Notes: generated from the sequence alone by a model not told the origin. Counted from the first letter of the stretch, positions 1 to 64,000 are shown. The stretch is DNA of 64,000 bases from Neisseriales bacterium (GCA_008017155.1 SSGX01000037.1:1-64000); one strand, 5' to 3'. Program-made: numbers and translations.

Positions 1-3000
1 AATGATAAAAAATATAGTTACAGTGAATTAAATAAGAAAGCTAATCAATTAGCGCATTATCTAAGAAGAGAATATCAATTATCAGGAGATAATCTAGTAG
101 CTTTATGTCTTGACCGTGATGAACAGATATTAATTGGGATATTAGGTGTATTAAAGGCTGGAGGAGCATATGTACCCTTAGATCCAAGCTATCCAAAAGA
201 GCGGATTAGTTATATTTTGGGAGATACAGAAGCTAAGGTAATATTGACGAATGAAAAGTATCTGGAAGAGTTTAGCGAGTTTGGTATTGATAGTATAGGA
301 CTTGATAGCAAGAATCAAGTGGAGATTTTGGCTAAAGAATCATCAATAAATCCTGAAGTAAGAATAAGTAGCAAAAATCTAGCCTATGTGATCTATACGA
401 GTGGGACAACTGGTAAGCCCAAAGGGGTTATGATCGAACATCATAGCGTTATTAATTTGATTATGAGTATTGATAAGGTTTATGATTTAGAGTTCGGGAA
501 TAAAATAACAGCTTTTACTAGCTATACTTTTGATGTTTCAGTTTCAGAGTTTTTTACCGCATTATTACGGGGTGCGGAATTACATTTATTTGCTGAAAAT
601 ATTCGCCGTGACCCAGATGCTATTTCACGTTATATTTTGGCAAATGACATTAATTATGTTTACTTACCACCAGTTCTCTTGGCATCTTTGCCACAAATTA
701 ATTATCCTAAGCTCCATGGCATAGTTTATGCGGGTGAACCATGCGATAGAAATACGGGTTCCTATTGGTCATCGCAAAAGAAACTTTTTAATTACTACGG
801 TCCTACTGAAACCACAATTTATTCTTTGGGTAAGCTGGTTATTGATGGTGATGTTAATCTTATCGGCCGCCCCTTGAATAACACGCAAGCCTATGTGTTA
901 GATGTGAGCTTATCATTATTGCCAATCGGCGAGGTAGGGGAACTATATATAGGAGGAGTGGGACTTGCACGTGGTTATCTAAATCGATCAGATTTAACAA
1001 CTGAAAGATTTATTACTAACCCATTCCAGAGTGCAGAAGATGAAGAGTTAGATAAAAACGCCCGCTTATATAAAACCGGGGATCTAGTTCGTTATTTAGC
1101 CGATGGGAATATAGAATATATTGGACGGAATGATTTTCAAGTAAAGATTCGAGGTTTCAGGATAGAGCTAGGGGAGATTGAAAATAAACTCCTAGAACAT
1201 CCGGAAATAAAACAGGTGGTAGTATTAGCCAATGAGTATAAAAATGCAAATGGGGAAGTATTACCAGAAAGTAAATATCTAGCAGCCTTTTATATTGCAA
1301 ATAAGACTTTAGCTGAGAATGAGCTTCATGAGTTTTTGGGTTCTAGACTACCAGATTATATGCATCCAAGTGTATTTGTTGCAATCGATAAATTACCTTT
1401 AACGATTAATGGTAAACTTGATCGAAAAGCACTACTTGGAATGCTTACTGAGAAAGTAACTGAAAACTATGATTATAGTGATTATCCAGAAATTGAAAGC
1501 TATCTAGCAAAACTCTGGCAGGAACTAATAGTATTAAATAATCGTAAGATAGAATTAAATGATAGCTTTTTTGGTTTAGGTGGACATTCATTACTAGTAA
1601 CTAAGCTAATCTTGAAGATTCGTAATGAATATGGAATAGTTTTAACACCACACCAAATTTATGAAGCAGGGACGTTATCTGGATTAGCTAATTTGATCCG
1701 GGATAGATCAGATAGCGAACAACAAGAGACAACAATACCGAAATTATATAGCGAGAGTCCAAACCATTATCTGCTAAATAAATATCAGTTAAGTATTTAT
1801 TTTGCACATCAATCAGATCCGATAGCTTACACTGTGCCAGTATTTATCAAATGTGACTCTTTATTAGATACTGAAAAAGCGAAGCTTACCTTTAGGAAAC
1901 TAGTCAATAAACATCGGATATTGTCGGGTTGTATCCAGCAATCAGATGAAGGACTAACACACATTATAAATGCAGATAAAGTCGAGATAATTACACAGAA
2001 ATTAGATGAATCTGATTTGGATAACTCTATAAATAGATTAGCTAGTAATGGGTTTGATCTAGGCAAATGTGTAACTGATTTCCGTATTCTTGAGATTGAT
2101 GCAGACAAACCTTATACAGTTTTATCTTTTAGTCATCACCATATTGTAGCTGATGGTTATTCCATTGATTTAATATTAAAAGACTATTTTGACTTTTATA
2201 ATGATAAAGAAATTAATGAGAGCTCCTATAATTATGCTGAAGCTAGTAGAGTAATCCAGACTAATAAGGAAGGGCATAATCAGTTATTTATTGAGTCAAT
2301 TTGCCCGTTAAATCCGCATTTTTCTTTACCTGCAAATAACCCTAACTCAAGTCAATCAGGAGTTCGTGAATACCGCTTGGAATTTAATTCTAAGCAAAAA
2401 AGCATTATTCGTAATCTGGCAAAAAGATATGATACTTCGATTAATAGCATCATGCTTGCTGGTTTGTATCTAGCCATGTATCGTTTTACCAGTGAAGAAA
2501 ATGTAAATCTTGGGGTTGTATTTGCTAATCGTGATAATCCATATCTAGCCGATGTTGTTGGTTGTATGGTTAATGCTCTACCATTAGAAATAAACTTTAC
2601 GGATAAAGATAACTATTCCGCTGATGAATTTATAAAAGACTTTGTAGCCAAATTAAATGCGCTCATTGAATATGGCAGTTATCCTTTAGTTGATCTACTT
2701 GAAATCGCAAGAATGAAGAGTAATGATAAATTAATTTCATTGTTTAATTTGGTTTTTGCAAGTCAATTTGTTAATGATTTGGAGAATAACGCGTCTCATT
2801 TTAATAAACTTACTCCAGCAAATAATCATGCAAAATTCGATCTGGCACTTAATTTTTATCATAAACTAGATCCTTTATATCTCGCGATTGAATTTAATCA
2901 AGGAAAATATACCTATGATTATATTGAAAGTTTTGCAAATGCTTTAATTGCAATATTTACTGGGATTGATGAAAGTATTAGTTCTTCAATTAATCATTTG

Positions 3001-3040
3001 CCATTATTAGATGAAGCGAATTACCAAAAAATTGTCTATG
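1..3040 (+). other. NRPS module 1 (A partial, T, C); substrate unknown
   Basis: The A domain covers about 1-1440 and lacks its first motif. The T domain serine is at 1588 (GLGGHSLL), and the C domain lies at about 1740-3030 with HHIVADG at 2137. Alignment to the GrsA Phe pocket gives D-V-S-Y-V-A-Y-I-Y for positions 235, 236, 239, 278, 299, 301, 322, 330 and 331. I do not recognise a substrate for this code. The C domain starts with YQLSIYFAHQ rather than the usual SFAQxRLWF of the other LCL-type domains, so it is the most divergent of the set. Confidence 0.75.
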
Positions 3041-6000
3041 AATGGAATGCGAATCAGAAGCCGCTGGTAGATAAATCTGTCGCAGAATTTTTTGAGATGC
3101 AGGTTCTTAAAAATCCGGATAAATTGGCAGTGGTTTATGAAGGCTATAAACTTACTTATGTTCAATTAAATCAAAAAGCCAATCAGCTGGCGCATTTTCT
3201 TAAATCTAATTATAAAATATCTGGCGATGATTTAATTGCTTTATGTTTTGAGCGTTCGGAGCAGATTATAATTGCAATTCTTGCGGTGATTAAGGCTGGT
3301 GGCGCTTATGTGCCGCTTGATTCAGGTTACCCGGATGAGCGAATTGGCTATATGCTTGAAGATACTCAAGCCAAAGTATTACTAACTAGCGAAAATTTTT
3401 ATGACCGCTTTACACAATTAGTTAATTCAAATATTTCTACTAATCTTCCGATAATTGCACTTGATTCAAAAGAGTTTATGTTAGATTTAGCTAAAGAGTC
3501 AAGTAATAATCTTGGAGCTTATCCAGAAGTTAATAGTCTAGTGTATGTGATTTATACCAGTGGAACAACCGGTAAGCCAAAAGGTGTGATGATTGAACAG
3601 CAACATCTAGTTTCGTTTGCAATCAATAATAACTATCTAAATCTTGGTGATGATGATCATTTTCTTGGTTATTCAGAGTATGTATTTGATGGTAGTGTTT
3701 TTGATATCTTTGTAGCATTATTAAATGGTGCAACGCTTACCCTTATCAATAAATCTGATGTCCTTAATCCGGTGACTTTGAGTAAGCTAATTACTGAGAA
3801 TAAAATTAATTTCCTTTTTACTACTACTGCTTTATTTCAGCATTACGCCTTAGCTGAAGAGAACCCTTTTGCCAAAATTGATAATATCTTTTTTGGTGGT
3901 GAGAAATGTGATAGCAAAATTATTCGAAAATTTATTACCGAGAATAGTTCGATTAATCTAACACATGTTTATGGTCCAACTGAGACAGTAGTATATTCTA
4001 ATTATTGTCATTTGAATTTAAGCAATGTTAATTTAGCTCCAATCGGTAAACCGTTAAACGATAAAACCGCATACGTACTTGATAAACATTTACAAGTGGT
4101 TCCGGTTGGTGCTATTGGCGAATTATATATTGGTGGTGATTCTATCGCTAGAGGATATTTGAATTTACCAGAACTTAGTAGTGAGCGTTTTATCAGTAAT
4201 CCATTACAATCGGAAGATGATAGAAAATCTGGAAGGAATAGCCGACTTTATAAGACTGGTGATCAAGTTCGTTATTTATCAGATGGCAATATTGAATATA
4301 TTGGACGCAATGACTTTCAGGTAAAAATTCGTGGCTTTCGAATTGAGATGGGCGAAATTGAAAGCGTTCTTGGTAAATATGGAGTTGTTGATGGCAAAGC
4401 TAGTCCAATTAAACAGTGTGTAGTCTTAGCCCTGGAACAAAAAGATTCTAATGGGAGTCTAAACGGAAATAAATACCTTGTAGCATATTATGTCTCAGAT
4501 CAAAAGCTTGATGATAGCGATATTTACTCGTATTTGCGGGTTTCTTTAGCCGAATATATGGTGCCCGCAGCATTGGTTTATTTGAATAAATTACCACTTA
4601 CTCTTAATGGTAAGATTGATCGGCGAGCATTACCCGAGCCAATTATTGCTACTACAGATAATTATGTTGCACCAAGAAATAAAGATGAGGAGCTTATCTG
4701 TAATATCTACGCTGAGATTCTTGGGATTGAGAATAATCGTGTTGGGATAATGGATGACTTTTTCAAAATTGGAGGTAATTCAATTATTGCTATTAAGTTA
4801 GTTAGCCGATTAAATAAAGAAGTTTTTAATGGTAAGCTTACCATTGCGAATATCTTCACCTGTAAGAATATTGCAAGTCTAGTTGATAAAATTGAGAGTG
4901 TAGAAGATATTGAAAATATAGAAATCTCAAGGAAAAGTTATTCTGAACAAGAAATTCTTAGTGGACTTGATAAAATAGGAGTACTTTCCTTTGCCCAAGA
5001 ACGGCTTTGGTTTATTGAAAATTATGAAGGTGGTAGTAATGCTTATAATACTCCTTTAGTCTATGAAATTAGTAATCAGACTCAGCTTGAATTTCTCGAA
5101 ACTGCTATCTATAATGTAGTTCAACGGCATGAGGTTTTACGTAGTATATTAAAGAATGATACAGATGGAAATCCATTCCAACAGGTGATGGACTTAGAAC
5201 AAAAGCCGTTAATCATCGGGCATAAATCAGCCACTAGCGAAATAGAATTAACCGAGCTCCTTGATCTTGATGTTAACTATATTTATGATCTTTCTAATGA
5301 TTATCCAATCCGGGTTAACATCTATGAACTTAATCTATCTGGTACCTCAAAATACTTTTTGTCTATTGTTGTTCATCATATCGCCTTTGATGGATGGTCT
5401 ATGGATGTGCTTTTACGTGATTTACATGCTTATTATGAGTATCATAAACAGCTTAAGCAAGATAGTCTTGAAAATACCTCTTTGGCGAGATTAAATTTAC
5501 CATTTCTTGATATTCAATATAAAGATTTTGCAAGCTGGCAAAGAGCTTACTTGAGTAGTGCTGTCCTTGAAAACCAATTAAACTATTGGCGTAACAAGCT
5601 TGATAATCATGTTGGTTTAAACATGGTTACTGAATTTCCGCGCCCAAATCAGGTAAATTATGCTGGAGATGATGTTTTATTTAGTATTGATCCTAAAACT
5701 AGTAAAGAATTGAGAACTATTGCTGCAAATCTTGGAGTCAGTCTCTATAGTCTAATGTTAAGTGGATTTTATATCTTCTTACGTGCTTATAGTAATCAAG
5801 ACGATATTATTATCGGTAGTCCTATCGCTAATCGCCATTATCGTCAGTTAGAAAATTTGGTTGGTTTTTTTGTAAATAGTCTTGCCCTTAGATCAAAGAT
5901 AAATCCAGATTCATCCTTACGTGATTATATTCTGGAAATCGGACGCGAAACTCTTGAAGCACAGTTGCATCAGGATCTACCGTTTGAAAGACTTATAAAT

Positions 6001-9000
6001 GATCTACAAATACCAAAGGATCAAAGTCGACATCCACTATTTCAAATAATGTTTGGTGTCCAATCTTTTGGTAGCACTAGTCATGAGAATATAAGACCTT
6101 ACTTTTCACTTTTTAATCAATATGAAACCTTTAATCATCGCGAATTTGGACTTTATGATGGATATAAAGTAGCTAAATTTGATATGACTATAATAATTAA
6201 CGATAGTGAGGAAGAGTTATATGGCACATTCAATTATGCAACTAGCTTATATAGTCGCGCTAGTATCGAACGGTTTATTGAAACATATCAGGTTATTTTG
6301 CGCCAGTTTACAGAAAAGCTTGAACGTCCAATAAAAGAAATTAGTTATTTAAGCGAGAAAAGCTATCGGCAAATAGCTCTTGATTGGAATGCAACGAAAG
6401 CCGAACTTCCTCTAAATAAAACATTACATCAGTTATTTGAAGAGCAGGTATTAAGAATTCCAGATAATATTGCAATAGTATCAGATGGAATTAGTCTTAG
6501 TTATAATGAATTTAATATTCGAGCAAATCAACTGGCTAATTATTTACAAGCTGAATTTGCGATCAAAGCTGATGATATGATAGTTCTATGTCTAGAGCGT
6601 AGTGAACACATGCTAATTGCCGTTCAAGGTGCTTTAAAGGCTGGAGCAGCTTATGTACCAATGGATCCAAGTTATCCAGATGATCGTAAGCGATATATAG
6701 CTAAGGATACCAAGACGAAAGTTTTGCTAACTACTCAAAAATTTGCTTCTGAATTAAAAGAGTTGATGTCAGAACTTGATTCAGCTGTAGAGGTTATTAG
6801 TCTTGATACCTTTGAATTTCAGCAAAAACTAGCTACATATCCGATAAATAATCCAAATACAGTAATGAGTAGTCGTAATCTAGCTTATGTGATTTATACT
6901 AGTGGTACAACAGGTAATCCAAAAGGTGTTATGCTTGAACATCGTGGAGTAGTTAATCGAATTATTTGGATGAATGACACATATCCACTAACAGAAAAAG
7001 ATCGAATTTTACAGAAAACCCCATATGTTTTTGATGTGTCGGTATGGGAGTTATTCTGGGCACATTGGTACGGTGCAAGAATTGTGTTTGCTAAACCGGA
7101 TGGACATAAGGACTCAAACTATCTGATTGAACTTATGAATAAATCTGGTATTACCGTTACCCATTTTGTTCCATCAATGTTAAGTGTATTTGAAGATACT
7201 CTTGAAGTAGAAGTTAATCAAGGTCGAATTAATAAAGAAAACCCAATTCCAAGCTTACGCTATATATTCTGTAGTGGTGAAGCCTTGACATTGCCACAAG
7301 CACAAAAATGTCATAAATTATTAGCAAAAACTGAATTACATAATTTGTATGGTCCTACAGAAGCTTCGGTGGATGTGCTTTATTATGATTGTACACCTAA
7401 AAACTTGTCTGCCGTTTATATCGGTAAGCCTGTCTATAATACTAGCTACTATGTGCTAGATAATAATCTAAATATCTTACCAATTGGCGCAGTTGGAGAG
7501 TTATTTATTGGTGGGGTACAATTGGCGCGTGGTTATTTGAATTTAGCTGAAATGACCGCTAGTAAGTTTATAACTAACCCATTTGAAACTATAGAAGAAA
7601 AGGAAACTGCTTGGCATCAGCGTTTATATCGTACTGGAGATTTGGTACGCTATTTACCAGATGGGAATATAGAATATATCGGACGCAATGATTTTCAAAT
7701 TAAGATTCGTGGTTTTAGGGTTGAGCTTGGCGAAATAGAAACTGCTTTACATGCATTTAGCGGTGTCAAAAATGCAATTGTCCTCGCATTAGAACATAAA
7801 GACGCTAATGGTAAACCTACTGGAAATAAGTATCTAGTTGGTTATTATGTTGCTGATAGTCAGCTTGAAGAAGATGTAGTCTTAAATACGATGGCATTAA
7901 AGTTACCTGAATATATGGTACCAAGTGCATTGGTGCATTTGACTACTTTACCAGTTACTATTAATGGTAAACTTGATCGGCGAGCATTACCAGAGCCTGA
8001 ATTTAAACGAAGTAATAACTATGTACTACCTAGAAATGAGTTAGAGAAGCAAGTCTCTGCGATTTTTGCTGAAGTTCTAGGTATTGAAGAAAGTAAAATT
8101 AGTATTCATGATGACTTTTTCCGTCTTGGCGGGGATAGCATTATAGCTATTATGCTTGTAAGTAGAATAAGACAACGCTTGAATCTGATTATAAGTGTAA
8201 AAGATATTTTTAGTTATAAGACTATAGCTAAATTACATGATAAAGTACTTTTACAGGCGCAGTTAAGTCTATTACAGGAACAATCATTAATTAGTGAAAC
8301 TGGTATTTTAACTGGAGAGTCGCCGTTATTACCTATTCAGGAATGGTTCTTTGATAAGGTTAGTAGTGGGGTCTTCACTAAACCAAATCATTGGAATATG
8401 TCATTTCTGATTCGTACTCCAGCCTTGGATATTGAACTTATCCGACTTTCAGCAACTAAGCTACTTGAATATCATGATAGTCTGCGCTTTGGTTATGCTA
8501 TTGATGATTTTGGTAACTATCATCAATATTATCGTTCACCAGATGAAATTAATCCTCTTTCAGTTAAATATCTAAATTGTAGTGGACTTAGTGAAGAAGC
8601 TTTAAATAATACCTTTACTGAGTGGCAGTCAGGTTTTGATCTCTTTTCAAATGAAGCCTTGGTTCAGATTGCTTATATTGATGGTTATCCTGATGGTAGT
8701 AGCAGGTTATTTTTTGCATTACATCATCTTTTAATTGGTGCTGTTAGCTGGCGGATAATTGCTAATGATATGAAGATACTTTATAGTAAATTTAGTGAAG
8801 TATCTGCCACATCAACAGATGAAGATCTCTTGGCTATAGATGTTGAGAGTATCCTTGGTGTGAAGGGGGCAAGCTATCGTCAATGGGTACAGGCAATAAA
8901 ATCATATGAAACTCTCTTTCCAGAAGAAAAAGAATACTGGTTACCACATATTACTAAAATGTCGGAGCGTAGAGAGAATGTTGATGCTTTATTAGCTGAG

Positions 9001-12000
9001 CTAGATAAGTCTATTTTTGCCAAACCAACCTCAGTTAAGTTTACTCTTGACAAAGAAACAACAAAGTTATTACTTGACGGTTGTAGTGCATATAATACTA
9101 AAGTAGATGATTTAGTCTTAACTGCAATTGGCTTAACCTTAGCAAAAACCGTTGCGGGTAATATAAATTATATCACTTTAGAGGGGCATGGGCGCGAGGA
9201 GCTCGTTAAAAATCTCGATTTGTCTCATACAACAGGATGGTGCACGACAATGTACCCAGTCCGTTTAGAGGTAAATCCCGATAGCCTACACGAAAGTATT
9301 ATCAAGGTAAAAGAGTCTATTCATAATATTCCTAATAAAGGAGTTGGCTATGGAGCATTATTTGGTTATATAAAACATCCATTACCAAGAATAAGTTTTA
9401 ATTATCTCGGGCAATTTGATGCTGGTAACACGGTAGCTAACTGGAAAATAACTGGCGAAGCTACGGGCACTTCGATGAGTAATGCTAATTGGGATACAAA
9501 TCTTTTTAATATGAATTGCCTGATTAGCCATGGTGAATTTACATTTCATCTGTCTTCATATTTAGCGTCATACATTCAGGATATTTTTGCTAATCAGACT
9601 AAAGAAAATTTATTAAAAATTATCACACATACGAATAGTTTGGGGCGTAACTATCTTACAGCTAGTGATGTTAATAATGTCATAGATGAAGAGTATATAG
9701 AAAAAGTTGAAGAGTTAAGAGATATTGAGGCCATCTTTTTGGCAAATAGTCTCCAGCAAGGGTTTATTTATCATGCCCTTAATAACGAGAATAGTGATAC
9801 GGCATACAGGATTCAATTATTACTTGCTTATGATAATCAACTTGATCCAGAGCTGTTTAAACTTGTTTGGCAGGCAATGGTTAATCGCTTTGGTAGCTTG
9901 CGCCTTAGGTTTGCTTGGGATGATGAGATCATACAAATTATTGATAAAAAGCAGGATCTATTTTGGAATTATACTGACTTAAGTGGGTTTGCTACAAATC
10001 AACATGAGGAATTGATTGATAAGATTATTCATGGCGATAGAGCAAATCCATATGATCTTAAATATGGTCAATTATTAAGAATCCATCTTATTAAATGTAC
10101 TAATGATCATTATCGTTGCCTAATTAGTTCTCATCATGCAATTCTTGATGGTTGGAGTACGCCATATCTTTTGAAGCATGTTCATGTTTTATACGAACAA
10201 TTAATCGGACTTAATAAAAATGAACAGAGTAAATTAATCGCGGGAGTTGTTTCAAAAGAAGTCTATAAGACAATTCAACAATTTTTACAAGAACATCGTC
10301 ACGAGCATAAAGCCTTTTGGCAGGAGCAGTTAAGCCTTATTGAGGATTCTCCAGACTTAAACGGACTAATAAGTCAGGAATATAAGGGAACAGTATTAGC
10401 CAAATATAGAAAAATCATCAAACGTGAGCAGTCATTGAAAGTTTTTGATGGCAAGTTTTCTGCAAGTATGCATGAGTTGGCAATAGAGTATGGGTTTACA
10501 GTTAATGCATTACTTCAGTTTGTGTGGCATAAAATTCTACATCTATATGGAAATGCCAGTACTACCGTAGTAGGTACTACAATATCGGGACGCAATCTAC
10601 CAATTGATGGAATCGAGGAGGCAATCGGCTTATTTATTAATACCTTACCTTTGATTGTCAAACATAATTCAAGTCAGACTATATTTGAAGCGATTGAAGC
10701 TGTACAACAAGCTGTTAATGATATGAATATGCATAGTGCTTGTAATCTTGCTGATCTGGAAAAAAATGATAAAAACCTCTTTGAAACTTTATTTGTCTAT
10801 GAAAATTATCCTTCGCCCCAAAAAGATGCTGATAGTTTGATTAAATTTAGTTTTAAGGCGGCTATTGAAGAACTTGATTATCCGTTGGCTATTCTTGCTT
10901 ATGAAAAAGATAATCAAGTGCATATAAACTTAAAATATGCGGCAGAGTTATTTAGTTCTGAAACTATTGATTCGATTTTATCTGTCTATGAAACGATACT
11001 TACTAATATAATAAACACAAGCGACCTCAAGACTAGATTAGTTAGTGAATTGCGGTTAATGGATGATTTAGACTATCAGCAGATTGTCTATGGCTGGAAT
11101 TCCTTATCAGCAGATTACCCAGTTGAGAAAACACTAGTTGAGTTATTCGAAGAGCAGGTTTTACGGACTCCTACAAATATTGCATTAGTTTATGAGGACA
11201 TTAGACTTAGTTACTCTGAATTAAATGAAAAAGCCAATCAGTTTGCTAATTATTTGCAGCTAAATTATCATATTAAGGCAGATGATCTTGTTGCGCTATA
11301 TCTAAATCGTAATGAGTATATGCTAATCGCGCTACTTGGTGTATTAAAAGCGGGAGCTGCGTATGTGCCATTAGATCCCGCTTATCCAGAAGAACGAACA
11401 AGTTATATCTTAGCCGATACAAAAGTTAATGTTATCTTTACAAATAATGAGTATCAGGATAAATTAAATACTTTATTGCTAGAGAATAATCTTAGTTGTA
11501 AACTAGAAACAGTAGATAGTACAAATGATTTTATAAAATTCTCTGAATTTTCAGCTAAGAATCTCAAGAAAATAATTAATTCGCGTAACCTTGCGTATGT
11601 AATTTACACTAGCGGTACTACTGGTAAGCCAAAAGGTGTAATGCTTGAACATGCGAGCGTTATTAATACAATAAGTGCCCTTGATGAGGTCTATGACTTA
11701 AATTATGGTAATAAAATAACTGCATTTACCAGTTATACTTTTGATGTTTCGGTATCTGAGTTTTTTACTGCATTACTACGTGGAGCAGAACTACATTTAT
11801 TTAGTGAAGAATTACGTCGAGATACACTCCTTCTTAGTCAGTATTTATTAGATAATGAAATTAACTATGTTTATCTACCGCCAGTAATTCTTTCCTCTTT
11901 AGCAAGAATAGATTATCCATCAATTCGTGGCATTATCTATGCCGGCGAGCCTTGTGATCCTGAAACAGGAAAGTACTGGTCAGAAAATAAGGTATTATTT

Positions 12001-15000
12001 AATTATTATGGACCTACCGAAACTAGTATCTATGCGCTTGGTAAGGTTGTCAAAAATGGTGATGTTAATTTAATTGGGCGTCCATTAGCAAATACTACTG
12101 CATACATTTTAGATGCTAGTCTTAATCCTTTGAATATTGGACAGATTGGGGAACTCTACCTTGGAGGCATTGGTCTTGCCCGCGGTTATCTAAATCGCCA
12201 AGATTTAACTAGTGAAAGATTTATTTCTAATCCTTTTCAAACTATTGATGAAAAACAGTTAGGTATTAATGATCGCTTATACAAAACAGGTGATCTTTGT
12301 CGGTATTTAGCGGATGGGAATATTGAATATCTGGGTCGCAATGATTTTCAGATCAAGATTCGTGGTTTCCGGATTGAATTAGGTGAAATAGAATCCGCAT
12401 TACGCAGTATTAATGGGATTAAGAATGCAGTAGCTTTGGCATTCGAGCATAAGAATTTAGAAACTAGTTCTAATTCTAATAAATATTTAGTTGCTTATTA
12501 TGTTGCTGAAAATAAACTTGATGAAGCTCAGTTACTTGTGGCAATAACAAGTAAATTACCTGAATATATGCTACCTAGCGCGCTAGTACATTTAAAACAA
12601 CTTCCTATTACTGTTAATGGAAAGCTTGATCGGCGTGCATTGCCTGTACCAGATATGACTTCTGGGAGCATTAGCTATATTGCTCCACGGAATGAAGTAG
12701 AAAGTATTGTAGCTGGAGTTATTGCTGAGGTTCTTAGTATAGCTAAAGAGCAAGTTGGTATTTATGATGACTTTTTTAAACTTGGTGCTAATTCGATTTC
12801 GCTTATAAAAATAGCCAGTCGTTTGAATGCTGAATTAAAAAATACCTCAGTTAAAGTTTCTCATTTATTTAAGCATAGAAATATTGCTAGCTTACTAGAA
12901 AATTTTAATCTTAATGAGTCAGATAAGCAAAATAAAATGGTTCCAGTCAAAGGAGGCGATAAATTTCCTCTTTCATTTGCACAGGAACGTTTATGGTTTA
13001 TTGAAACATATGAAAATAATGTTAATGCCTACAATACGTTGATGGTTCATGAGTTAGTTGATAATATAGATATTACTATTCTTGAAGAGTCGCTTTTTAG
13101 CACTATTAAACGCCATCAAGTATTACATAGCCTGATTCAGACTGATGCTAGTGGTCATGGTTATCAACAAATTGGTGACTTAATTAGAGCTAGCTTTACC
13201 TTAGAAAAAGTCGAGGTTGCTAGTCTTGATGAATTAAGAAAAGAGATCGAGCTTCAAGTCAATTATCATTTTGATTTAAGTATTGAATATCCATTCTTAA
13301 TAAAACTCTACCAGTTAAATGTTGGGAATCAGAGCATAGGAAGATATCTTACGATAGTTATCCACCATATTGCCTTTGATGGCTGGTCTATGGATATTTT
13401 TCTTCGTGATATGGAGTCATATTATGAGTATTATCTTCAGCAGAAAATTGATCCTCGCTGTAAACTACAATTACCAGATCTTGATGTGCAGTATAAAGAT
13501 TTTGCTATCTGGCAAAGGAAACATTTATCAGGGGTATATCTTAGTGAACAGCTGAATTTCTGGAATAATAAGTTAGCTGGTTTTAGTAGTCTTAATCTAC
13601 CTACCGATTATTTGCGCCCGGTAAATTTTGATTATCAAGGGGATAATTGTTATTTTAAATTAGATGCTGAACTATCAATTAAAGTTCGGGAATTAAGTAA
13701 AAAGCTGGGCGTTAGTTTATATAGTACACTTTTAAGCGGCTTTTATCTGTTACTAAATGCTTATTCTGGTCAGTCTGATATTGTTATTGGTAGCCCAGTT
13801 GCAAATCGTAATTATCCACAGCTTGAGAATATGGTCGGTTTTTTTGTAAATACTTTGGCGATGCGAAGTATAATTGATAAATCTTTGCAAATTGAAGAGT
13901 ATATTAAATCTGTTGGCAATGAAATAGTGACAGCACAACTTCATGAGGATTTACCTTTTGAGCAGCTGGTAAACTGTCTTGGCATCGATAAAGATAGTAG
14001 CAGACATCCAATTTTTCAGGTAATGTTTAGTGTTCAGAGCTTTGGTGCAGCTAGTGAGCCTAAGAGTAGCGGTCTATTTAAACCTAACTCCATACATTAT
14101 TACGAGGAGTTAGGTATTACTGATAGTTATAAAGTTGCTAAATTTGATCTTAGTTTGATGATGAATGATGAGGGTAGTGAGATTCATGGTACCTTTAACT
14201 TTGCTACGAGTATTTTTAATCGTTTGACAATTGAAAGACTTATCAAAACATATTTGCACATTCTATCACAGCTTACCACAAAATCTGAAACTAAGCTTGC
14301 AGAAATAGTGTATCTAACAGATATTGAAAAGAATCATTTATTATATGAACTAAATCAAACTAGAGACGATACTCGTACTAATGAAAATGTTATTCAGTTA
14401 TTTGAAGAGCAAGTTAAACGAACTCCGACAAATATTGCTTTAGTTTATGAAAATGTCAAATTAACTTATCTTGAGTTAAATCTAAAAGTAAACCAGTTAG
14501 CTAATTATCTTCAAGATCGCTATCAAATAATTCCAGATCAGCGGATAGCTCTTTTTCTTGAACGTAGTCAAGAAATGTTAGTTGCTATGCTGGCTATTTT
14601 AAAAATAGGTGCAGCTTACCTTCCTATAGCACCCGATTATCCAGATGAGCGAATAAACTATATTCTCGCAGATGCTGAGGTTAGTTTGATCTTAACTAAT
14701 ACTAAGCATGATAGCCGATTAGCTTCATTTGTTAATTTATCGTTGATTGAATTAGATGATGAAAAACAAATAGCTGAGATTAAGAAGGCAAATACTGAAA
14801 ATCCACTAGTTAAGATTGATACAAATAGCTTAGCCTATGTAATTTATACTAGTGGTACAACCGGGAAACCAAAAGGCGTAATGGTTGAACATCGTAGCCT
14901 TGTAAATCTAACCATGGTTGAAGCTAATGAATTTGATTTGCCTTTGGTATATCCAGAGGGTAGCAATAATTATTCTCTACAGCGTAATTGTTTACAATAT

Positions 15001-15819
15001 GCTAGTTACGTTTTTGATGCCCATGTATGGGAAACGTTTGTTGTAATTACACGAGGTCATCAGTTGCATATTTTATCTGATGCTAGACGTCAGGATATTG
15101 ATCTTCTTGCTGAATATGTTGAAGCGAACCAGATTTATTTTGCAACAATTCCTCCTGCATTGTTGGTTAAAAATCGCTTGATTCAGGTGCAAAAACTGGT
15201 TGTTGCTGGAGATAAAACAGATGCGTCGGTAATGAAAGAATATTATACAAATGGTATTGATGTAATAAATGCTTATGGACCTACCGAAACAACGGTTTGT
15301 GCGACAATAAAACATTTTGCTAGTAATGTCTCGAATACCAATATCGGAACTCCAATTACAAATTATACTGCATATGTTCTTGATGTTAATTTGCAGTTAT
15401 TGCCAGCTGGTTCTATCGGTGAATTGTATATCGGTGGAGAAGGGCTTGCCAGAGGCTATCTGAATAATCAATCTTTAACTGATGAGCGCTTTTTGCCAAA
15501 TCCTTATCAAAGTGCAAGTGAACAAATAGAAGGCAGAAATTCAAGAATCTATAAAACTGGTGATTTGGTTAGGTATCTTGAAAATGGTGAGCTTGAGTAT
15601 GTTGGGCGAGATGATTCTCAAGTTAAAATTCGCGGTTTTAGAATAGAGCTTAGTGAAATTGAAGCGGTGCTTTCAAATTATAAATCAGCTAACACTGATT
15701 TACTAATTGAACAAAGTGTTGTAATTGCAATTAGTCACAAAGATGGCCATAATAAATACTTGGTAGCTTATTATGTGGCAAAAGAAAAATTACTGAGTCA
15801 GCAATCCTTGAGTATTTAG
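1..15819 (+). CDS. Non-ribosomal peptide synthetase, 5'-truncated by the window and frame-broken near its 3' end
   Basis: The frame is open from base 1 without a start, so the gene begins upstream. It encodes about 5270 residues of a modular peptide synthetase. Five adenylation (A) domains show the core motif YTSGTTGxPKGVM (near 391, 3553, 6895, 11608, 14845) and the YGPTE motif. Carrier (T) domains carry phosphopantetheine serines at 1588, 4780, 8137 and 12793. Condensation (C) domains have HHxxxDG at 2137, 5374, about 10135 and 13363. An epimerization (E) domain follows the third T domain. Order: A-T-C-A-T-C-A-T-E-C-A-T-C-A. The frame stops at 15817 inside the fifth A domain, just before its A10 motif, and homology continues in another frame. 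Codon use is AT-rich like the flanking genes, so recent transfer is not obvious. Family assignment is certain; the product is not known. Confidence 0.97.
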   Translation, partial: NDKKYSYSELNKKANQLAHYLRREYQLSGDNLVALCLDRDEQILIGILGVLKAGGAYVPLDPSYPKERISYILGDTEAKVILTNEKYLEEFSEFGIDSIGLDSKNQVEILAKESSINPEVRISSKNLAYVIYTSGTTGKPKGVMIEHHSVINLIMSIDKVYDLEFGNKITAFTSYTFDVSVSEFFTALLRGAELHLFAENIRRDPDAISRYILANDINYVYLPPVLLASLPQINYPKLHGIVYAGEPCDRNTGSYWSSQKKLFNYYGPTETTIYSLGKLVIDGDVNLIGRPLNNTQAYVLDVSLSLLPIGEVGELYIGGVGLARGYLNRSDLTTERFITNPFQSAEDEELDKNARLYKTGDLVRYLADGNIEYIGRNDFQVKIRGFRIELGEIENKLLEHPEIKQVVVLANEYKNANGEVLPESKYLAAFYIANKTLAENELHEFLGSRLPDYMHPSVFVAIDKLPLTINGKLDRKALLGMLTEKVTENYDYSDYPEIESYLAKLWQELIVLNNRKIELNDSFFGLGGHSLLVTKLILKIRNEYGIVLTPHQIYEAGTLSGLANLIRDRSDSEQQETTIPKLYSESPNHYLLNKYQLSIYFAHQSDPIAYTVPVFIKCDSLLDTEKAKLTFRKLVNKHRILSGCIQQSDEGLTHIINADKVEIITQKLDESDLDNSINRLASNGFDLGKCVTDFRILEIDADKPYTVLSFSHHHIVADGYSIDLILKDYFDFYNDKEINESSYNYAEASRVIQTNKEGHNQLFIESICPLNPHFSLPANNPNSSQSGVREYRLEFNSKQKSIIRNLAKRYDTSINSIMLAGLYLAMYRFTSEENVNLGVVFANRDNPYLADVVGCMVNALPLEINFTDKDNYSADEFIKDFVAKLNALIEYGSYPLVDLLEIARMKSNDKLISLFNLVFASQFVNDLENNASHFNKLTPANNHAKFDLALNFYHKLDPLYLAIEFNQGKYTYDYIESFANALIAIFTGIDESISSSINHLPLLDEANYQKIVYEWNANQKPLVDKSVAEFFEMQVLKNPDKLAVVYEGYKLTYVQLNQKANQLAHFLKSNYKISGDDLIALCFERSEQIIIAILAVIKAGGAYVPLDSGYPDERIGYMLEDTQAKVLLTSENFYDRFTQLVNSNISTNLPIIALDSKEFMLDLAKESSNNLGAYPEVNSLVYVIYTSGTTGKPKGVMIEQQHLVSFAINNNYLNLGDDDHFLGYSEYVFDGSVFDIFVALLNGATLTLINKSDVLNPVTLSKLITENKINFLFTTTALFQHYALAEENPFAKIDNIFFGGEKCDSKIIRKFITENSSINLTHVYGPTETVVYSNYCHLNLSNVNLAPIGKPLNDKTAYVLDKHLQVVPVGAIGELYIGGDSIARGYLNLPELSSERFISNPLQSEDDRKSGRNSRLYKTGDQVRYLSDGNIEYIGRNDFQVKIRGFRIEMGEIESVLGKYGVVDGKASPIKQCVVLALEQKDSNGSLNGNKYLVAYYVSDQKLDDSDIYSYLRVSLAEYMVPAALVYLNKLPLTLNGKIDRRALPEPIIATTDNYVAPRNKDEELICNIYAEILGIENNRVGIMDDFFKIGGNSIIAIKLVSRLNKEVFNGKLTIANIFTCKNIASLVDKIESVEDIENIEISRKSYSEQEILSGLDKIGVLSFAQERLWFIENYEGGSNAYNTPLVYEISNQTQLEFLETAIYNVVQRHEVLRSILKNDTDGNPFQQVMDLEQKPLIIGHKSATSEIELTELLDLDVNYIYDLSNDYPIRVNIYELNLSGTSKYFLSIVVHHIAFDGWSMDVLLRDLHAYYEYHKQLKQDSLENTSLARLNLPFLDIQYKDFASWQRAYLSSAVLENQLNYWRNKLDNHVGLNMVTEFPRPNQVNYAGDDVLFSIDPKTSKELRTIAANLGVSLYSLMLSGFYIFLRAYSNQDDIIIGSPIANRHYRQLENLVGFFVNSLALRSKINPDSSLRDYILEIGRETLEAQLHQDLPFERLINDLQIPKDQSRHPLFQIMFGVQSFGSTSHENIRPYFSLFNQYETFNHREFGLYDGYKVAKFDMTIIINDSEEELYGTFNYATSLYSRASIERFIETYQVILRQFTEKLERPIKEISYLSEKSYRQIALDWNATKAELPLNKTLHQLFEEQVLRIPDNIAIVSDGISLSYNEFNIRANQLANYLQAEFAIKADDMIVLCLERSEHMLIAVQGALKAGAAYVPMDPSYPDDRKRYIAKDTKTKVLLTTQKFASELKELMSELDSAVEVISLDTFEFQQKLATYPINNPNTVMSSRNLAYVIYTSGTTGNPKGVMLEHRGVVNRIIWMNDTYPLTEKDRILQKTPYVFDVSVWELFWAHWYGARIVFAKPDGHKDSNYLIELMNKSGITVTHFVPSMLSVFEDTLEVEVNQGRINKENPIPSLRYIFCSGEALTLPQAQKCHKLLAKTELHNLYGPTEASVDVLYYDCTPKNLSAVYIGKPVYNTSYYVLDNNLNILPIGAVGELFIGGVQLARGYLNLAEMTASKFITNPFETIEEKETAWHQRLYRTGDLVRYLPDGNIEYIGRNDFQIKIRGFRVELGEIETALHAFSGVKNAIVLALEHKDANGKPTGNKYLVGYYVADSQLEEDVVLNTMALKLPEYMVPSALVHLTTLPVTINGKLDRRALPEPEFKRSNNYVLPRNELEKQVSAIFAEVLGIEESKISIHDDFFRLGGDSIIAIMLVSRIRQRLNLIISVKDIFSYKTIAKLHDKVLLQAQLSLLQEQSLISETGILTGESPLLPIQEWFFDKVSSGVFTKPNHWNMSFLIRTPALDIELIRLSATKLLEYHDSLRFGYAIDDFGNYHQYYRSPDEINPLSVKYLNCSGLSEEALNNTFTEWQSGFDLFSNEALVQIAYIDGYPDGSSRLFFALHHLLIGAVSWRIIANDMKILYSKFSEVSATSTDEDLLAIDVESILGVKGASYRQWVQAIKSYETLFPEEKEYWLPHITKMSERRENVDALLAELDKSIFAKPTSVKFTLDKETTKLLLDGCSAYNTKVDDLVLTAIGLTLAKTVAGNINYITLEGHGREELVKNLDLSHTTGWCTTMYPVRLEVNPDSLHESIIKVKESIHNIPNKGVGYGALFGYIKHPLPRISFNYLGQFDAGNTVANWKITGEATGTSMSNANWDTNLFNMNCLISHGEFTFHLSSYLASYIQDIFANQTKENLLKIITHTNSLGRNYLTASDVNNVIDEEYIEKVEELRDIEAIFLANSLQQGFIYHALNNENSDTAYRIQLLLAYDNQLDPELFKLVWQAMVNRFGSLRLRFAWDDEIIQIIDKKQDLFWNYTDLSGFATNQHEELIDKIIHGDRANPYDLKYGQLLRIHLIKCTNDHYRCLISSHHAILDGWSTPYLLKHVHVLYEQLIGLNKNEQSKLIAGVVSKEVYKTIQQFLQEHRHEHKAFWQEQLSLIEDSPDLNGLISQEYKGTVLAKYRKIIKREQSLKVFDGKFSASMHELAIEYGFTVNALLQFVWHKILHLYGNASTTVVGTTISGRNLPIDGIEEAIGLFINTLPLIVKHNSSQTIFEAIEAVQQAVNDMNMHSACNLADLEKNDKNLFETLFVYENYPSPQKDADSLIKFSFKAAIEELDYPLAILAYEKDNQVHINLKYAAELFSSETIDSILSVYETILTNIINTSDLKTRLVSELRLMDDLDYQQIVYGWNSLSADYPVEKTLVELFEEQVLRTPTNIALVYEDIRLSYSELNEKANQFANYLQLNYHIKADDLVALYLNRNEYMLIALLGVLKAGAAYVPLDPAYPEERTSYILADTKVNVIFTNNEYQDKLNTLLLENNLSCKLETVDSTNDFIKFSEFSAKNLKKIINSRNLAYVIYTSGTTGKPKGVMLEHASVINTISALDEVYDLNYGNKITAFTSYTFDVSVSEFFTALLRGAELHLFSEELRRDTLLLSQYLLDNEINYVYLPPVILSSLARIDYPSIRGIIYAGEPCDPETGKYWSENKVLFNYYGPTETSIYALGKVVKNGDVNLIGRPLANTTAYILDASLNPLNIGQIGELYLGGIGLARGYLNRQDLTSERFISNPFQTIDEKQLGINDRLYKTGDLCRYLADGNIEYLGRNDFQIKIRGFRIELGEIESALRSINGIKNAVALAFEHKNLETSSNSNKYLVAYYVAENKLDEAQLLVAITSKLPEYMLPSALVHLKQLPITVNGKLDRRALPVPDMTSGSISYIAPRNEVESIVAGVIAEVLSIAKEQVGIYDDFFKLGANSISLIKIASRLNAELKNTSVKVSHLFKHRNIASLLENFNLNESDKQNKMVPVKGGDKFPLSFAQERLWFIETYENNVNAYNTLMVHELVDNIDITILEESLFSTIKRHQVLHSLIQTDASGHGYQQIGDLIRASFTLEKVEVASLDELRKEIELQVNYHFDLSIEYPFLIKLYQLNVGNQSIGRYLTIVIHHIAFDGWSMDIFLRDMESYYEYYLQQKIDPRCKLQLPDLDVQYKDFAIWQRKHLSGVYLSEQLNFWNNKLAGFSSLNLPTDYLRPVNFDYQGDNCYFKLDAELSIKVRELSKKLGVSLYSTLLSGFYLLLNAYSGQSDIVIGSPVANRNYPQLENMVGFFVNTLAMRSIIDKSLQIEEYIKSVGNEIVTAQLHEDLPFEQLVNCLGIDKDSSRHPIFQVMFSVQSFGAASEPKSSGLFKPNSIHYYEELGITDSYKVAKFDLSLMMNDEGSEIHGTFNFATSIFNRLTIERLIKTYLHILSQLTTKSETKLAEIVYLTDIEKNHLLYELNQTRDDTRTNENVIQLFEEQVKRTPTNIALVYENVKLTYLELNLKVNQLANYLQDRYQIIPDQRIALFLERSQEMLVAMLAILKIGAAYLPIAPDYPDERINYILADAEVSLILTNTKHDSRLASFVNLSLIELDDEKQIAEIKKANTENPLVKIDTNSLAYVIYTSGTTGKPKGVMVEHRSLVNLTMVEANEFDLPLVYPEGSNNYSLQRNCLQYASYVFDAHVWETFVVITRGHQLHILSDARRQDIDLLAEYVEANQIYFATIPPALLVKNRLIQVQKLVVAGDKTDASVMKEYYTNGIDVINAYGPTETTVCATIKHFASNVSNTNIGTPITNYTAYVLDVNLQLLPAGSIGELYIGGEGLARGYLNNQSLTDERFLPNPYQSASEQIEGRNSRIYKTGDLVRYLENGELEYVGRDDSQVKIRGFRIELSEIEAVLSNYKSANTDLLIEQSVVIAISHKDGHNKYLVAYYVAKEKLLSQQSLSI
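3041..6370 (+). other. NRPS module 2 (A, T, LCL-type C); predicted isoleucine
   Basis: A domain about 3060-4650, T serine at 4780 (KIGGNS), C domain about 4970-6350 with HHIAFDG at 5374. Pocket residues by alignment to GrsA are D-G-F-F-F-G-V-V-Y, one step from the bacitracin-type Ile code DGFFLGVVY, so isoleucine (or valine) is the likely substrate. No E domain follows, and the next C domain starts SFAQERLWF, as expected for an L-donor (LCL) domain. Confidence 0.75.
6371..11080 (+). other. NRPS module 3 (A, T, E, DCL-type C); predicted D-serine
   Basis: A domain about 6390-7990 and T serine at 8137 in GGDS, the form usual before an E domain. E domain about 8290-9650, then a C domain about 9720-11080 with HHAILDG. 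The pocket reads D-V-W-H-F-S-L-V-D, a standard serine code. The C domain begins with SLQQGFIYH, typical of DCL domains that accept a D-donor, which agrees with epimerization upstream. The E domain's HHxxxDG-type motif is altered (HHLLIGAVSW at 8722). Confidence 0.78.
11081..14340 (+). other. NRPS module 4 (A, T, LCL-type C); same unknown substrate as module 1
   Basis: A domain about 11100-12650; C domain about 12960-14330 with SFAQERLWF and HHIAFDG (13363). Pocket residues are D-V-S-Y-I-A-Y-I-Y, differing from module 1 only by Val/Ile. The surrounding A-domain core is also almost the same as in module 1 (for example FTSYTFDVSVSEFFTALLRG in both), pointing to internal duplication. The carrier motif is LGANS (serine 12793) instead of GGxS. 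Confidence 0.75.
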
Positions 15820-15840
15820 CAAATAAATTACCGGAGTATA
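15778..15840 (+). other. Frame break in NRPS A domain
   Basis: Upstream homology (KYLVAYYVAKEK) is read in the frame of base 1 up to about 15789. Downstream homology (EYLANKLPEYMIPV) is read one base back. Adding one A to the run at 15785-15789 would join the two without a stop. The present frame stops at 15817. No standard slippery heptamer is visible. Confidence 0.85.
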
Positions 15841-18302
15841 TGATTCCAGTGCGGGTTATTTGGCTTAATAAACTACCAATGACAATTAATGGTAAGCTAG
15901 ATATAAAAGCTCTCCCAGCAATAGATGATAATGTTGATTATTACCAGCCGCCGCAAAATGAGCTTCAATATGGTTTATGTCGTGCGTTTGCTGAAGTTCT
16001 TAATCTTGACCCTCATCGGATTGGTATTAATGATGATTTCTTTAGGCTAGGTGGTGATAGTATTCTGGCTATTCAATTAATAAGCCGATTGCGGCAGAAT
16101 ATGTCACTTCAAATCTCGGTAAAAGAAATATTTGTAAATAAAACGGTTGCTAAACTTGCTTCACTTTGTGAGTCAGCTAAACAAAAAGAGGATAAGGTAA
16201 TTATTTCAGAGTCAGGTGTACTTTCTGGTCGCTGTAAATTATTACCTATTCAGAACTGGTTTTTTACCAATGTTCAAAATGGATATTTTGCTGATCCGGG
16301 CTACTGGAATCAATCATTCACCATAAAAGTAACTAAATTAGAACCTAATCTACTAGATTGCGCATTATATAAATTAGTTGAATATCATGATGCATTAAGA
16401 TTTACTTATAGTATGGCTAACGATGGAAGTTACTTACAAGAATATCAACACTATTCTAGAGATATGGTTAAGGCGGACTATCTAAATCGGACAAATTTAT
16501 CTGAATTAGAATATCAGGAGATACTAACAAGTCGTCAAAAAAATTATAATTTATTTGGCGATTTACCGCTATTTAGTATAAGCTATGTTGAGGGTTTTGC
16601 TGATGCTAGTTATCGACTTGTATTTTCTATTCATCATTTATTGATTGCTACAATTGGCTGGCGAATTATTGCTGATGATCTTAAAATATTGTACGAGAAA
16701 TTACACCAGTTGCAAGAAGAGCGAAATTTATCTATTGATGAACTATATCAGACTGATACTGAGGAGCTTCTTGGGGCAAAAGGAACTAGCTATAGACAAT
16801 GGGTTGATGCGATTAATGCCTATAGTAGTTTGCATGATAAGGAGAGCCTATATTGGCAATCATTCCTTCCCGGGATTAAAACATATAATCGTCAACTACT
16901 TTCGTTTTGCAATGACGAGCAGATAAATAGACTTCATTTTGAATTTGAATTATCTCTAGATACAACAACTCAATTATTAACTAAATCTAGACAAATTTTT
17001 AATTTAGGTGTATCCGACCTTTTATTGGCTAGTCTAGCGATTGCTTTAGAGAAACTAACTGGTTTAGCACATCAATATATTACTGTCGAAGGACACGGTA
17101 AAGAAGATATCGCAACTAATATTGATATTTCTCGTACAATTGGCTGGTTTACTTCGATGTATCCAATGTCAATTGATACTTCAGAATCCGATATAAGCAT
17201 TATTCTATCTAGACTTAAAGAAACTATCCCAAATATACCAAATAATGGGGTTGGTTTTGGCGCGATATTTGGCTATGATGCTGATAATTTACCAAAAATT
17301 GCATTTAACTATCTAGGTCAGTTTGATAAAGCTGGAGTTAGTAAAGAATGGAGTATTATAGCAGAAGTATCTGGTCAACAATCCAGTCAAAATAATATCA
17401 GTCCTAATCTACTTGATATAAATTGTTTTATTATTGATGGATTACTTCATTTTGATATATCAAGTACAATTGAAGAGGGCAAGTTAAATAAACTTATCGC
17501 TGATTTTAAAAATTCCCTTGATACTTTAGCTAATCAGTCAGTAGGTCAGAGCCTCCTTAATCACTATCAGATTAATGAATTTGTTAGCGATTTTAATGAT
17601 GTTTATACGATCTTTAATGAAACAAGACCTAATAATATTTTTATCTTACCACCGGGTGAAGGTGGGTATGAATCTTATTTGGCTACGTTGGTACCCTTAG
17701 TTACTACTAGCAAACTTATTTTATTTAATAACTATTATAATCACTTAAAAACTAAAATTGATTTGACTGAGGCTAGTAATATAGACTTTAGTTTTCTTGC
17801 TAAATTCTATATCCAGTACATCAAGGAAATTCAGCCACACGGGACTTATAATCTCTTTGGTTGGTCATTTGGTGGAGTATTAGCTTTTGAGATTGCGCGT
17901 CAGCTCGAGGCTTTAGGTGATAAGGTTAGTTTTCTTGGGCTAGTTGATTCATTCTTTAATTATAAAGAAGTTGCACTAAACCTAGGTATAACTAACCAAA
18001 TTAAGAATGATATAAATTATCAATATACTCCAGATTATTTCTTTCACAATAATAGTAATTGTCCAGTAGTATTTTTTAAGGCTGAGCACCAGCTTGATCT
18101 TGAAAACTCATTGGCAGATAAGGATAAAGAAAAACAGCTGGTATTTTCATATTATTTAACTAGCCATGCTAATTTGATAGAAAACTATATGCTTACTGAT
18201 AATTTACGTGTGATCAATCTAGCCGCTAATCATTATAACTGGATTAAAAATACTGTAGCAGTTACTCAGGTTGCTAGTATTTTGGATGAGTTAGGCAGAT
18301 GA
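15840..18302 (+). CDS. NRPS 3' part: end of A domain, T, E and thioesterase domains
   Basis: This frame continues the synthetase after the break near 15790. Homology already starts at about 15795, before the first ATG (15840), with the residues EYLANKLPEYM that match the same place in the other four A domains. It holds the A10 motif NGKLDIKALP, a T domain (DDFFRLGGDS, serine at 16059), an epimerization domain (about 16200-17570, with EGHGKE and NYLGQFD motifs) and a C-terminal type I thioesterase (about 17600-18290). The thioesterase has nucleophile motif GWSFGG with serine at 17865 and a late histidine in NHYNW. It should release or cyclize the peptide. The ATG at 15840 is unlikely to be a natural start because it lies inside the A domain. 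The real gene is probably one reading frame interrupted by a one-base deletion or an assembly error. Confidence 0.93.
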   Translation: MIPVRVIWLNKLPMTINGKLDIKALPAIDDNVDYYQPPQNELQYGLCRAFAEVLNLDPHRIGINDDFFRLGGDSILAIQLISRLRQNMSLQISVKEIFVNKTVAKLASLCESAKQKEDKVIISESGVLSGRCKLLPIQNWFFTNVQNGYFADPGYWNQSFTIKVTKLEPNLLDCALYKLVEYHDALRFTYSMANDGSYLQEYQHYSRDMVKADYLNRTNLSELEYQEILTSRQKNYNLFGDLPLFSISYVEGFADASYRLVFSIHHLLIATIGWRIIADDLKILYEKLHQLQEERNLSIDELYQTDTEELLGAKGTSYRQWVDAINAYSSLHDKESLYWQSFLPGIKTYNRQLLSFCNDEQINRLHFEFELSLDTTTQLLTKSRQIFNLGVSDLLLASLAIALEKLTGLAHQYITVEGHGKEDIATNIDISRTIGWFTSMYPMSIDTSESDISIILSRLKETIPNIPNNGVGFGAIFGYDADNLPKIAFNYLGQFDKAGVSKEWSIIAEVSGQQSSQNNISPNLLDINCFIIDGLLHFDISSTIEEGKLNKLIADFKNSLDTLANQSVGQSLLNHYQINEFVSDFNDVYTIFNETRPNNIFILPPGEGGYESYLATLVPLVTTSKLILFNNYYNHLKTKIDLTEASNIDFSFLAKFYIQYIKEIQPHGTYNLFGWSFGGVLAFEIARQLEALGDKVSFLGLVDSFFNYKEVALNLGITNQIKNDINYQYTPDYFFHNNSNCPVVFFKAEHQLDLENSLADKDKEKQLVFSYYLTSHANLIENYMLTDNLRVINLAANHYNWIKNTVAVTQVASILDELGR

Positions 18303-18319
18303 GTTAGAATTCATCTGTC

Positions 18320-18360
18320 AGATGTTTAAAATTACCAATAATTGGTGATTTTAAACATCT
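18320..18360. terminator. Long hairpin between convergent NRPS and dcd, likely bidirectional terminator
   Basis: Bases 18320-18338 and 18342-18360 are inverted copies of 19 bases with one mismatch (a T-G pair in RNA) and a 3-base loop. It sits between the 3' ends of the NRPS and dcd. The tail on the plus side is short (ATTTTAC), so termination strength is inferred mainly from the stem and position. Confidence 0.7.
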
Positions 18361-18372
18361 ATTTTACTAAGA

Positions 18373-18939
18373 CTAAGCTTTGGGTAAGGTGACGCCAATT
18401 TGTCCCATATATTTCCCATTCCGATCTTTATAAGAAACATCGCATTCTTCATCAGATTCAAAGAATAGTACCTGAGCGACTCCCTCATTAGCATAAATCT
18501 TGGCTGGCAATGGAGTAGTATTACTAAATTCAAGTGTTACATAACCTTCCCATTCAGGTTCAAATGGGGTAACATTTACGATAATTCCACAGCGAGCATA
18601 GGTTGATTTACCTAAGCAGACGGTAAGTACATTCCGCGGAATCCGAAAGTATTCAACAGTTCTTGCCAGAGCAAATGAATTAGGTGGGATTATGCAATAA
18701 TCTGCATTTATTTCAACAAAGTTCTTGGGGTCAAAGTTCTTGGGGTCAACAATAGTACTATTTATATTGGTGAAGATTTTAAATTCATTGGCACAACGAA
18801 TATCATAGCCATAACTTGAAGTTCCATATGAAATAACTTTTTGCCCATTGAGTTGCTTTATCTGATTCGCTTCAAATGGCTCAATCATCCCATGTTGTTC
18901 AGCCATTTTTCTAATCCATTTATCTGATTTTATTGACAT
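18373..18939 (-). CDS. dcd: dCTP deaminase
   Basis: The 188-residue protein matches Dcd throughout. It deaminates dCTP to dUTP, feeding dTMP synthesis in the cytoplasm. Recognisable parts are the N-terminal [33 protein letters not shown], the active-site stretch [23 protein letters not shown] with the catalytic Glu, and the C-terminal QIGVTLPKA. Length is normal. It is the last gene of a minus-strand housekeeping run that ends at the hairpin 18320-18360. The [10 protein letters not shown] stretch is encoded by a perfect 15-base tandem repeat (18718-18747); similar residues occur in Dcd relatives, so it is probably not disruptive. Confidence 0.97.
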
Positions 18940-18958
18940 ATAATATTAATCCCGATAT

Positions 18959-19435
18959 TTAATTTTTAAGAGTAATTTCTACAGCTTGCCCTGGGCGGAT
19001 TCCCATTTTTGGGTCACATTGTGTATTTGCAGTACGACTACCTATACTAAGAATAGACTGGTTTAATTCTAGTGAGCGGTAATCGTAGTAAACTTCCTGC
19101 CATGAAATTTGACAGGTTTTTCCATCATTGGAGTAAACACCAGTGATTAATGCATTTTGCGGCAACACAAGTAAATTTGCGGGTATTGAGCGAATATCTT
19201 GGGTAATTCTAAATGCCGCAGTATTTACTATTTTAGGTTGCGATGGATTAGGTATATCCATCGGAACTAAGTCAACTGCGTGGATTACCGTTCCAGACTC
19301 AAGTAAATCAATTCTTAAACTTACTTTTTGTGGCGTTGGTGCTTGCGGACTATGCATTAAGCCACATCCAGCCAACCCAGCTGCTGAAATTACACTAAAT
19401 AGTATTGTCAAAGCAAGATTTTTTCTAGTTATCAA
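18959..19435 (-). CDS. Putative lipoprotein of unknown function
   Basis: The 158-residue product starts with MITRKNLALTILFSV, a hydrophobic stretch and the lipobox LAGC (Cys around residue 24), so it should be lipid-anchored in the envelope. The mature part is polar, with a predicted beta-rich character and two further cysteines (GKTCQI and NTQCDP) that could form a disulfide. I recognise no family. It lies 19 bases upstream of dcd on the same strand and downstream of tilS, and may be co-transcribed with dcd. The stretch 19436-19525 between it and tilS is AT-rich and shows no clear gene. Confidence 0.8.
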   Translation of the reverse strand: MITRKNLALTILFSVISAAGLAGCGLMHSPQAPTPQKVSLRIDLLESGTVIHAVDLVPMDIPNPSQPKIVNTAAFRITQDIRSIPANLLVLPQNALITGVYSNDGKTCQISWQEVYYDYRSLELNQSILSIGSRTANTQCDPKMGIRPGQAVEITLKN

Positions 19436-19525
19436 GATAGTACCTTTTACCTAAAGACATTAATACATAATTATATTATATTTCAAGATTTATTCTTGGT
19501 ATAAATGAATTGACCTCAGTTACAG

Positions 19526-20512
19526 TCAAATGTCGCTAATTTTTATCTTGTTTTGTTTTCTAGTGATTTTCTTATCATTTGTAAGTTGTAAGGAAGGGTG
19601 ACGGTCTGGGGCAGCAGCTAATATTTGTAGTCTAAACTCCTCAAGTTGTTTTTGGCTAGGTAGCGGTAATTTCTGTAACTTGATGAAGAAAGCAAGTAAA
19701 TTTCGTTGACGTAGTACGGAAAAATTACGAAATTTTTCAATTCGTATTGATTCTTCGGTATCTAAACACAAGGTGAAATCATCATTAGCTAGTTCATCAA
19801 GAATAGCGACACTATTTTGAATTGAACCAAGGCTATTTAATAATTTTCTTTTTATGTCGGGATCAAAATCTTTAAATTCGGGAATTATTTTATTGCGAAT
19901 AAAGTTTCTAAGAAACGTATTATCATGATTGCTTTCATCTTCAATATGTAATAGATTTTGCATTCTGGCAAATGATACAATACCTTCTTTGCTAAAATTT
20001 AATAACGGACGCCAGAAGGTCTGATTGTTTTTCTGCGTAATTTCAGACATCCCCGCAATATTATGGATATTGCTGCCGCGCATCATCTGACTTAGCATAG
20101 TCTCAATTAGATCATCTTGATGATGGGCTAATACAATTATTGAGTCTTTATGTTTTGCGTATTCTTTATAACGACTAATTCTAGCAGTATTTTCAAGTCC
20201 TTGTCCGGGAGTTTTAATTATTTTAAGCCTAGCAATCTTTAATGGAATATTTAATTTATCACATAGCGCTTGGCAGAACTTCTCCCAGCTATCCGAATTA
20301 CTAGAAATTCCATGATTAACATGTATTGCCGATAGTTCAAAATTTTTAACTTCTTTTAATTTAGCCATTAAATATAAAAGAACTACTGAATCAACACCAC
20401 CACTCAATCCAACAGTATAATGTAAATGACCGTCAAAGACTGACGGCCATTTTTTAATTAATACTTGTAAAATATCTTTATCTTCAGGCATTTTCAAGCT
20501 TAAATTTACCAT
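19526..20512 (-). CDS. tilS: tRNA(Ile)-lysidine synthetase
   Basis: TilS converts cytidine 34 of the CAU-anticodon tRNA-Ile to lysidine using ATP and lysine, so that the tRNA reads AUA. The PP-loop motif SGGVDS lies at about residues 38-43, followed by [16 protein letters not shown] and [10 protein letters not shown], all typical of the family. At 328 residues it is shorter than E. coli TilS, so the C-terminal domain is reduced. The first ATG (20512) overlaps accA by 29 bases; a second ATG at 20491 overlaps by only 8 bases and is an equally plausible start. Neither has a clear ribosome binding site, which suggests translational coupling to accA. AUA codons are common in this AT-rich genome, so the enzyme should be essential. 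Confidence 0.95.
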
Positions 20513-21455
20513 AACTCATAATGCGTTCAAAACGTCTTTCAAGAAGTTGGGTTTTATCCATTTCTTTTAATTTCTTTAAATGCTCCTTCAAGCTACGCTT
20601 CATCTTAGACATCATTTCTTCATGATTTGAATGGGAACCACCTAGAGGTTCACTAATAATGCTATCAATAAGACCTAGCGATTTCAGGCGGTCAGCGGTA
20701 ATTCCAAGAATCTCGGCTGCCTGATTAGCTTTAGTTGCATCTTTCCAAAGAATTGATGCACAACCCTCTGGTGAAATTACTGAATAGATTGAATATTGTA
20801 GCATATTGATCTGGTCACCAACCGCAATTGCTAATGCGCCACCAGAACCACCCTCACCAATGACGGTACAGATAATCGGCACTGAAAGATTTGCCATTTC
20901 ATAAAGATTTTTTCCTATTGCTTCGGATTGTCCACGCTCCTCGGCTCCAATACCAGGGTATGCACCTGGAGTATCAACAAAGGTAATGATCGGAATATTA
21001 AACTTTTCGGCTAAAAGCATTAGTCTTAATGCTTTACGATAACCTTCAGGTCTTGGCATACCAAAATTACGCTCCAAGTTTTCTCTGGTGTCACGTCCTT
21101 TTTGATGACCAATAACCATTATCGAGTGCTCACCAAATTTAGCCAGCCCACCAATTATTGATTTATCATCGGCAAAGTGTCGATCTCCATGCAGTTCAAC
21201 AAAGTCAGTGAAAAGATTAGCAATATAATCTAGCGTACGAGGGCGTTGCTGATGTCTTGCTACCTGAGATATTTCCCAAGCGCCAAGCTTTTCATAAATT
21301 TCTTTGGTTAATTCCTGAAGTTTACTTTGTAATAATTCAATTTCTGATTCGATATTTACCGATGAATCATCCTGAACCTTGCGTAGCTCTTCTATTTTAT
21401 TACTGAGTTCAGCAATAGGTTTTTCAAATTCAAGAAAATGTCTCTTCATAAACAA
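20484..21455 (-). CDS. accA: Acetyl-CoA carboxylase carboxyltransferase subunit alpha
   Basis: The 323-residue protein is full-length AccA. With AccD it forms the carboxyltransferase that moves CO2 from biotin to acetyl-CoA, the committed step of fatty acid synthesis. Visible family signatures are LEFEKPI near the N-terminus, [17 protein letters not shown], the [18 protein letters not shown] stretch and [10 protein letters not shown] (CoA and oxyanion regions). Two nearby ATGs (20-23 codons apart from no other candidate; residues 1 and 3) make the start slightly uncertain. It is followed directly by tilS with overlap, an order common in proteobacteria. Confidence 0.97.
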
Positions 21456-21473
21456 AATGTTCCTATAAATTAT

Positions 21474-21968
21474 TTAATTTCCGCCAAGTTGCTTGGTGAG
21501 AATATCAATATTTTTCTCATGTTCAGTAACTGCATCTTGCAGCCCTTGAATTCTTGCCTGATATTGTTCAGGATTATTTTTTTCACTATCTAGTTTAGTT
21601 TGTTTGCCAGTATCTAATGCTTTTTGTGCATCAGATAATGCCTGTTTCTCATGCTGTAGCTCATCGCTTAATACCTGATTCCTACCGAGCTCATTTGTTC
21701 CTAAATTTTTGGTATTAACTACATTAATATTTTTTACTTTTTTTGGTGCTACAGGATTAGTATAACCTGCTGCATTATAATCATTCTTAGTCATCGGCGA
21801 AGCATAAACTGTAATTGGCGGCAGATTGACTTTTTTAGCCCCTTTTACAGGTTTATTACTAAAAACTGTTGTACCATTTTTATCCACATACTGGTATATA
21901 TCTTCTGCAAAACATTGAATATTAAAGTAAGCTAGTAATATAATACCTGTAAAAATCTTCATAGCCAT
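21474..21968 (-). CDS. DUF4124-domain envelope protein
   Basis: The 164-residue product has an N-terminal signal peptide (MAMKIFTGIILLAYFNIQCFA, cleavage likely after CFA) followed by a DUF4124 domain: EDIYQYVDKNGTTVFSNKPV. The remainder is a charged, probably helical segment (about residues 95-160) with coiled-coil character. DUF4124 proteins are common periplasmic or envelope proteins in beta- and gammaproteobacteria; function is not known. It lies 18 bases upstream of accA and 3 bases after the AmpE/CobD-like gene, so it is likely part of the same operon. Confidence 0.82.
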   Translation of the reverse strand: MAMKIFTGIILLAYFNIQCFAEDIYQYVDKNGTTVFSNKPVKGAKKVNLPPITVYASPMTKNDYNAAGYTNPVAPKKVKNINVVNTKNLGTNELGRNQVLSDELQHEKQALSDAQKALDTGKQTKLDSEKNNPEQYQARIQGLQDAVTEHEKNIDILTKQLGGN

Positions 21969-21971
21969 AGG

Positions 21972-22808
21972 CTAAATTAAATTAACCAAGGAAATAATAG
22001 TTACTGCCAGAATAAAGAAAATCCCACTCCGATAAAGTAGTGCTACAACAAAATCAACCACCTTAGGGTTAAATAGGTTATTTGAATTTCTTAGGTGAGC
22101 AAAATCTTCATTTTCTTCAATTGCTTGGCTATTTTTAAATTTATCCTTACCGATTGCAATAAAAGCAACCTCATTTAGAACAGTTTCAAGGAAATAAAAA
22201 CTTAGTTTGAAATTTTTCTTTTGTTCAAGAACATAGTGCATTACTTCTTCAAAATCTCCTGCCGCCGCAATTAGCACAAATAAAACTGTATAGGGTACGA
22301 CATTTAGCCAGAAGAGCATTTTATCTACAACGACAGTATAAACTACCGAATCTTTACCTTTTTCGCGGAGTTTTTTACCCATAATAGTCAAGGCTAGATA
22401 ACAAATCGCACCAAGAGAAGATGGTAGAACTACGAACCAGAATGTGGTTGCAAAGAATCTTGTGGCATATGTTTGGACAAATTGTTGAAAATCACTTCCT
22501 GGGTTTGCTTGTTTAGCCTCTTCCTTCCAGCTTAGAAGATCTGAACAAAGTATAAATAAAAAACAGTTTATAAGAAAATAACTTACATGATGCTTATGGT
22601 AGAGAAAAAACATCAAGATAACGGTAACAACCAGAAATGGAATAATTGCATAGATAAAATTTAGCCGAATTTCTCTTACGCTTTCAAAATCTTTACTGGT
22701 GAAAAGATTAGTGTACGCTTCGATTTTTTCATTAAACCAAGAACGTAATCCACCAAGAAGTTTTTGCTGTTCAAGAAATAGTGTCAGAAATATGGCCAGA
22801 AATGACAT
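21972..22808 (-). CDS. AmpE/CobD-like integral membrane protein
   Basis: The 278-residue protein opens with MSFLAIFLTLFLEQQKLL and GLRSWFNEKIEAY, the pattern seen in AmpE/CobD-like membrane proteins of betaproteobacteria (often annotated CobD/CbiB-related). Four to six hydrophobic segments are visible (about residues 48-70, 75-90, 120-140, 165-185 and 258-278). The family is related to cobinamide synthase CbiB, but no cobalamin genes lie nearby, so a cobalamin role is doubtful. It sits between hpt and the DUF4124 gene on the same strand. Function should be read as unknown. Confidence 0.65.
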   Translation of the reverse strand: MSFLAIFLTLFLEQQKLLGGLRSWFNEKIEAYTNLFTSKDFESVREIRLNFIYAIIPFLVVTVILMFFLYHKHHVSYFLINCFLFILCSDLLSWKEEAKQANPGSDFQQFVQTYATRFFATTFWFVVLPSSLGAICYLALTIMGKKLREKGKDSVVYTVVVDKMLFWLNVVPYTVLFVLIAAAGDFEEVMHYVLEQKKNFKLSFYFLETVLNEVAFIAIGKDKFKNSQAIEENEDFAHLRNSNNLFNPKVVDFVVALLYRSGIFFILAVTIISLVNLI

Positions 22809-22829
22809 GGTTGCACCTATATAATTTGC

Positions 22830-23384
22830 TTAATTATTATAAACATGAATTTGTGGAATATTACGGTTTACTTCAAAAATATCCATTCCGAAGCCAAAAA
22901 GAAAATGATTTGGGGCATTGACACCCACATGATCAGCATAGACAGGTTTATCTTTTCCAATCTCTTTGTTGACTAAAACAACAACTTTACAGTTTTTAGC
23001 ACCCATATTCATTAAAAATCTCTTGATTTCTGCTATGGTGTGACCTTCGTCAAGAATGTCATCAATAATATAGATTGATTTACCATTTATTAGTTCTTGC
23101 TTTGGCTGACGATACCATGTAATATGTGTACTTCCATATAAAGCGTCACCATAACGCGAGGCGTGGATATAATCACAAATAATCGGATTTTTAAGTCTTT
23201 TGGTTAATTCAGCAGCAAACATCATGCCGCCGTTCATAACGGTTAGGAATACAGGTAAGTCACCTTCAATCTCTTTATCTATGGTGATTGCCATTTTATC
23301 AATTACGTTTGATAGTTCTGCTTCGGAGTACAATACAGACGAATTACTAATTATTTCCTGTGCTTTATTATAATCTAATTGCAT
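22830..23384 (-). CDS. hpt: Hypoxanthine-guanine phosphoribosyltransferase
   Basis: The 184-residue enzyme salvages purine bases by joining them to PRPP. The PRPP-binding motif is IYIIDDILDEGHTI, with the upstream GGMMFAAEL loop. I chose the ATG at 23384 (MQLDYNK) because TGAGG lies just upstream at good spacing; the same frame is open back to 23441, but that longer form has no site and an atypical N-terminus. In neisserial-type relatives this protein is called hypoxanthine-guanine phosphoribosyltransferase; hpt is used here on the basis of family only. A promoter-like element lies about 170 bases upstream, leaving a fairly long leader. Confidence 0.9.
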   Translation of the reverse strand: MQLDYNKAQEIISNSSVLYSEAELSNVIDKMAITIDKEIEGDLPVFLTVMNGGMMFAAELTKRLKNPIICDYIHASRYGDALYGSTHITWYRQPKQELINGKSIYIIDDILDEGHTIAEIKRFLMNMGAKNCKVVVLVNKEIGKDKPVYADHVGVNAPNHFLFGFGMDIFEVNRNIPQIHVYNN

Positions 23385-23515
23385 GTAAGCCTCATGTGTA
23401 TTAAAATGTATGCTTGTATATTTAATCAAACGTACTGTCATTATTTAAATTTCTATAATTTTTATCTAGTGTGATATTAATCGGAAATTTAAATGCTGCG
23501 CTAGAACAGTTACCC

Positions 23516-23545
23516 GTTATATATCCAACCTATGGGCTATATAAC
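23516..23545. repeat. Inverted repeat in the hpt leader region
   Basis: GTTATATA and TATATAAC face each other across 14 bases within the presumed hpt leader, just downstream of its promoter. It could be an RNA stem or an operator for a dimeric regulator shared with divergent gpmI. Nothing else supports either choice. Confidence 0.45.
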
Positions 23546-23551
23546 CCCTCT

Positions 23552-23580
23552 ATTGTAGCAAAAAAAGTATCGCCCAACAA
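23552..23580 (-). promoter_or_regulatory. Sigma70-type promoter for hpt
   Basis: On the minus strand TTGTTG (23580-23575) and TACAAT (23557-23552) are separated by 17 bases. This would drive the minus-strand run from hpt through dcd, with a 5' leader of roughly 160 bases. Seen in sequence; activity is inferred. Confidence 0.6.
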
Positions 23581-23617
23581 CAAAATGTAATAAATATTGA
23601 TAATGGAACCTAAGTTT

Positions 23618-25144
23618 ATGAAAAAAGTTTTGCTAGTTATTCTCGATGGTTTTGGAATTAGACATGATGATGATTTTAATGCGGTAAATGGTGCAAATAA
23701 GCCTAATCTTACCAAATACATTCAAAATAATGCATTTGGTGTAATCAATGCCTCAGAAGAATTCGTTGGATTACCTAAAGGTCAGTTTGGTAATTCTGAA
23801 GTTGGGCATCTTAATCTTGGCGCGGGTAGAATCATTCGTCAAGATATAACCAAGATAGACTATGAGATTGAAACTGGAGACTTTTATAAAAATCCAGCTT
23901 TTTTAGAAGCTTTTGCAAAAGCTAAATCTGGTAACTTACACATACTAGGATTATTGTCAGATGGTGGTGTACATTCTCATCAAACACATATTGAAGAATT
24001 AATTAAGCTTGCTAGTCAACAACAAAATATTACGACTATTTGGTTACACCTATTTTTAGATGGTCGAGATACGCCGCCACAAAGTGCTGAAAGGTTCATT
24101 ACTAGACTTGAGGAATATATAATCAATTATCCAAAAGCTAAAGTAGCAACAGTTTGTGGTCGTTATTACGCAATGGACAGGGATAAAAGATGGGATCGTG
24201 TTGAACTTGCCTATAATGCTCTTACCTTTGCAATTGGCGATACTACGCATTCATTACCGGTAGCTGCATTATTGGCTTCATATGGGCAAGGTGTTAATGA
24301 TGAATTTGTAAAACCCGCTATTTTTAATGGTTATTCAGGAATCAAAGCTCATGATGCCATTATTTTTGCTAATTTCCGTGCTGATCGGGCAATTCAGCTA
24401 ACCGATGCTTTTGTCGGAAAAGATTTTAACCAATTTAAACGGATGGATGGCGAACTTGGCGCTTATGTCTCAATGACTCGTTATAGCGATAAATTTGATT
24501 GTCTTGTTGCTTATCCGCCTGTTGCAATTAAAAACACTCTGGGTGAATATATCAGTTCCCTAGGTTATAAACAGCTAAGAATTGCAGAAACAGAAAAATA
24601 TCCACATGTTACCTATTTCTTTAATGGCGGTGCCCAACAGCCATTTGCTGGCGAAGAGAGAATCCTTGTTGATTCACCTAAAGAGGTTGCAACCTACGAC
24701 CTAAAACCTGAAATGAGCCTACCACAGGTTGCTGAGAAACTTATTGAGGCAATTAAATCTGATCAATATCAGTTGATTATTAGTAATTTTGCAAACGGTG
24801 ATATGGTTGGGCATACAGGAAATTATGCTGCAAGTATTAATGCGGTGGAAGCCTTAGATAAGTATTTGGGAATAGTTGTTGATGCTATGCTCGCTGAGGG
24901 CGGCGAAATTCTTATTGTTGCTGATCATGGTAATTGTGAGGAAATGTTTGATTATGATAGTAATCAACCGCATACGCAGCATACAACAAACTTGGTACCT
25001 TGCATTTATATTGGTAGAAAAGCAACAATTCATGATGGTGGTGCCCTTAAAGATGTGGCGCCGACACTCCTTGCCATGATGGGGGTTGCAAAACCATCTG
25101 AAATGACGGGGGATAGCCTGATAACATTTATGGATAAAGAATGA
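23618..25144 (+). CDS. gpmI: 2,3-bisphosphoglycerate-independent phosphoglycerate mutase
   Basis: The cofactor-independent, manganese-dependent mutase interconverts 3- and 2-phosphoglycerate in glycolysis. The 508-residue length is normal. Visible motifs are VLLVILDGFG (metal-binding Asp10), GNSEVGHLNLGAGR with the phospho-acceptor Ser60, LFLDGRDTPP, CGRYYAMDRD and the C-terminal metal site ADHGNCEEM with HTTNLVP. The start ATG at 23618 (MKKVLL) is preferred because GGA precedes it at workable spacing; TTG 23597 and ATG 23603 are alternatives in the same frame. Its stop overlaps the next start (ATGA), coupling it to the EnvC-like gene. Confidence 0.97.
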   Translation: MKKVLLVILDGFGIRHDDDFNAVNGANKPNLTKYIQNNAFGVINASEEFVGLPKGQFGNSEVGHLNLGAGRIIRQDITKIDYEIETGDFYKNPAFLEAFAKAKSGNLHILGLLSDGGVHSHQTHIEELIKLASQQQNITTIWLHLFLDGRDTPPQSAERFITRLEEYIINYPKAKVATVCGRYYAMDRDKRWDRVELAYNALTFAIGDTTHSLPVAALLASYGQGVNDEFVKPAIFNGYSGIKAHDAIIFANFRADRAIQLTDAFVGKDFNQFKRMDGELGAYVSMTRYSDKFDCLVAYPPVAIKNTLGEYISSLGYKQLRIAETEKYPHVTYFFNGGAQQPFAGEERILVDSPKEVATYDLKPEMSLPQVAEKLIEAIKSDQYQLIISNFANGDMVGHTGNYAASINAVEALDKYLGIVVDAMLAEGGEILIVADHGNCEEMFDYDSNQPHTQHTTNLVPCIYIGRKATIHDGGALKDVAPTLLAMMGVAKPSEMTGDSLITFMDKE

Positions 25145-26367
25145 AACCTTTTGGCTATTTTCGCGCAATTTTATTTATTTTATCTATTCCACAGCTATTT
25201 GCTGATAATCCTCAAACCAGTAGTGTGAATAATAATTTAAGCACGCTAAATCAGCAAATTAACATCCTAAATCAGGATCTTGATTCTAAACAGAAGAAGA
25301 AGCATGCTCTAGATTCAGCGATTCAACATTCTGAGAAGGCAATTAGCAGTGCGGAATTATTGTTAAAAAAATTAAAAGCACAAAGAGATGCTGATGTCAG
25401 CCAACTAAAACAGTTACAGATGTCAATTCCACAAATTGAGTCGCAAACTGCTCGGGCTGAAGATTATGTTGAATATTCAATTAATCAAATCTATAAACAA
25501 ATCAAGCAGCTACAGTTTCAAGAGTCAAGTGTTTTAATGGGTAATGCTAGTCTTGACTCCGAACGGAAAAAGATTTATTTAGTTGAATTATTGAAAATGG
25601 AGCAGGATCGTTACATTAAACTTAATGATAAATTGTTGAAGCTTCAAAGCTTAAATCAAAGTCTTTTAAGAGAAGTGAAGCGGCTTGATGATAAATTGGG
25701 TGATACCAAAGATATGCATCAGCAACTGGTAATTGATAAAAATGCTAAATTAGCGCAAGCAAGCAGTGTTGCAAAACAAATTGCTAAGGAAAAAGCGCAA
25801 CTATCACATCTTAAACAGCGTCAAGCCGAGCTGAATAAGCTTTTAAAGCAATTAGCTGAAGCAGAAAAACGCCAAAAACAGCAAGCAGCATTGGCCGCTA
25901 AGAAAGCTAACCAACAAACTACCTCTACTACTAATACCACAACAAAGGTTACACAATCTAAGCCGGATAACAGCTTTGAAGATAATTCACCGTTTATGCA
26001 AAGGAAGCTTGCCAAACCAGTGGAAGGGAAAATTTTGGTTGGTTTTGGACAAAAGCGTGATAGCGTACGTAATAACGGAATATTATTGGCAACAAAAGAA
26101 AATACTCCGATTTACTCTATTTCTGGCGGTAGTGTTTTATTTAGTGGTGAACTTCCTGGATTTGGGCAAATTATTGTTGTTGATAACGGTGACAATTATA
26201 CCTCAGTCTATAGTGGGATTTTAGCAAAAGTTGCTAAAGGTTCAAGGGTTAGTGCCGGACAAACGATAGCGACTAGTGGTAGCTCTAATAATCAGCCGAT
26301 GGGTGGGGTTTACTTTGAGTTGAGGCATCTAGGGACGCCGGTTAATCCAAGTAAGCTTTTTGATTAG
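25141..26367 (+). CDS. EnvC-like murein hydrolase activator (degenerate M23/LytM)
   Basis: The 408-residue protein has an N-terminal signal peptide (cleavage near LFADN), a long coiled coil (about residues 30-250) and a C-terminal LytM/M23 domain (about 295-408). The catalytic zinc residues of active M23 peptidases are missing: the usual HxxxD position reads NNGILL, and the HxH position is replaced by YSGI. That is the pattern of EnvC-type proteins, which activate amidases such as AmiA/AmiB/AmiC at the division septum rather than cutting peptidoglycan. A Thr/Gln/Lys-rich linker separates coil and domain. The gpmI-envC order recurs in proteobacteria. Role is inferred from domain layout and missing ligands. 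Confidence 0.9.
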   Translation: MKPFGYFRAILFILSIPQLFADNPQTSSVNNNLSTLNQQINILNQDLDSKQKKKHALDSAIQHSEKAISSAELLLKKLKAQRDADVSQLKQLQMSIPQIESQTARAEDYVEYSINQIYKQIKQLQFQESSVLMGNASLDSERKKIYLVELLKMEQDRYIKLNDKLLKLQSLNQSLLREVKRLDDKLGDTKDMHQQLVIDKNAKLAQASSVAKQIAKEKAQLSHLKQRQAELNKLLKQLAEAEKRQKQQAALAAKKANQQTTSTTNTTTKVTQSKPDNSFEDNSPFMQRKLAKPVEGKILVGFGQKRDSVRNNGILLATKENTPIYSISGGSVLFSGELPGFGQIIVVDNGDNYTSVYSGILAKVAKGSRVSAGQTIATSGSSNNQPMGGVYFELRHLGTPVNPSKLFD

Positions 26368-26369
26368 CA

Positions 26370-27026
26370 ATGATATATATCCGTTTAGTTTTTTTTATTT
26401 TATTTATCTTTACTGTGGGTAGAAGCTATGCTATTAAAGCATCTGTTTGTAATGATATTTATCAAAATAGAGAAATTTCAGCTAAAACTAAGCAATTACT
26501 GATAGTTAAAAAATCAGAAAGTCAATTTTATCTACATGCTTGTAGCTGGAAGGATAATGCTTGGTATGAAAATTCAGCTCTACGAACTAAAGTAGCAATT
26601 GGCAAAAATGGTTTAGCAAAAGAAGGTACTAAGGTTGAGGGTGACTTAAAAACCCCAGCTGGGGTTTTTCTTCTTGGAACTGCATTTGGAATAAAACTAC
26701 AGAAAGTCAATTTTCCTTATCGTGTACTAACTGATCAGGATAAATTTATTGATGATCCTGATAACGATGATTACAACAGTTGGGTTAGTGGCGAAACTAC
26801 GGCAAAAAGCTATGAACCAATGAAGCGTTACTATAAATATGGGATTGTCATTGAATACAATATGAATCCGATAATAAAGGGTAAAGGAAGCGCAATTTTT
26901 GTGCATAACTGGAATTATCCGGATGAGCCGACATCTGGCTGTATTGCAATGCCTGAACAAAAGTTATTAAAAATTATAAGATGGCTTCAGGTAGAGAAAA
27001 ATCCTTCAATATTGATTGAGGAATAA
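26370..27026 (+). CDS. L,D-transpeptidase (YkuD family)
   Basis: The 218-residue protein carries a signal peptide (about residues 1-20, ending near RSYA) and a YkuD catalytic domain. The active site reads IFVHNWNYPDEPTSGCIAMP, with the conserved His and the catalytic Cys; the [T/S][A/S]GC form is normal for the COG3786-like branch. Such enzymes make or edit 3-3 crosslinks, or attach molecules to peptidoglycan in the periplasm. It starts 2 bases after the EnvC-like gene, so gpmI, envC and this gene likely form one transcript, with two of three genes acting on the cell wall. Which L,D-transpeptidase reaction it performs cannot be told from sequence. Confidence 0.9.
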   Translation: MIYIRLVFFILFIFTVGRSYAIKASVCNDIYQNREISAKTKQLLIVKKSESQFYLHACSWKDNAWYENSALRTKVAIGKNGLAKEGTKVEGDLKTPAGVFLLGTAFGIKLQKVNFPYRVLTDQDKFIDDPDNDDYNSWVSGETTAKSYEPMKRYYKYGIVIEYNMNPIIKGKGSAIFVHNWNYPDEPTSGCIAMPEQKLLKIIRWLQVEKNPSILIEE

Positions 27027-27056
27027 ATTGATAAATCTATTTTGTAGGGGAAGATG

Positions 27057-28442
27057 ATGCGTAGAGAAACTGATTCAATGGGTGAAATTTCTGTTGCTGA
27101 TGATAAATACTGGGGGGCGCAAACTGAACGTTCTAGACATAATTTTCCAATTGGTGTCGAGCGTTTTAAATTTACTCGCCCAATTATCCGCGCTTTAGGT
27201 ATTCTTAAGAAATCTGCGGCAAAAGCAAATGCTGAACTTGGTGAATTGGATAAACAGCTAGCTAATTTGATAGTTACAGCTGCTGATGAAGTGATAGCTG
27301 GTAAGTTAGATGAACATTTTCCTTTGGTAGTATTTCAGACTGGCTCAGGAACGCAATCAAATATGAATGCTAATGAGGTTATTTCAAACCGCGCAATAGA
27401 ATTGGCTGCTGGTACTTTGGGGAGTAAAAATCCGGTTCATCCAAATGATCATGTTAATCGCGGTCAATCTTCTAACGATACTTTTCCAACAGCTATGTAT
27501 ATTGCGGTTAGTGAAGAAGTATTACATAAGCTTATCCCTGCCGTTCAAATTTTACGCGATACTCTAGCAACAAAAAGTCAGCAATATGATGAGCTAGTTA
27601 AGGTTGGGCGGACTCATTTACAGGATGCAACGCCAATCACGCTTGGACAGGAAATCAGTGCTTGGGTTGCACAAATTGATTTTGCGCTTGAAAATATCAA
27701 AATAAGTGCCAAGCAGACTACTGAATTGGCAATCGGCGGGACAGCAGTTGGAACGGGATTAAATGCTCATCCACGATTTGGTGATTTGGCAGCTAAATAC
27801 ATTACTCAGGAAACCGGGATTGAATTTAACTCGGCAGCAAATAAGTTTTTTGCCTTATCTGCGCATGATGCCTTAGTTAATGTATCTGCCTCATTACGAA
27901 CCTTAGCAGGTGCCTTAATGAAAATGGCAAATGATGTGCGTTGGCTTGCTAGTGGCCCACGTTGTGGGATTGGTGAAATTTTGATTCCGGAAAATGAGCC
28001 GGGGTCGTCAATAATGCCGGGCAAGGTGAATCCGACCCAATGTGAAGCGATGACGATGGTTTGTGTTCAGGTTTATGGTAATGATGCAGCGGTTGCATTT
28101 GCTGGGAGTCAGGGTAATTTTCAATTAAATGTTTATAAACCAGTGATGGTACATAATGTACTTGAGAGTATTCAACTACTATCTGATACTTGTCTTGCAT
28201 TCAATGAGCATTGTGCGGTGGGGATAGAGCCACATTATCCGGTGATTGAGGCAAACCTTGCTAAAAATCTGATGTTAGTAACAGCTCTTAATCGTTATAT
28301 TGGTTATGATAAAGCTGCTGCAATTGCTAAAAAAGCGCATAAGGAAGGATTAAGTCTTAAAGATTCAGCAATCAAATTAGGCTATGTAACTGAGGATGAA
28401 TATTCTAAGTGGGTAAATCCACTAGAGATGACACATGCTTGA
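27057..28442 (+). CDS. fumC: Class II fumarate hydratase
   Basis: FumC interconverts fumarate and malate in the TCA cycle without an iron-sulfur cluster. The signature [16 protein letters not shown] is present, along with [17 protein letters not shown] and [10 protein letters not shown]. Two ATGs adjoin (27054 and 27057); AGGGGAAG immediately upstream fits the second better, giving 461 residues. Its last codons overlap the chrA start by 8 bases. Confidence 0.97.
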
Positions 28443-29568
28443 AATATTTTTGGTGTTTCTCAGGATTGGTCTGGTTGGTTTTGGCGGACCTATTGCTTTA
28501 GTCGCTTTGATCGAGCGAGAAATTTGTCATAATAAGAAGTGGCTATCAGTAGAGAGCTTTACTGAAATTTTTGCTGTATGTAAATTATTGCCCGGACCGC
28601 TTGCTGTTCAAGTGGCTATTTGCTGTGGCTTTCAACGAGGGCGCCGTTTAGGTGGTTTTCTGGCAGGTGTTGGGTTTTTATTGCCTGCACTTATTATGAT
28701 AATTATTCTTGGTTCCCTTTATACTCATAATTTGAATACCAGTTCTCCATTGGTGAAGGATGTATTCAGATTTATGCAGGATGCTACCTTGGCTATTATC
28801 TTATGTACTTTATGGGATCTGATTAATCTCTATGTGAAAAACATAAGTGCTTGGGTAATTGTTTCTGTTTGTACTTTCCTTATTTATCTTCATCCAGGTA
28901 TTGAACCATTAGCAATTATAGCTTTTGGGGTTGGAGGGCTTCTATGTTATAGTACTCTTATGAAAGATTTATCAAAATTTCCGGCAATTTTTGCTGTTTC
29001 ATTACCTGTTGCCGTCTCAATACCAAAGTCTGAGATTCTTTATTCGAAATTGCTACAGTTGTTATGGATTTGTATTAAGGCTGGAGAATTTTCATTCGGT
29101 ACTGGACTAGCAATTGTTCCACTATTACATGCTGATTTAGTAACTTCGATGCATTGGTTAAATGATAAGCAGTTTCTTGATGGTATAACTCTTGGGCAAA
29201 TTACACCTGGACCAACAACGATAAGTATTGTCTTTTTTGGCTTTGTGGTTGCGGGTATTCCTGGCTTACTTGTGTCTTTAGTCGGATTTTATATTCCACC
29301 TATGTTTAATGCTTTGGTATTAATACCTTTATTTTGGAAGAAATTAACAAGTTCACCATATCTTAAGATTTTTACAATGTGGGCATTTCCTGCCGTAATC
29401 GGTGGTATTGCTAGTGCTACACTAAAGCTTGGCATTTCTGCCATTCGTGATTTTTTAGATGTGGCACTAATTTTAACTGTCCTATTTATCGTTAGAAAAA
29501 AACTTATCCCAATTTGGGCTTTGATTCCCATTTGTGGATTACTTGGAGTAATAAGTGCACTTACTTAG
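28435..29568 (+). CDS. chrA: Chromate transporter family protein ChrA
   Basis: The 377-residue membrane protein contains two copies of the CHR domain. The first starts [20 protein letters not shown], with the typical [11 protein letters not shown]; the second has [16 protein letters not shown] and [10 protein letters not shown]. Around ten hydrophobic segments are visible. Family members export chromate in some bacteria, but many have other or unknown substrates. It overlaps fumC by 8 bases, which suggests coupled translation; a metabolic link to fumarase is not evident. Confidence 0.88.
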
Positions 29569-29595
29569 CTTTATGTTTTGTGGAAAGAGTTGCTG

Positions 29596-30126
29596 ATGAA
29601 GCCAATTGTTGTTACTGAAAGATTGAAGATCAGAAGATTTATTCTTTCGGATGCTAAATTTATTGTGAAGTTAGTAAATCAGCCTGACTGGATCAAATAT
29701 ATAGGTGATCGTAATATTCACACCATTAATGATGCAATTAAATATTTGAAATTTGGTCCTCTTGCCATGTATGAGAATCATGGCTTTGGTCTTTATGCGG
29801 TTGAGAGTTTAAAGGGTGGACAATTAATTGGCATGTGTGGTTTATTAAAGCGAGATATTCTTGATACCTTGGATATCGGGTTTGCTTTCTTACCAGAATA
29901 TTACGGCTGTGGCTATGCTATAGAATCTGTTACTGCGGTAATTGCTAGTGTAAAGCAAAATTTTAATTTATCTGAGCTTGCAGCGATTGTGAAACCAGAT
30001 AATTTAAGGTCAATTAGATTACTTCAAAAAGCTGGATTTATTTACGAAAAATCATTTAATCGGAAAGAAGAGGATGAGGCTATATTGCTAGATTTGATGT
30101 ATCTTAAATTAAATTCTAGTAAATAG
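29596..30126 (+). CDS. GNAT family N-acetyltransferase (RimJ/RimL-like)
   Basis: Translation from ATG 29596 gives 176 residues starting MKPIVVTERLKIRRF, the characteristic opening of RimJ/RimL-type GNAT enzymes. It continues with DIGFAFLPEYYGCGYAIES, which holds the acetyl-CoA binding loop, and NLRSIRLLQKAGF near the end. AAAGAG lies upstream at suitable spacing. The frame is open back to a TTG at 29578, which is less likely as start. The acetylated substrate (protein N-terminus, small molecule or antibiotic) cannot be told. It is the last gene before the convergent rplU-rpmA terminator. Confidence 0.88.
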   Translation: MKPIVVTERLKIRRFILSDAKFIVKLVNQPDWIKYIGDRNIHTINDAIKYLKFGPLAMYENHGFGLYAVESLKGGQLIGMCGLLKRDILDTLDIGFAFLPEYYGCGYAIESVTAVIASVKQNFNLSELAAIVKPDNLRSIRLLQKAGFIYEKSFNRKEEDEAILLDLMYLKLNSSK

Positions 30127-30163
30127 ATTGATGTTGTTTAATTATTCATGTTACTATAGATTA

Positions 30164-30190
30164 ATAAAAAACCCTGCGAGTAAGCAGGGT
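30164..30190 (-). terminator. Rho-independent terminator of rplU-rpmA
   Basis: On the minus strand ACCCTGC, a 6-base loop and GCAGGGT (30190-30171) are followed by a run of T. It lies 29 bases after the rpmA stop, a classic intrinsic terminator. Confidence 0.88.
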
Positions 30191-30218
30191 CACGAATTTC
30201 GTTATTAAATAAAAATAA

Positions 30219-30479
30219 TTATTCTGCAGCTTCAATACTTACGATACGGCGATTAAATTTACCACCAACCGAGAATTTAACTACACCATCTTCTTTAGCA
30301 AATAAAGTATGGTCTTTACCAATACCAACATTGTCACCAGCGTGGAATTGTGTTCCACGTTGACGAACAATAATACTTCCAGCAGAAACTAACTGACCGC
30401 CGTAAGCTTTAACCCCAAGCATTTTAGGATTTGAATCGCGTCCGTTTTTTGAACTACCACCGGCTTTTTTCTGTGCCAT
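30219..30479 (-). CDS. rpmA: Ribosomal protein bL27
   Basis: The 86-residue protein begins [19 protein letters not shown] and continues GVKAYGGQ, the standard bL27 sequence. Its N-terminus reaches toward the peptidyl-transferase centre in the 50S subunit. The start begins directly with the mature type (no Firmicute-like cleaved extension). It follows rplU by 14 bases in the usual order. Confidence 0.98.
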
Positions 30480-30493
30480 CTTAGTTTCTCCTC

Positions 30494-30805
30494 TTAGTTA
30501 TTAATAGCATCAATGGTTAACTCAGTATAGTACTGACGATGACCTTGATGTCTTTGATAATGTTTACGACGGCGCATTTTAAAAATGCGAATTTTCTTGT
30601 GACGGCCTGTTGCCGAAACAGTAGCTTCAACGCTTGCTTTAGCTACAATAGGACTTCCGATAACTACATCTTCACCGTTAGCAATCATAAGTACTTCAGA
30701 TAAAGTAACTTTGCTTCCGACTTCTGCAGGTATCAGTTCTACTTTTAATTTATCGCCAACGGCAACCTTATATTGTTTGCCGCCGGTTTTTATTACCGCA
30801 TACAT
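30494..30805 (-). CDS. rplU: Ribosomal protein bL21
   Basis: The 103-residue 50S subunit protein has the bL21 pattern [14 protein letters not shown] and the basic C-terminal [16 protein letters not shown]. The upstream AGGAG (minus strand, just before the ATG) is a good ribosome binding site. It is first in the rplU-rpmA operon, with a strong promoter 48 bases upstream. Confidence 0.98.
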
Positions 30806-30852
30806 CGTGTAACTCCTAATGTTAATAATTGAATTATATAATTGAGGGGCAC

Positions 30853-30882
30853 ATTATAGCATATGAGACTAAAGATATACAA
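30853..30882 (-). promoter_or_regulatory. Sigma70-type promoter for rplU-rpmA
   Basis: On the minus strand TTGTAT (30882-30877) and a perfect TATAAT (30858-30853) are 18 bases apart. It faces rplU and is the clearest promoter on this stretch. Confidence 0.75.
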
Positions 30883-30989
30883 TAAATAGTTTTGTTATCT
30901 GGGTAAAAGTTATCGGTTGCTTTTTCTTCATTGTGTTAGAATAGACACCGTAAATTATCTATATAAAATTACAATAAGGATTTTATTTA

Positions 30990-32975
30990 ATGGCTGACAA
31001 TAAATTGCTAGCAAATGCAATTAGAATGCTTGCTGCAGAAGGTGTAGAAAAGGCTAAATCAGGACATCCGGGTGCTCCGATGGGGATGGCTGAACTTGGG
31101 GTTGCGTTATGGCGTGATGAAATGCGACATAATCCAATTAATCCAACTTGGTTTAACCGCGATCGTTTTGTTCTAAGTAATGGGCATGCTTCAATGTTTC
31201 AGTATGCTTTATTGCATTTAACTGGTTACAATTTATCAATTGAAGAATTAAAAAATTTTCGTCAGCTAGATTCAAAAACACCGGGGCATCCTGAGTATGG
31301 TTATGCTCCCGGTGTAGAAACAACTACAGGTCCATTAGGCCAGGGAATTGCTAATGCTGTTGGAATGGCTCTTGCCGAGAAGCTTATGGCAAAAGAATTT
31401 AATCGTGATGGTTATGATATTGTTGACCACTACACCTATGCAATTGTTGGCGATGGTTGTCTAATGGAAGGTATTTCCCATGAAGTTTGTTCTTTAGCTG
31501 GGACGCTTGGGCTTGGTAAACTGATTGTTTTTTATGACGATAATAATATTTCGATTGATGGTGAAGTTCATAACTGGTATAGTGAAAACGTAGCAAAACG
31601 TTTTGAGGCTTACAATTGGCATGTTGTAGAAACTATTGATGGTCATGATGTAGATGCGATAAAAAATGCTATCCATCAGGCAAAATCAATTCATAACCGT
31701 CCATCAATCATTATTTGTAAGACAACTATCGGAAAAGGTTCACCGAATAAAGCTGGCAAAGAAGAGTGCCATGGTGCGCCACTTGGAGCAAGTGAGCTTG
31801 AATTAGTGAGAAAAGAGCTTGGTTGGACGTATGCGCCATTTGAAATTCCACGTGAGGTTTATGCCGAGTTTGATTGTAAAAGTAAAGGGATGAATGCAGA
31901 AAATAGCTGGAATCAGTTATTTACCGAGTATCAATCACGCCATCCACAACTTGCTGCTGAATTTGTGCGTAGAATGGAGCATAAATTACCAGAAGATTGG
32001 AGTGGTATAACTAAAGTTGCAGTTAAAGCTGCCAATGATAAACAAGAGACTATAGCTAGTCGCAAGGCATCGCAAAATGCAATCGAATTTTATGCTGAAC
32101 ATTTGCCTGAATTTTTTGGCGGTTCAGCAGATTTGACTGGCTCAAATCTAACTCGTTGGGCTAAAGCCACAACATTAGATGAGAATAATAACTACACTGG
32201 AAACTATATTTCTTATGGCGTACGCGAATTTGGAATGGCAGCTATAATGAATGGGGTTTTCTTGCATGGTGGTTACCGCGTATTTGGTGGAACCTTCTTA
32301 ATGTTTTCAGAATATGCCAGAAATGCACTACGTATGGCAAGTTTGATGAAGATTGCGCCGATTTTTGTCTTTACGCATGATTCAATTGGTTTGGGTGAAG
32401 ATGGTCCTACCCATCAACCAGTAGAGCAAATTGCTACTTTGCGCTTGATTCCGAATATGATAGTATGGCGTCCTTGTGATACCGTTGAGACTATGGTTGC
32501 ATGGGCTGACGCTATCGGACGGAATAAATCCCCATCTAGTCTGATATTTTCTCGGCAAAATCTAAAGTTTATTGAACGTAGTCAAACGCAAATAGATAAT
32601 ATCGCTAAAGGTGGCTATATCCTTTCAGATGGTGGAAAAACTCCTGATTACACAATTATTGCTACGGGGTCTGAAGTTGAATTAGCACTTAATGTTGCAG
32701 CCAAATTAAGCGAAGAAAATTTAAAAGTGCGTGTAGTTTCTATGCCTTCAACTTCAGTATTTGATCGACAAGATCAATCGTATCGTGATGAAGTTCTAGG
32801 TGGTGCCAAAAAAATGGTTGCCATTGAAGCTGGGGTTTCTGACGGTTGGTATAAATATGTTGGACGTGATGGTGTAGTTGTTGGTCTTGATACCTTTGGT
32901 GAATCTGCACCTGCTGCCAAATTATTTGATCATTTTGGATTTACTGTTGATAAAATTATTGCTAGATTAAAATAA
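30990..32975 (+). CDS. tkt: Transketolase
   Basis: The 661-residue thiamine-diphosphate enzyme moves two-carbon units between sugar phosphates in the pentose phosphate pathway. Visible signatures are [13 protein letters not shown], the ThDP motif [13 protein letters not shown] ending in [16 protein letters not shown] (with the catalytic Glu) and [19 protein letters not shown] precedes the ATG. gap follows after 18 bases, a typical tkt-gap pairing. No strong promoter was found in the 100 bases upstream. Confidence 0.97.
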
Positions 32976-32993
32976 CTTTGTGAAAGAAAGACT

Positions 32994-34007
32994 ATGACAA
33001 TTAAAATCGCAATTAATGGCTTTGGTCGTATTGGGCGTAATGTTTTAAGAGCATTGTACGAAGCAAAAAGAACTGATGAATTTGAAATTGTAGCAGTTAA
33101 TGATCTGGGATCAGATTTAGCTGTACAAGCATTATTAACTCAGCGTGATACTGTTCACGGTTATTTTCCACATAAAGTTGAAGCAGTTGATAATGGTATT
33201 ACTATAGATGGAAAATTAGTACGTTTTTTTGCTGAGCGGGATCCTAAGAATCTGCCGTGGAAAGAATTAAATGTTGATGTAGTTTTTGAATGTACTGGGG
33301 TATTTACTTCAAAAGCTAAAGCTTCGGCACATATTGAAGCTGGTGCTAAAAAAGTTCTGATTTCGGCGCCTGGTGAAAAAGATGTTGAAGCAACGGTAGT
33401 TTATGGTGTAAATCACAATGTCTTTACCAAAGATATGACCGTAGTATCAAATGCTTCATGTACAACTAACTGTCTTGCGCCAGTAGCAAAAGTTTTAAAT
33501 GATGCAATTGGTATTGAAAAAGGGCTAATGACAACCATCCATGCATTTACCAACGATCAGGTGTTGACGGATGTTTATCATAGTGATCCGCGTCGTGCGC
33601 GTTCAGCGGTTTCTTCGATGATTCCAACTAAAACTGGTGCAGCCGCTGCTGTAGGTCTAGTACTACCTGAACTTGCTGGTAAGCTTGATGGTTTGGCAGT
33701 ACGTGTTCCAACCATTAATGTATCTGTAGTAGATTTAACTTTTACCGCGAATCGTGAAACAACTAAAGATGAAGTTAATGCTGCAGTTAAAGCTGCTTCA
33801 GAAGGCTTTTTAAAAGGTGTATTAGGTTATAATGATAAACCTCTTGTATCAATTGATTTTAATCACTCAAGTTTCTCTTCTGTGTTTGATTCTACTCAAA
33901 CTCGTGTAGATGGTAAACTAGTGAAAATTTTCTCTTGGTACGATAACGAGTGGGGTTTTTCAAACCGGATGTTAGATAATGCAAAAGCATTAATGAATGC
34001 TAAATAG
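32994..34007 (+). CDS. gap: Glyceraldehyde-3-phosphate dehydrogenase, type I
   Basis: The 337-residue glycolytic enzyme has the NAD-binding [17 protein letters not shown] start, the catalytic [12 protein letters not shown] with Cys near residue 155, and the C-terminal [13 protein letters not shown]. It follows tkt closely (18 bases), with AAAGAAAG upstream of the ATG, so both are probably co-transcribed. pgk is not the next gene here; mreB follows. Confidence 0.97.
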
Positions 34008-34033
34008 TCATTGATTATCTGACAGTTTAATTA

Positions 34034-34062
34034 ATTGTGCTAGTTTACTATTCTGGCACAAT
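34034..34062 (+). terminator. Possible terminator hairpin after gap
   Basis: ATTGTGC (34034-34040) pairs with GCACAAT (34056-34062) across a 15-base loop and is followed by GTTT. Position after gap and before mreB fits a weak terminator, but the loop is large and the T tract short. Confidence 0.4.
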
Positions 34063-34100
34063 GTTTAAGTTGTTAGAAGACTTATTAATTTTATTTGTAA

Positions 34101-35158
<1,058 letters not shown>

Positions 35159-35159
<1 letters not shown>

Positions 35160-35944
35160 TGCATAGATTCAAAATTGGGCTTATGCTATTAAGTATAGGC
35201 CTTATTTTTATTGATAAGTATTCACCAGTTAGTAGGTTACGTGATAACATTGCCGTATTTCTTGAAAAAAATACTTCCCTTATGTTATATCGTGTACAAA
35301 ATTATCCTCAGTTGGTGATACTCAAGGTTCAACAACAGCAAGAATTAGCTGGGCAAAATGTGCAGCTTAAGAAACAAGTCGAAGAGTACTCAATGTTATT
35401 AAAACAGAGTAAAAATCAGATCCAAGATGCTAAATTACTTAATGACTTAAGTCAGAAGGGTATTTATGAGGACTTTAGTCCAATTATTGCTAAGGCTGTT
35501 TTGGATGTTAATTTCTTTGTGAATAATCAGCTATTGATTGATCAGGGAGCAAATAAAGATATTAAACTTGGGTATGCAGTTGTCAATAAAGATGGTGTAA
35601 TTGGTCAGATTTCAAATGTCAATCCAAATAATTCACAAATTCGCTTAATTACTAACCCTGATTATAAAATTTACGTTGAGCACAGCGTTTCTAAGACTAA
35701 GATGCTAGCGCAGGGTGGTGGTAATAACACAATAATTGTCAGATATATTGATAAGAATGATAAGATAAAAATAGGTGATATTCTTGAAACAACCGGGCTT
35801 GATGACATTTACCCAGCACAAATTCCTGTTGCCAAAGTAACTAAAGTATTTTATGAAAATAATGGTTTTAACAGTGCAATTTGTGAGCCAGTGGTCGATT
35901 TTCGACAGTTGCAATATGTTTCGGTGCTAAAAAGTGATAGTTAA
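35159..35944 (+). CDS. mreC: Rod shape-determining protein MreC
   Basis: The 261-residue bitopic membrane protein links MreB to the periplasmic wall synthases. It has an N-terminal membrane anchor (about residues 5-20, IGLMLLSIGLIFID), a coiled coil (about 55-95) and the periplasmic beta domain with GYAVVNKDGVIGQI, a family hallmark. Start and stop overlap the adjacent genes, so translation is coupled. Confidence 0.95.
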
Positions 35945-36401
35945 TAATTTGCGCTTTGTATTACTGTGTACTATATTGATTTTTTTACAATTCATTATAA
36001 ATAACTTTACTATTTTTTATATTGATATTATCGCTATCTTGTTGATAAGTCTTTTACTTCGTGGTAATTTAATTTGGGTTCAGTTAATCACCATCAGTTT
36101 TATTGGCGATTTGATTGGACACTGGTATCTTGGTAGCCATTTACTAACGGTAGTACTCCTTAGCTATTTTACTAATAAAGTTGCTAATTTTTATCGTATG
36201 TGTGGTTGGTTTCCACGAATGTTAATTTCAATGTTTTATTTTGCGTTATTCTTTTTGGTTATCTACCTTATTGAATTATTAACACGAAGGGTATTTACCT
36301 CGGTAGATAGTCTAATCTTTCAGCTTCTAGTTATACTGCCAGTTGTTCAGCTGATTCTTGATAAACTAACTGTTCGTAAACCTTCGGAATATTATTTTTA
36401 A
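35934..36401 (+). CDS. mreD: Rod shape-determining protein MreD
   Basis: The 155-residue protein is almost wholly membrane-embedded with about five hydrophobic segments, as for MreD. Sequence conservation is low in this family, so the assignment rests largely on size, topology and position between mreC and mrdA. It overlaps mreC by 11 bases and ends 2 bases before mrdA. Confidence 0.9.
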   Translation: MIVNNLRFVLLCTILIFLQFIINNFTIFYIDIIAILLISLLLRGNLIWVQLITISFIGDLIGHWYLGSHLLTVVLLSYFTNKVANFYRMCGWFPRMLISMFYFALFFLVIYLIELLTRRVFTSVDSLIFQLLVILPVVQLILDKLTVRKPSEYYF

Positions 36402-36403
36402 CA

Positions 36404-38356
36404 ATGAGCAAATTGCGTGTAATTGTTGCTTATATCTTTGTATTTACGGGGATAATAGTTTTACTATTGCGTTATGCCTTTCTACAAATTAATGATCATA
36501 AAGATTTACTGACCAAATCAATTGAAAATTACTCTTCAATTGTGGCGACACAGCCAGTTCGTGGTGGTATTATTGACCGAAATGGAATTGTGCTTGCTGA
36601 TAACCGAGTTTCCTACGCGGTAGCAATATTACCTAAAGATAACAATAATGTAGAAGAGTTATTCAAGCAACTTGAAAGCTATATTAATCTGACAGCACTT
36701 GATAAGAAAAAATATAGTAAGCAACTGCGTCAGTCAAAAAATTATGATTGGGTAATTATCAAAGATGATTTGTCTAATACCGAAATTGCTAACCTTACGT
36801 CGCATGCTTACCTTTTTCCTAAGCTAAATATTTTTGCCCATACCAAAAGAGATTATCCATTTAGTGAAGTTTACTCACATAGTGTTGGTTATGTTAGCCG
36901 AGTCAGTCAAACTGATAAAAAGAAACTGGGTGAACAGGGAAATCTACAGAATTACCTAGCAAATGATTATATTGGTAAAAATGGGCTTGAGCAGCAGTAT
37001 GAATCAATTCTGCGTGGAGGAATTGGTAAAAAAATTATTCGTACTGATGCACATGGTAATGAAGTTGGTTTAATCAGTAATCAGCCAGCAACTGATGGAT
37101 ATACCTTACAGCTTACTATTGATAATATTTTGCAACAGCAGGCATACCGCATGCTTGGCAATCATAAAGGTGCGGTTGTTGCTATTGATCCGCAAACCGG
37201 AGGTATTTTAGTATTTGTTTCAAAACCGGGTTATGATCCTGGATTATTTCTTGATGGTATAACTCCAGACGATTGGGAAGACCTACAGCAAGATGATCGA
37301 AATCCACTACTTAATCGTGCTGTACAGGGTACATATCCACCAGGCTCAACTTTTAAACCATTTATGTCAGCCGCTTCACTCTATCTTGGGGTAAGAACAC
37401 CGCAATATCGCTATAATGATATTGGATATTTTGTGATTCCCGGATCTTCTCGTCGCTTCCATAATAGTGGCGGGGGAAGAGCGCTAGGTAATCTTGATTT
37501 TGTTACTGCGATTGCCAAATCTTCAGATGCCTTCTTTTTTAAGCTTGGGCTTGATATGGGGGTTGATCGAATGGATAAGGGAATATCACCGTTTGGCTTG
37601 GGCAGTAAAACCGGAATAGATTTACCACAAGAAAACACTGGTCTATTACCTTCAAGAGCATGGAAAGCAAAACGTTTTGCTAAAGATCCATATCAGAAGA
37701 ATTGGCAGGCAGCTGATAGTGTAAATATGGGGGTTGGACAAGGGTTCAATCATTATACACCATTACAAATGGCTTTTGCTACTAGCATTCTGGCTAATGA
37801 TGGGGTATATTATCGTCCGCATTTGTTAGATAAAGTAATAGATAAAACTGGTAAAGTAGTAAGTAATTATCATGAATCACAGGGCGAAATTCCTATCCCT
37901 AAAGCTTATCTTGAATTAGTAAAAAGTGGAATGCAAAAGGTAATGCAGATTGGAACTGGGGCTAGTGTTGGTCAAGGCTTACGTTATACTATGGCAGGGA
38001 AGACTGGTACAGCACAGGTGGTTGCATTAGCTGCTGGCTCACGACATGCTAAATTTGCGGGTGAAAAATATAAGGATCATTCTTGGTTTATTGCCTTTGC
38101 TCCAGTTGAAAAGCCTAAAATCGCCGTAGCGGTTTTAGTTGAAAATGGCGGATTTGGTGCAGCGGCAGCAGCACCAATTGCTAGAGCCTTATTTGATACT
38201 TATTTGCTTGGTGCAGAGAGCCAGGAAAGCATGATTGCTAAGAATTATAAAAAATTTACTCCACGAATAGATAAAGAAAATCATGGAGATGAGGAAGAGG
38301 AAAACTCTTCTGAAGAAGATAACGGTGGTGAAGATGAAACACAAATTCAGGACTAA
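36404..38356 (+). CDS. mrdA: Penicillin-binding protein 2 (elongasome transpeptidase)
   Basis: The 650-residue class B PBP crosslinks peptidoglycan with RodA during elongation. It has an N-terminal anchor (residues about 5-25), the non-catalytic domain with PVRGGIIDRNGIVLADNR, and a transpeptidase domain with SxxK (STFK in YPPGSTFKPF), the SSD triad and KTGTAQ. The C-terminus ends in a very acidic tail (about residues 625-650, Glu/Asp/Asn-rich) that I do not expect in the family core. Length otherwise normal. Confidence 0.97.
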   Translation: MSKLRVIVAYIFVFTGIIVLLLRYAFLQINDHKDLLTKSIENYSSIVATQPVRGGIIDRNGIVLADNRVSYAVAILPKDNNNVEELFKQLESYINLTALDKKKYSKQLRQSKNYDWVIIKDDLSNTEIANLTSHAYLFPKLNIFAHTKRDYPFSEVYSHSVGYVSRVSQTDKKKLGEQGNLQNYLANDYIGKNGLEQQYESILRGGIGKKIIRTDAHGNEVGLISNQPATDGYTLQLTIDNILQQQAYRMLGNHKGAVVAIDPQTGGILVFVSKPGYDPGLFLDGITPDDWEDLQQDDRNPLLNRAVQGTYPPGSTFKPFMSAASLYLGVRTPQYRYNDIGYFVIPGSSRRFHNSGGGRALGNLDFVTAIAKSSDAFFFKLGLDMGVDRMDKGISPFGLGSKTGIDLPQENTGLLPSRAWKAKRFAKDPYQKNWQAADSVNMGVGQGFNHYTPLQMAFATSILANDGVYYRPHLLDKVIDKTGKVVSNYHESQGEIPIPKAYLELVKSGMQKVMQIGTGASVGQGLRYTMAGKTGTAQVVALAAGSRHAKFAGEKYKDHSWFIAFAPVEKPKIAVAVLVENGGFGAAAAAPIARALFDTYLLGAESQESMIAKNYKKFTPRIDKENHGDEEEENSSEEDNGGEDETQIQD

Positions 38357-39443
38357 GCTGCTTCAGGCATGGCGTTATTTATACAATTTTGACTACGTTT
38401 TAATTTTAACGCTGGTTTCTTTATTTGTAATTAATGGGTTTATCCAATATTCTGCAAATGATCAGGTGCTTACACGCATTTATAACGATGTAGGTTATAT
38501 GATATTTTCTTTTATTATCATGTTGCTGATTGCAGGTATCAACTATAACCGTATCCGTGCGAGTGCTATTCCACTTTATATTCTTTCTTTGATTTTAATT
38601 GCATTAGTTCTGGTTATTGGTGTTAAGGTGAACGGTGCACGGCGCTGGTTAAATCTGGGGGTTAGAATTCAGCCCTCTGAATTATGTAAAATATCAGTTC
38701 CTTTGCTGGTTGCCTATGTCTTGTCGATTAAACCAGATAAAGTAAAAGCTTCACAGTTCATTGGTGGAATTATGATTATTCTTATTCCATTTGCATTAAT
38801 TGCCAAACAACCAGACTTAGGTACTGCGATACTTGTGTTTGCCGCAGGTTTTTTTGTGCTTTTCTTTGCCGGATTGCCGTGGCGAATAATTATTGGTAGC
38901 CTGATTCTTGTTATATGCTCAAGTCCATTAATCTGGCATATGCTAAAAGACTATCAGAAACATCGGGTACTAACCCTAATTGATCCACAGTCTGATCCAC
39001 TAGGAAAAGGGTATCATATTATTCAAGGAATGATTGCAATCGGTTCTGGAGGTATTCATGGTAAGGGATACTTACACGGGACACAGATCCACCTTAATTT
39101 TATCCCTGAAAAGCATACTGATTTCGTTGTAACCGTTTTGGCTGAAGAATTTGGCTATGTTGGTGTCTGTGTGGTTTTAGCGCTTTATCTGCTGGTGGCG
39201 TTAAGAGGGCTAAGAATTATGAGATTGGCAACGGATCGCTTCTCACAAGTAATGGCTGGTAGCATTACTATGTCCTTTATTTCATATGTCTTTATTAATA
39301 TGGGAATGGTTAGTGGTATATTTCCAGTTGTAGGCGTGCCTTTGCCTTTAATTAGCTATGGCGGAACTGCAACAATTGTCTTGATGATTGGTTTTGGTAT
39401 CCTATTATCAATAGATCATCATAATCGCTATGATAAAGTATAA
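38334..39443 (+). CDS. rodA: SEDS glycosyltransferase RodA
   Basis: RodA polymerises glycan strands from lipid II in the elongasome with PBP2. The 369-residue product has about ten membrane segments and SEDS signatures GARRWLNLG, IQPSEL, KQPDLGTAILVF and GVPLPLISYGGTA. I chose the ATG at 38334 (MKHKFRTK), preceded by GGTGGTGAAG; the frame is open to an ATG at 38283, but that N-terminus is only a readthrough of the acidic mrdA tail. It overlaps mrdA by 23 bases. Confidence 0.96.
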   Translation: MKHKFRTKLLQAWRYLYNFDYVLILTLVSLFVINGFIQYSANDQVLTRIYNDVGYMIFSFIIMLLIAGINYNRIRASAIPLYILSLILIALVLVIGVKVNGARRWLNLGVRIQPSELCKISVPLLVAYVLSIKPDKVKASQFIGGIMIILIPFALIAKQPDLGTAILVFAAGFFVLFFAGLPWRIIIGSLILVICSSPLIWHMLKDYQKHRVLTLIDPQSDPLGKGYHIIQGMIAIGSGGIHGKGYLHGTQIHLNFIPEKHTDFVVTVLAEEFGYVGVCVVLALYLLVALRGLRIMRLATDRFSQVMAGSITMSFISYVFINMGMVSGIFPVVGVPLPLISYGGTATIVLMIGFGILLSIDHHNRYDKV

Positions 39444-39469
39444 GCCTTAATAGTTGGGAGGGTGAAATT

Positions 39470-40072
39470 ATGAAATTTGGTATTATTAGCGGTAGTAATA
39501 GAAAAAACTCGCAATCATTTAAGGTTGCTGACTATATTCAGAATCTAGCAAAACAGCAATCAACAGAAAGCTATTTACTTGATTTATCTAAAGTTAATAT
39601 AAAATATTGGGATGAAGGTTTTTGGGTTGATAGCAAAACTTTTGACTTAGAGTGGACTAAAGCTAGCACTGAACTACATTCATGTGATGGCATAATTATA
39701 GTTGCTCCTGAATGGAATGGTATGTTACCTCCCGCTTTGGTTAATATCATGCATTTAGCGGTAAAAGGTGAATTTGCCAATAAGCCTGTTTTGATCGTTT
39801 CAGTTTCTTCTGGTATAAATGGTGCCTATCCGGTTGTTCATTTGCATCAAAGTGGCAAAAATAGCTTTGCTAACTTTATTCCACATCATGTGATTGTACG
39901 TGATGTTAATCATGTTTTAAATGATTATTCTACTGTGGCAAATGAGATTGATCAGTCAATCCGTGAGCGTCTTAATCATGCTTTGCAAGTTTTAAATGTT
40001 TACTCGGAAGCATTTAAACAGATTCGTAGTTCTGATGTGATAAAGAATGTCCCTTATGCATATGGTATGTAA
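39470..40072 (+). CDS. NADPH-dependent FMN reductase family protein
   Basis: The 200-residue protein is a flavodoxin-like reductase. It starts MKFGIISGSNRKNSQSFKVA, which forms the FMN phosphate-binding loop, and has APEWNGMLPPALVN, the flavin contact that in relatives reads PEYNGSxP. GGGAGGGTG lies upstream of the ATG as a strong ribosome binding site. Family members reduce FMN, quinones or azo compounds with NAD(P)H. It leads a close three-gene run with the ABM and GST genes, which suggests a redox or detoxification unit. Confidence 0.88.
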   Translation: MKFGIISGSNRKNSQSFKVADYIQNLAKQQSTESYLLDLSKVNIKYWDEGFWVDSKTFDLEWTKASTELHSCDGIIIVAPEWNGMLPPALVNIMHLAVKGEFANKPVLIVSVSSGINGAYPVVHLHQSGKNSFANFIPHHVIVRDVNHVLNDYSTVANEIDQSIRERLNHALQVLNVYSEAFKQIRSSDVIKNVPYAYGM

Positions 40073-40075
40073 TTT

Positions 40076-40369
40076 ATGATACTTGAAGTTGCTAATCTTA
40101 TGATTATATCTGGGCAAGAAGAAGAGTTTGAAAAAGCCTTTCGTTTAGCTAGTAAGATAATTAGTCGGATGACTGGCTATGTTCGTCATGAATTGCAACG
40201 CTGTATTGAACATGATAATCAGTATGTCTTATTGGTCTGGTGGCAAACTCTAGCTGATCATCAAATAGGGTTTCGCCAATCTGCTGAATATCAAGAATGG
40301 AAAAAGCTACTACATCATTTTTATGATCCATTTCCATCAGTATTACACTATCAGGAGGTAAAAATATGA
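40076..40369 (+). CDS. ABM-domain (antibiotic biosynthesis monooxygenase-like) protein
   Basis: The 97-residue protein has the dimeric alpha-beta barrel pattern of ABM domains: MILEVANLMIISGQEEEFEKAF at the start and YVLLVWWQTLADHQIGFRQS near the end. Such small proteins include heme-degrading HmoA/IsdG types and quinol monooxygenases; the residues here do not decide. It follows the FMN reductase by 3 bases and overlaps the GST gene by 4 (ATGA), so the three are translated together. Confidence 0.82.
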   Translation: MILEVANLMIISGQEEEFEKAFRLASKIISRMTGYVRHELQRCIEHDNQYVLLVWWQTLADHQIGFRQSAEYQEWKKLLHHFYDPFPSVLHYQEVKI

Positions 40370-40992
40370 GTGAATTTACACTAATTATTGGTAATAAACA
40401 TTTATCTTCTTGGTCTTTACGTGCTTGGTTAATGATTAAGCGCTGTAATGTTAAATTTTCAGAGATTACGCTTGATCTTGAGCGCCAAGATGTTAAAGCT
40501 GCAATCTTACAACTAAGTCCATCTGGCAAAGTTCCAGCACTAAAACATAATGATTTATTAATTTGGGACTCGTTGTCAGTTGGTGAATATTTGGCAGAAT
40601 TATTTCCTAGTGATAAATTATGGCCAACGGATAAAGATGCTCGAGCAATTGCGCGTTCAGTAAGTAATGAAATGCATAGTGGATTTGTTAATCTACGTAA
40701 AATGATGCCATTTGCTCTTTTTGAGCAGAGAGCTCTACCACATTCTGAAGAGCTTCGGGTTGAGATTAGGCGAATAGAAGAAATTTGGCTTGATTGTCGT
40801 TCTAGATTTGGTAAAAATGGTAAATTTTTGTTTGGTGAGTTTAGTATTGCGGATGCTATGTTTACTCCAGTAGTTTTGAGGTTTCAAACTTATGGGTATA
40901 AACCTGAGAATAAAGATGTAGTTGATTATTGCAATGCAATTCTAGCTTATCCTGATTTACTTGAGTGGATTGAGTCAGCAAAAAATAATTGA
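40366..40992 (+). CDS. Glutathione S-transferase family protein
   Basis: The 208-residue protein has an N-terminal thioredoxin-like domain with FTLIIGNKHLSSWSLRAWL, where Ser residues sit at the usual active-site position, and LSPSGKVPALKHNDLLIWDS (glutathione-binding SGKVP). The helical C-terminal half contains FSIADAMFTPVV, the ADxxxxP-type motif of GSTs. It likely conjugates or reduces small electrophiles; substrate is unknown. Coupled to the ABM gene by a 4-base overlap. Confidence 0.9.
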   Translation: MSEFTLIIGNKHLSSWSLRAWLMIKRCNVKFSEITLDLERQDVKAAILQLSPSGKVPALKHNDLLIWDSLSVGEYLAELFPSDKLWPTDKDARAIARSVSNEMHSGFVNLRKMMPFALFEQRALPHSEELRVEIRRIEEIWLDCRSRFGKNGKFLFGEFSIADAMFTPVVLRFQTYGYKPENKDVVDYCNAILAYPDLLEWIESAKNN

Positions 40993-41052
40993 TTTGTAAT
41001 GTTTGGGTGAAGAAAAAACGATTGTTTAATGATAATATTGAAAGGAGCAAAA

Positions 41053-41481
41053 ATGCGTAAATTGATTTCGATAATTCTGGCCGCTGCTGCTGGAGTTGCT
41101 TATGCAGATGATAATGGTGGTGTTTATATTAATGCGAATGCAGGTGTAAATACTGGTAGCAATTACCAGTTTGCTTATAATGCCAATGCTGGTTATATGT
41201 TTAATCGTTATTTTGGTGTTGAAGGTGGTTTTACTGGCGCTAGTACTTCATATTGGGATGCTGCCATTAAAGGTGTGTTACCGATTCCTATTGTTGATAT
41301 TTATGGTCGACTGGGAATGAGCTATGTTAATAACTATGGTTCAACTAGCGGTGCAGTTCTTTATGGCGCTGGGGTTGCATTTCCTATTTTGCCATACATT
41401 CACATTAATGTTGAAGATTATGCAATAAGTAATGCAAATACCCAAAATTTCTTGATGGCTGGTTTAGAAGTTAAATTCTAG
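41053..41481 (+). CDS. Small outer-membrane beta-barrel-like protein
   Basis: The 142-residue product starts at ATG 41053 with AAAGGAGC upstream. A clear signal peptide (MRKLISIILAAAAGVAYA) is followed by alternating polar and aromatic strands rich in Gly, Asn, Tyr and Val. The C-terminus ends in ...AGLEVKF, a terminal Phe typical of beta-barrel insertion signals. Size fits an eight-strand barrel such as OmpA- or OmpW-like domains, but I cannot name the family. The frame is open upstream to 41029 without a site. Confidence 0.8.
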   Translation: MRKLISIILAAAAGVAYADDNGGVYINANAGVNTGSNYQFAYNANAGYMFNRYFGVEGGFTGASTSYWDAAIKGVLPIPIVDIYGRLGMSYVNNYGSTSGAVLYGAGVAFPILPYIHINVEDYAISNANTQNFLMAGLEVKF

Positions 41482-41557
41482 AAGCTTGTCTATTAATTAA
41501 GATTATTGTTATAGATGGTTGTCGGATATAAAGATTATTCTGGCAACCGCTATAAAG

Positions 41558-41587
41558 TTACAAATTAAAGTGATACTAGTGTATAAT
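41558..41587 (+). promoter_or_regulatory. Sigma70-type promoter of the his operon
   Basis: TTACAA (41558-41563) and a perfect TATAAT (41582-41587) are separated by 18 bases. Transcription would begin about 41594, some 33 bases before the leader peptide start. Position upstream of hisL-hisN supports the call. Confidence 0.7.
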
Positions 41588-41626
41588 TTCGGGAATTATT
41601 TCAACAGTCTTTTAGGGTGAATATAA

Positions 41627-41725
41627 ATGACTTGCCTTACGGCTTTAAAACTAAAATCCAGTAAAAATAGCAGCAATTTTTTTTCTGTGGATTTCAAGTC
41701 ATCTCACCATCATTATCATCACTAA
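41627..41725 (+). CDS. hisL: his operon leader peptide (His-rich attenuator peptide)
   Basis: A 32-codon frame starts at ATG 41627, with AGGGTGA upstream as ribosome binding site, and ends with the codons for SSHHHYHH directly before the stop. Five of the last six residues are His, the hallmark of his operon attenuation leaders, in which ribosome stalling at His codons under histidine shortage changes RNA folding. It lies between a consensus promoter and hisN, and no other function explains it. The N-terminal part does not resemble enteric HisL. The gene name is given by analogy. Confidence 0.85.
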   Translation: MTCLTALKLKSSKNSSNFFSVDFKSSHHHYHH

Positions 41726-41732
41726 ATTCTCC

Positions 41733-41751
41733 TAGGTTTAACAAAAACCTA
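41733..41751 (+). promoter_or_regulatory. Short hairpin after the his leader peptide, possible attenuator element
   Basis: TAGGTTT (41733-41739) and AAACCTA (41745-41751) can form a 7-bp stem with a 5-base loop, 8 bases after the leader stop. A ribosome stalled on the His codons would reach close to it. There is no T run directly after the stem, so it is not a textbook terminator; it may be an antiterminator or part of a larger fold. The rest of 41752-41805 is AT-rich with nothing else recognised. Confidence 0.4.
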
Positions 41752-41805
41752 CTCCAAGATTTAAATCAATACTCAGTTTTTAAAAATTATTAAATGTGAA
41801 CAAAT

Positions 41806-42582
41806 ATGCAGCAGTTAGATACTTTAATTGAGTTTGCTAATTATCTGGCAGATGAGGCTGGTAAAATTAGTACAAAATATTTTCGTAATCAGATTGACAT
41901 AGAAACCAAGAGTGGTGAATATCCGGTAACTATAGCTGATCGCGAAGTTGAACTTCATTTACGGAGTTTAATCCGAACGCACTATCCAGAGCATAGAATA
42001 ATTGGTGAGGAATTTGCTAATCAAGATGGTAGCTCGGAATATACTTGGGTGATTGATCCGATAGATGGGACGGTGGCATTTTCTACTGGTAAACCTACTT
42101 ATACAACTTTGATTGCCTTACTAGAAAATGATTTGCCTCGTTATGGGATAATTGATCAACCTGTTAGTTCGGAACGTTTTAGTGGTAAAGCAGGCGAAAA
42201 AGCCTATTTAAACGAAAAAGTTATTTCTACAGCAGAACAAGCGATAATTAATAAAGCTCGGCTAAATGCTACGACACCATATATGTTTACGATGGATTAT
42301 GAACGAACAAAATTTGAATTGCTGCGTAAACAAGTGCGGGTGACTTCATTTGGTGGTGATGCCTATGCCTTTGGTTTATTGGCAGCTGGTCATATTGATA
42401 TTATTATGGAAGCAGATTTACAATATTATGATATTGCTGCTTTAATGCCAATAATCAGTGCCGCGGGTGGTTTAATCACCGATTGGCAGGGTAATCCACT
42501 AACTAAAGATTTTAATGGGCAGTGTTTGGCATGTGCCAATCATGAATTGCAACAACAGGTTTTAAACCTAATTAACAGTTAA
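41806..42582 (+). CDS. hisN: Histidinol-phosphate phosphatase, inositol-monophosphatase type
   Basis: The 258-residue protein is a Mg-dependent phosphatase of the inositol monophosphatase fold. Motifs are GEEF (metal Glu), WVIDPIDGTVAFSTG (DPxDGT), and GDAYAFGLLAAGHIDII near the C-terminus, with the second Asp in YYDIAALMP. In a his operon this family supplies the histidinol-phosphate phosphatase step. That agrees with the locus: the HisB portion present downstream lacks the HAD phosphatase domain found in enteric HisB. It is the first structural gene after the leader. Confidence 0.9.
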   Translation: MQQLDTLIEFANYLADEAGKISTKYFRNQIDIETKSGEYPVTIADREVELHLRSLIRTHYPEHRIIGEEFANQDGSSEYTWVIDPIDGTVAFSTGKPTYTTLIALLENDLPRYGIIDQPVSSERFSGKAGEKAYLNEKVISTAEQAIINKARLNATTPYMFTMDYERTKFELLRKQVRVTSFGGDAYAFGLLAAGHIDIIMEADLQYYDIAALMPIISAAGGLITDWQGNPLTKDFNGQCLACANHELQQQVLNLINS

Positions 42583-42584
42583 TT

Positions 42585-42731
42585 ATGGAAAATAAAATGA
42601 GCATAAACAGATTAAGAATTGCGTTACAGAAATCAGGTAAGTTATCAGAAGGCAGCATTGAGTTACTAAATAAATGTAGCTTCAAAATAAAGCCAGCTAA
42701 AAACCACTATCTGATCAGTCCAAAGAAATGA
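42585..42731 (+). pseudogene. hisG: ATP phosphoribosyltransferase HisG, N-terminal fragment (frame-broken)
   Basis: From ATG 42585 the 48 codons encode MENKMSINRLRIALQKSGKL and the following stretch to YLISPKK, the start of long-form HisG (compare enteric RLRIAMQKSGRLS). The frame stops at TGA 42729. The homologous continuation lies one base back and begins at ATG 42728, overlapping the stop as ATGA. One extra A after AAAG at 42722-42728 would restore a single protein of about 298 residues. The ATGA overlap could permit reinitiation, giving two polypeptides, but HisG is not normally split here. Confidence 0.85.
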
Positions 42732-43477
42732 ATACTGATTTTCTTCTGATTCGTGATGATGATATTCCTGGTTTTGTCGATAGTAATGCTAGTGATCTGG
42801 GCATTGTTGGTGAAAATGGCTATATGGAATATATATTGGAAAATCCGGACAATGATCTAGAAATTATTGCTAAATTGCAATTTGCCTACTGTCGTTTAAG
42901 CCTTGCTGCTCCTGAAGGTAGTGGGATTAAACAATTATCTGATTATAATGGGAAGACAATCGCTACTTCTTATCCCGCAACTTTGGCTGATTATTTAAAG
43001 AGAAATAATATTAATGCTAAGATTATCCAAATGCATGGATCAGTAGAGCTAGCACCAAAAATTGCGGTTGCCGATGCGATTTGCGATCTGGTATCTACAG
43101 GTGCTACGCTTAAAGAAAATGGACTGATTGAAACGCATATTATCCTTGAAAGTGAAGCGGTATTGATTGGGCGTAAATCAGCATCTTCAGAAATGAAAGC
43201 CAAGGCACAGGAGCTGATGTTTAGGATTAATAGCGTTATTGATGCCAAAGATAGTAAATATATCATGCTACATATTGATAAAGATGCAGTAAGTAAATTG
43301 AAAGACATCCTGCCGGGCTGTGAATCACCAACGGTATTACATTTACATGGTTCGGATAATAAGGTGGCGGTACATGTAGTGAGTAAAGAAGGTGTTTTTT
43401 GGGATACGATTGCCAAACTAAAAAGCATTGGAGCTAGTTCAATATTGGTGGTGCCAATTGAAAAGATGATGGAATAA
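42728..43477 (+). CDS. hisG: ATP phosphoribosyltransferase HisG, main part (frame-broken)
   Basis: The 249 residues cover the rest of long-form HisG, which adds ATP to PRPP as the first step of histidine synthesis and is inhibited by histidine. Motifs are RDDDIPGFV, DLGIVGENGY, GKTIATSYP, ADAICDLVSTGATLKENGL and the C-terminal regulatory domain ending ASSILVVPIEKMME. The presence of that domain marks the hexameric form that needs no HisZ, unlike the short HisG plus HisZ usual in many betaproteobacteria. The N-terminal ~46 residues lie in another frame, so whether active enzyme is made is uncertain. Confidence 0.92.
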   Translation: MNTDFLLIRDDDIPGFVDSNASDLGIVGENGYMEYILENPDNDLEIIAKLQFAYCRLSLAAPEGSGIKQLSDYNGKTIATSYPATLADYLKRNNINAKIIQMHGSVELAPKIAVADAICDLVSTGATLKENGLIETHIILESEAVLIGRKSASSEMKAKAQELMFRINSVIDAKDSKYIMLHIDKDAVSKLKDILPGCESPTVLHLHGSDNKVAVHVVSKEGVFWDTIAKLKSIGASSILVVPIEKMME

Positions 43478-43516
43478 ATATATTATTTGATAAATAAGAT
43501 TATTTCTGGAGTGATT

Positions 43517-44812
43517 ATGCAAACGGTTATTTGGGATAAATTATCCATAGCAGAACAGCAACAAGTATTGGCACGTAGCCAGGCAAGTGATGATGAAGCG
43601 TTGACAAGCCAGGTGAAGGAAATTATTGCCAATGTAAGACAAAATGGTGATAAGGCATTATTGGAGTATGCTGCCAAATTTGATGGTGCCAAGCTTGATT
43701 CCTTATTAGTAAGTGAAGATGAGTATAAGGCAATCGAAAGCCTAAACAATGACGAGAAACAGGCAATTTTAACCGCCATAGATAATATTCGCCATTATCA
43801 TAATATAAGTTGCCCGAAATCATTTGAGTTTGAGCGGAATGGTGCTAAACTAGGTAAATTGTATCGACCAATTGAGAAAGTTGGTTTATATATTCCGGGT
43901 GGAACTGCGCCTCTTGTTTCTACGCTATTGATGCTAGCAATCCCGGCAACTATTGCCGGTTGTGAGACTAAGGTTTTGGTAACGCCACCAGGTAAAAATG
44001 GCTTTGTTAATCCAGCAATTTTGTTTGCCGCTAAAGCATGTGGAATTGATGCTATTTATAAAGCTGGCGGAGCACAGGCAGTAGCGGCGTTAGCTTTTGG
44101 TACTGAGTCAATTCCCAAAGTATATAAGATATTTGGGCCTGGCAATAAATACGTAACCGAAGCTAAAATACAGGTATCGCAAACGCATAATGGTGCTGCA
44201 CTCGATATGCCAGCAGGCCCATCCGAAGTATTGGTGATTGCTGATGATAAAGCTAATCCGATATTTGTAGCAAGCGATTTATTGGCGCAAGCTGAACATG
44301 ATGTAGCAGCCCAAGTAATATTGGTTACTACTTCGACTGAATTAGCCAGTAAGGTACAGCAAGAAGTAGAGAGGCAAACCGCTTATTTATCACGGAAAGA
44401 GATAATCAAACAGTCATTAGCTAAAAGTGCAGTGATTATTGCCAAAGATTTAGCCGAAGCCTTTATGATTTCTAATCAATATGCGCCAGAACATTTGATC
44501 TTACAAATAGCTAATGCTGAAGACTATCTACCGCAAGTTATAAATGCTGGCTCAGTATTCGTTGGTGAATGGACGCCTGAATCAGTTGGAGATTATGCTA
44601 GCGGAACTAATCATGTATTGCCAACTTATGGTTATGCGCAGATGTATAGCGGACTTGATGTAATTGCATTTATGAAGGCGATTTCGTTTCAGAATTTATC
44701 AGCTTCCGGGATTCAGACCTTAGGTCCGGTAGTAGAAACGCTGGCTGATTTGGAAGGCTTAGATGCACATAAAAATGCAGTAACAGTTAGATTACAGCAT
44801 CTTAACTCATAG
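43517..44812 (+). CDS. hisD: Histidinol dehydrogenase
   Basis: The 431-residue zinc enzyme oxidises L-histidinol twice to histidine. The family motifs are GLYIPGGTAPLVSTLLMLAIP, AGGAQAVAALAFGT, DMPAGPSEVLVIAD, the zinc/active-site QAEHD and APEHL, and SVGDYASGTNHVLPT. The chosen ATG 43517 is preceded by TGGAG; the frame is open back to 43487. It follows hisG as in enteric operons. Confidence 0.97.
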   Translation: MQTVIWDKLSIAEQQQVLARSQASDDEALTSQVKEIIANVRQNGDKALLEYAAKFDGAKLDSLLVSEDEYKAIESLNNDEKQAILTAIDNIRHYHNISCPKSFEFERNGAKLGKLYRPIEKVGLYIPGGTAPLVSTLLMLAIPATIAGCETKVLVTPPGKNGFVNPAILFAAKACGIDAIYKAGGAQAVAALAFGTESIPKVYKIFGPGNKYVTEAKIQVSQTHNGAALDMPAGPSEVLVIADDKANPIFVASDLLAQAEHDVAAQVILVTTSTELASKVQQEVERQTAYLSRKEIIKQSLAKSAVIIAKDLAEAFMISNQYAPEHLILQIANAEDYLPQVINAGSVFVGEWTPESVGDYASGTNHVLPTYGYAQMYSGLDVIAFMKAISFQNLSASGIQTLGPVVETLADLEGLDAHKNAVTVRLQHLNS

Positions 44813-44867
44813 TAAACTGATTTTTATGATGGCTTATAGCTAGCACCTTATATAAAAGGGGATGTTA

Positions 44868-45314
44868 ATGCAAAAATTACAATTTAAGGTAGAGATTAAT
44901 GCTCCGGTTGCAAAGGTTTATAATCTGATGCTAGGTCTTGATAATAAGCAAAGCTATGAAGAGTGGACGGCGGCATTTAATCCAACCTCTACCTATGAAG
45001 GGAGCTGGCTAAAAGGCAGTAAAATTCTTTTTATTGGCACGGCTGAAGATGGAAAACGTGGGGGCATGGTTGCTGAAATTGCTGAGAACATTCCCAATCA
45101 GTTTGTTTCTATTCATCATCGCGGTATTCTTGATGGCGATCAAGAGATAGCAATTGAAGCATGGGCTTCTGGGTTTGAAAATTATATCTTTGAAGAGCTT
45201 GGGAACAGTAGCCTTGTAACGATTGATGCGGATATGCCAGAAGAGTATCTTGATTATATGAATGAAGTGTGGCCAAAAGCATTGGCACGCTTAAAAGAAC
45301 TTGCTGAAAATTAA
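44868..45314 (+). CDS. SRPBCC-domain protein (Bet v1/START-like)
   Basis: The product, 148 residues from ATG 44868 (GGGG upstream at good spacing; ATG 44862 is the alternative), starts QKLQFKVEINAPVAKVYNLM, the typical first strand and helix of SRPBCC ligand-binding folds. It continues through GSKILFIG to a C-terminal helix (YMNEVWPKALARLKELA). Such proteins bind hydrophobic ligands or act as AHA1-like factors; no ligand can be told. It sits between hisD and an ATPase gene and is not a histidine enzyme. Confidence 0.8.
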   Translation: MQKLQFKVEINAPVAKVYNLMLGLDNKQSYEEWTAAFNPTSTYEGSWLKGSKILFIGTAEDGKRGGMVAEIAENIPNQFVSIHHRGILDGDQEIAIEAWASGFENYIFEELGNSSLVTIDADMPEEYLDYMNEVWPKALARLKELAEN

Positions 45315-45400
45315 ATCTGCTTGGTGGTTAAGTAATGTAGTGGTTTTGTGAATGATGACTTGATAAATGTATTAAGTGTCGTTAGAGTAAGGGTTAATAA

Positions 45401-46618
45401 ATGTCTAAAGAGCGGTTGATAATAAAAAACTTCTTTACCTTAAAAGAAGTTGATATAGAGCTTGGCAAATATAATGTATTTATCGGTGAGCAAGCGAGTG
45501 GCAAAAGCTTGTTGATTAAAACCTTATTTTTTTTTAGAAGTATACTGTTTACACCAATTCGGATGTATCGGACAGATTCAGAAGAATTGCAAAAGCTTTT
45601 TGTCCATCTATTTTGTGATTCATTGGGTATAGATAATTTTAACTTCAATGCTAGTATCTTGTATCAAGTGGCTGATCATCAAATTAAAATCACGATTTCT
45701 GAAATGGATGACAATATACTTATTAGTTATAACAAGAGTTTAACTAATTTATATACCCAGAGCCGCCAATTATTACTGAATAAATATAAAGAAATACAAC
45801 AAAATGAAGCTTATATTGATGTAATCCGTTTTTCGATTATGGAGATGGAAGTTCAAAGGGCTGTAGAAAATAGTGCACTTGGTAAAATATCTTTTGTCAG
45901 ATTTTTACCGGCTGGCAGGATGTCATTTTTTACAATTTTAAATAATTTGTTCAATGTCGTCAGTAATGAGAAGTTTAACCTCAATCAGTTAATTGTAAAT
46001 TTTGGACAGGACTATCAAAAAGCCTTTTCTGATTTTAATAACCTTAAGGATGATACAAAGCATCGCTTGCCAATATTTAATGAGTTATCTGATACAATCT
46101 TAAAGGGTAAGTATGTTTATGACAAGTTAGGTGGTTATATTCAGCAAAATGGATTTCAGACTAAATTGGTAGATGGTTCATCTGGTCAACAAGAATTTTT
46201 ACCAGTTTATATGATATTACGTCACTATCTGTTATCCGGGCATGATCAAGGAAACCTTTATATTGAAGAGCCAGAAGCACACCTCTTTCCATCTGCACAA
46301 AAAGCACTTACTGAATTATTAATCTATGTTACAAATGTTACCAACGGTAATAGTTTAAATATTACCACTCATAGTCCATACATTCTAACGGTATTAAATA
46401 ATCTAATTTTAGCTAATGATGTCAAAGATAAGCAAACTCTTTTTGATAAAGACTTATTAGTACCATTTGAAGAAATACGAGCATATAATATCATTAATGG
46501 CCAGGCTCAAGATTTACGCGATACTGAGAATAGGTTGATTACCGCTGAGAATTTGGATAAAGTATCAGAACAGACGGCATTAGATTTTGATAAGTTACTG
46601 GATTTAAAATATGAGTAA
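45401..46618 (+). CDS. AAA/ABC-type ATPase (AAA_15/AAA_21, RecF/SMC-like), candidate system component A
   Basis: The 405-residue protein is a stand-alone SMC/OLD-like ATPase. Walker A is GEQASGKS at residues 29-36. A signature-like DGSSGQQE lies near 255-262, Walker B with catalytic Glu is LYIEEPEAHLFP near 285-296, and the switch His is in ITTHSPYIL near 320. No TOPRIM or other nuclease domain is fused. In defence systems (OLD/Gabija, Septu, PARIS, retron-associated PtuA) such ATPases act with a separate effector. Here the stop overlaps the next start by 8 bases, tying it to the PD-(D/E)XK-like gene. Function unknown; defence is inference. Confidence 0.85.
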   Translation: MSKERLIIKNFFTLKEVDIELGKYNVFIGEQASGKSLLIKTLFFFRSILFTPIRMYRTDSEELQKLFVHLFCDSLGIDNFNFNASILYQVADHQIKITISEMDDNILISYNKSLTNLYTQSRQLLLNKYKEIQQNEAYIDVIRFSIMEMEVQRAVENSALGKISFVRFLPAGRMSFFTILNNLFNVVSNEKFNLNQLIVNFGQDYQKAFSDFNNLKDDTKHRLPIFNELSDTILKGKYVYDKLGGYIQQNGFQTKLVDGSSGQQEFLPVYMILRHYLLSGHDQGNLYIEEPEAHLFPSAQKALTELLIYVTNVTNGNSLNITTHSPYILTVLNNLILANDVKDKQTLFDKDLLVPFEEIRAYNIINGQAQDLRDTENRLITAENLDKVSEQTALDFDKLLDLKYE

Positions 46619-47024
46619 TTGTATTCAATCGATAAATCACAGCCAGATTAAGTGTGAGGAAAAACAAAGTAAGTTTATTTTGTTAAACCCACAGCGTAAA
46701 ATGGTTGATTATATTACGGTTGATAGCTGCATATATCCATGTGGGCACCATGGACTATGCTGTGATTATGCGCTTAATTTTGATAATAGAACGCTGTTTC
46801 TTGAGTTAAAAGGTAGTGATATCGCGCATGCCATTAAACAGATTTTAGCAACTGAACAAGATGCTAAATTTACAATAAATACCAACAAAACAGCGATAAT
46901 TATTACTAGCAAAACTCCAAAAAATGATCTTTCATTACAGAATCAAAAAGTGAAATTAAAAAAACGACATATTAACTTAATTCAAAGAAATAGTCGATTT
47001 GAAAAAGACATAGCTGAGTTTTAG
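46611..47024 (+). CDS. Small Cys/His-rich PD-(D/E)XK-like protein, candidate system component B
   Basis: The 137-residue product has a compact motif: C40, C44, H46, H47, C50 and C51 (CxxxCGHHGxCC), then D52 in CDYAL and E65-L-K67 in LFLELKG. The D...ExK pattern on successive strands, followed by a helix with AIKQI, fits a PD-(D/E)XK nuclease core. The Cys/His group could bind a metal. The C-terminus is lysine- and arginine-rich, suited to nucleic acid contact. It overlaps the upstream ATPase by 8 bases. I do not recognise a named family; it may be the effector or the DNA-sensing partner of the ATPase. Confidence 0.7.
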   Translation: MSNCIQSINHSQIKCEEKQSKFILLNPQRKMVDYITVDSCIYPCGHHGLCCDYALNFDNRTLFLELKGSDIAHAIKQILATEQDAKFTINTNKTAIIITSKTPKNDLSLQNQKVKLKKRHINLIQRNSRFEKDIAEF

Positions 47025-47035
47025 AAAGAAATTGT

Positions 47036-47659
47036 GTGAACCATACTATTAACCAACAGATAATAAATCAGATTCAGCTTCATTATGAGAATATACCATT
47101 AGCTGTATTCCTAGTTGGCACTAATGGTAGCGGTAAAAGCTCATTGCGTAATTACCTGAATTTGAGTGATATTCAGACCAATATTGATCCGGATGTTTTA
47201 AATCGGGTTTATCGTGCTAAATATCCAGATACTTATCAAGTAGAGGCGGGCAAACAAGCGCTGAAAATGTATGATTATGCGCTAAAAAATGGCTTAAATA
47301 TTTGTTTGGAAAGCACTTTGGCAGGTCGCGGGACTATGCAAAGAATCATTGCCGCCAAGGATGCGGGCTACTTTACCTTGGCTTATTATATCGGTTTAAA
47401 TAGTGTTGAATTAAATTTGGTACGGATTGCACAACGTGTTGCTCGTGGTGGACATGACATTCCCGAGGGTATTGTGCGCCGCCGTTTTCATGAGTCAGCG
47501 GATAATCTGGTATTAGTCAAAGATTATTTAGATCAGATTTATCTGTTGGATAATAGTGAGGCTAATTTTTCATTACAATCCTCGATAATCGCGGGGAATA
47601 AAACTAACTCTTTAAATTGCACTCAAGAATGGGCTAGGCAATTAATTATGCGGCTATAA
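47036..47659 (+). CDS. Zeta-toxin-like P-loop kinase, candidate system component C
   Basis: The 207-residue protein starts at GTG 47036, 12 bases after the nuclease-like gene. It has Walker A GTNGSGKS (residues 28-35), NIDPD soon after, CLESTLAGRGT, and RVARGGHDIPEGIVRRRFHES, all typical of zeta-toxin family (COG4185-like) kinases. Zeta toxins phosphorylate UDP-N-acetylglucosamine; related proteins modify other small molecules. No separate epsilon-like antitoxin is visible. The preceding 137-residue protein is the only small partner. Role with the ATPase/nuclease pair is inference from spacing. Confidence 0.85.
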   Translation: MNHTINQQIINQIQLHYENIPLAVFLVGTNGSGKSSLRNYLNLSDIQTNIDPDVLNRVYRAKYPDTYQVEAGKQALKMYDYALKNGLNICLESTLAGRGTMQRIIAAKDAGYFTLAYYIGLNSVELNLVRIAQRVARGGHDIPEGIVRRRFHESADNLVLVKDYLDQIYLLDNSEANFSLQSSIIAGNKTNSLNCTQEWARQLIMRL

Positions 47660-47738
47660 ATAATAAAGACAGTGAGCTAATAAAACATTCTTATTAAGTC
47701 GCTGCGAATATATCTAGAAAAACTTTAATAGGTGAAAT

Positions 47739-49403
47739 ATGAGTAATAAAATGGAATGGTTAAATAAAAAAGTACGTCCTGAGATACTGAAGCTTGCGCC
47801 ATATGTTTCAGCGCGTTCGGAATTAGCTGATGCAACTGGTTTAGTTGCACTTGATGCAAATGAAAATCCGTGGGTACCTTATCCACAAACAGCCGATATG
47901 AGCCTAGTTAATCGCTATCCAGATCCGCAACCAACGGCGTTATTATCGCGATTAGCCAATTTTTACGGAGTTAAAGCCGATCAAATTTTTGTCGGCCGTG
48001 GGATGGACGAGGGGATTGAGTTACTTATTCGGGTATTTTGTACCGCATATAAAGATAATGTTGTTAGCTTTAAACCAAGTTTTACTTATTATAAGGTTGC
48101 CTCTGATATTGCTGGCGTTGAAATTCGTGAACTTAATCTTGGTGGTGCGCCGGATTTTAAACTAGATTTGGATAAACTGCTTGGCTTATGTGACGAGAAT
48201 ACCAAGATTGTTTTTTTGTGTACGCCCAATAATCCAACTGGTAATTCATTGACGCTAGATGAGATTGAGTATGTATTAAAGGCATTGCCTGAAACAGTGA
48301 TTGCAATAGATGAAGCATATCTTGAATTTAGTTCATTACCATCGGCAATTGTATTGATGGACAAATATACTAATCTGGTGGTAATGAAAACCATGTCGAA
48401 AGCTTTTGCTTTTGCGGGTGTGCGTTTGGGTAGTGTGCTTGCGCAAAATCCGATAATTGAATTGATTCGTAAGGTAATGGCGCCATACCCATTAGCTGAG
48501 CCATGTATTAGAGTAGCACTTCAAACTATGTCAGCACATGGCTTACAATTAGCACAAAGCCGGATTGATACTTTAAAAGCCGAGCGTGAACGGGTTTATC
48601 AGGCATTGAAACAGTTGCCAGCAATTACTGTTTATCCTAGTGATGCTAATTTTCTTCTGATTCAGGTTGCTGATGGTGCCAAGACTTATAAAGAGCTTCT
48701 GGGTAAAGGTATTTTGATTCGTAATCGGCATAAAGATATTGCAAATACTTTACGGATCACTATTGGTAGCCCTGCTGAAAATGATTTGTTACTCGCGGCT
48801 TTTGGTATCAAAAATTCTGACAATAAATCAGAGCGGATTGCAACAGTGATCCGTAATACCAATGAAACCAAAATTATGGTGGAAGTTAATCTTGATAAAA
48901 CTAGCCCGATTAAAATTCATACTGGGGTAGGTTTTTTTGATCATATGCTGGAGCAGCTTGCCAAACATGGTGGGTTTAGCCTAAAGCTGGTTGCTGATGG
49001 TGATACACATATTGATTATCATCATACGGTTGAAGATGTTGCGATTGCTCTTGGGCAAGCGTTAAAGCAGGCACTTGGTGATAAAAAAGGTATTAATCGC
49101 TATGGTTTTACCGTACCGATGGATGAAGCAAATGCTTCGGCAAGCATTGATCTTAGTGGGCGTGGAGTTCTTGTTTACGAAGCAGAATATCAAACTCCAT
49201 TGATCGGTGATTTTCCGGTAGAAATGGTTGAGCATTTTTTCTTGAGTTTATCAGATCAGTTGCAAGCCGCTATTCACCTAAAAGTTAGCGGAGAAAATGC
49301 CCATCATATGGTAGAAGGATTATTTAAGGCTTGTGCTAAAGCGTTAAATCAGGCAATTAAACAAACTGGAGATAGTTTACCTTCGACCAAAGGTTTGTTA
49401 TAG
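47739..49403 (+). CDS. hisCB: HisC-HisB fusion: histidinol-phosphate aminotransferase and imidazoleglycerol-phosphate dehydratase
   Basis: The 554-residue protein joins two enzymes. Residues about 1-352 are HisC, a PLP aminotransferase, with LDANENPWV, CTPNNPTGN, IDEAYLEF and the PLP lysine in MSKAFAFAGVRLG (near 221). Residues about 362-554 are imidazoleglycerol-phosphate dehydratase, with GVGFFDHMLEQLAKHGGF, HHTVEDVAIALG, EHFFLSLS and the C-terminal LPSTKGLL. Only about ten residues (SDNKSERI) link them, and the HAD phosphatase domain that begins enteric HisB is absent. HisN upstream likely covers that step. Gene name is descriptive. A strong terminator follows, so hisHAFI must lie elsewhere. 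Confidence 0.95.
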   Translation: MSNKMEWLNKKVRPEILKLAPYVSARSELADATGLVALDANENPWVPYPQTADMSLVNRYPDPQPTALLSRLANFYGVKADQIFVGRGMDEGIELLIRVFCTAYKDNVVSFKPSFTYYKVASDIAGVEIRELNLGGAPDFKLDLDKLLGLCDENTKIVFLCTPNNPTGNSLTLDEIEYVLKALPETVIAIDEAYLEFSSLPSAIVLMDKYTNLVVMKTMSKAFAFAGVRLGSVLAQNPIIELIRKVMAPYPLAEPCIRVALQTMSAHGLQLAQSRIDTLKAERERVYQALKQLPAITVYPSDANFLLIQVADGAKTYKELLGKGILIRNRHKDIANTLRITIGSPAENDLLLAAFGIKNSDNKSERIATVIRNTNETKIMVEVNLDKTSPIKIHTGVGFFDHMLEQLAKHGGFSLKLVADGDTHIDYHHTVEDVAIALGQALKQALGDKKGINRYGFTVPMDEANASASIDLSGRGVLVYEAEYQTPLIGDFPVEMVEHFFLSLSDQLQAAIHLKVSGENAHHMVEGLFKACAKALNQAIKQTGDSLPSTKGLL

Positions 49404-49426
49404 ATACATTATTACTCTTCGAATAT

Positions 49427-49454
49427 AAAAAAGCTGCTATCTAGCAGCTTTTTT
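49427..49454. terminator. Bidirectional Rho-independent terminator after hisCB
   Basis: AAGCTGCT, a 4-base loop and AGCAGCTT (49431-49450) are flanked by A on the left and T on the right. It ends the his operon and, read the other way, the small minus-strand lipoprotein gene. Confidence 0.9.
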
Positions 49455-49656
49455 ATATTGCTGTTTCTTGTACGTTGTCATCGACTATTGCTTCACCAAT
49501 AGTTATTTGCTCAGACTGTGTGCTTTTTATTTGATTATGTTTTATATAGCTTATTTGGTTTAGTCGATTAAGGATGCTGCTATCTGGCTCTGATACCTGA
49601 TTTTTGCAAGCAACTATGCAGGCTATAGTTAAGATTGTAATTACAAGTTTTTTCAT
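49453..49656 (-). CDS. Small putative lipoprotein
   Basis: From ATG 49656, with GGGAAAA upstream, a 67-residue product begins MKKLVITILTIACIVACKNQ. The lipobox IVAC places Cys at about residue 17. The mature part is about 50 polar residues rich in Gln, Ser and Ile, without a known domain. The frame is open to 49743, but the extra residues are very basic and lack a site. It is monocistronic and convergent with hisCB. Possibly an entericidin-like or other small envelope lipoprotein; unassigned. Confidence 0.7.
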   Translation of the reverse strand: MKKLVITILTIACIVACKNQVSEPDSSILNRLNQISYIKHNQIKSTQSEQITIGEAIVDDNVQETAI

Positions 49657-49853
49657 GAACTTTTCCCTTGAATCATATTTTCGATAGCGATATTTTATTC
49701 TTTCTTTTTTAAAATGAAAATAGTGTTTTTGCGCGGGGACCATAAAAAGTTTATTAATTGATAATTTGTTCTATTCATAATACATTAAGTTTAGCCTCAT
49801 AATTCTTTATTCCTTTAGTATCAATAAATTCTGGATTTGAGTAAATATAAAAC

Positions 49854-49882
49854 TTGGTAAGCATCTGATGGGGCAGTATAGT
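49854..49882 (+). promoter_or_regulatory. Sigma70-type promoter upstream of the perM-like gene
   Basis: TTGGTA (49854-49859) and TATAGT (49877-49882) lie 17 bases apart, about 65 bases before the transporter start. An overlapping TATAAT at 49882-49887 is worse spaced. Confidence 0.6.
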
Positions 49883-49948
49883 ATAATATTAACTGATTTT
49901 GTATTTCATTATTAAAATATTCGTTAATAACCAGATTAAGTTAGAGAT

Positions 49949-51016
49949 ATGCAGCAGCAAATTAAATTAAAACCACTTCTTTCTTTACTCTTGGGAACCA
50001 TTCTTTTATTTGCCATGATGGTTATAATTGGTAAGGTGTTAATCCCATTTATAATAGCGTTAATTCTTGCCTACGTTCTTGACCCCGTAGTATCTAAGTT
50101 GGAGAATAAATTTAAGGTGCGACGCAAATTTAGTGCCTTAATATTTGCATTACTAGTCTTATTCTTATTCATCGCAATTCCAGCATATTTGATACCTGTA
50201 TTAGTTTCACAATTTAAAGTGGTGATACACAACGTACCACAAATAATTGCTGTAATTAATACAAATGTGGTGGCTAAGATAAATACTCAATTTGGTACAC
50301 ATATCAGCCTTGATTTGGACGACCTAAAACAGTTGGTAATGGCGAATCAGACCAAAATCACTAATAACCTTGATTTTGTATCGCACTTGGCACATAATGG
50401 AATAATTGTTATTGAGGTTATAGTTTATGTAATTCTGATTCCATTTGCACTTTTTTATTCCATCATTAACTGGAATAATATTGTAAGATTCTTTGATGGC
50501 TTAATACCTAGATCATTTACCGAACCCATGCATCGGCTATTTCATGATGTCGATCGTATGTTATCAGCATATTTACGTGGGCAGATGCTAGTTATGGTAA
50601 TTATGGCTTCATATTATGCGGTTGGGCTAAATATTGTTGGTTTACCATCGGGTACAGCTATTGGGATAATCACCGGGTTATTGGTATTTATTCCGTATCT
50701 TGGAGTTTTATCCGGGCTCTTATTTGCAATTACCATTGGGCTTTCGCAATTCTCTGGTTCTGGTAATTTACTTGCGATTTTTATCGTGTTTGCTATCGGG
50801 CATGTGCTGGAGGGAGGCTTAGTTACTCCATTTATGGTTGGTGGCAGAATCGGATTAAATCCGGTTATGATTATTATGGCGTTAATGGTTTTTGGTAAAG
50901 TATTTGGTATTGTTGGCGTCTTACTTGCATTGCCATTATCAACAATCGCGGTTGTGTTATTACGCCATGCCAAACAGTATTACCAGAACACGCATTATTA
51001 TAAAGAAATTAATTGA
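49949..51016 (+). CDS. AI-2E family transporter (PerM-like)
   Basis: The 355-residue polytopic membrane protein has the family pattern: PFIIALILAYVLDPVVSKLE near the N-terminus, IPFALFYSI and the C-terminal GHVLEGGLVTPFMVGGRIGLNP with VGVLLALPLS. About seven to eight membrane segments. Members include AI-2 exporter TqsA and permease PerM; substrate cannot be told. Its stop overlaps the start of the Hda-like gene (TGATG), a pairing I know from betaproteobacteria. Confidence 0.88.
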   Translation: MQQQIKLKPLLSLLLGTILLFAMMVIIGKVLIPFIIALILAYVLDPVVSKLENKFKVRRKFSALIFALLVLFLFIAIPAYLIPVLVSQFKVVIHNVPQIIAVINTNVVAKINTQFGTHISLDLDDLKQLVMANQTKITNNLDFVSHLAHNGIIVIEVIVYVILIPFALFYSIINWNNIVRFFDGLIPRSFTEPMHRLFHDVDRMLSAYLRGQMLVMVIMASYYAVGLNIVGLPSGTAIGIITGLLVFIPYLGVLSGLLFAITIGLSQFSGSGNLLAIFIVFAIGHVLEGGLVTPFMVGGRIGLNPVMIIMALMVFGKVFGIVGVLLALPLSTIAVVLLRHAKQYYQNTHYYKEIN

Positions 51017-51687
51017 TGGCAGATCAGCAGTTACTTGATTTATTTAGTCAGGAGCCTGATTTTTCAAATTTTATTGCTGCTGGCAATGAGATTATTGTTA
51101 GTGGGTTACAGAATTTTGCTACCCAGTTCACTCATATATATGGTGCACATCTAGCTGGTAAAACCCATTTATTAAAAGCGTGGACGAATTTGGCAGAAGC
51201 GAAGGGTAAGTCTTCAGTTTATATTGATGTAAGTGAATTGGATAATGACTTTCTTGATGCTGTAAAATCAGGGTTATATCGTTTTATTGCTATTGATAAT
51301 ATTGATCTTGCTTCGGAAGAGGGGCAGATTATAATTTTTGATATTTTCAATTATATACGTTTAAATCACGTTGATAGTTATTTATTAACCAGTGCTTGCA
51401 AAAATTTAACCAGTGCCAATCTTAGGGAAGATTTAAAAACCAGAATCTATTCGGGGATGGTCTTTAATCTAAAGAGCCTTAGTGATGAAGAGTTAATGAA
51501 TGCATTATTGGTTTATACCAAAAGAGAAGGGATCAAATTTGGTGAAGGTGAATTAAATTATCTTCTAAAAAACTATACCCGAAATTTGGGTTTATTAATC
51601 GCACTGATAAATAAAGTTAGCCAGATAGCTCTGGTTGAAAAGAAAAATATTACGATTCCACTATTAAAAAGTTGTATGGTCGAGTAA
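51016..51687 (+). CDS. hda: DnaA-related AAA+ protein, Hda-like
   Basis: The 223-residue protein has the DnaA AAA+ core without the DNA-binding domain IV, as in Hda, which together with the sliding clamp stimulates ATP hydrolysis by DnaA. Walker A is GAHLAGKTHLLKAW, Walker B is FIAIDNID (Asn where DnaA has a second acidic residue), and the arginine-finger stretch is LREDLKTRIYSG. The N-terminal QQLLDLF could be the clamp-binding motif, near-consensus QLxLxF. Divergent but in the right context. Start ATG 51016 overlaps the preceding stop. Confidence 0.8.
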   Translation: MADQQLLDLFSQEPDFSNFIAAGNEIIVSGLQNFATQFTHIYGAHLAGKTHLLKAWTNLAEAKGKSSVYIDVSELDNDFLDAVKSGLYRFIAIDNIDLASEEGQIIIFDIFNYIRLNHVDSYLLTSACKNLTSANLREDLKTRIYSGMVFNLKSLSDEELMNALLVYTKREGIKFGEGELNYLLKNYTRNLGLLIALINKVSQIALVEKKNITIPLLKSCMVE

Positions 51688-51723
51688 TCAATTACCAACT
51701 TTCATTTTAAAAGAGAACGCAAA

Positions 51724-52734
51724 ATGAAAAAACTATCTGATTTTAATCGTATTAAATTATTGCCGATGGTTACGCCAATTCAGCCGCTAACTAGATTGAG
51801 TGATTATCTGGGTGGTCCACAGATATATGTAAAACGCGATGATCTAAATTTTATTGGCGAAGGCGGTAATAAATTACGCAAACTCGAGTTTCATATCGGT
51901 GAAGCCAAAGCACGTGGAGCGAATGTAATCATTGCGACTGGAGCGCTACAATCTAATCTAGCCCGGGTAACTGCTGCAGTTGCTTTGAGTCAGGGCTTTG
52001 GATGTGAGCTAATTTTGAAAAGCAAAGTTAGGCGTTATGATGATGATTATCAGTATAATGGTAATGTGCTACTTGATAAAATTTTAGATGTTAGAACTTA
52101 TAACGTTTCATCTGATGCGGATATGTTGAAGACGGTAAGAAGATTAGAAGATAAACTCCGTGATGCTGGCAAAAAGCCATATATTATCCCGTTTGGTGCT
52201 TCAGATGCACTAGGTTCATTGGGTTATGTTAGCTGTGCTAACGAAATTGCTGATCAAATGCGCGAAATGGATTTACGCTTCGATTATGTGGTTTTACCAA
52301 ATGGTAGTTCTGGTACTCATGCTGGGTTATTGGCAGGATTTAAGGCTCTTGATGTTGATATAGACATTAAAGGTTATTCTGTTCTTGATAATGATAGTGT
52401 AACTGCTGATAATACTCTAGAGCTAGCCCGAGATACTTTAAAACTACTTGATAGTAGAGCTAAAATCGGTAGCAGTGATGTGCTAGTCGATGATCGCTGT
52501 CTTGGTGATGGCTATGGTATTCCTACGCGAAGAATGATTGAGACGGTTCGTTTGGTCGCTGAAAAAGAAGGTTTATTTCTTGACCCTGTCTATGGTGGTA
52601 AGGCTTTCGCTGGGTTAATCGGTGGTATAAAAATGGGTAAATATCGTCGAAATCAGAAGATCCTTTATCTTATGACTGGTGGTGTTCCTGGTTTATATGC
52701 TTATCGTAAAGAATTTTATTCTGGTAGCCATTAA
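51724..52734 (+). CDS. dcyD: D-cysteine desulfhydrase / ACC deaminase-family PLP enzyme
   Basis: The 336-residue type II PLP enzyme has YVKRDDLNFIGEGGNKLRKLEF, where the Lys of GNKLRKLEF binds PLP, then ATGALQSNLARVTAAVA and the phosphate-binding LPNGSSGTHAG. The C-terminal LDPVYGGKAFAGLIGGI and LMTGGVPGLYAY are family hallmarks. Members split D-cysteine to pyruvate, H2S and ammonia; ACC deaminases share the fold. The usual QSNHxRxTAA stretch reads QSNLARVTAA here, an uncommon His to Leu change. GAGAACG precedes the ATG. Confidence 0.88.
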   Translation: MKKLSDFNRIKLLPMVTPIQPLTRLSDYLGGPQIYVKRDDLNFIGEGGNKLRKLEFHIGEAKARGANVIIATGALQSNLARVTAAVALSQGFGCELILKSKVRRYDDDYQYNGNVLLDKILDVRTYNVSSDADMLKTVRRLEDKLRDAGKKPYIIPFGASDALGSLGYVSCANEIADQMREMDLRFDYVVLPNGSSGTHAGLLAGFKALDVDIDIKGYSVLDNDSVTADNTLELARDTLKLLDSRAKIGSSDVLVDDRCLGDGYGIPTRRMIETVRLVAEKEGLFLDPVYGGKAFAGLIGGIKMGKYRRNQKILYLMTGGVPGLYAYRKEFYSGSH

Positions 52735-52735
52735 T

Positions 52736-53170
52736 ATGTTTAATCCCAGTGTTCAGGATGTACGCAATTTTTTCTTTGATGTTTATCGCAAAGGAACAAA
52801 TCAGGAAAATTTGACCCCACTTGAAAAGATTGCCTTTAGTGTGGTTTATGAACATCCAGAGTATAATAGTATTCTCTCCGATCGTGAAAAATATCTTGAA
52901 TTTAACTGGTCGCCAGAAGCTGGTGAAACAAATCCATTTCTGCATTTAAGCATGCATGTTTCAATTCATGAACAGCTTTCAATCAATCAGCCATTTGGTG
53001 TTAAAGAGTTATATCATGATCTGTGTGAAAAATATCAGGATAGACATCAAGCAGAGCATGAAGTAATGGATTGTCTGGCTGAAATGATCTGGCAGGCACA
53101 ATATAGCAATCAGCAGCCAAATCCTGAAGTTTATCTGGGATGTTTACGCAAAAAGCTTGGAAAGGAATAA
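52736..53170 (+). CDS. DUF1841 family protein
   Basis: The 144-residue protein from ATG 52736 ([17 protein letters not shown]) has the DUF1841 hallmarks: Sxxx[30 protein letters not shown] and [18 protein letters not shown], then the helical [19 protein letters not shown]. The several conserved His and Glu suggest a metal site, but function is not known. It is typical of beta- and gammaproteobacteria. It starts 1 base after dcyD and ends near folD. Confidence 0.9.
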
Positions 53171-53177
53171 AAGCAAT

Positions 53178-54065
53178 ATGGTAGATGCAATGTATCAAAG
53201 TAAGATAATTAGTGGAAAAGAACTTTCTAGCCAAATTCTTGATGCAATTAGTGAAGATGTCGAAGATTTACAGATTAATCAATTACGAACTCCTTGTCTA
53301 GCCGTAGTTTTGGTGGGAAATGATCCAGCTTCACAGGTATATGTTAAAAACAAAAAAAATGCTTGTCAAAAGGTCGGGATAAAATCACTTGAATTTGTTT
53401 TACCCGAATCAACGACTCAAGAAGAATTAAGTACTTTAATAAAAGATCTTAATGCTGATTTTATGGTTGATGGAATACTGGTTCAGTTACCATTGCCAGC
53501 CCATCTGGATAGTAAGTTGGTTATCGATACTATACTACCTAATAAAGATGTTGATGGTTTCCATCGTTACAATATGGGTTCGCTTGCCTTGCGTGATCCA
53601 AATATTTGTCCATGTACACCACATGGAGTGATGTATATGCTGGATAATATAAAAGTAAATTATCATGGCAAGCATGCAGTTATTCTTGGAACTTCTAATA
53701 TTGTTGGGCGTCCGATGGCTCTTGAACTAATGAATCGGGGTACGACTGTTACCATGTGTAATAGTAAAACTCGTAATGTTGAAGAAATTATTGCCTCGGC
53801 AGATATTTTGGTCGCGGCAATTGGTAATCCTAATTTCGTTCAGGCAGAATGGTTAAAGCCAGATGCAATAGTAATTGATGTTGGCATAAATCGTCTTGAT
53901 GACGGCAAATTATGTGGTGATGTTAATTTTAATGACGCTTTACCCAAAGTAAAATATATAACTCCGGTACCCGGTGGCGTTGGTCCGATGACGATTGCGA
54001 TGTTATTAAAAAATACCATGCGCTGTTACAAATTAAATACTAGTAAAGAGAATCTACATGTCTAG
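53178..54065 (+). CDS. folD: Methylenetetrahydrofolate dehydrogenase/cyclohydrolase
   Basis: The bifunctional enzyme converts 5,10-methylene-THF to 10-formyl-THF for purine and formyl-Met synthesis. Motifs: [15 protein letters not shown] with catalytic Lys, [31 protein letters not shown] and [15 protein letters not shown]. About 295 residues from ATG 53178. The frame is open to GTG/ATG-like codons up to 53157, overlapping the DUF1841 end. Its stop overlaps rnr by 8 bases. Confidence 0.96.
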
Positions 54066-56166
54066 ACACACAACAGAAGCACATGATATTGTTGTAGTAT
54101 TACTAAAGCATAAAAGCCTTTCAATTCATGAACTTATGTATCATCTTGCGGTAGATAAGAAAGAAGAGCAGGAGTTTAAAAAACTGCTGAAAAAGATGGT
54201 CACGGCTAAAGAAATAAAAATTAGTACCGATCATTTGGTTACACTTGCCAAGCCAAATCGATTGTGTGTTTATCATGCAAATAAAGATGCTAGAGGTGGG
54301 GTAGCCACTGATCAACATAGTAAACAGGTGTATTTTATTCATCCGGGGCAGGAAAATTTTGCTATTGATGGCGATGAAGTAACTGTTACGCCATGTGGTG
54401 TAGATAAAGAAGGACGTCCATTAGCCGAAGTCAAAGAAATAATCAAGCATAAATTAACCAACTTGGTCGGACGTGTTGAACAATATAAGGATAAGTACTA
54501 CCTTATCAGTGATAATCATAAACTAGGCAATTATCCAGTAGTTATTGAAACAACTAATCAGATCCCTGATCTTGATAGTATCTATAGCGTGGCAATTGTT
54601 AGTTATCCAAATATAAAAGAAGCTTATTTTCGGGTAAATATAACTGCTAATCTTGGACATGCAGGAGATGATGAGGTTTTTGTCAATCGAGTATTGATTG
54701 AGTCTGGTGCTCCGATTGAGTTTAGTGAAGAAGCTTTAAAATATGTAGAGAAAATTCCAGATAGTATTAATGAAAAAGACATTAAAGGACGTGAAGATAT
54801 TCGTCAGTTGCCATTTGTGACAATTGATGGTGAAGATGCACGCGATTTTGATGATGCTGTATTTTGTGAAACGAACCCGGATGGTAGTTATACCTTATCG
54901 GTAGCAATTGCTGATGTTGCGCATTATGTGAAACATAATTCAGCTCTTGATATTGATGCCTACGCCAGAAGTACTTCAATCTATTTTCCACGTCGTGTGG
55001 TGCCAATGCTACCCGAAAAACTCTCCAATGGGCTTTGCTCACTTAATCCAAATGTTGATCGGCTAGTAATGGTTTGTCATATGGATATCAGTGCTGAAGG
55101 TGAAATAACGGATTATGCGGTTGATAATGCAGTAATTCATTCCCATTATCGCCTGACCTATAATATGGTTCAGGAATGGCTCGAAGATCGTGACCGGATT
55201 CCACATGATATTAGAGATAGTTTGATTAGCCTTTATAATGTTTATAAGGCTTTATTACGTGCCAGACAAAAACGTGGCGCAATCGACTTTGATAGTACAG
55301 AGCCATATTTTGAATTTGATAAAGATGGTAATGTAACTGGCTTAAAACCACGTAGCCGTCTTGATTCTCATCGGTTAATTGAAGAATGTATGCTGGCTGC
55401 CAATGTCTCGGTTGCAGCATTTTTAAATAGTCATGAGCATATAACTATTTATCGTAACCACGATAGACCAAGTGAGAAAAAATTTAGTGCCCTAAAATCC
55501 TATCTTGATTCAGTAGCGATTCCTTTTGATGTTACACAGGAAAGTGTTACGCCTAAAGACTATGCAAGACTGGTTGAACGGGTTAAATCATTGCCAAATA
55601 CTGGAATTATTCAACAGACGATTTTACGTTCAATGCAATTAGCTGAATATTCACCAAAAAATATTGGACACTTTGGGCTGGCATATGAACGTTATTTACA
55701 TTTTACTTCGCCAATTCGCCGTTATCCAGATTTACTGGTGCATAGAGCCTGTAAGGCAGTTATCAATAAGAAGACCTATGCTTATCTTGAGTCAGCCGAA
55801 CAGATGGGGCAGGAAACTTCATTTTGTGAGCGTAGAGCAGAGGAAATGGAACGTAAGGTAGATTCATACTATAAATGTAAATATGCCCAAAATCATGTTG
55901 GTGATAGCTTTCCCGGTATTGTTACTAGTGTGGTTAGCTTTGGGTTATTTGTTTCAATTCCGGAATTACTGATTGATGGGCTGGTTCATGTTACTGAACT
56001 TGGTGGTGATTATTTTGTTTTTGATGAAAAGAAACATTGGTTAGTTGGTAAAAATAGCGGTTTTAAATATACTGCAGGTCAGGAGCTGGAAGTGACGATA
56101 GCCAATGTCGATATGGATAAATTATTTATTGATCTAGAATTAACGGATACCCCGGATAAACTGTAA
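54058..56166 (+). CDS. rnr: Ribonuclease R
   Basis: The 702-residue 3'-5' exoribonuclease degrades structured RNA. It has an N-terminal winged-helix-like region (about residues 1-65), cold-shock domains (about 65-225), the RNB catalytic domain with [15 protein letters not shown] (metal Asp cluster, around 257-270) and an S1 domain at the end ([17 protein letters not shown]). It is slightly shorter than E. coli RNase R, mainly in the basic C-terminal tail. Overlaps folD by 8 bases. Confidence 0.97.
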
Positions 56167-56183
56167 CTCTGGAGTTTTGATCT

Positions 56184-57227
56184 ATGGCAACCCGCAAGAA
56201 AAAACAGGTGCAGCAACCATTTTCAATTACTAAACTAATTCTTTTTCTGGTAGTTATAGTAATAATCTATCTTGGTTATCTAGTTTATTATCCAAATAAA
56301 TTACCGGGAAATGCACCATACCAGTTAATTATTGATAAAAATGAATCTATCCGAAGCGTTGCGAAAAAGCTTGATGAAAGCGGAATTGTCAGTTCGCCGC
56401 AGCTAATGGTAGCTCTAACTAGACTAATGGATAAAGACAAGAAAGTTACAGCTGGTCTATATCTTATTAAACAACCGATGTCCCTACTTGAGTTAATTCG
56501 GCGGATTACTAATGGTAAGCCCGATGAAATTAGTATTAAGATTCTTGAAGGCTGGAATTTCCGCCAGATAAGAGCATATCTCAATCAGCAGCCACACCTC
56601 TTACATATGACTGAGAGCATGACTGAAGATCAGATTCGTGATGCGCTAAAAATTCCTTATTCGCGGATGGAGGGTTTACTTTATCCCTCAACTTATTTTA
56701 TCGCTCCAAATCAGCCCGATCTGGAGGTTATGCGCATATCTTACCGCTTGATGCAAAATAAACTTGCTGACTTATGGGTAAATAAAAACAAAAATGCTAC
56801 TAACTATCAAGATCCATATCAATTGCTGGTAATGGCAAGTTTGATCCAAAAAGAAACTTCTGATAAAGACGATATGTACCAGATTTCAACGGTATTTAAT
56901 AATCGCTTACGTACTAATATGCGTTTGCAGGATGATCCAGCCGTGTTTTATGGTTTAAATAATAAAGCGACTATTACCCGCGCTGATTTCAAAATTGATA
57001 CGCCGTATAATACATACTTACATAATGGTTTGCCGCCAACACCAATTTGTACTCCATCACAATCTGCATTAGCTGCTGCGGCTAATCCGGGTGATGATTA
57101 TAAATTATTATATTTTGTCGCAATCGGTAATGGTAAAACCAAATTTTCATATACTTATGATGAGCATTCGCAGGCAGTAAATCAGTACTTGAAAAAGCCA
57201 GAGCCAGTGAAAAGTACTAAGAAATAA
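56184..57227 (+). CDS. mltG: Endolytic murein transglycosylase
   Basis: The 347-residue YceG-like protein is anchored by one N-terminal membrane segment (about residues 15-35), followed by a LysM-like region and the catalytic YceG domain. The catalytic Glu is in MASLIQKETSD and the conserved DDPAVFYGL, NTYLHNGLPPTPI follow. It cuts nascent glycan strands and sets chain length. In many bacteria mltG is followed directly by tmk and holB; here a restriction-modification pair stands between. Confidence 0.96.
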   Translation: MATRKKKQVQQPFSITKLILFLVVIVIIYLGYLVYYPNKLPGNAPYQLIIDKNESIRSVAKKLDESGIVSSPQLMVALTRLMDKDKKVTAGLYLIKQPMSLLELIRRITNGKPDEISIKILEGWNFRQIRAYLNQQPHLLHMTESMTEDQIRDALKIPYSRMEGLLYPSTYFIAPNQPDLEVMRISYRLMQNKLADLWVNKNKNATNYQDPYQLLVMASLIQKETSDKDDMYQISTVFNNRLRTNMRLQDDPAVFYGLNNKATITRADFKIDTPYNTYLHNGLPPTPICTPSQSALAAAANPGDDYKLLYFVAIGNGKTKFSYTYDEHSQAVNQYLKKPEPVKSTKK

Positions 57228-57250
57228 TTAATAATAGGTCTAATGTTAGA

Positions 57251-58096
57251 ATGACAAATTTATTAGTCGCAATAAGAAATATAATTGATAATCCAGTAAA
57301 TGAGCTAATGACATATTATAAGGGGACTAACCGAGCTAATAATATGGGAGATGCTTTAGAGAAGTATATCAAAGATGTTTTATGTGGTCTTAAAAATGAT
57401 GTTAGTGATGCACTAAGAGATAAAATATATACTGAGAATTTTTCTTACTTAGGAAATAGTAATAATCCTCCAGATTTAATAATAAAAAATGGTGATGCTT
57501 TTGAAGTAAAGAAAAATGAAAGTTTAAGCTCTGCTATTGCATTAAATAGTTCATATCCTAAAAGTAAACTATATTCCACAGATTCTAGAATTACAGATGA
57601 TTGCCGACAATGTGAAGATTCAACGTGGGAAAGTAAGGATATTGTTTATGCCATAGGCTACAATCCAAAAGATACAAAAGAATTAAGAGCAATATGTTTT
57701 GTTTATGGTGATTGTTATGCTGCTAAAAAAGAAGTTTACGAAAAAATTTCATTAAAAATTAGTGATGGTATTAGTAGTATAGATGGTATAGAGTTGGTAA
57801 AAACAAATGAATTAGCAAAAGTTAAGAAAATAGATCCATTGGGTATTACTGATTTACGAGTTAGGGGGATGTGGCATATAGAAAGTCCAGTGAAGGTTTT
57901 TGGGGATAAGTTCAAAATAAGTAGAGATAAAAGCTTTTCTTTAAATGCTATAATGAGAACTGAAAAATATAATGACTTTCCTGATTCTGACAAGCAAACT
58001 CTTGAAAAAATGGGTGTTGTTTTTGATGTTTTAATCAAATCACCAGATAATCCAGCAAAACAAATCTCGGCAAAGTTAATTTCTTATGAAAAATAA
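57251..58096 (+). CDS. Type II restriction endonuclease, NgoPII family
   Basis: The 281-residue protein resembles NgoPII-type endonucleases, which cut GGCC. The start (NIIDNPVNELMTYYKGTNRAN), NPPDLIIKNGDAFEVKK, AIALNSSYPKSKLY and DPLGITDLRVRGMWHI are the recognisable blocks. The PD...ExK catalytic motif is in NPPD and EVKK (about residues 75-93). The gene is visibly richer in A and T than neighbours. It overlaps the methyltransferase start by 11 bases. The target GGCC is inferred from family memory and is untested. Confidence 0.85.
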   Translation: MTNLLVAIRNIIDNPVNELMTYYKGTNRANNMGDALEKYIKDVLCGLKNDVSDALRDKIYTENFSYLGNSNNPPDLIIKNGDAFEVKKNESLSSAIALNSSYPKSKLYSTDSRITDDCRQCEDSTWESKDIVYAIGYNPKDTKELRAICFVYGDCYAAKKEVYEKISLKISDGISSIDGIELVKTNELAKVKKIDPLGITDLRVRGMWHIESPVKVFGDKFKISRDKSFSLNAIMRTEKYNDFPDSDKQTLEKMGVVFDVLIKSPDNPAKQISAKLISYEK

Positions 58097-59084
58097 TACC
58101 ATTATTTCGTTATTTAGCGGTGCTGGAGGATTAGATCTTGGTTTCAAGCAAGCCGGCTTTAAAACTATTTGGGCAAATGAATTTGATAAAACAATTTGGG
58201 ATACGTTTAGTTATAACTTTCAAAATACATTTTTAGATAAAAGAAGTATCGTTAATATTAGTGAGAATGATATTCCTGATGGTTGTATAGGAATAATAGG
58301 TGGACCTCCGTGTCAAAGTTGGAGTGAGGCTGGTGCTGGTAGAGGTATTACTGATAAACGAGGTCAGTTGTTTTATGATTATATTAGAATATTAAAAGCA
58401 AAGCAACCACGGTTTTTTTTAGCTGAAAATGTGCCAGGTATGCTGCAACCAAAACATTCTGAAGCTCTTAATGCGATATTAACTGAATTTAGTGAAATTG
58501 GTTACAATGTTAAGCGGTATTTATTGAATGCTTATGATTACAGTGTCCCACAAGATCGAAAAAGAGTCATAATTGTTGGCTATCATCATGATTTAGGGAA
58601 GATTTTCATTCCACCAAAACCACGTTCAGAAAAACTTACTTTAAAAGATGCCATTTGGGATCTAAGGTTATCCAAGCCTGCATTAGATAAGAATTATACA
58701 AATGGTGATAGCAATCTTTCCGCATCTAATCATGAATATATGACAGGTGGATTTTCTACTATATATATGTCAAGAAATCGTGTCAGAGGATGGGATGAAC
58801 CTTCTTTTACCATTCAAGCTGGTGGTCGTCATGCTCCAATACATCCTCAGGCACCCAAGATGTTATTTATAGAACAAAACAAAAGAATTTTTGTGCCTGG
58901 AAAAGAGCATTTATATCGCAGGCTCACGGTACGTGAATGTGCACGAATACAAACCTTTCCAGATGATTTTATCTTTCAGTATCAAAATGTATCAGATGGA
59001 TATAAAATGGTTGGTAATGCAGTGCCTGTTGAGTTTGCTAGAAGACTTGCAGAAGTTATTCATAATGATATTGTGTTATCGTAA
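58086..59084 (+). CDS. DNA (cytosine-5) methyltransferase of the R-M pair
   Basis: The 332-residue protein has all main C5-methyltransferase motifs in order: I ISLFSGAGGLDLGF, IV GGPPCQSWS with the catalytic Cys, VI ENVPG, VIII QDRKRVIIVGY, and IX/X RRLTVRECARIQTFPDDF with MVGNAVPVEFARRL. The target-recognition part lies between VIII and IX (about 185-265). It protects host DNA from the overlapping endonuclease and probably recognises GGCC. No vsr repair gene or C-protein gene is next to it. Confidence 0.95.
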   Translation: MKNNTIISLFSGAGGLDLGFKQAGFKTIWANEFDKTIWDTFSYNFQNTFLDKRSIVNISENDIPDGCIGIIGGPPCQSWSEAGAGRGITDKRGQLFYDYIRILKAKQPRFFLAENVPGMLQPKHSEALNAILTEFSEIGYNVKRYLLNAYDYSVPQDRKRVIIVGYHHDLGKIFIPPKPRSEKLTLKDAIWDLRLSKPALDKNYTNGDSNLSASNHEYMTGGFSTIYMSRNRVRGWDEPSFTIQAGGRHAPIHPQAPKMLFIEQNKRIFVPGKEHLYRRLTVRECARIQTFPDDFIFQYQNVSDGYKMVGNAVPVEFARRLAEVIHNDIVLS

Positions 59085-59106
59085 AGTATAATTGGGGAAT
59101 GTGAAT

Positions 59107-59733
59107 ATGAAGCGCGGGACATTTATTTCAGTAGAAGGTATTGATGGGGCAGGTAAATCAACCCATGTTGAATTTATCCGTGATTACATCAAAGAACATG
59201 GCAAGGAAGTAATTATTACCCGTGAGCCGGGTGGTACAGTTCTTGGTGAGAAGATTCGCGAACTATTATTAACTAGCGAGCATATGCATCATAATACTGA
59301 GTTATTGCTTTATTTTGCTTCACGGCAGGAGTTAATTCGGCAGGTAATCGTACCCAATCTAGACGCTGGTGTGTGGGTGATTGCTGATCGTTTTGTGGAT
59401 GCTTCAATCGCTTATCAGGGTGGCGGTAGGGCGCTTGGTATAGAAAAAATCAAACAAGTTTATGCTTTACTTGAGCCGCATCTTACAACCGATATGACGT
59501 TTCTTTTTGATGTCCCGTTAGAGCTTGCTCTTGATCGGTTAAGTTGTGGGCGCAAACTTGATCGGATTGAGCTTGAGTCTAGAGAGTTTTTTGAACGGGT
59601 GCAGTCAAGTTATCACCAGCTTGCCAAAGAAGAGCCGGAGCGGATCAAAACAGTTATGACTAATCAGCCAGTTAAATATACTCGAGATCTTTTGACTAAA
59701 TATCTTGATGATCTACTAAAGCGGAGTAGCTAA
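59107..59733 (+). CDS. tmk: Thymidylate kinase
   Basis: The kinase phosphorylates dTMP to dTDP. From ATG 59107 it has 208 residues, with P-loop VEGIDGAGKSTH, TREPGGTVLGE and DRFVDASIAYQGGGR, then the LID region. GGGGAATG lies upstream; the frame is open to 59092. holB follows with a 1-base overlap. tmk normally follows mltG; here the R-M pair sits between them. Confidence 0.97.
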   Translation: MKRGTFISVEGIDGAGKSTHVEFIRDYIKEHGKEVIITREPGGTVLGEKIRELLLTSEHMHHNTELLLYFASRQELIRQVIVPNLDAGVWVIADRFVDASIAYQGGGRALGIEKIKQVYALLEPHLTTDMTFLFDVPLELALDRLSCGRKLDRIELESREFFERVQSSYHQLAKEEPERIKTVMTNQPVKYTRDLLTKYLDDLLKRSS

Positions 59734-60689
59734 TGCTATATCCTTGGCAGATTGATGACTATACTAATCTGGTAAATGCCTATAATAATCGTAAATTTCA
59801 GACTCTATTGATTTATGGTGCAGCAAATTCGGCACCAGAGGAGATCGTGCATAAATTTATTGATTATTTGCTATGTGTCTCTCCAAATGGTATTGAAGCA
59901 TGTGGAAAATGTGCTAGCTGTATAATCCGCCATGATTCAGATCATCCTGATTTTTATCTCCTTGCCGCCGATGAGAGCGAAGAACGCAAAACCTTGTTGA
60001 TCAAGGTCGAGGAAGTACGAAAAGTAACTGAGTTTGCGATGATGTCACTACATATGGCAAATCGTAAAGTAATTTTTTTGCCTGATGCTGGGCAGCTAAA
60101 TTTGAGTAGTGCCAATGCCTTACTTAAAATTATCGAAGAGCCACCTGCTAATTGCATATTTATCTTGCAAGCTGCTAATATCAATAAATTATTACCAACA
60201 ATATTAAGTCGTTGTTTTAAATTTCTGCTAAAAACTCCTGAACGTAAATTAGCCTTGGCATATCTGCAACAAGAACAGCTTGAAAATGCTGAATTTTGGC
60301 TTAATTATTTTAGTGGTGAGCCTGTATTTGATATTCCTGTAAGCGCGGAGCAGCTTTCACTGCTACAGGAGGGGTTATTAAAGCCAAGCGTTGATAATAT
60401 TTTTGCGCTAAGTAATGAATTAGATCCGAAGAAAATTGGGATGGCTTTTTGGCTTGATTATCTTGGTAAATGGCTAAGTGATATTGCCCGAGTTAAGTTA
60501 GGCGGCAGTCCGGCATATTTTTCTACTGCGCATGAAAGTCTAATTAAGCTAGTTAGTCGTGTCAATGATGAAAAATTATATGCTTTACAAGATGAGCTGG
60601 TTTTTCTTTCAGAATGGACAGAACATCCGCTTAACCATAAACTTCAGCTCGAAAATTTACTTTTTAGGTATCAGCAAATTTATGTCTAG
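59733..60689 (+). CDS. holB: DNA polymerase III subunit delta prime
   Basis: The 318-residue clamp-loader subunit has the Cys4 zinc cluster in CGKCASCIIRHDSDHPD, then VRKVTEFAMM, and the SRC stretch in ILSRCFKF with NALLKIIEEPP. The P-loop is degenerate (LLIYGAANSAPEEI), as usual for delta prime, which does not hydrolyse ATP. Starts on the tmk stop (TAATG). Confidence 0.93.
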   Translation: MLYPWQIDDYTNLVNAYNNRKFQTLLIYGAANSAPEEIVHKFIDYLLCVSPNGIEACGKCASCIIRHDSDHPDFYLLAADESEERKTLLIKVEEVRKVTEFAMMSLHMANRKVIFLPDAGQLNLSSANALLKIIEEPPANCIFILQAANINKLLPTILSRCFKFLLKTPERKLALAYLQQEQLENAEFWLNYFSGEPVFDIPVSAEQLSLLQEGLLKPSVDNIFALSNELDPKKIGMAFWLDYLGKWLSDIARVKLGGSPAYFSTAHESLIKLVSRVNDEKLYALQDELVFLSEWTEHPLNHKLQLENLLFRYQQIYV

Positions 60690-61074
60690 ATTATTCAATC
60701 ATATTCACCATATCGCAATTATCTGTTCAGATTATGAGAAATCAAAAGATTTTTATAACCGTATTTTGGGCTTTGAAATCATTGGCGAAGTATATCGTGA
60801 AGCCCGGCAATCATATAAGCTTGATTTATCGATAGATGGCAAATCACAGATCGAATTATTCTCTTTTCCTATTACCCCAGAACGCCCCTCTACGCCTGAG
60901 GCATGTGGGCTACGCCACTTGGCTTTTGCGGTTACGAATTTAGATGATGTAATTCGTCATCTTGAAGCCAATGGTGTTGAATGCGAGCCTATACGAGTCG
61001 ATGAATTTACAGATAAACGCTTTACCTTTTTTAAAGATCCAGATGGTTTACCACTAGAGTTATATGAAGGTTAA
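60682..61074 (+). CDS. VOC family protein (glyoxalase I-like, GloA2-type)
   Basis: The 130-residue protein from ATG 60682 has the vicinal-oxygen-chelate fold: HIHHIAIICSDYEKSKDFYNRILGFE (first metal His), QIELFSFP (Glu), LRHLAFAVTNLDD (second His) and DPDGLPLELYE (second Glu). All four metal ligands appear present. Relatives (YaeR/GloA2) are of uncertain substrate. It overlaps holB by 8 bases. Confidence 0.88.
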   Translation: MSRLFNHIHHIAIICSDYEKSKDFYNRILGFEIIGEVYREARQSYKLDLSIDGKSQIELFSFPITPERPSTPEACGLRHLAFAVTNLDDVIRHLEANGVECEPIRVDEFTDKRFTFFKDPDGLPLELYEG

Positions 61075-61096
61075 ATTTAGTAATTACTTTACTTTC

Positions 61097-61228
61097 TTAT
61101 TTTAAAGCATTAATTAGCCAGCGGCTAAATTCATGAAATATGCCTAGAGCCATAATTGATGCTAAATAAATACCAACAAACCACAATAATTGCTTTTTTA
61201 GTCCCGGTTTAGTAACTGATTTTTTCAT
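61097..61228 (-). CDS. DUF2474-like small membrane protein of the bd oxidase operon
   Basis: A 43-codon frame starts at ATG 61228 (minus strand) and overlaps the cydB end by 20 bases. It encodes a short basic start (MKKSVTKPGLKKQ), one membrane segment (LLWFVGIYLASIMALGIF) and a short polar end. Position, size and the LLWFVG-like pattern match DUF2474 / CydX-type subunits that sit beside CydB in cyanide-insensitive bd oxidases. Confidence 0.75.
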   Translation of the reverse strand: MKKSVTKPGLKKQLLWFVGIYLASIMALGIFHEFSRWLINALK

Positions 61229-62204
61229 TGGTTTTACCTCCAAAGATTTTGTAGGCATATGCAGTATAAAATAGTAATACTGGGATAAGGATAGCAGCTC
61301 CTACAAGCATAAACAGTAACGCCCCATCATCCGCCTTTGCCTGCATAAATGTAATCTGATTCGGTACCAGATAGGGTAAATTACTGGTTACAAGCGCTAG
61401 ATATGCCAAGATAAAGATTATTATCAGACTAGCAAAAGGAAGATTTTCAAATCTATTTTTGATTGCAAGTGCATGGATAGCAAATAAGAACGCCATAATT
61501 ATCAAAAATACTAAAATAAAAGCAGAGTGCTGCAAATCAAACCAGTAACGCATTTGTAATTTACTTGATTGCGGTGAATAAACACCAACAACAATCACCG
61601 CAAGCATTAATAACCATTGTAGTTTGGCCGAAATTTTATAGAATTTTGTTTGTAGGCTTCCACTGGTTTTTTTGATTAGCCTTGCCGAACCTAATAGCCC
61701 ATAGGCGATTATCAATGCAAACGCACAAAATAGACCAAATCCGCTAAACCATTGTTCGCGAATAGCCTCACCAGTTGCTGGATTAAACTGAAATCCAGAT
61801 ACAAAGCTACCAATAACTAGACCTTGGGCAATAACTGCCATTAATGATCCGCCAAATAAACACCAATCCCATAAGCGTCTAGTTTCATGTGCCTTTAGTC
61901 TAAATTCAAAGGCTATTCCTCGTAGGAGTAAGCCAAAAATTAAAAGCATTAAAGGAATATACCAGATTGGGAATAAGGTACTAAATGCGAGTGGGAATGC
62001 TCCATATAGTGCTGCACCAGCAAAAACTAGCCAAGTTTCATTTCCATCCCAGACTGGTAATACTGTAGTTACCATTATGTCTCGTTCTGAATCTTCTTTG
62101 ATAAGTGGGAAGAGTAGTCCAACACCAAGAGTGAAACCATCAAGAAGAATATACATGATTATTATAAAAGCAATTATTAATAGCCAAGTTAGTGCGAGTT
62201 CCAT
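61209..62204 (-). CDS. cydB: Cytochrome bd-type ubiquinol oxidase subunit II
   Basis: The 331-residue membrane subunit has the CydB pattern: LLDGFTLGVGLLFP near the start, VWDGNETWLVFAGAALYGAFP and RGIAFEFRLK, with about eight to nine membrane segments. It partners the CydA subunit in the quinol-to-oxygen branch. Start overlaps the cydA stop by a few bases (TAATG). Confidence 0.95.
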   Translation of the reverse strand: MELALTWLLIIAFIIIMYILLDGFTLGVGLLFPLIKEDSERDIMVTTVLPVWDGNETWLVFAGAALYGAFPLAFSTLFPIWYIPLMLLIFGLLLRGIAFEFRLKAHETRRLWDWCLFGGSLMAVIAQGLVIGSFVSGFQFNPATGEAIREQWFSGFGLFCAFALIIAYGLLGSARLIKKTSGSLQTKFYKISAKLQWLLMLAVIVVGVYSPQSSKLQMRYWFDLQHSAFILVFLIIMAFLFAIHALAIKNRFENLPFASLIIIFILAYLALVTSNLPYLVPNQITFMQAKADDGALLFMLVGAAILIPVLLFYTAYAYKIFGGKTNEKISY

Positions 62205-63574
62205 TATTTATCTCCTTCTTGAGGTTGAGCTCCACGTAGAAAATAGAATGGTTCTACCGAGTCAAAATCTGCCGGACCTTTTTTGATGGTTTTATTTAAG
62301 AAATGAAAATAAAATACCCCAAAGATTATTCCATAAACAATTATGATTAAAGCCAAGGAAACTAATACATCATGCATTGAAACATTTGAAACAGCATCAT
62401 TTACCCTAATTAAGCCATATACTGCCCAAGGTTGACGACCAACTTCTGCTGTAAACCAGCCAGTAATAATCGCGATAAACCCGGTTGGTGCCATGTATTT
62501 ACTAGCTTGGAGCATGAGACGGGATTGGAATAACTTGCCACGCAATAATAACCATATAGCTACAATAGCATAAGTAAACATTAGTAAGCCAATTCCCACC
62601 ATGATTCTAAATGCGTAAAAAACGATCCATGCTTCGGGTTGATCTTCTTGTGGCACTGATTTTAGCCCCTGTAATTCACCATCTAATTTATGGGTGTTGA
62701 TAAGAGCTGCACCGTATGGAATACCGACCTCAAATAAATTCCGCTGTTCTATATTTGATGGCCAAGCTACGATTAATAACGGAGCACCTTTTTGGGTATC
62801 CCAAATTCCCTCGATTGCCGCCGTTTTTATTGGCTGTGCTTCATGAACCTTAATTCCAGATTCATCACCAATATAAATCTGTATCGGGATAATAATCATC
62901 ACTACAATTATTGCTGAACTTAAACATTTTTTGGCAAAATCAACAAACTGGTTATTCAGAAGGTAATAAGCACTTACACTTATAATCACAAATGAAGTTG
63001 CCAGATAAGCTGCCAGAAGCATATGAATGAAGCGGGGTAGGGTATAAGGATTAAAAACTACGGCTAGCCAGTCAGTAGTTATAAATTTTCCATCAATAAT
63101 TTGATAGCCAACTGGATGCTGCATCCATGAGTTAGCAGACATAATCCAGTAAGCTGAAATTGTAGTCCCGATTGTAACTAGAATGGTTGCTAAATAATGT
63201 AATTTGGGACCAACTTTATTCCAGCCAAATAGCATAATACCAATAAAACCAGCTTCGATAAAAAATGCGCTTAAAACTTCATAGACAAAAAGCGGTCCTA
63301 GAACTGAACCAATTTGTTTGGTAAAGCCAGCCCAGTTCGTTCCTAGCTGAAATTCCATTACGATTCCTGAGACTACGCCCATCCCAAAGGTAAGTGCAAA
63401 GACTTTAGTCCAGAATCTAATTGCCTGATAGTAAAGTGGGTTTTTGGTATATAGCCAGAGTCCTTCCATTACTGTTAGGAACATGGCAAGTCCAATTGAA
63501 AATGCGGGGAATATGATATGGAAGCTTACTGTAAAAGCAAACTGTATTCTTGATAGTTCTAGTGCCGTAAACAT
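62204..63574 (-). CDS. cydA: Cytochrome bd-type ubiquinol oxidase subunit I, cyanide-insensitive (CioA) type
   Basis: The 456-residue subunit carries hemes b558, b595 and d. FTVSFHIIFPAFSIGLA contains the heme-b His, GVVSGIVMEFQLGTNW and GRQPWAVYGLIRVNDAVS are conserved. The quinol-binding loop is short compared with E. coli CydA (522 residues), matching the cyanide-insensitive (CioA-like) branch. Operon order is cydA-cydB-DUF2474. A clear promoter was not found; the region 63575-63786 (212 bases) is AT-rich with no gene seen. Confidence 0.95.
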   Translation of the reverse strand: MFTALELSRIQFAFTVSFHIIFPAFSIGLAMFLTVMEGLWLYTKNPLYYQAIRFWTKVFALTFGMGVVSGIVMEFQLGTNWAGFTKQIGSVLGPLFVYEVLSAFFIEAGFIGIMLFGWNKVGPKLHYLATILVTIGTTISAYWIMSANSWMQHPVGYQIIDGKFITTDWLAVVFNPYTLPRFIHMLLAAYLATSFVIISVSAYYLLNNQFVDFAKKCLSSAIIVVMIIIPIQIYIGDESGIKVHEAQPIKTAAIEGIWDTQKGAPLLIVAWPSNIEQRNLFEVGIPYGAALINTHKLDGELQGLKSVPQEDQPEAWIVFYAFRIMVGIGLLMFTYAIVAIWLLLRGKLFQSRLMLQASKYMAPTGFIAIITGWFTAEVGRQPWAVYGLIRVNDAVSNVSMHDVLVSLALIIIVYGIIFGVFYFHFLNKTIKKGPADFDSVEPFYFLRGAQPQEGDK

Positions 63575-63786
63575 TCTTAATCTTCTTATAAATAAAGTTT
63601 CATTCGCTAATCGTAAAAAATTTTAGCTAATGCTTGCTAGTTTTACTTTATAAGTTTGACATAAAATGAAATGCTAGTGTAACTATCTAGCTAATGTATG
63701 ATTGTAAAACTATCAATACATACTGCTAACAATATTATACACTCTTAAAAACGCTAAAGCCAATAAAAATCTAGGTATAAGCTAGG

Positions 63787-64000
63787 TTAATCTTGTTTTT
63801 CCATATATAAGGTTAGTTCACCGACAGTAATGCCATATTTTTTAAAATAATTACGATTAATTAGGTGTTTATCATCAATGAGGAACATCCAGTCATCAAA
63901 ATCAAGCCGATAGGTGCTATCGTCAACCTTGACATCCATAACGTATTTCCAATTCATACTATTGCCAGATATTTGGATATCTGCCTTACCAATCACATCA
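63787..64000 (-). CDS. DUF3833-like lipoprotein, C-terminal part (5' end beyond the window)
   Basis: The minus-strand frame is open to the window edge. The visible ~70 residues (GNSMNWKYVMDVKVDDSTYRLD, then FDDWMFLIDDKHLINRNYFKKYGI and GELTLYM) match the end of DUF3833 proteins, which have conserved FDDWMxLID and NRA/NY... stretches. DUF3833 proteins are usually lipoproteins of unknown function. The GTG at 63996 is not needed as a start because the frame continues upstream. Confidence 0.75.
   Translation of the reverse strand, partial: DVIGKADIQISGNSMNWKYVMDVKVDDSTYRLDFDDWMFLIDDKHLINRNYFKKYGITVGELTLYMEKQD

Follow-up and report, generated by a model that had tools for sequence, protein, structure and literature searches.

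Probable alanine specificity of a recurrent adenylation-domain core in the 3' part of an orphan peptide synthetase from a low-GC betaproteobacterium

Solonamides A and B have the structure acyl-L-Phe-D-Leu-D-Ala-L-Leu (PMC3280567). Their gene cluster is a bioinformatic assignment, for which experimental evidence is absent (PMC7793655), and the strain that produces them is also the producer of ngercheumicin, which contains three Leu, two Thr and one Ser (PMC3877902). A Photobacterium genome (G1016, its genus taken from grouping with Photobacterium sp. GJ3, G998) encodes a single synthetase of 5333 residues with the domain order Cst-A-T-C-A-T-E-C-A-T-E-C-A-T-TE, whose four specificity codes, DAWTIAAVC, DAYFHGQVC, DVSYLAFIY and DAYFHGQVC, read Phe-Leu-X-Leu, with X specified by the core of module 3. 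The first of these is a Phe code, a single code serves both Leu positions of solonamide, and the epimerisation (E) domains, in modules 2 and 3, fall exactly at the two D residues. Because the Phe, Leu and Leu codes and the E positions all fit solonamide, the third code is read as Ala. A second synthetase in this genome, with six modules reading Leu-Thr-Ser-Thr-Leu-(DAMFIGAAY), fits ngercheumicin by its codes.

The stretch analysed here (the window, 64,000 nucleotides) is the first 64 kb of a 113-kb contig (C50) in a draft genome of 2.47 Mb (63 contigs, 81% complete, contamination 0.07) from a low-GC betaproteobacterium whose nearest relatives form one genus. The contig edge is window position 1, and all features described within the window lie on the plus strand. 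A synthetase frame, ORF1 (1-15819, 5272 residues), is open from base 1 and hence on its 5' side; ORF2 (15840-18302, 820 residues) follows. Together they encode A1-T1-C2-A2-T2-C3-A3-T3-E3-C4-A4-T4-C5-A5 // T5-E5-TE, a modular type I nonribosomal peptide synthetase (NRPS) line whose C-A-T modules recur with their core motifs intact and which ends, in ORF2, with a PF00975 thioesterase. All C-domain HHxxxDG motifs and all carrier Ser residues are intact. The line shares with the solonamide-type synthetase of G1016, and a relative in sp. GJ3, the clade of the X core, the C-A-T(-E) logic and the terminal thioesterase. The solonamide type differs in having a starter C domain, four modules in the order Phe-Leu-Ala-Leu, intact E motifs and a core only about 49% identical to that of A1; the window line has neither that starter nor that order, and its putative start on another contig (C47, below) is an A domain rather than a starter C domain.

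A1 (1-1440), which the contig edge truncates at its 5' end, carries the code DVSYVAYIY and is predicted to activate Ala. It is followed by the T1 carrier motif FGLGGHSL (1570-1593), the condensation domain C2 (1762-3036; PF00668, with HHHIVADG), A2-T2 (3091-4785; DGFFFGVVY, predicted Ile) and C3 (4981-6375), which domain search and tree place in the LCL type. Next come A3-T3 (6436-8142; DVWHFSLVD, predicted Ser), E3 (8317-9672) and C4 (9739-11085), which falls among the C domains found after E domains (DCL type, tree support 0.999). A4-T4 (11146-12798) has the code DVSYIAYIY and, from profile alignment and core tree, is again predicted to be an Ala module; its carrier motif at 12775-12798 reads LGANS against the usual GG[DHN]S, with the carrier Ser retained. 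C5 (12958-14343), LCL-type by the same means, leads to A5 (14401-15819; DAWTVAAVC, predicted Phe), which an early stop at 15819 shortens. ORF2 then supplies the A10 motif of A5, T5 (16041-16064), E5 (16236-17531) and the thioesterase, with its motif GWSFGG at 17859-17876.

Profile alignment of all A domains reproduced exactly the five codes that an earlier note on this DNA had given, and its Ile, Ser and Phe calls are supported: the A2 code differs by one residue from DGFFLGVVY, which we take to be a known Ile code, and that of A3 is presumably a Ser code. Chance does not account for the repeated code DVSY[V/I]AYIY, since the cores of A1 and A4 (72-73% identical) are closer than their flanks (57-62%) and other members of a monophyletic family have this code too. 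The solved structures of LgrA, GrsA and TycA have the canonical A-domain architecture and the code numbering in common with these domains, but their cores are only distantly related to the X core (at most 72 bits).

When 84,980 species genomes were scanned by pattern for the repeated code, matches came from a Rickettsia endosymbiont of Culicoides, a Coxiellaceae metagenome-assembled genome, seven Legionella-group genomes, many Chryseobacterium and Chitinophaga genomes and a congener of the source organism (G002), with the variants DVSYLALIY, DVSYIAIIY and DVSYMALIY. Photobacterium (where a plasmid search first pointed to sp. GJ3) adds further members, as do genomes of one family in the same order, which are probably alteromonads. 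In a tree of 181 cores, the 23 members retained all fall into a single clade (support 0.99); the Photobacterium core is nested inside it, and both X cores of the window belong to this clade of the solonamide module-3 core. The Photobacterium code departs from those of the window at position 299 (L against V/I) and position 322 (F against Y), and the GJ3 core is 98% identical to that of G1016 but just 49% to that of A1.

The architectures around this core vary widely. Giant synthetases of Chryseobacterium and Chitinophaga (DVSYLALIY or DVSYIAYIY) have cores of the same clade, often repeated, but run to between ten and more than 20 modules in the parts read and specify other peptides; we know of no product for them. 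One Chitinophaga genome (G134, contig C1, 5745001-5865000 and 6185001-6285000; L095-L105) has NRPS frames of about 35,000 and 30,000 residues in which Val-type and X codes abound; the parts read hold 22 and 24 A domains. No genome could be assigned to chitinopeptin, a peptide with D-Ala, as only six of 79 Chitinophaga genomes gave a match. An eight-module synthetase conserved in at least three species (G824, G703, G694 and G737, L134-L145; five modules read in G737) has the codes Ala(X)-Thr-Phe-Asn-Leu?-Ser-Gly-(DAAIIGEIT), and to our knowledge its product has not been described. In Legionella, the code found in A4 occurs in compact C-A(DVSYIAYIY)-T-R genes, which differ from the window line in having a single module, reductase release and a hybrid sensor kinase next to them. 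Such a C-A-T-reductase gene, followed by a gene for a PAS hybrid histidine kinase, is present at L054 (8147-14549), L059, L072 and L077, and the arrangement looks like that of a small signal of aldehyde type paired with a dedicated sensor.

The residue most likely specified by the repeated code is alanine, by collinearity rather than by assay; we know of no clade member that has been assayed as an enzyme. Bulky residues (V236, Y/F278, Y/L/I/F322 and Y331) fill the pocket, as would fit a small side chain, and a common amino acid would suit the occurrence in Rickettsia, an obligate intracellular organism, the absence of adjoining precursor genes at the compact Legionella loci and the frequency of the code in one Chitinophaga genome, where it accounts for 10 of 46 modules read. 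Proline was considered on account of DVQYIAHVV, presumably a Pro code, and was set aside when Pro-type cores proved no nearer than others (26-31% mean identity). Of the cores outside the clade, aromatic ones are some of the nearest, at about 33%, but the X pocket is far more filled and the collinearity points to Ala, so an aromatic substrate was rejected as well.

The earlier note had taken the repeated code to mark an uncommon building block, a reading that is not supported, since the clade holds a solonamide-collinear module at the Ala position and the code most likely means alanine. A non-proteinogenic substrate would suit the failure of a full-text search of 5.4 million papers to match the repeated code (a search for a remembered Ala code likewise found no match), as it would the lack of a close core among solved A domains (best score 72 bits, against 337 for the self match); set against the solonamide collinearity, the Legionella loci without precursor genes and the Chitinophaga frequency, it seems very improbable. 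Alternatively, the clade might accept small residues generally, the variant with Y322 and V/I299 selecting Gly, Ser, 2-aminobutyrate, Val or similar. Position 322 does vary among Y, L, I and F within the clade, and LgrA module 2 has a Gly pocket, DIANLCIIY as read in the alignment, that shares D235, I330 and Y331 with the X pocket and is similar elsewhere. The clade is nevertheless monophyletic and its sole product-tied member sits at Ala, and we regard this broader specificity as unlikely.

A synthetase gene runs off the end of contig C47, and its first A domain (A0, with the code DASTVAAVC) matches the window's first 245 bp exactly. At the protein level the flanks of this domain are 97% and 96% identical to those of A1 and the core only 34%, the opposite of the pattern between A1 and A4. 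Because A1 combines flanks like those on C47 with a dissimilar core, while A4 shows the reverse, A1 is on sequence comparison clearly a duplicated A domain with an exchanged core, the swapped stretch spanning about nt 456-861, roughly 400 bp. Upstream of the C47 synthetase gene lies a gene for an AurF-like di-iron protein (PF11583, two DExxH motifs). It occupies L007 1967-2884 on the minus strand of C47, directly upstream of the starter module, and has a homologue in the same place in the congener G002 (L056 62-1009). That congener (MAG JAIETT010000232.1, Burkholderiales bacterium) carries in one piece the AurF-like gene and A(DASTVAAVC)-T-C-A(DVSYIAYIY)-T-TE, the same succession proposed for the window line, although there the thioesterase follows after two modules and is itself followed by ATP-grasp, membrane-protein and phosphopantetheinyl transferase (PPTase) genes. 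The unbroken order in G002 supports placing C47 before the window, so the missing start of the line, AurF-like gene plus DASTVAAVC starter module, is probably on C47, with a gap of about one T-C stretch left between the two contigs. The expectation that more lies upstream holds, though the piece in question looks like one starter module, not several. The pairing of AurF-like protein and aromatic starter module is seen in two species of the genus, and one may speculate, though we consider it unlikely, that the protein N-oxidises the starter amino acid to give an N-oxygenated (hydroxylamino, oxime or nitro) aromatic-Ala-Ile-Ser-Ala-Phe peptide.

Elsewhere in the source genome, a second NRPS (L005, contig C62, 4409-16816) has two Cys-type modules (DLYNLSLIW) and a terminal thioesterase; its first two C domains lack HH motifs and are cyclisation-like, and its first A domain is shortened beside transposase remnants. 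A congener with a complete genome has the same code set at L045, with the first A domain full. At L006 (6420-8922, contig C27), a stand-alone condensation domain adjoins a PLP-decarboxylase-like gene.

The E domains lie where the earlier note had put them, but the D configurations it assigned to Ser and Phe are doubtful, because the Asp of HHxxxDxxSW is lost in both, replaced by Gly in E3 (HHLLIGAVSW) and by Ala in E5 (HHLLIATIGW). Both retain the EGHGR/K motif (EGHGR in E3) and fall in the E clade with support 1.0. The same Asp is kept in four of four Photobacterium E domains, in 11 of 11 from the alteromonad-like genomes, and in 13 Chitinophaga matches and one Chryseobacterium match; the remaining strings from the latter two genera look, over the portions given, like other HH stretches. 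In GrsA, mutation of this residue weakens epimerisation but need not abolish it. The earlier account also lacked a frame break in A5. ORF1 ends in the C-terminal subdomain of A5 and the A10 motif continues in a different frame; the ORF2 frame is open from 15756, which confines the break to 15756-15819, most likely at the A-run near 15785-15789. The break falls inside a domain rather than at a gene boundary between domains, and may be either an assembly error or a real mutation.

Such a break, with the loss from both E domains of an Asp that is kept in the Photobacterium, alteromonad-like and Chitinophaga E domains looked at, is what one would expect of a decaying pseudogene that makes no peptide. 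Yet 15.8 kb of frame is otherwise open, the condensation and carrier motifs are all intact, and one indel at an A-run is the kind of error typical of assemblies, so that decay, while it has something to recommend it, is on balance doubtful. The assembly bears on the start of the line too: in an incomplete 63-contig draft, A domains with flanks as alike as those of A0 and A1 could be strain variants (two haplotypes) of one starter module, which would leave, in this strain, a five-module line starting with X. In G002, however, a single gene located after the same AurF-like gene carries DASTVAAVC and then DVSYIAYIY, and contamination of the bin is low; we hold two successive modules to be the better account and a pair of haplotypes to be a tentative alternative, rather improbable. 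The account that we favour as a whole, with good though not full confidence, is that an orphan NRPS lies with its 3' part in the window and that its A1 and A4 cores, members of the DVS[YF]xAxIY clade, most likely activate alanine. The full line would probably begin on C47 with the AurF-like gene and an aromatic-type starter module, A1 arose by exchange of the specificity core in a duplicated A domain, and the predicted product, (Tyr/Phe)-Ala-Ile-Ser-Ala-Phe, would be freed by the terminal thioesterase.

The cluster in the window is in itself an ordinary orphan NRPS, and its value lies in pointing to a likely substrate of a code present in at least six lineages. The A0/A1 pair offers a clean natural core exchange with junctions visible at base level. 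If DVS[YF]xAxIY does denote alanine, many orphan peptides of Chryseobacterium, Chitinophaga, Legionella and the Rickettsia endosymbiont would become readable one step further.
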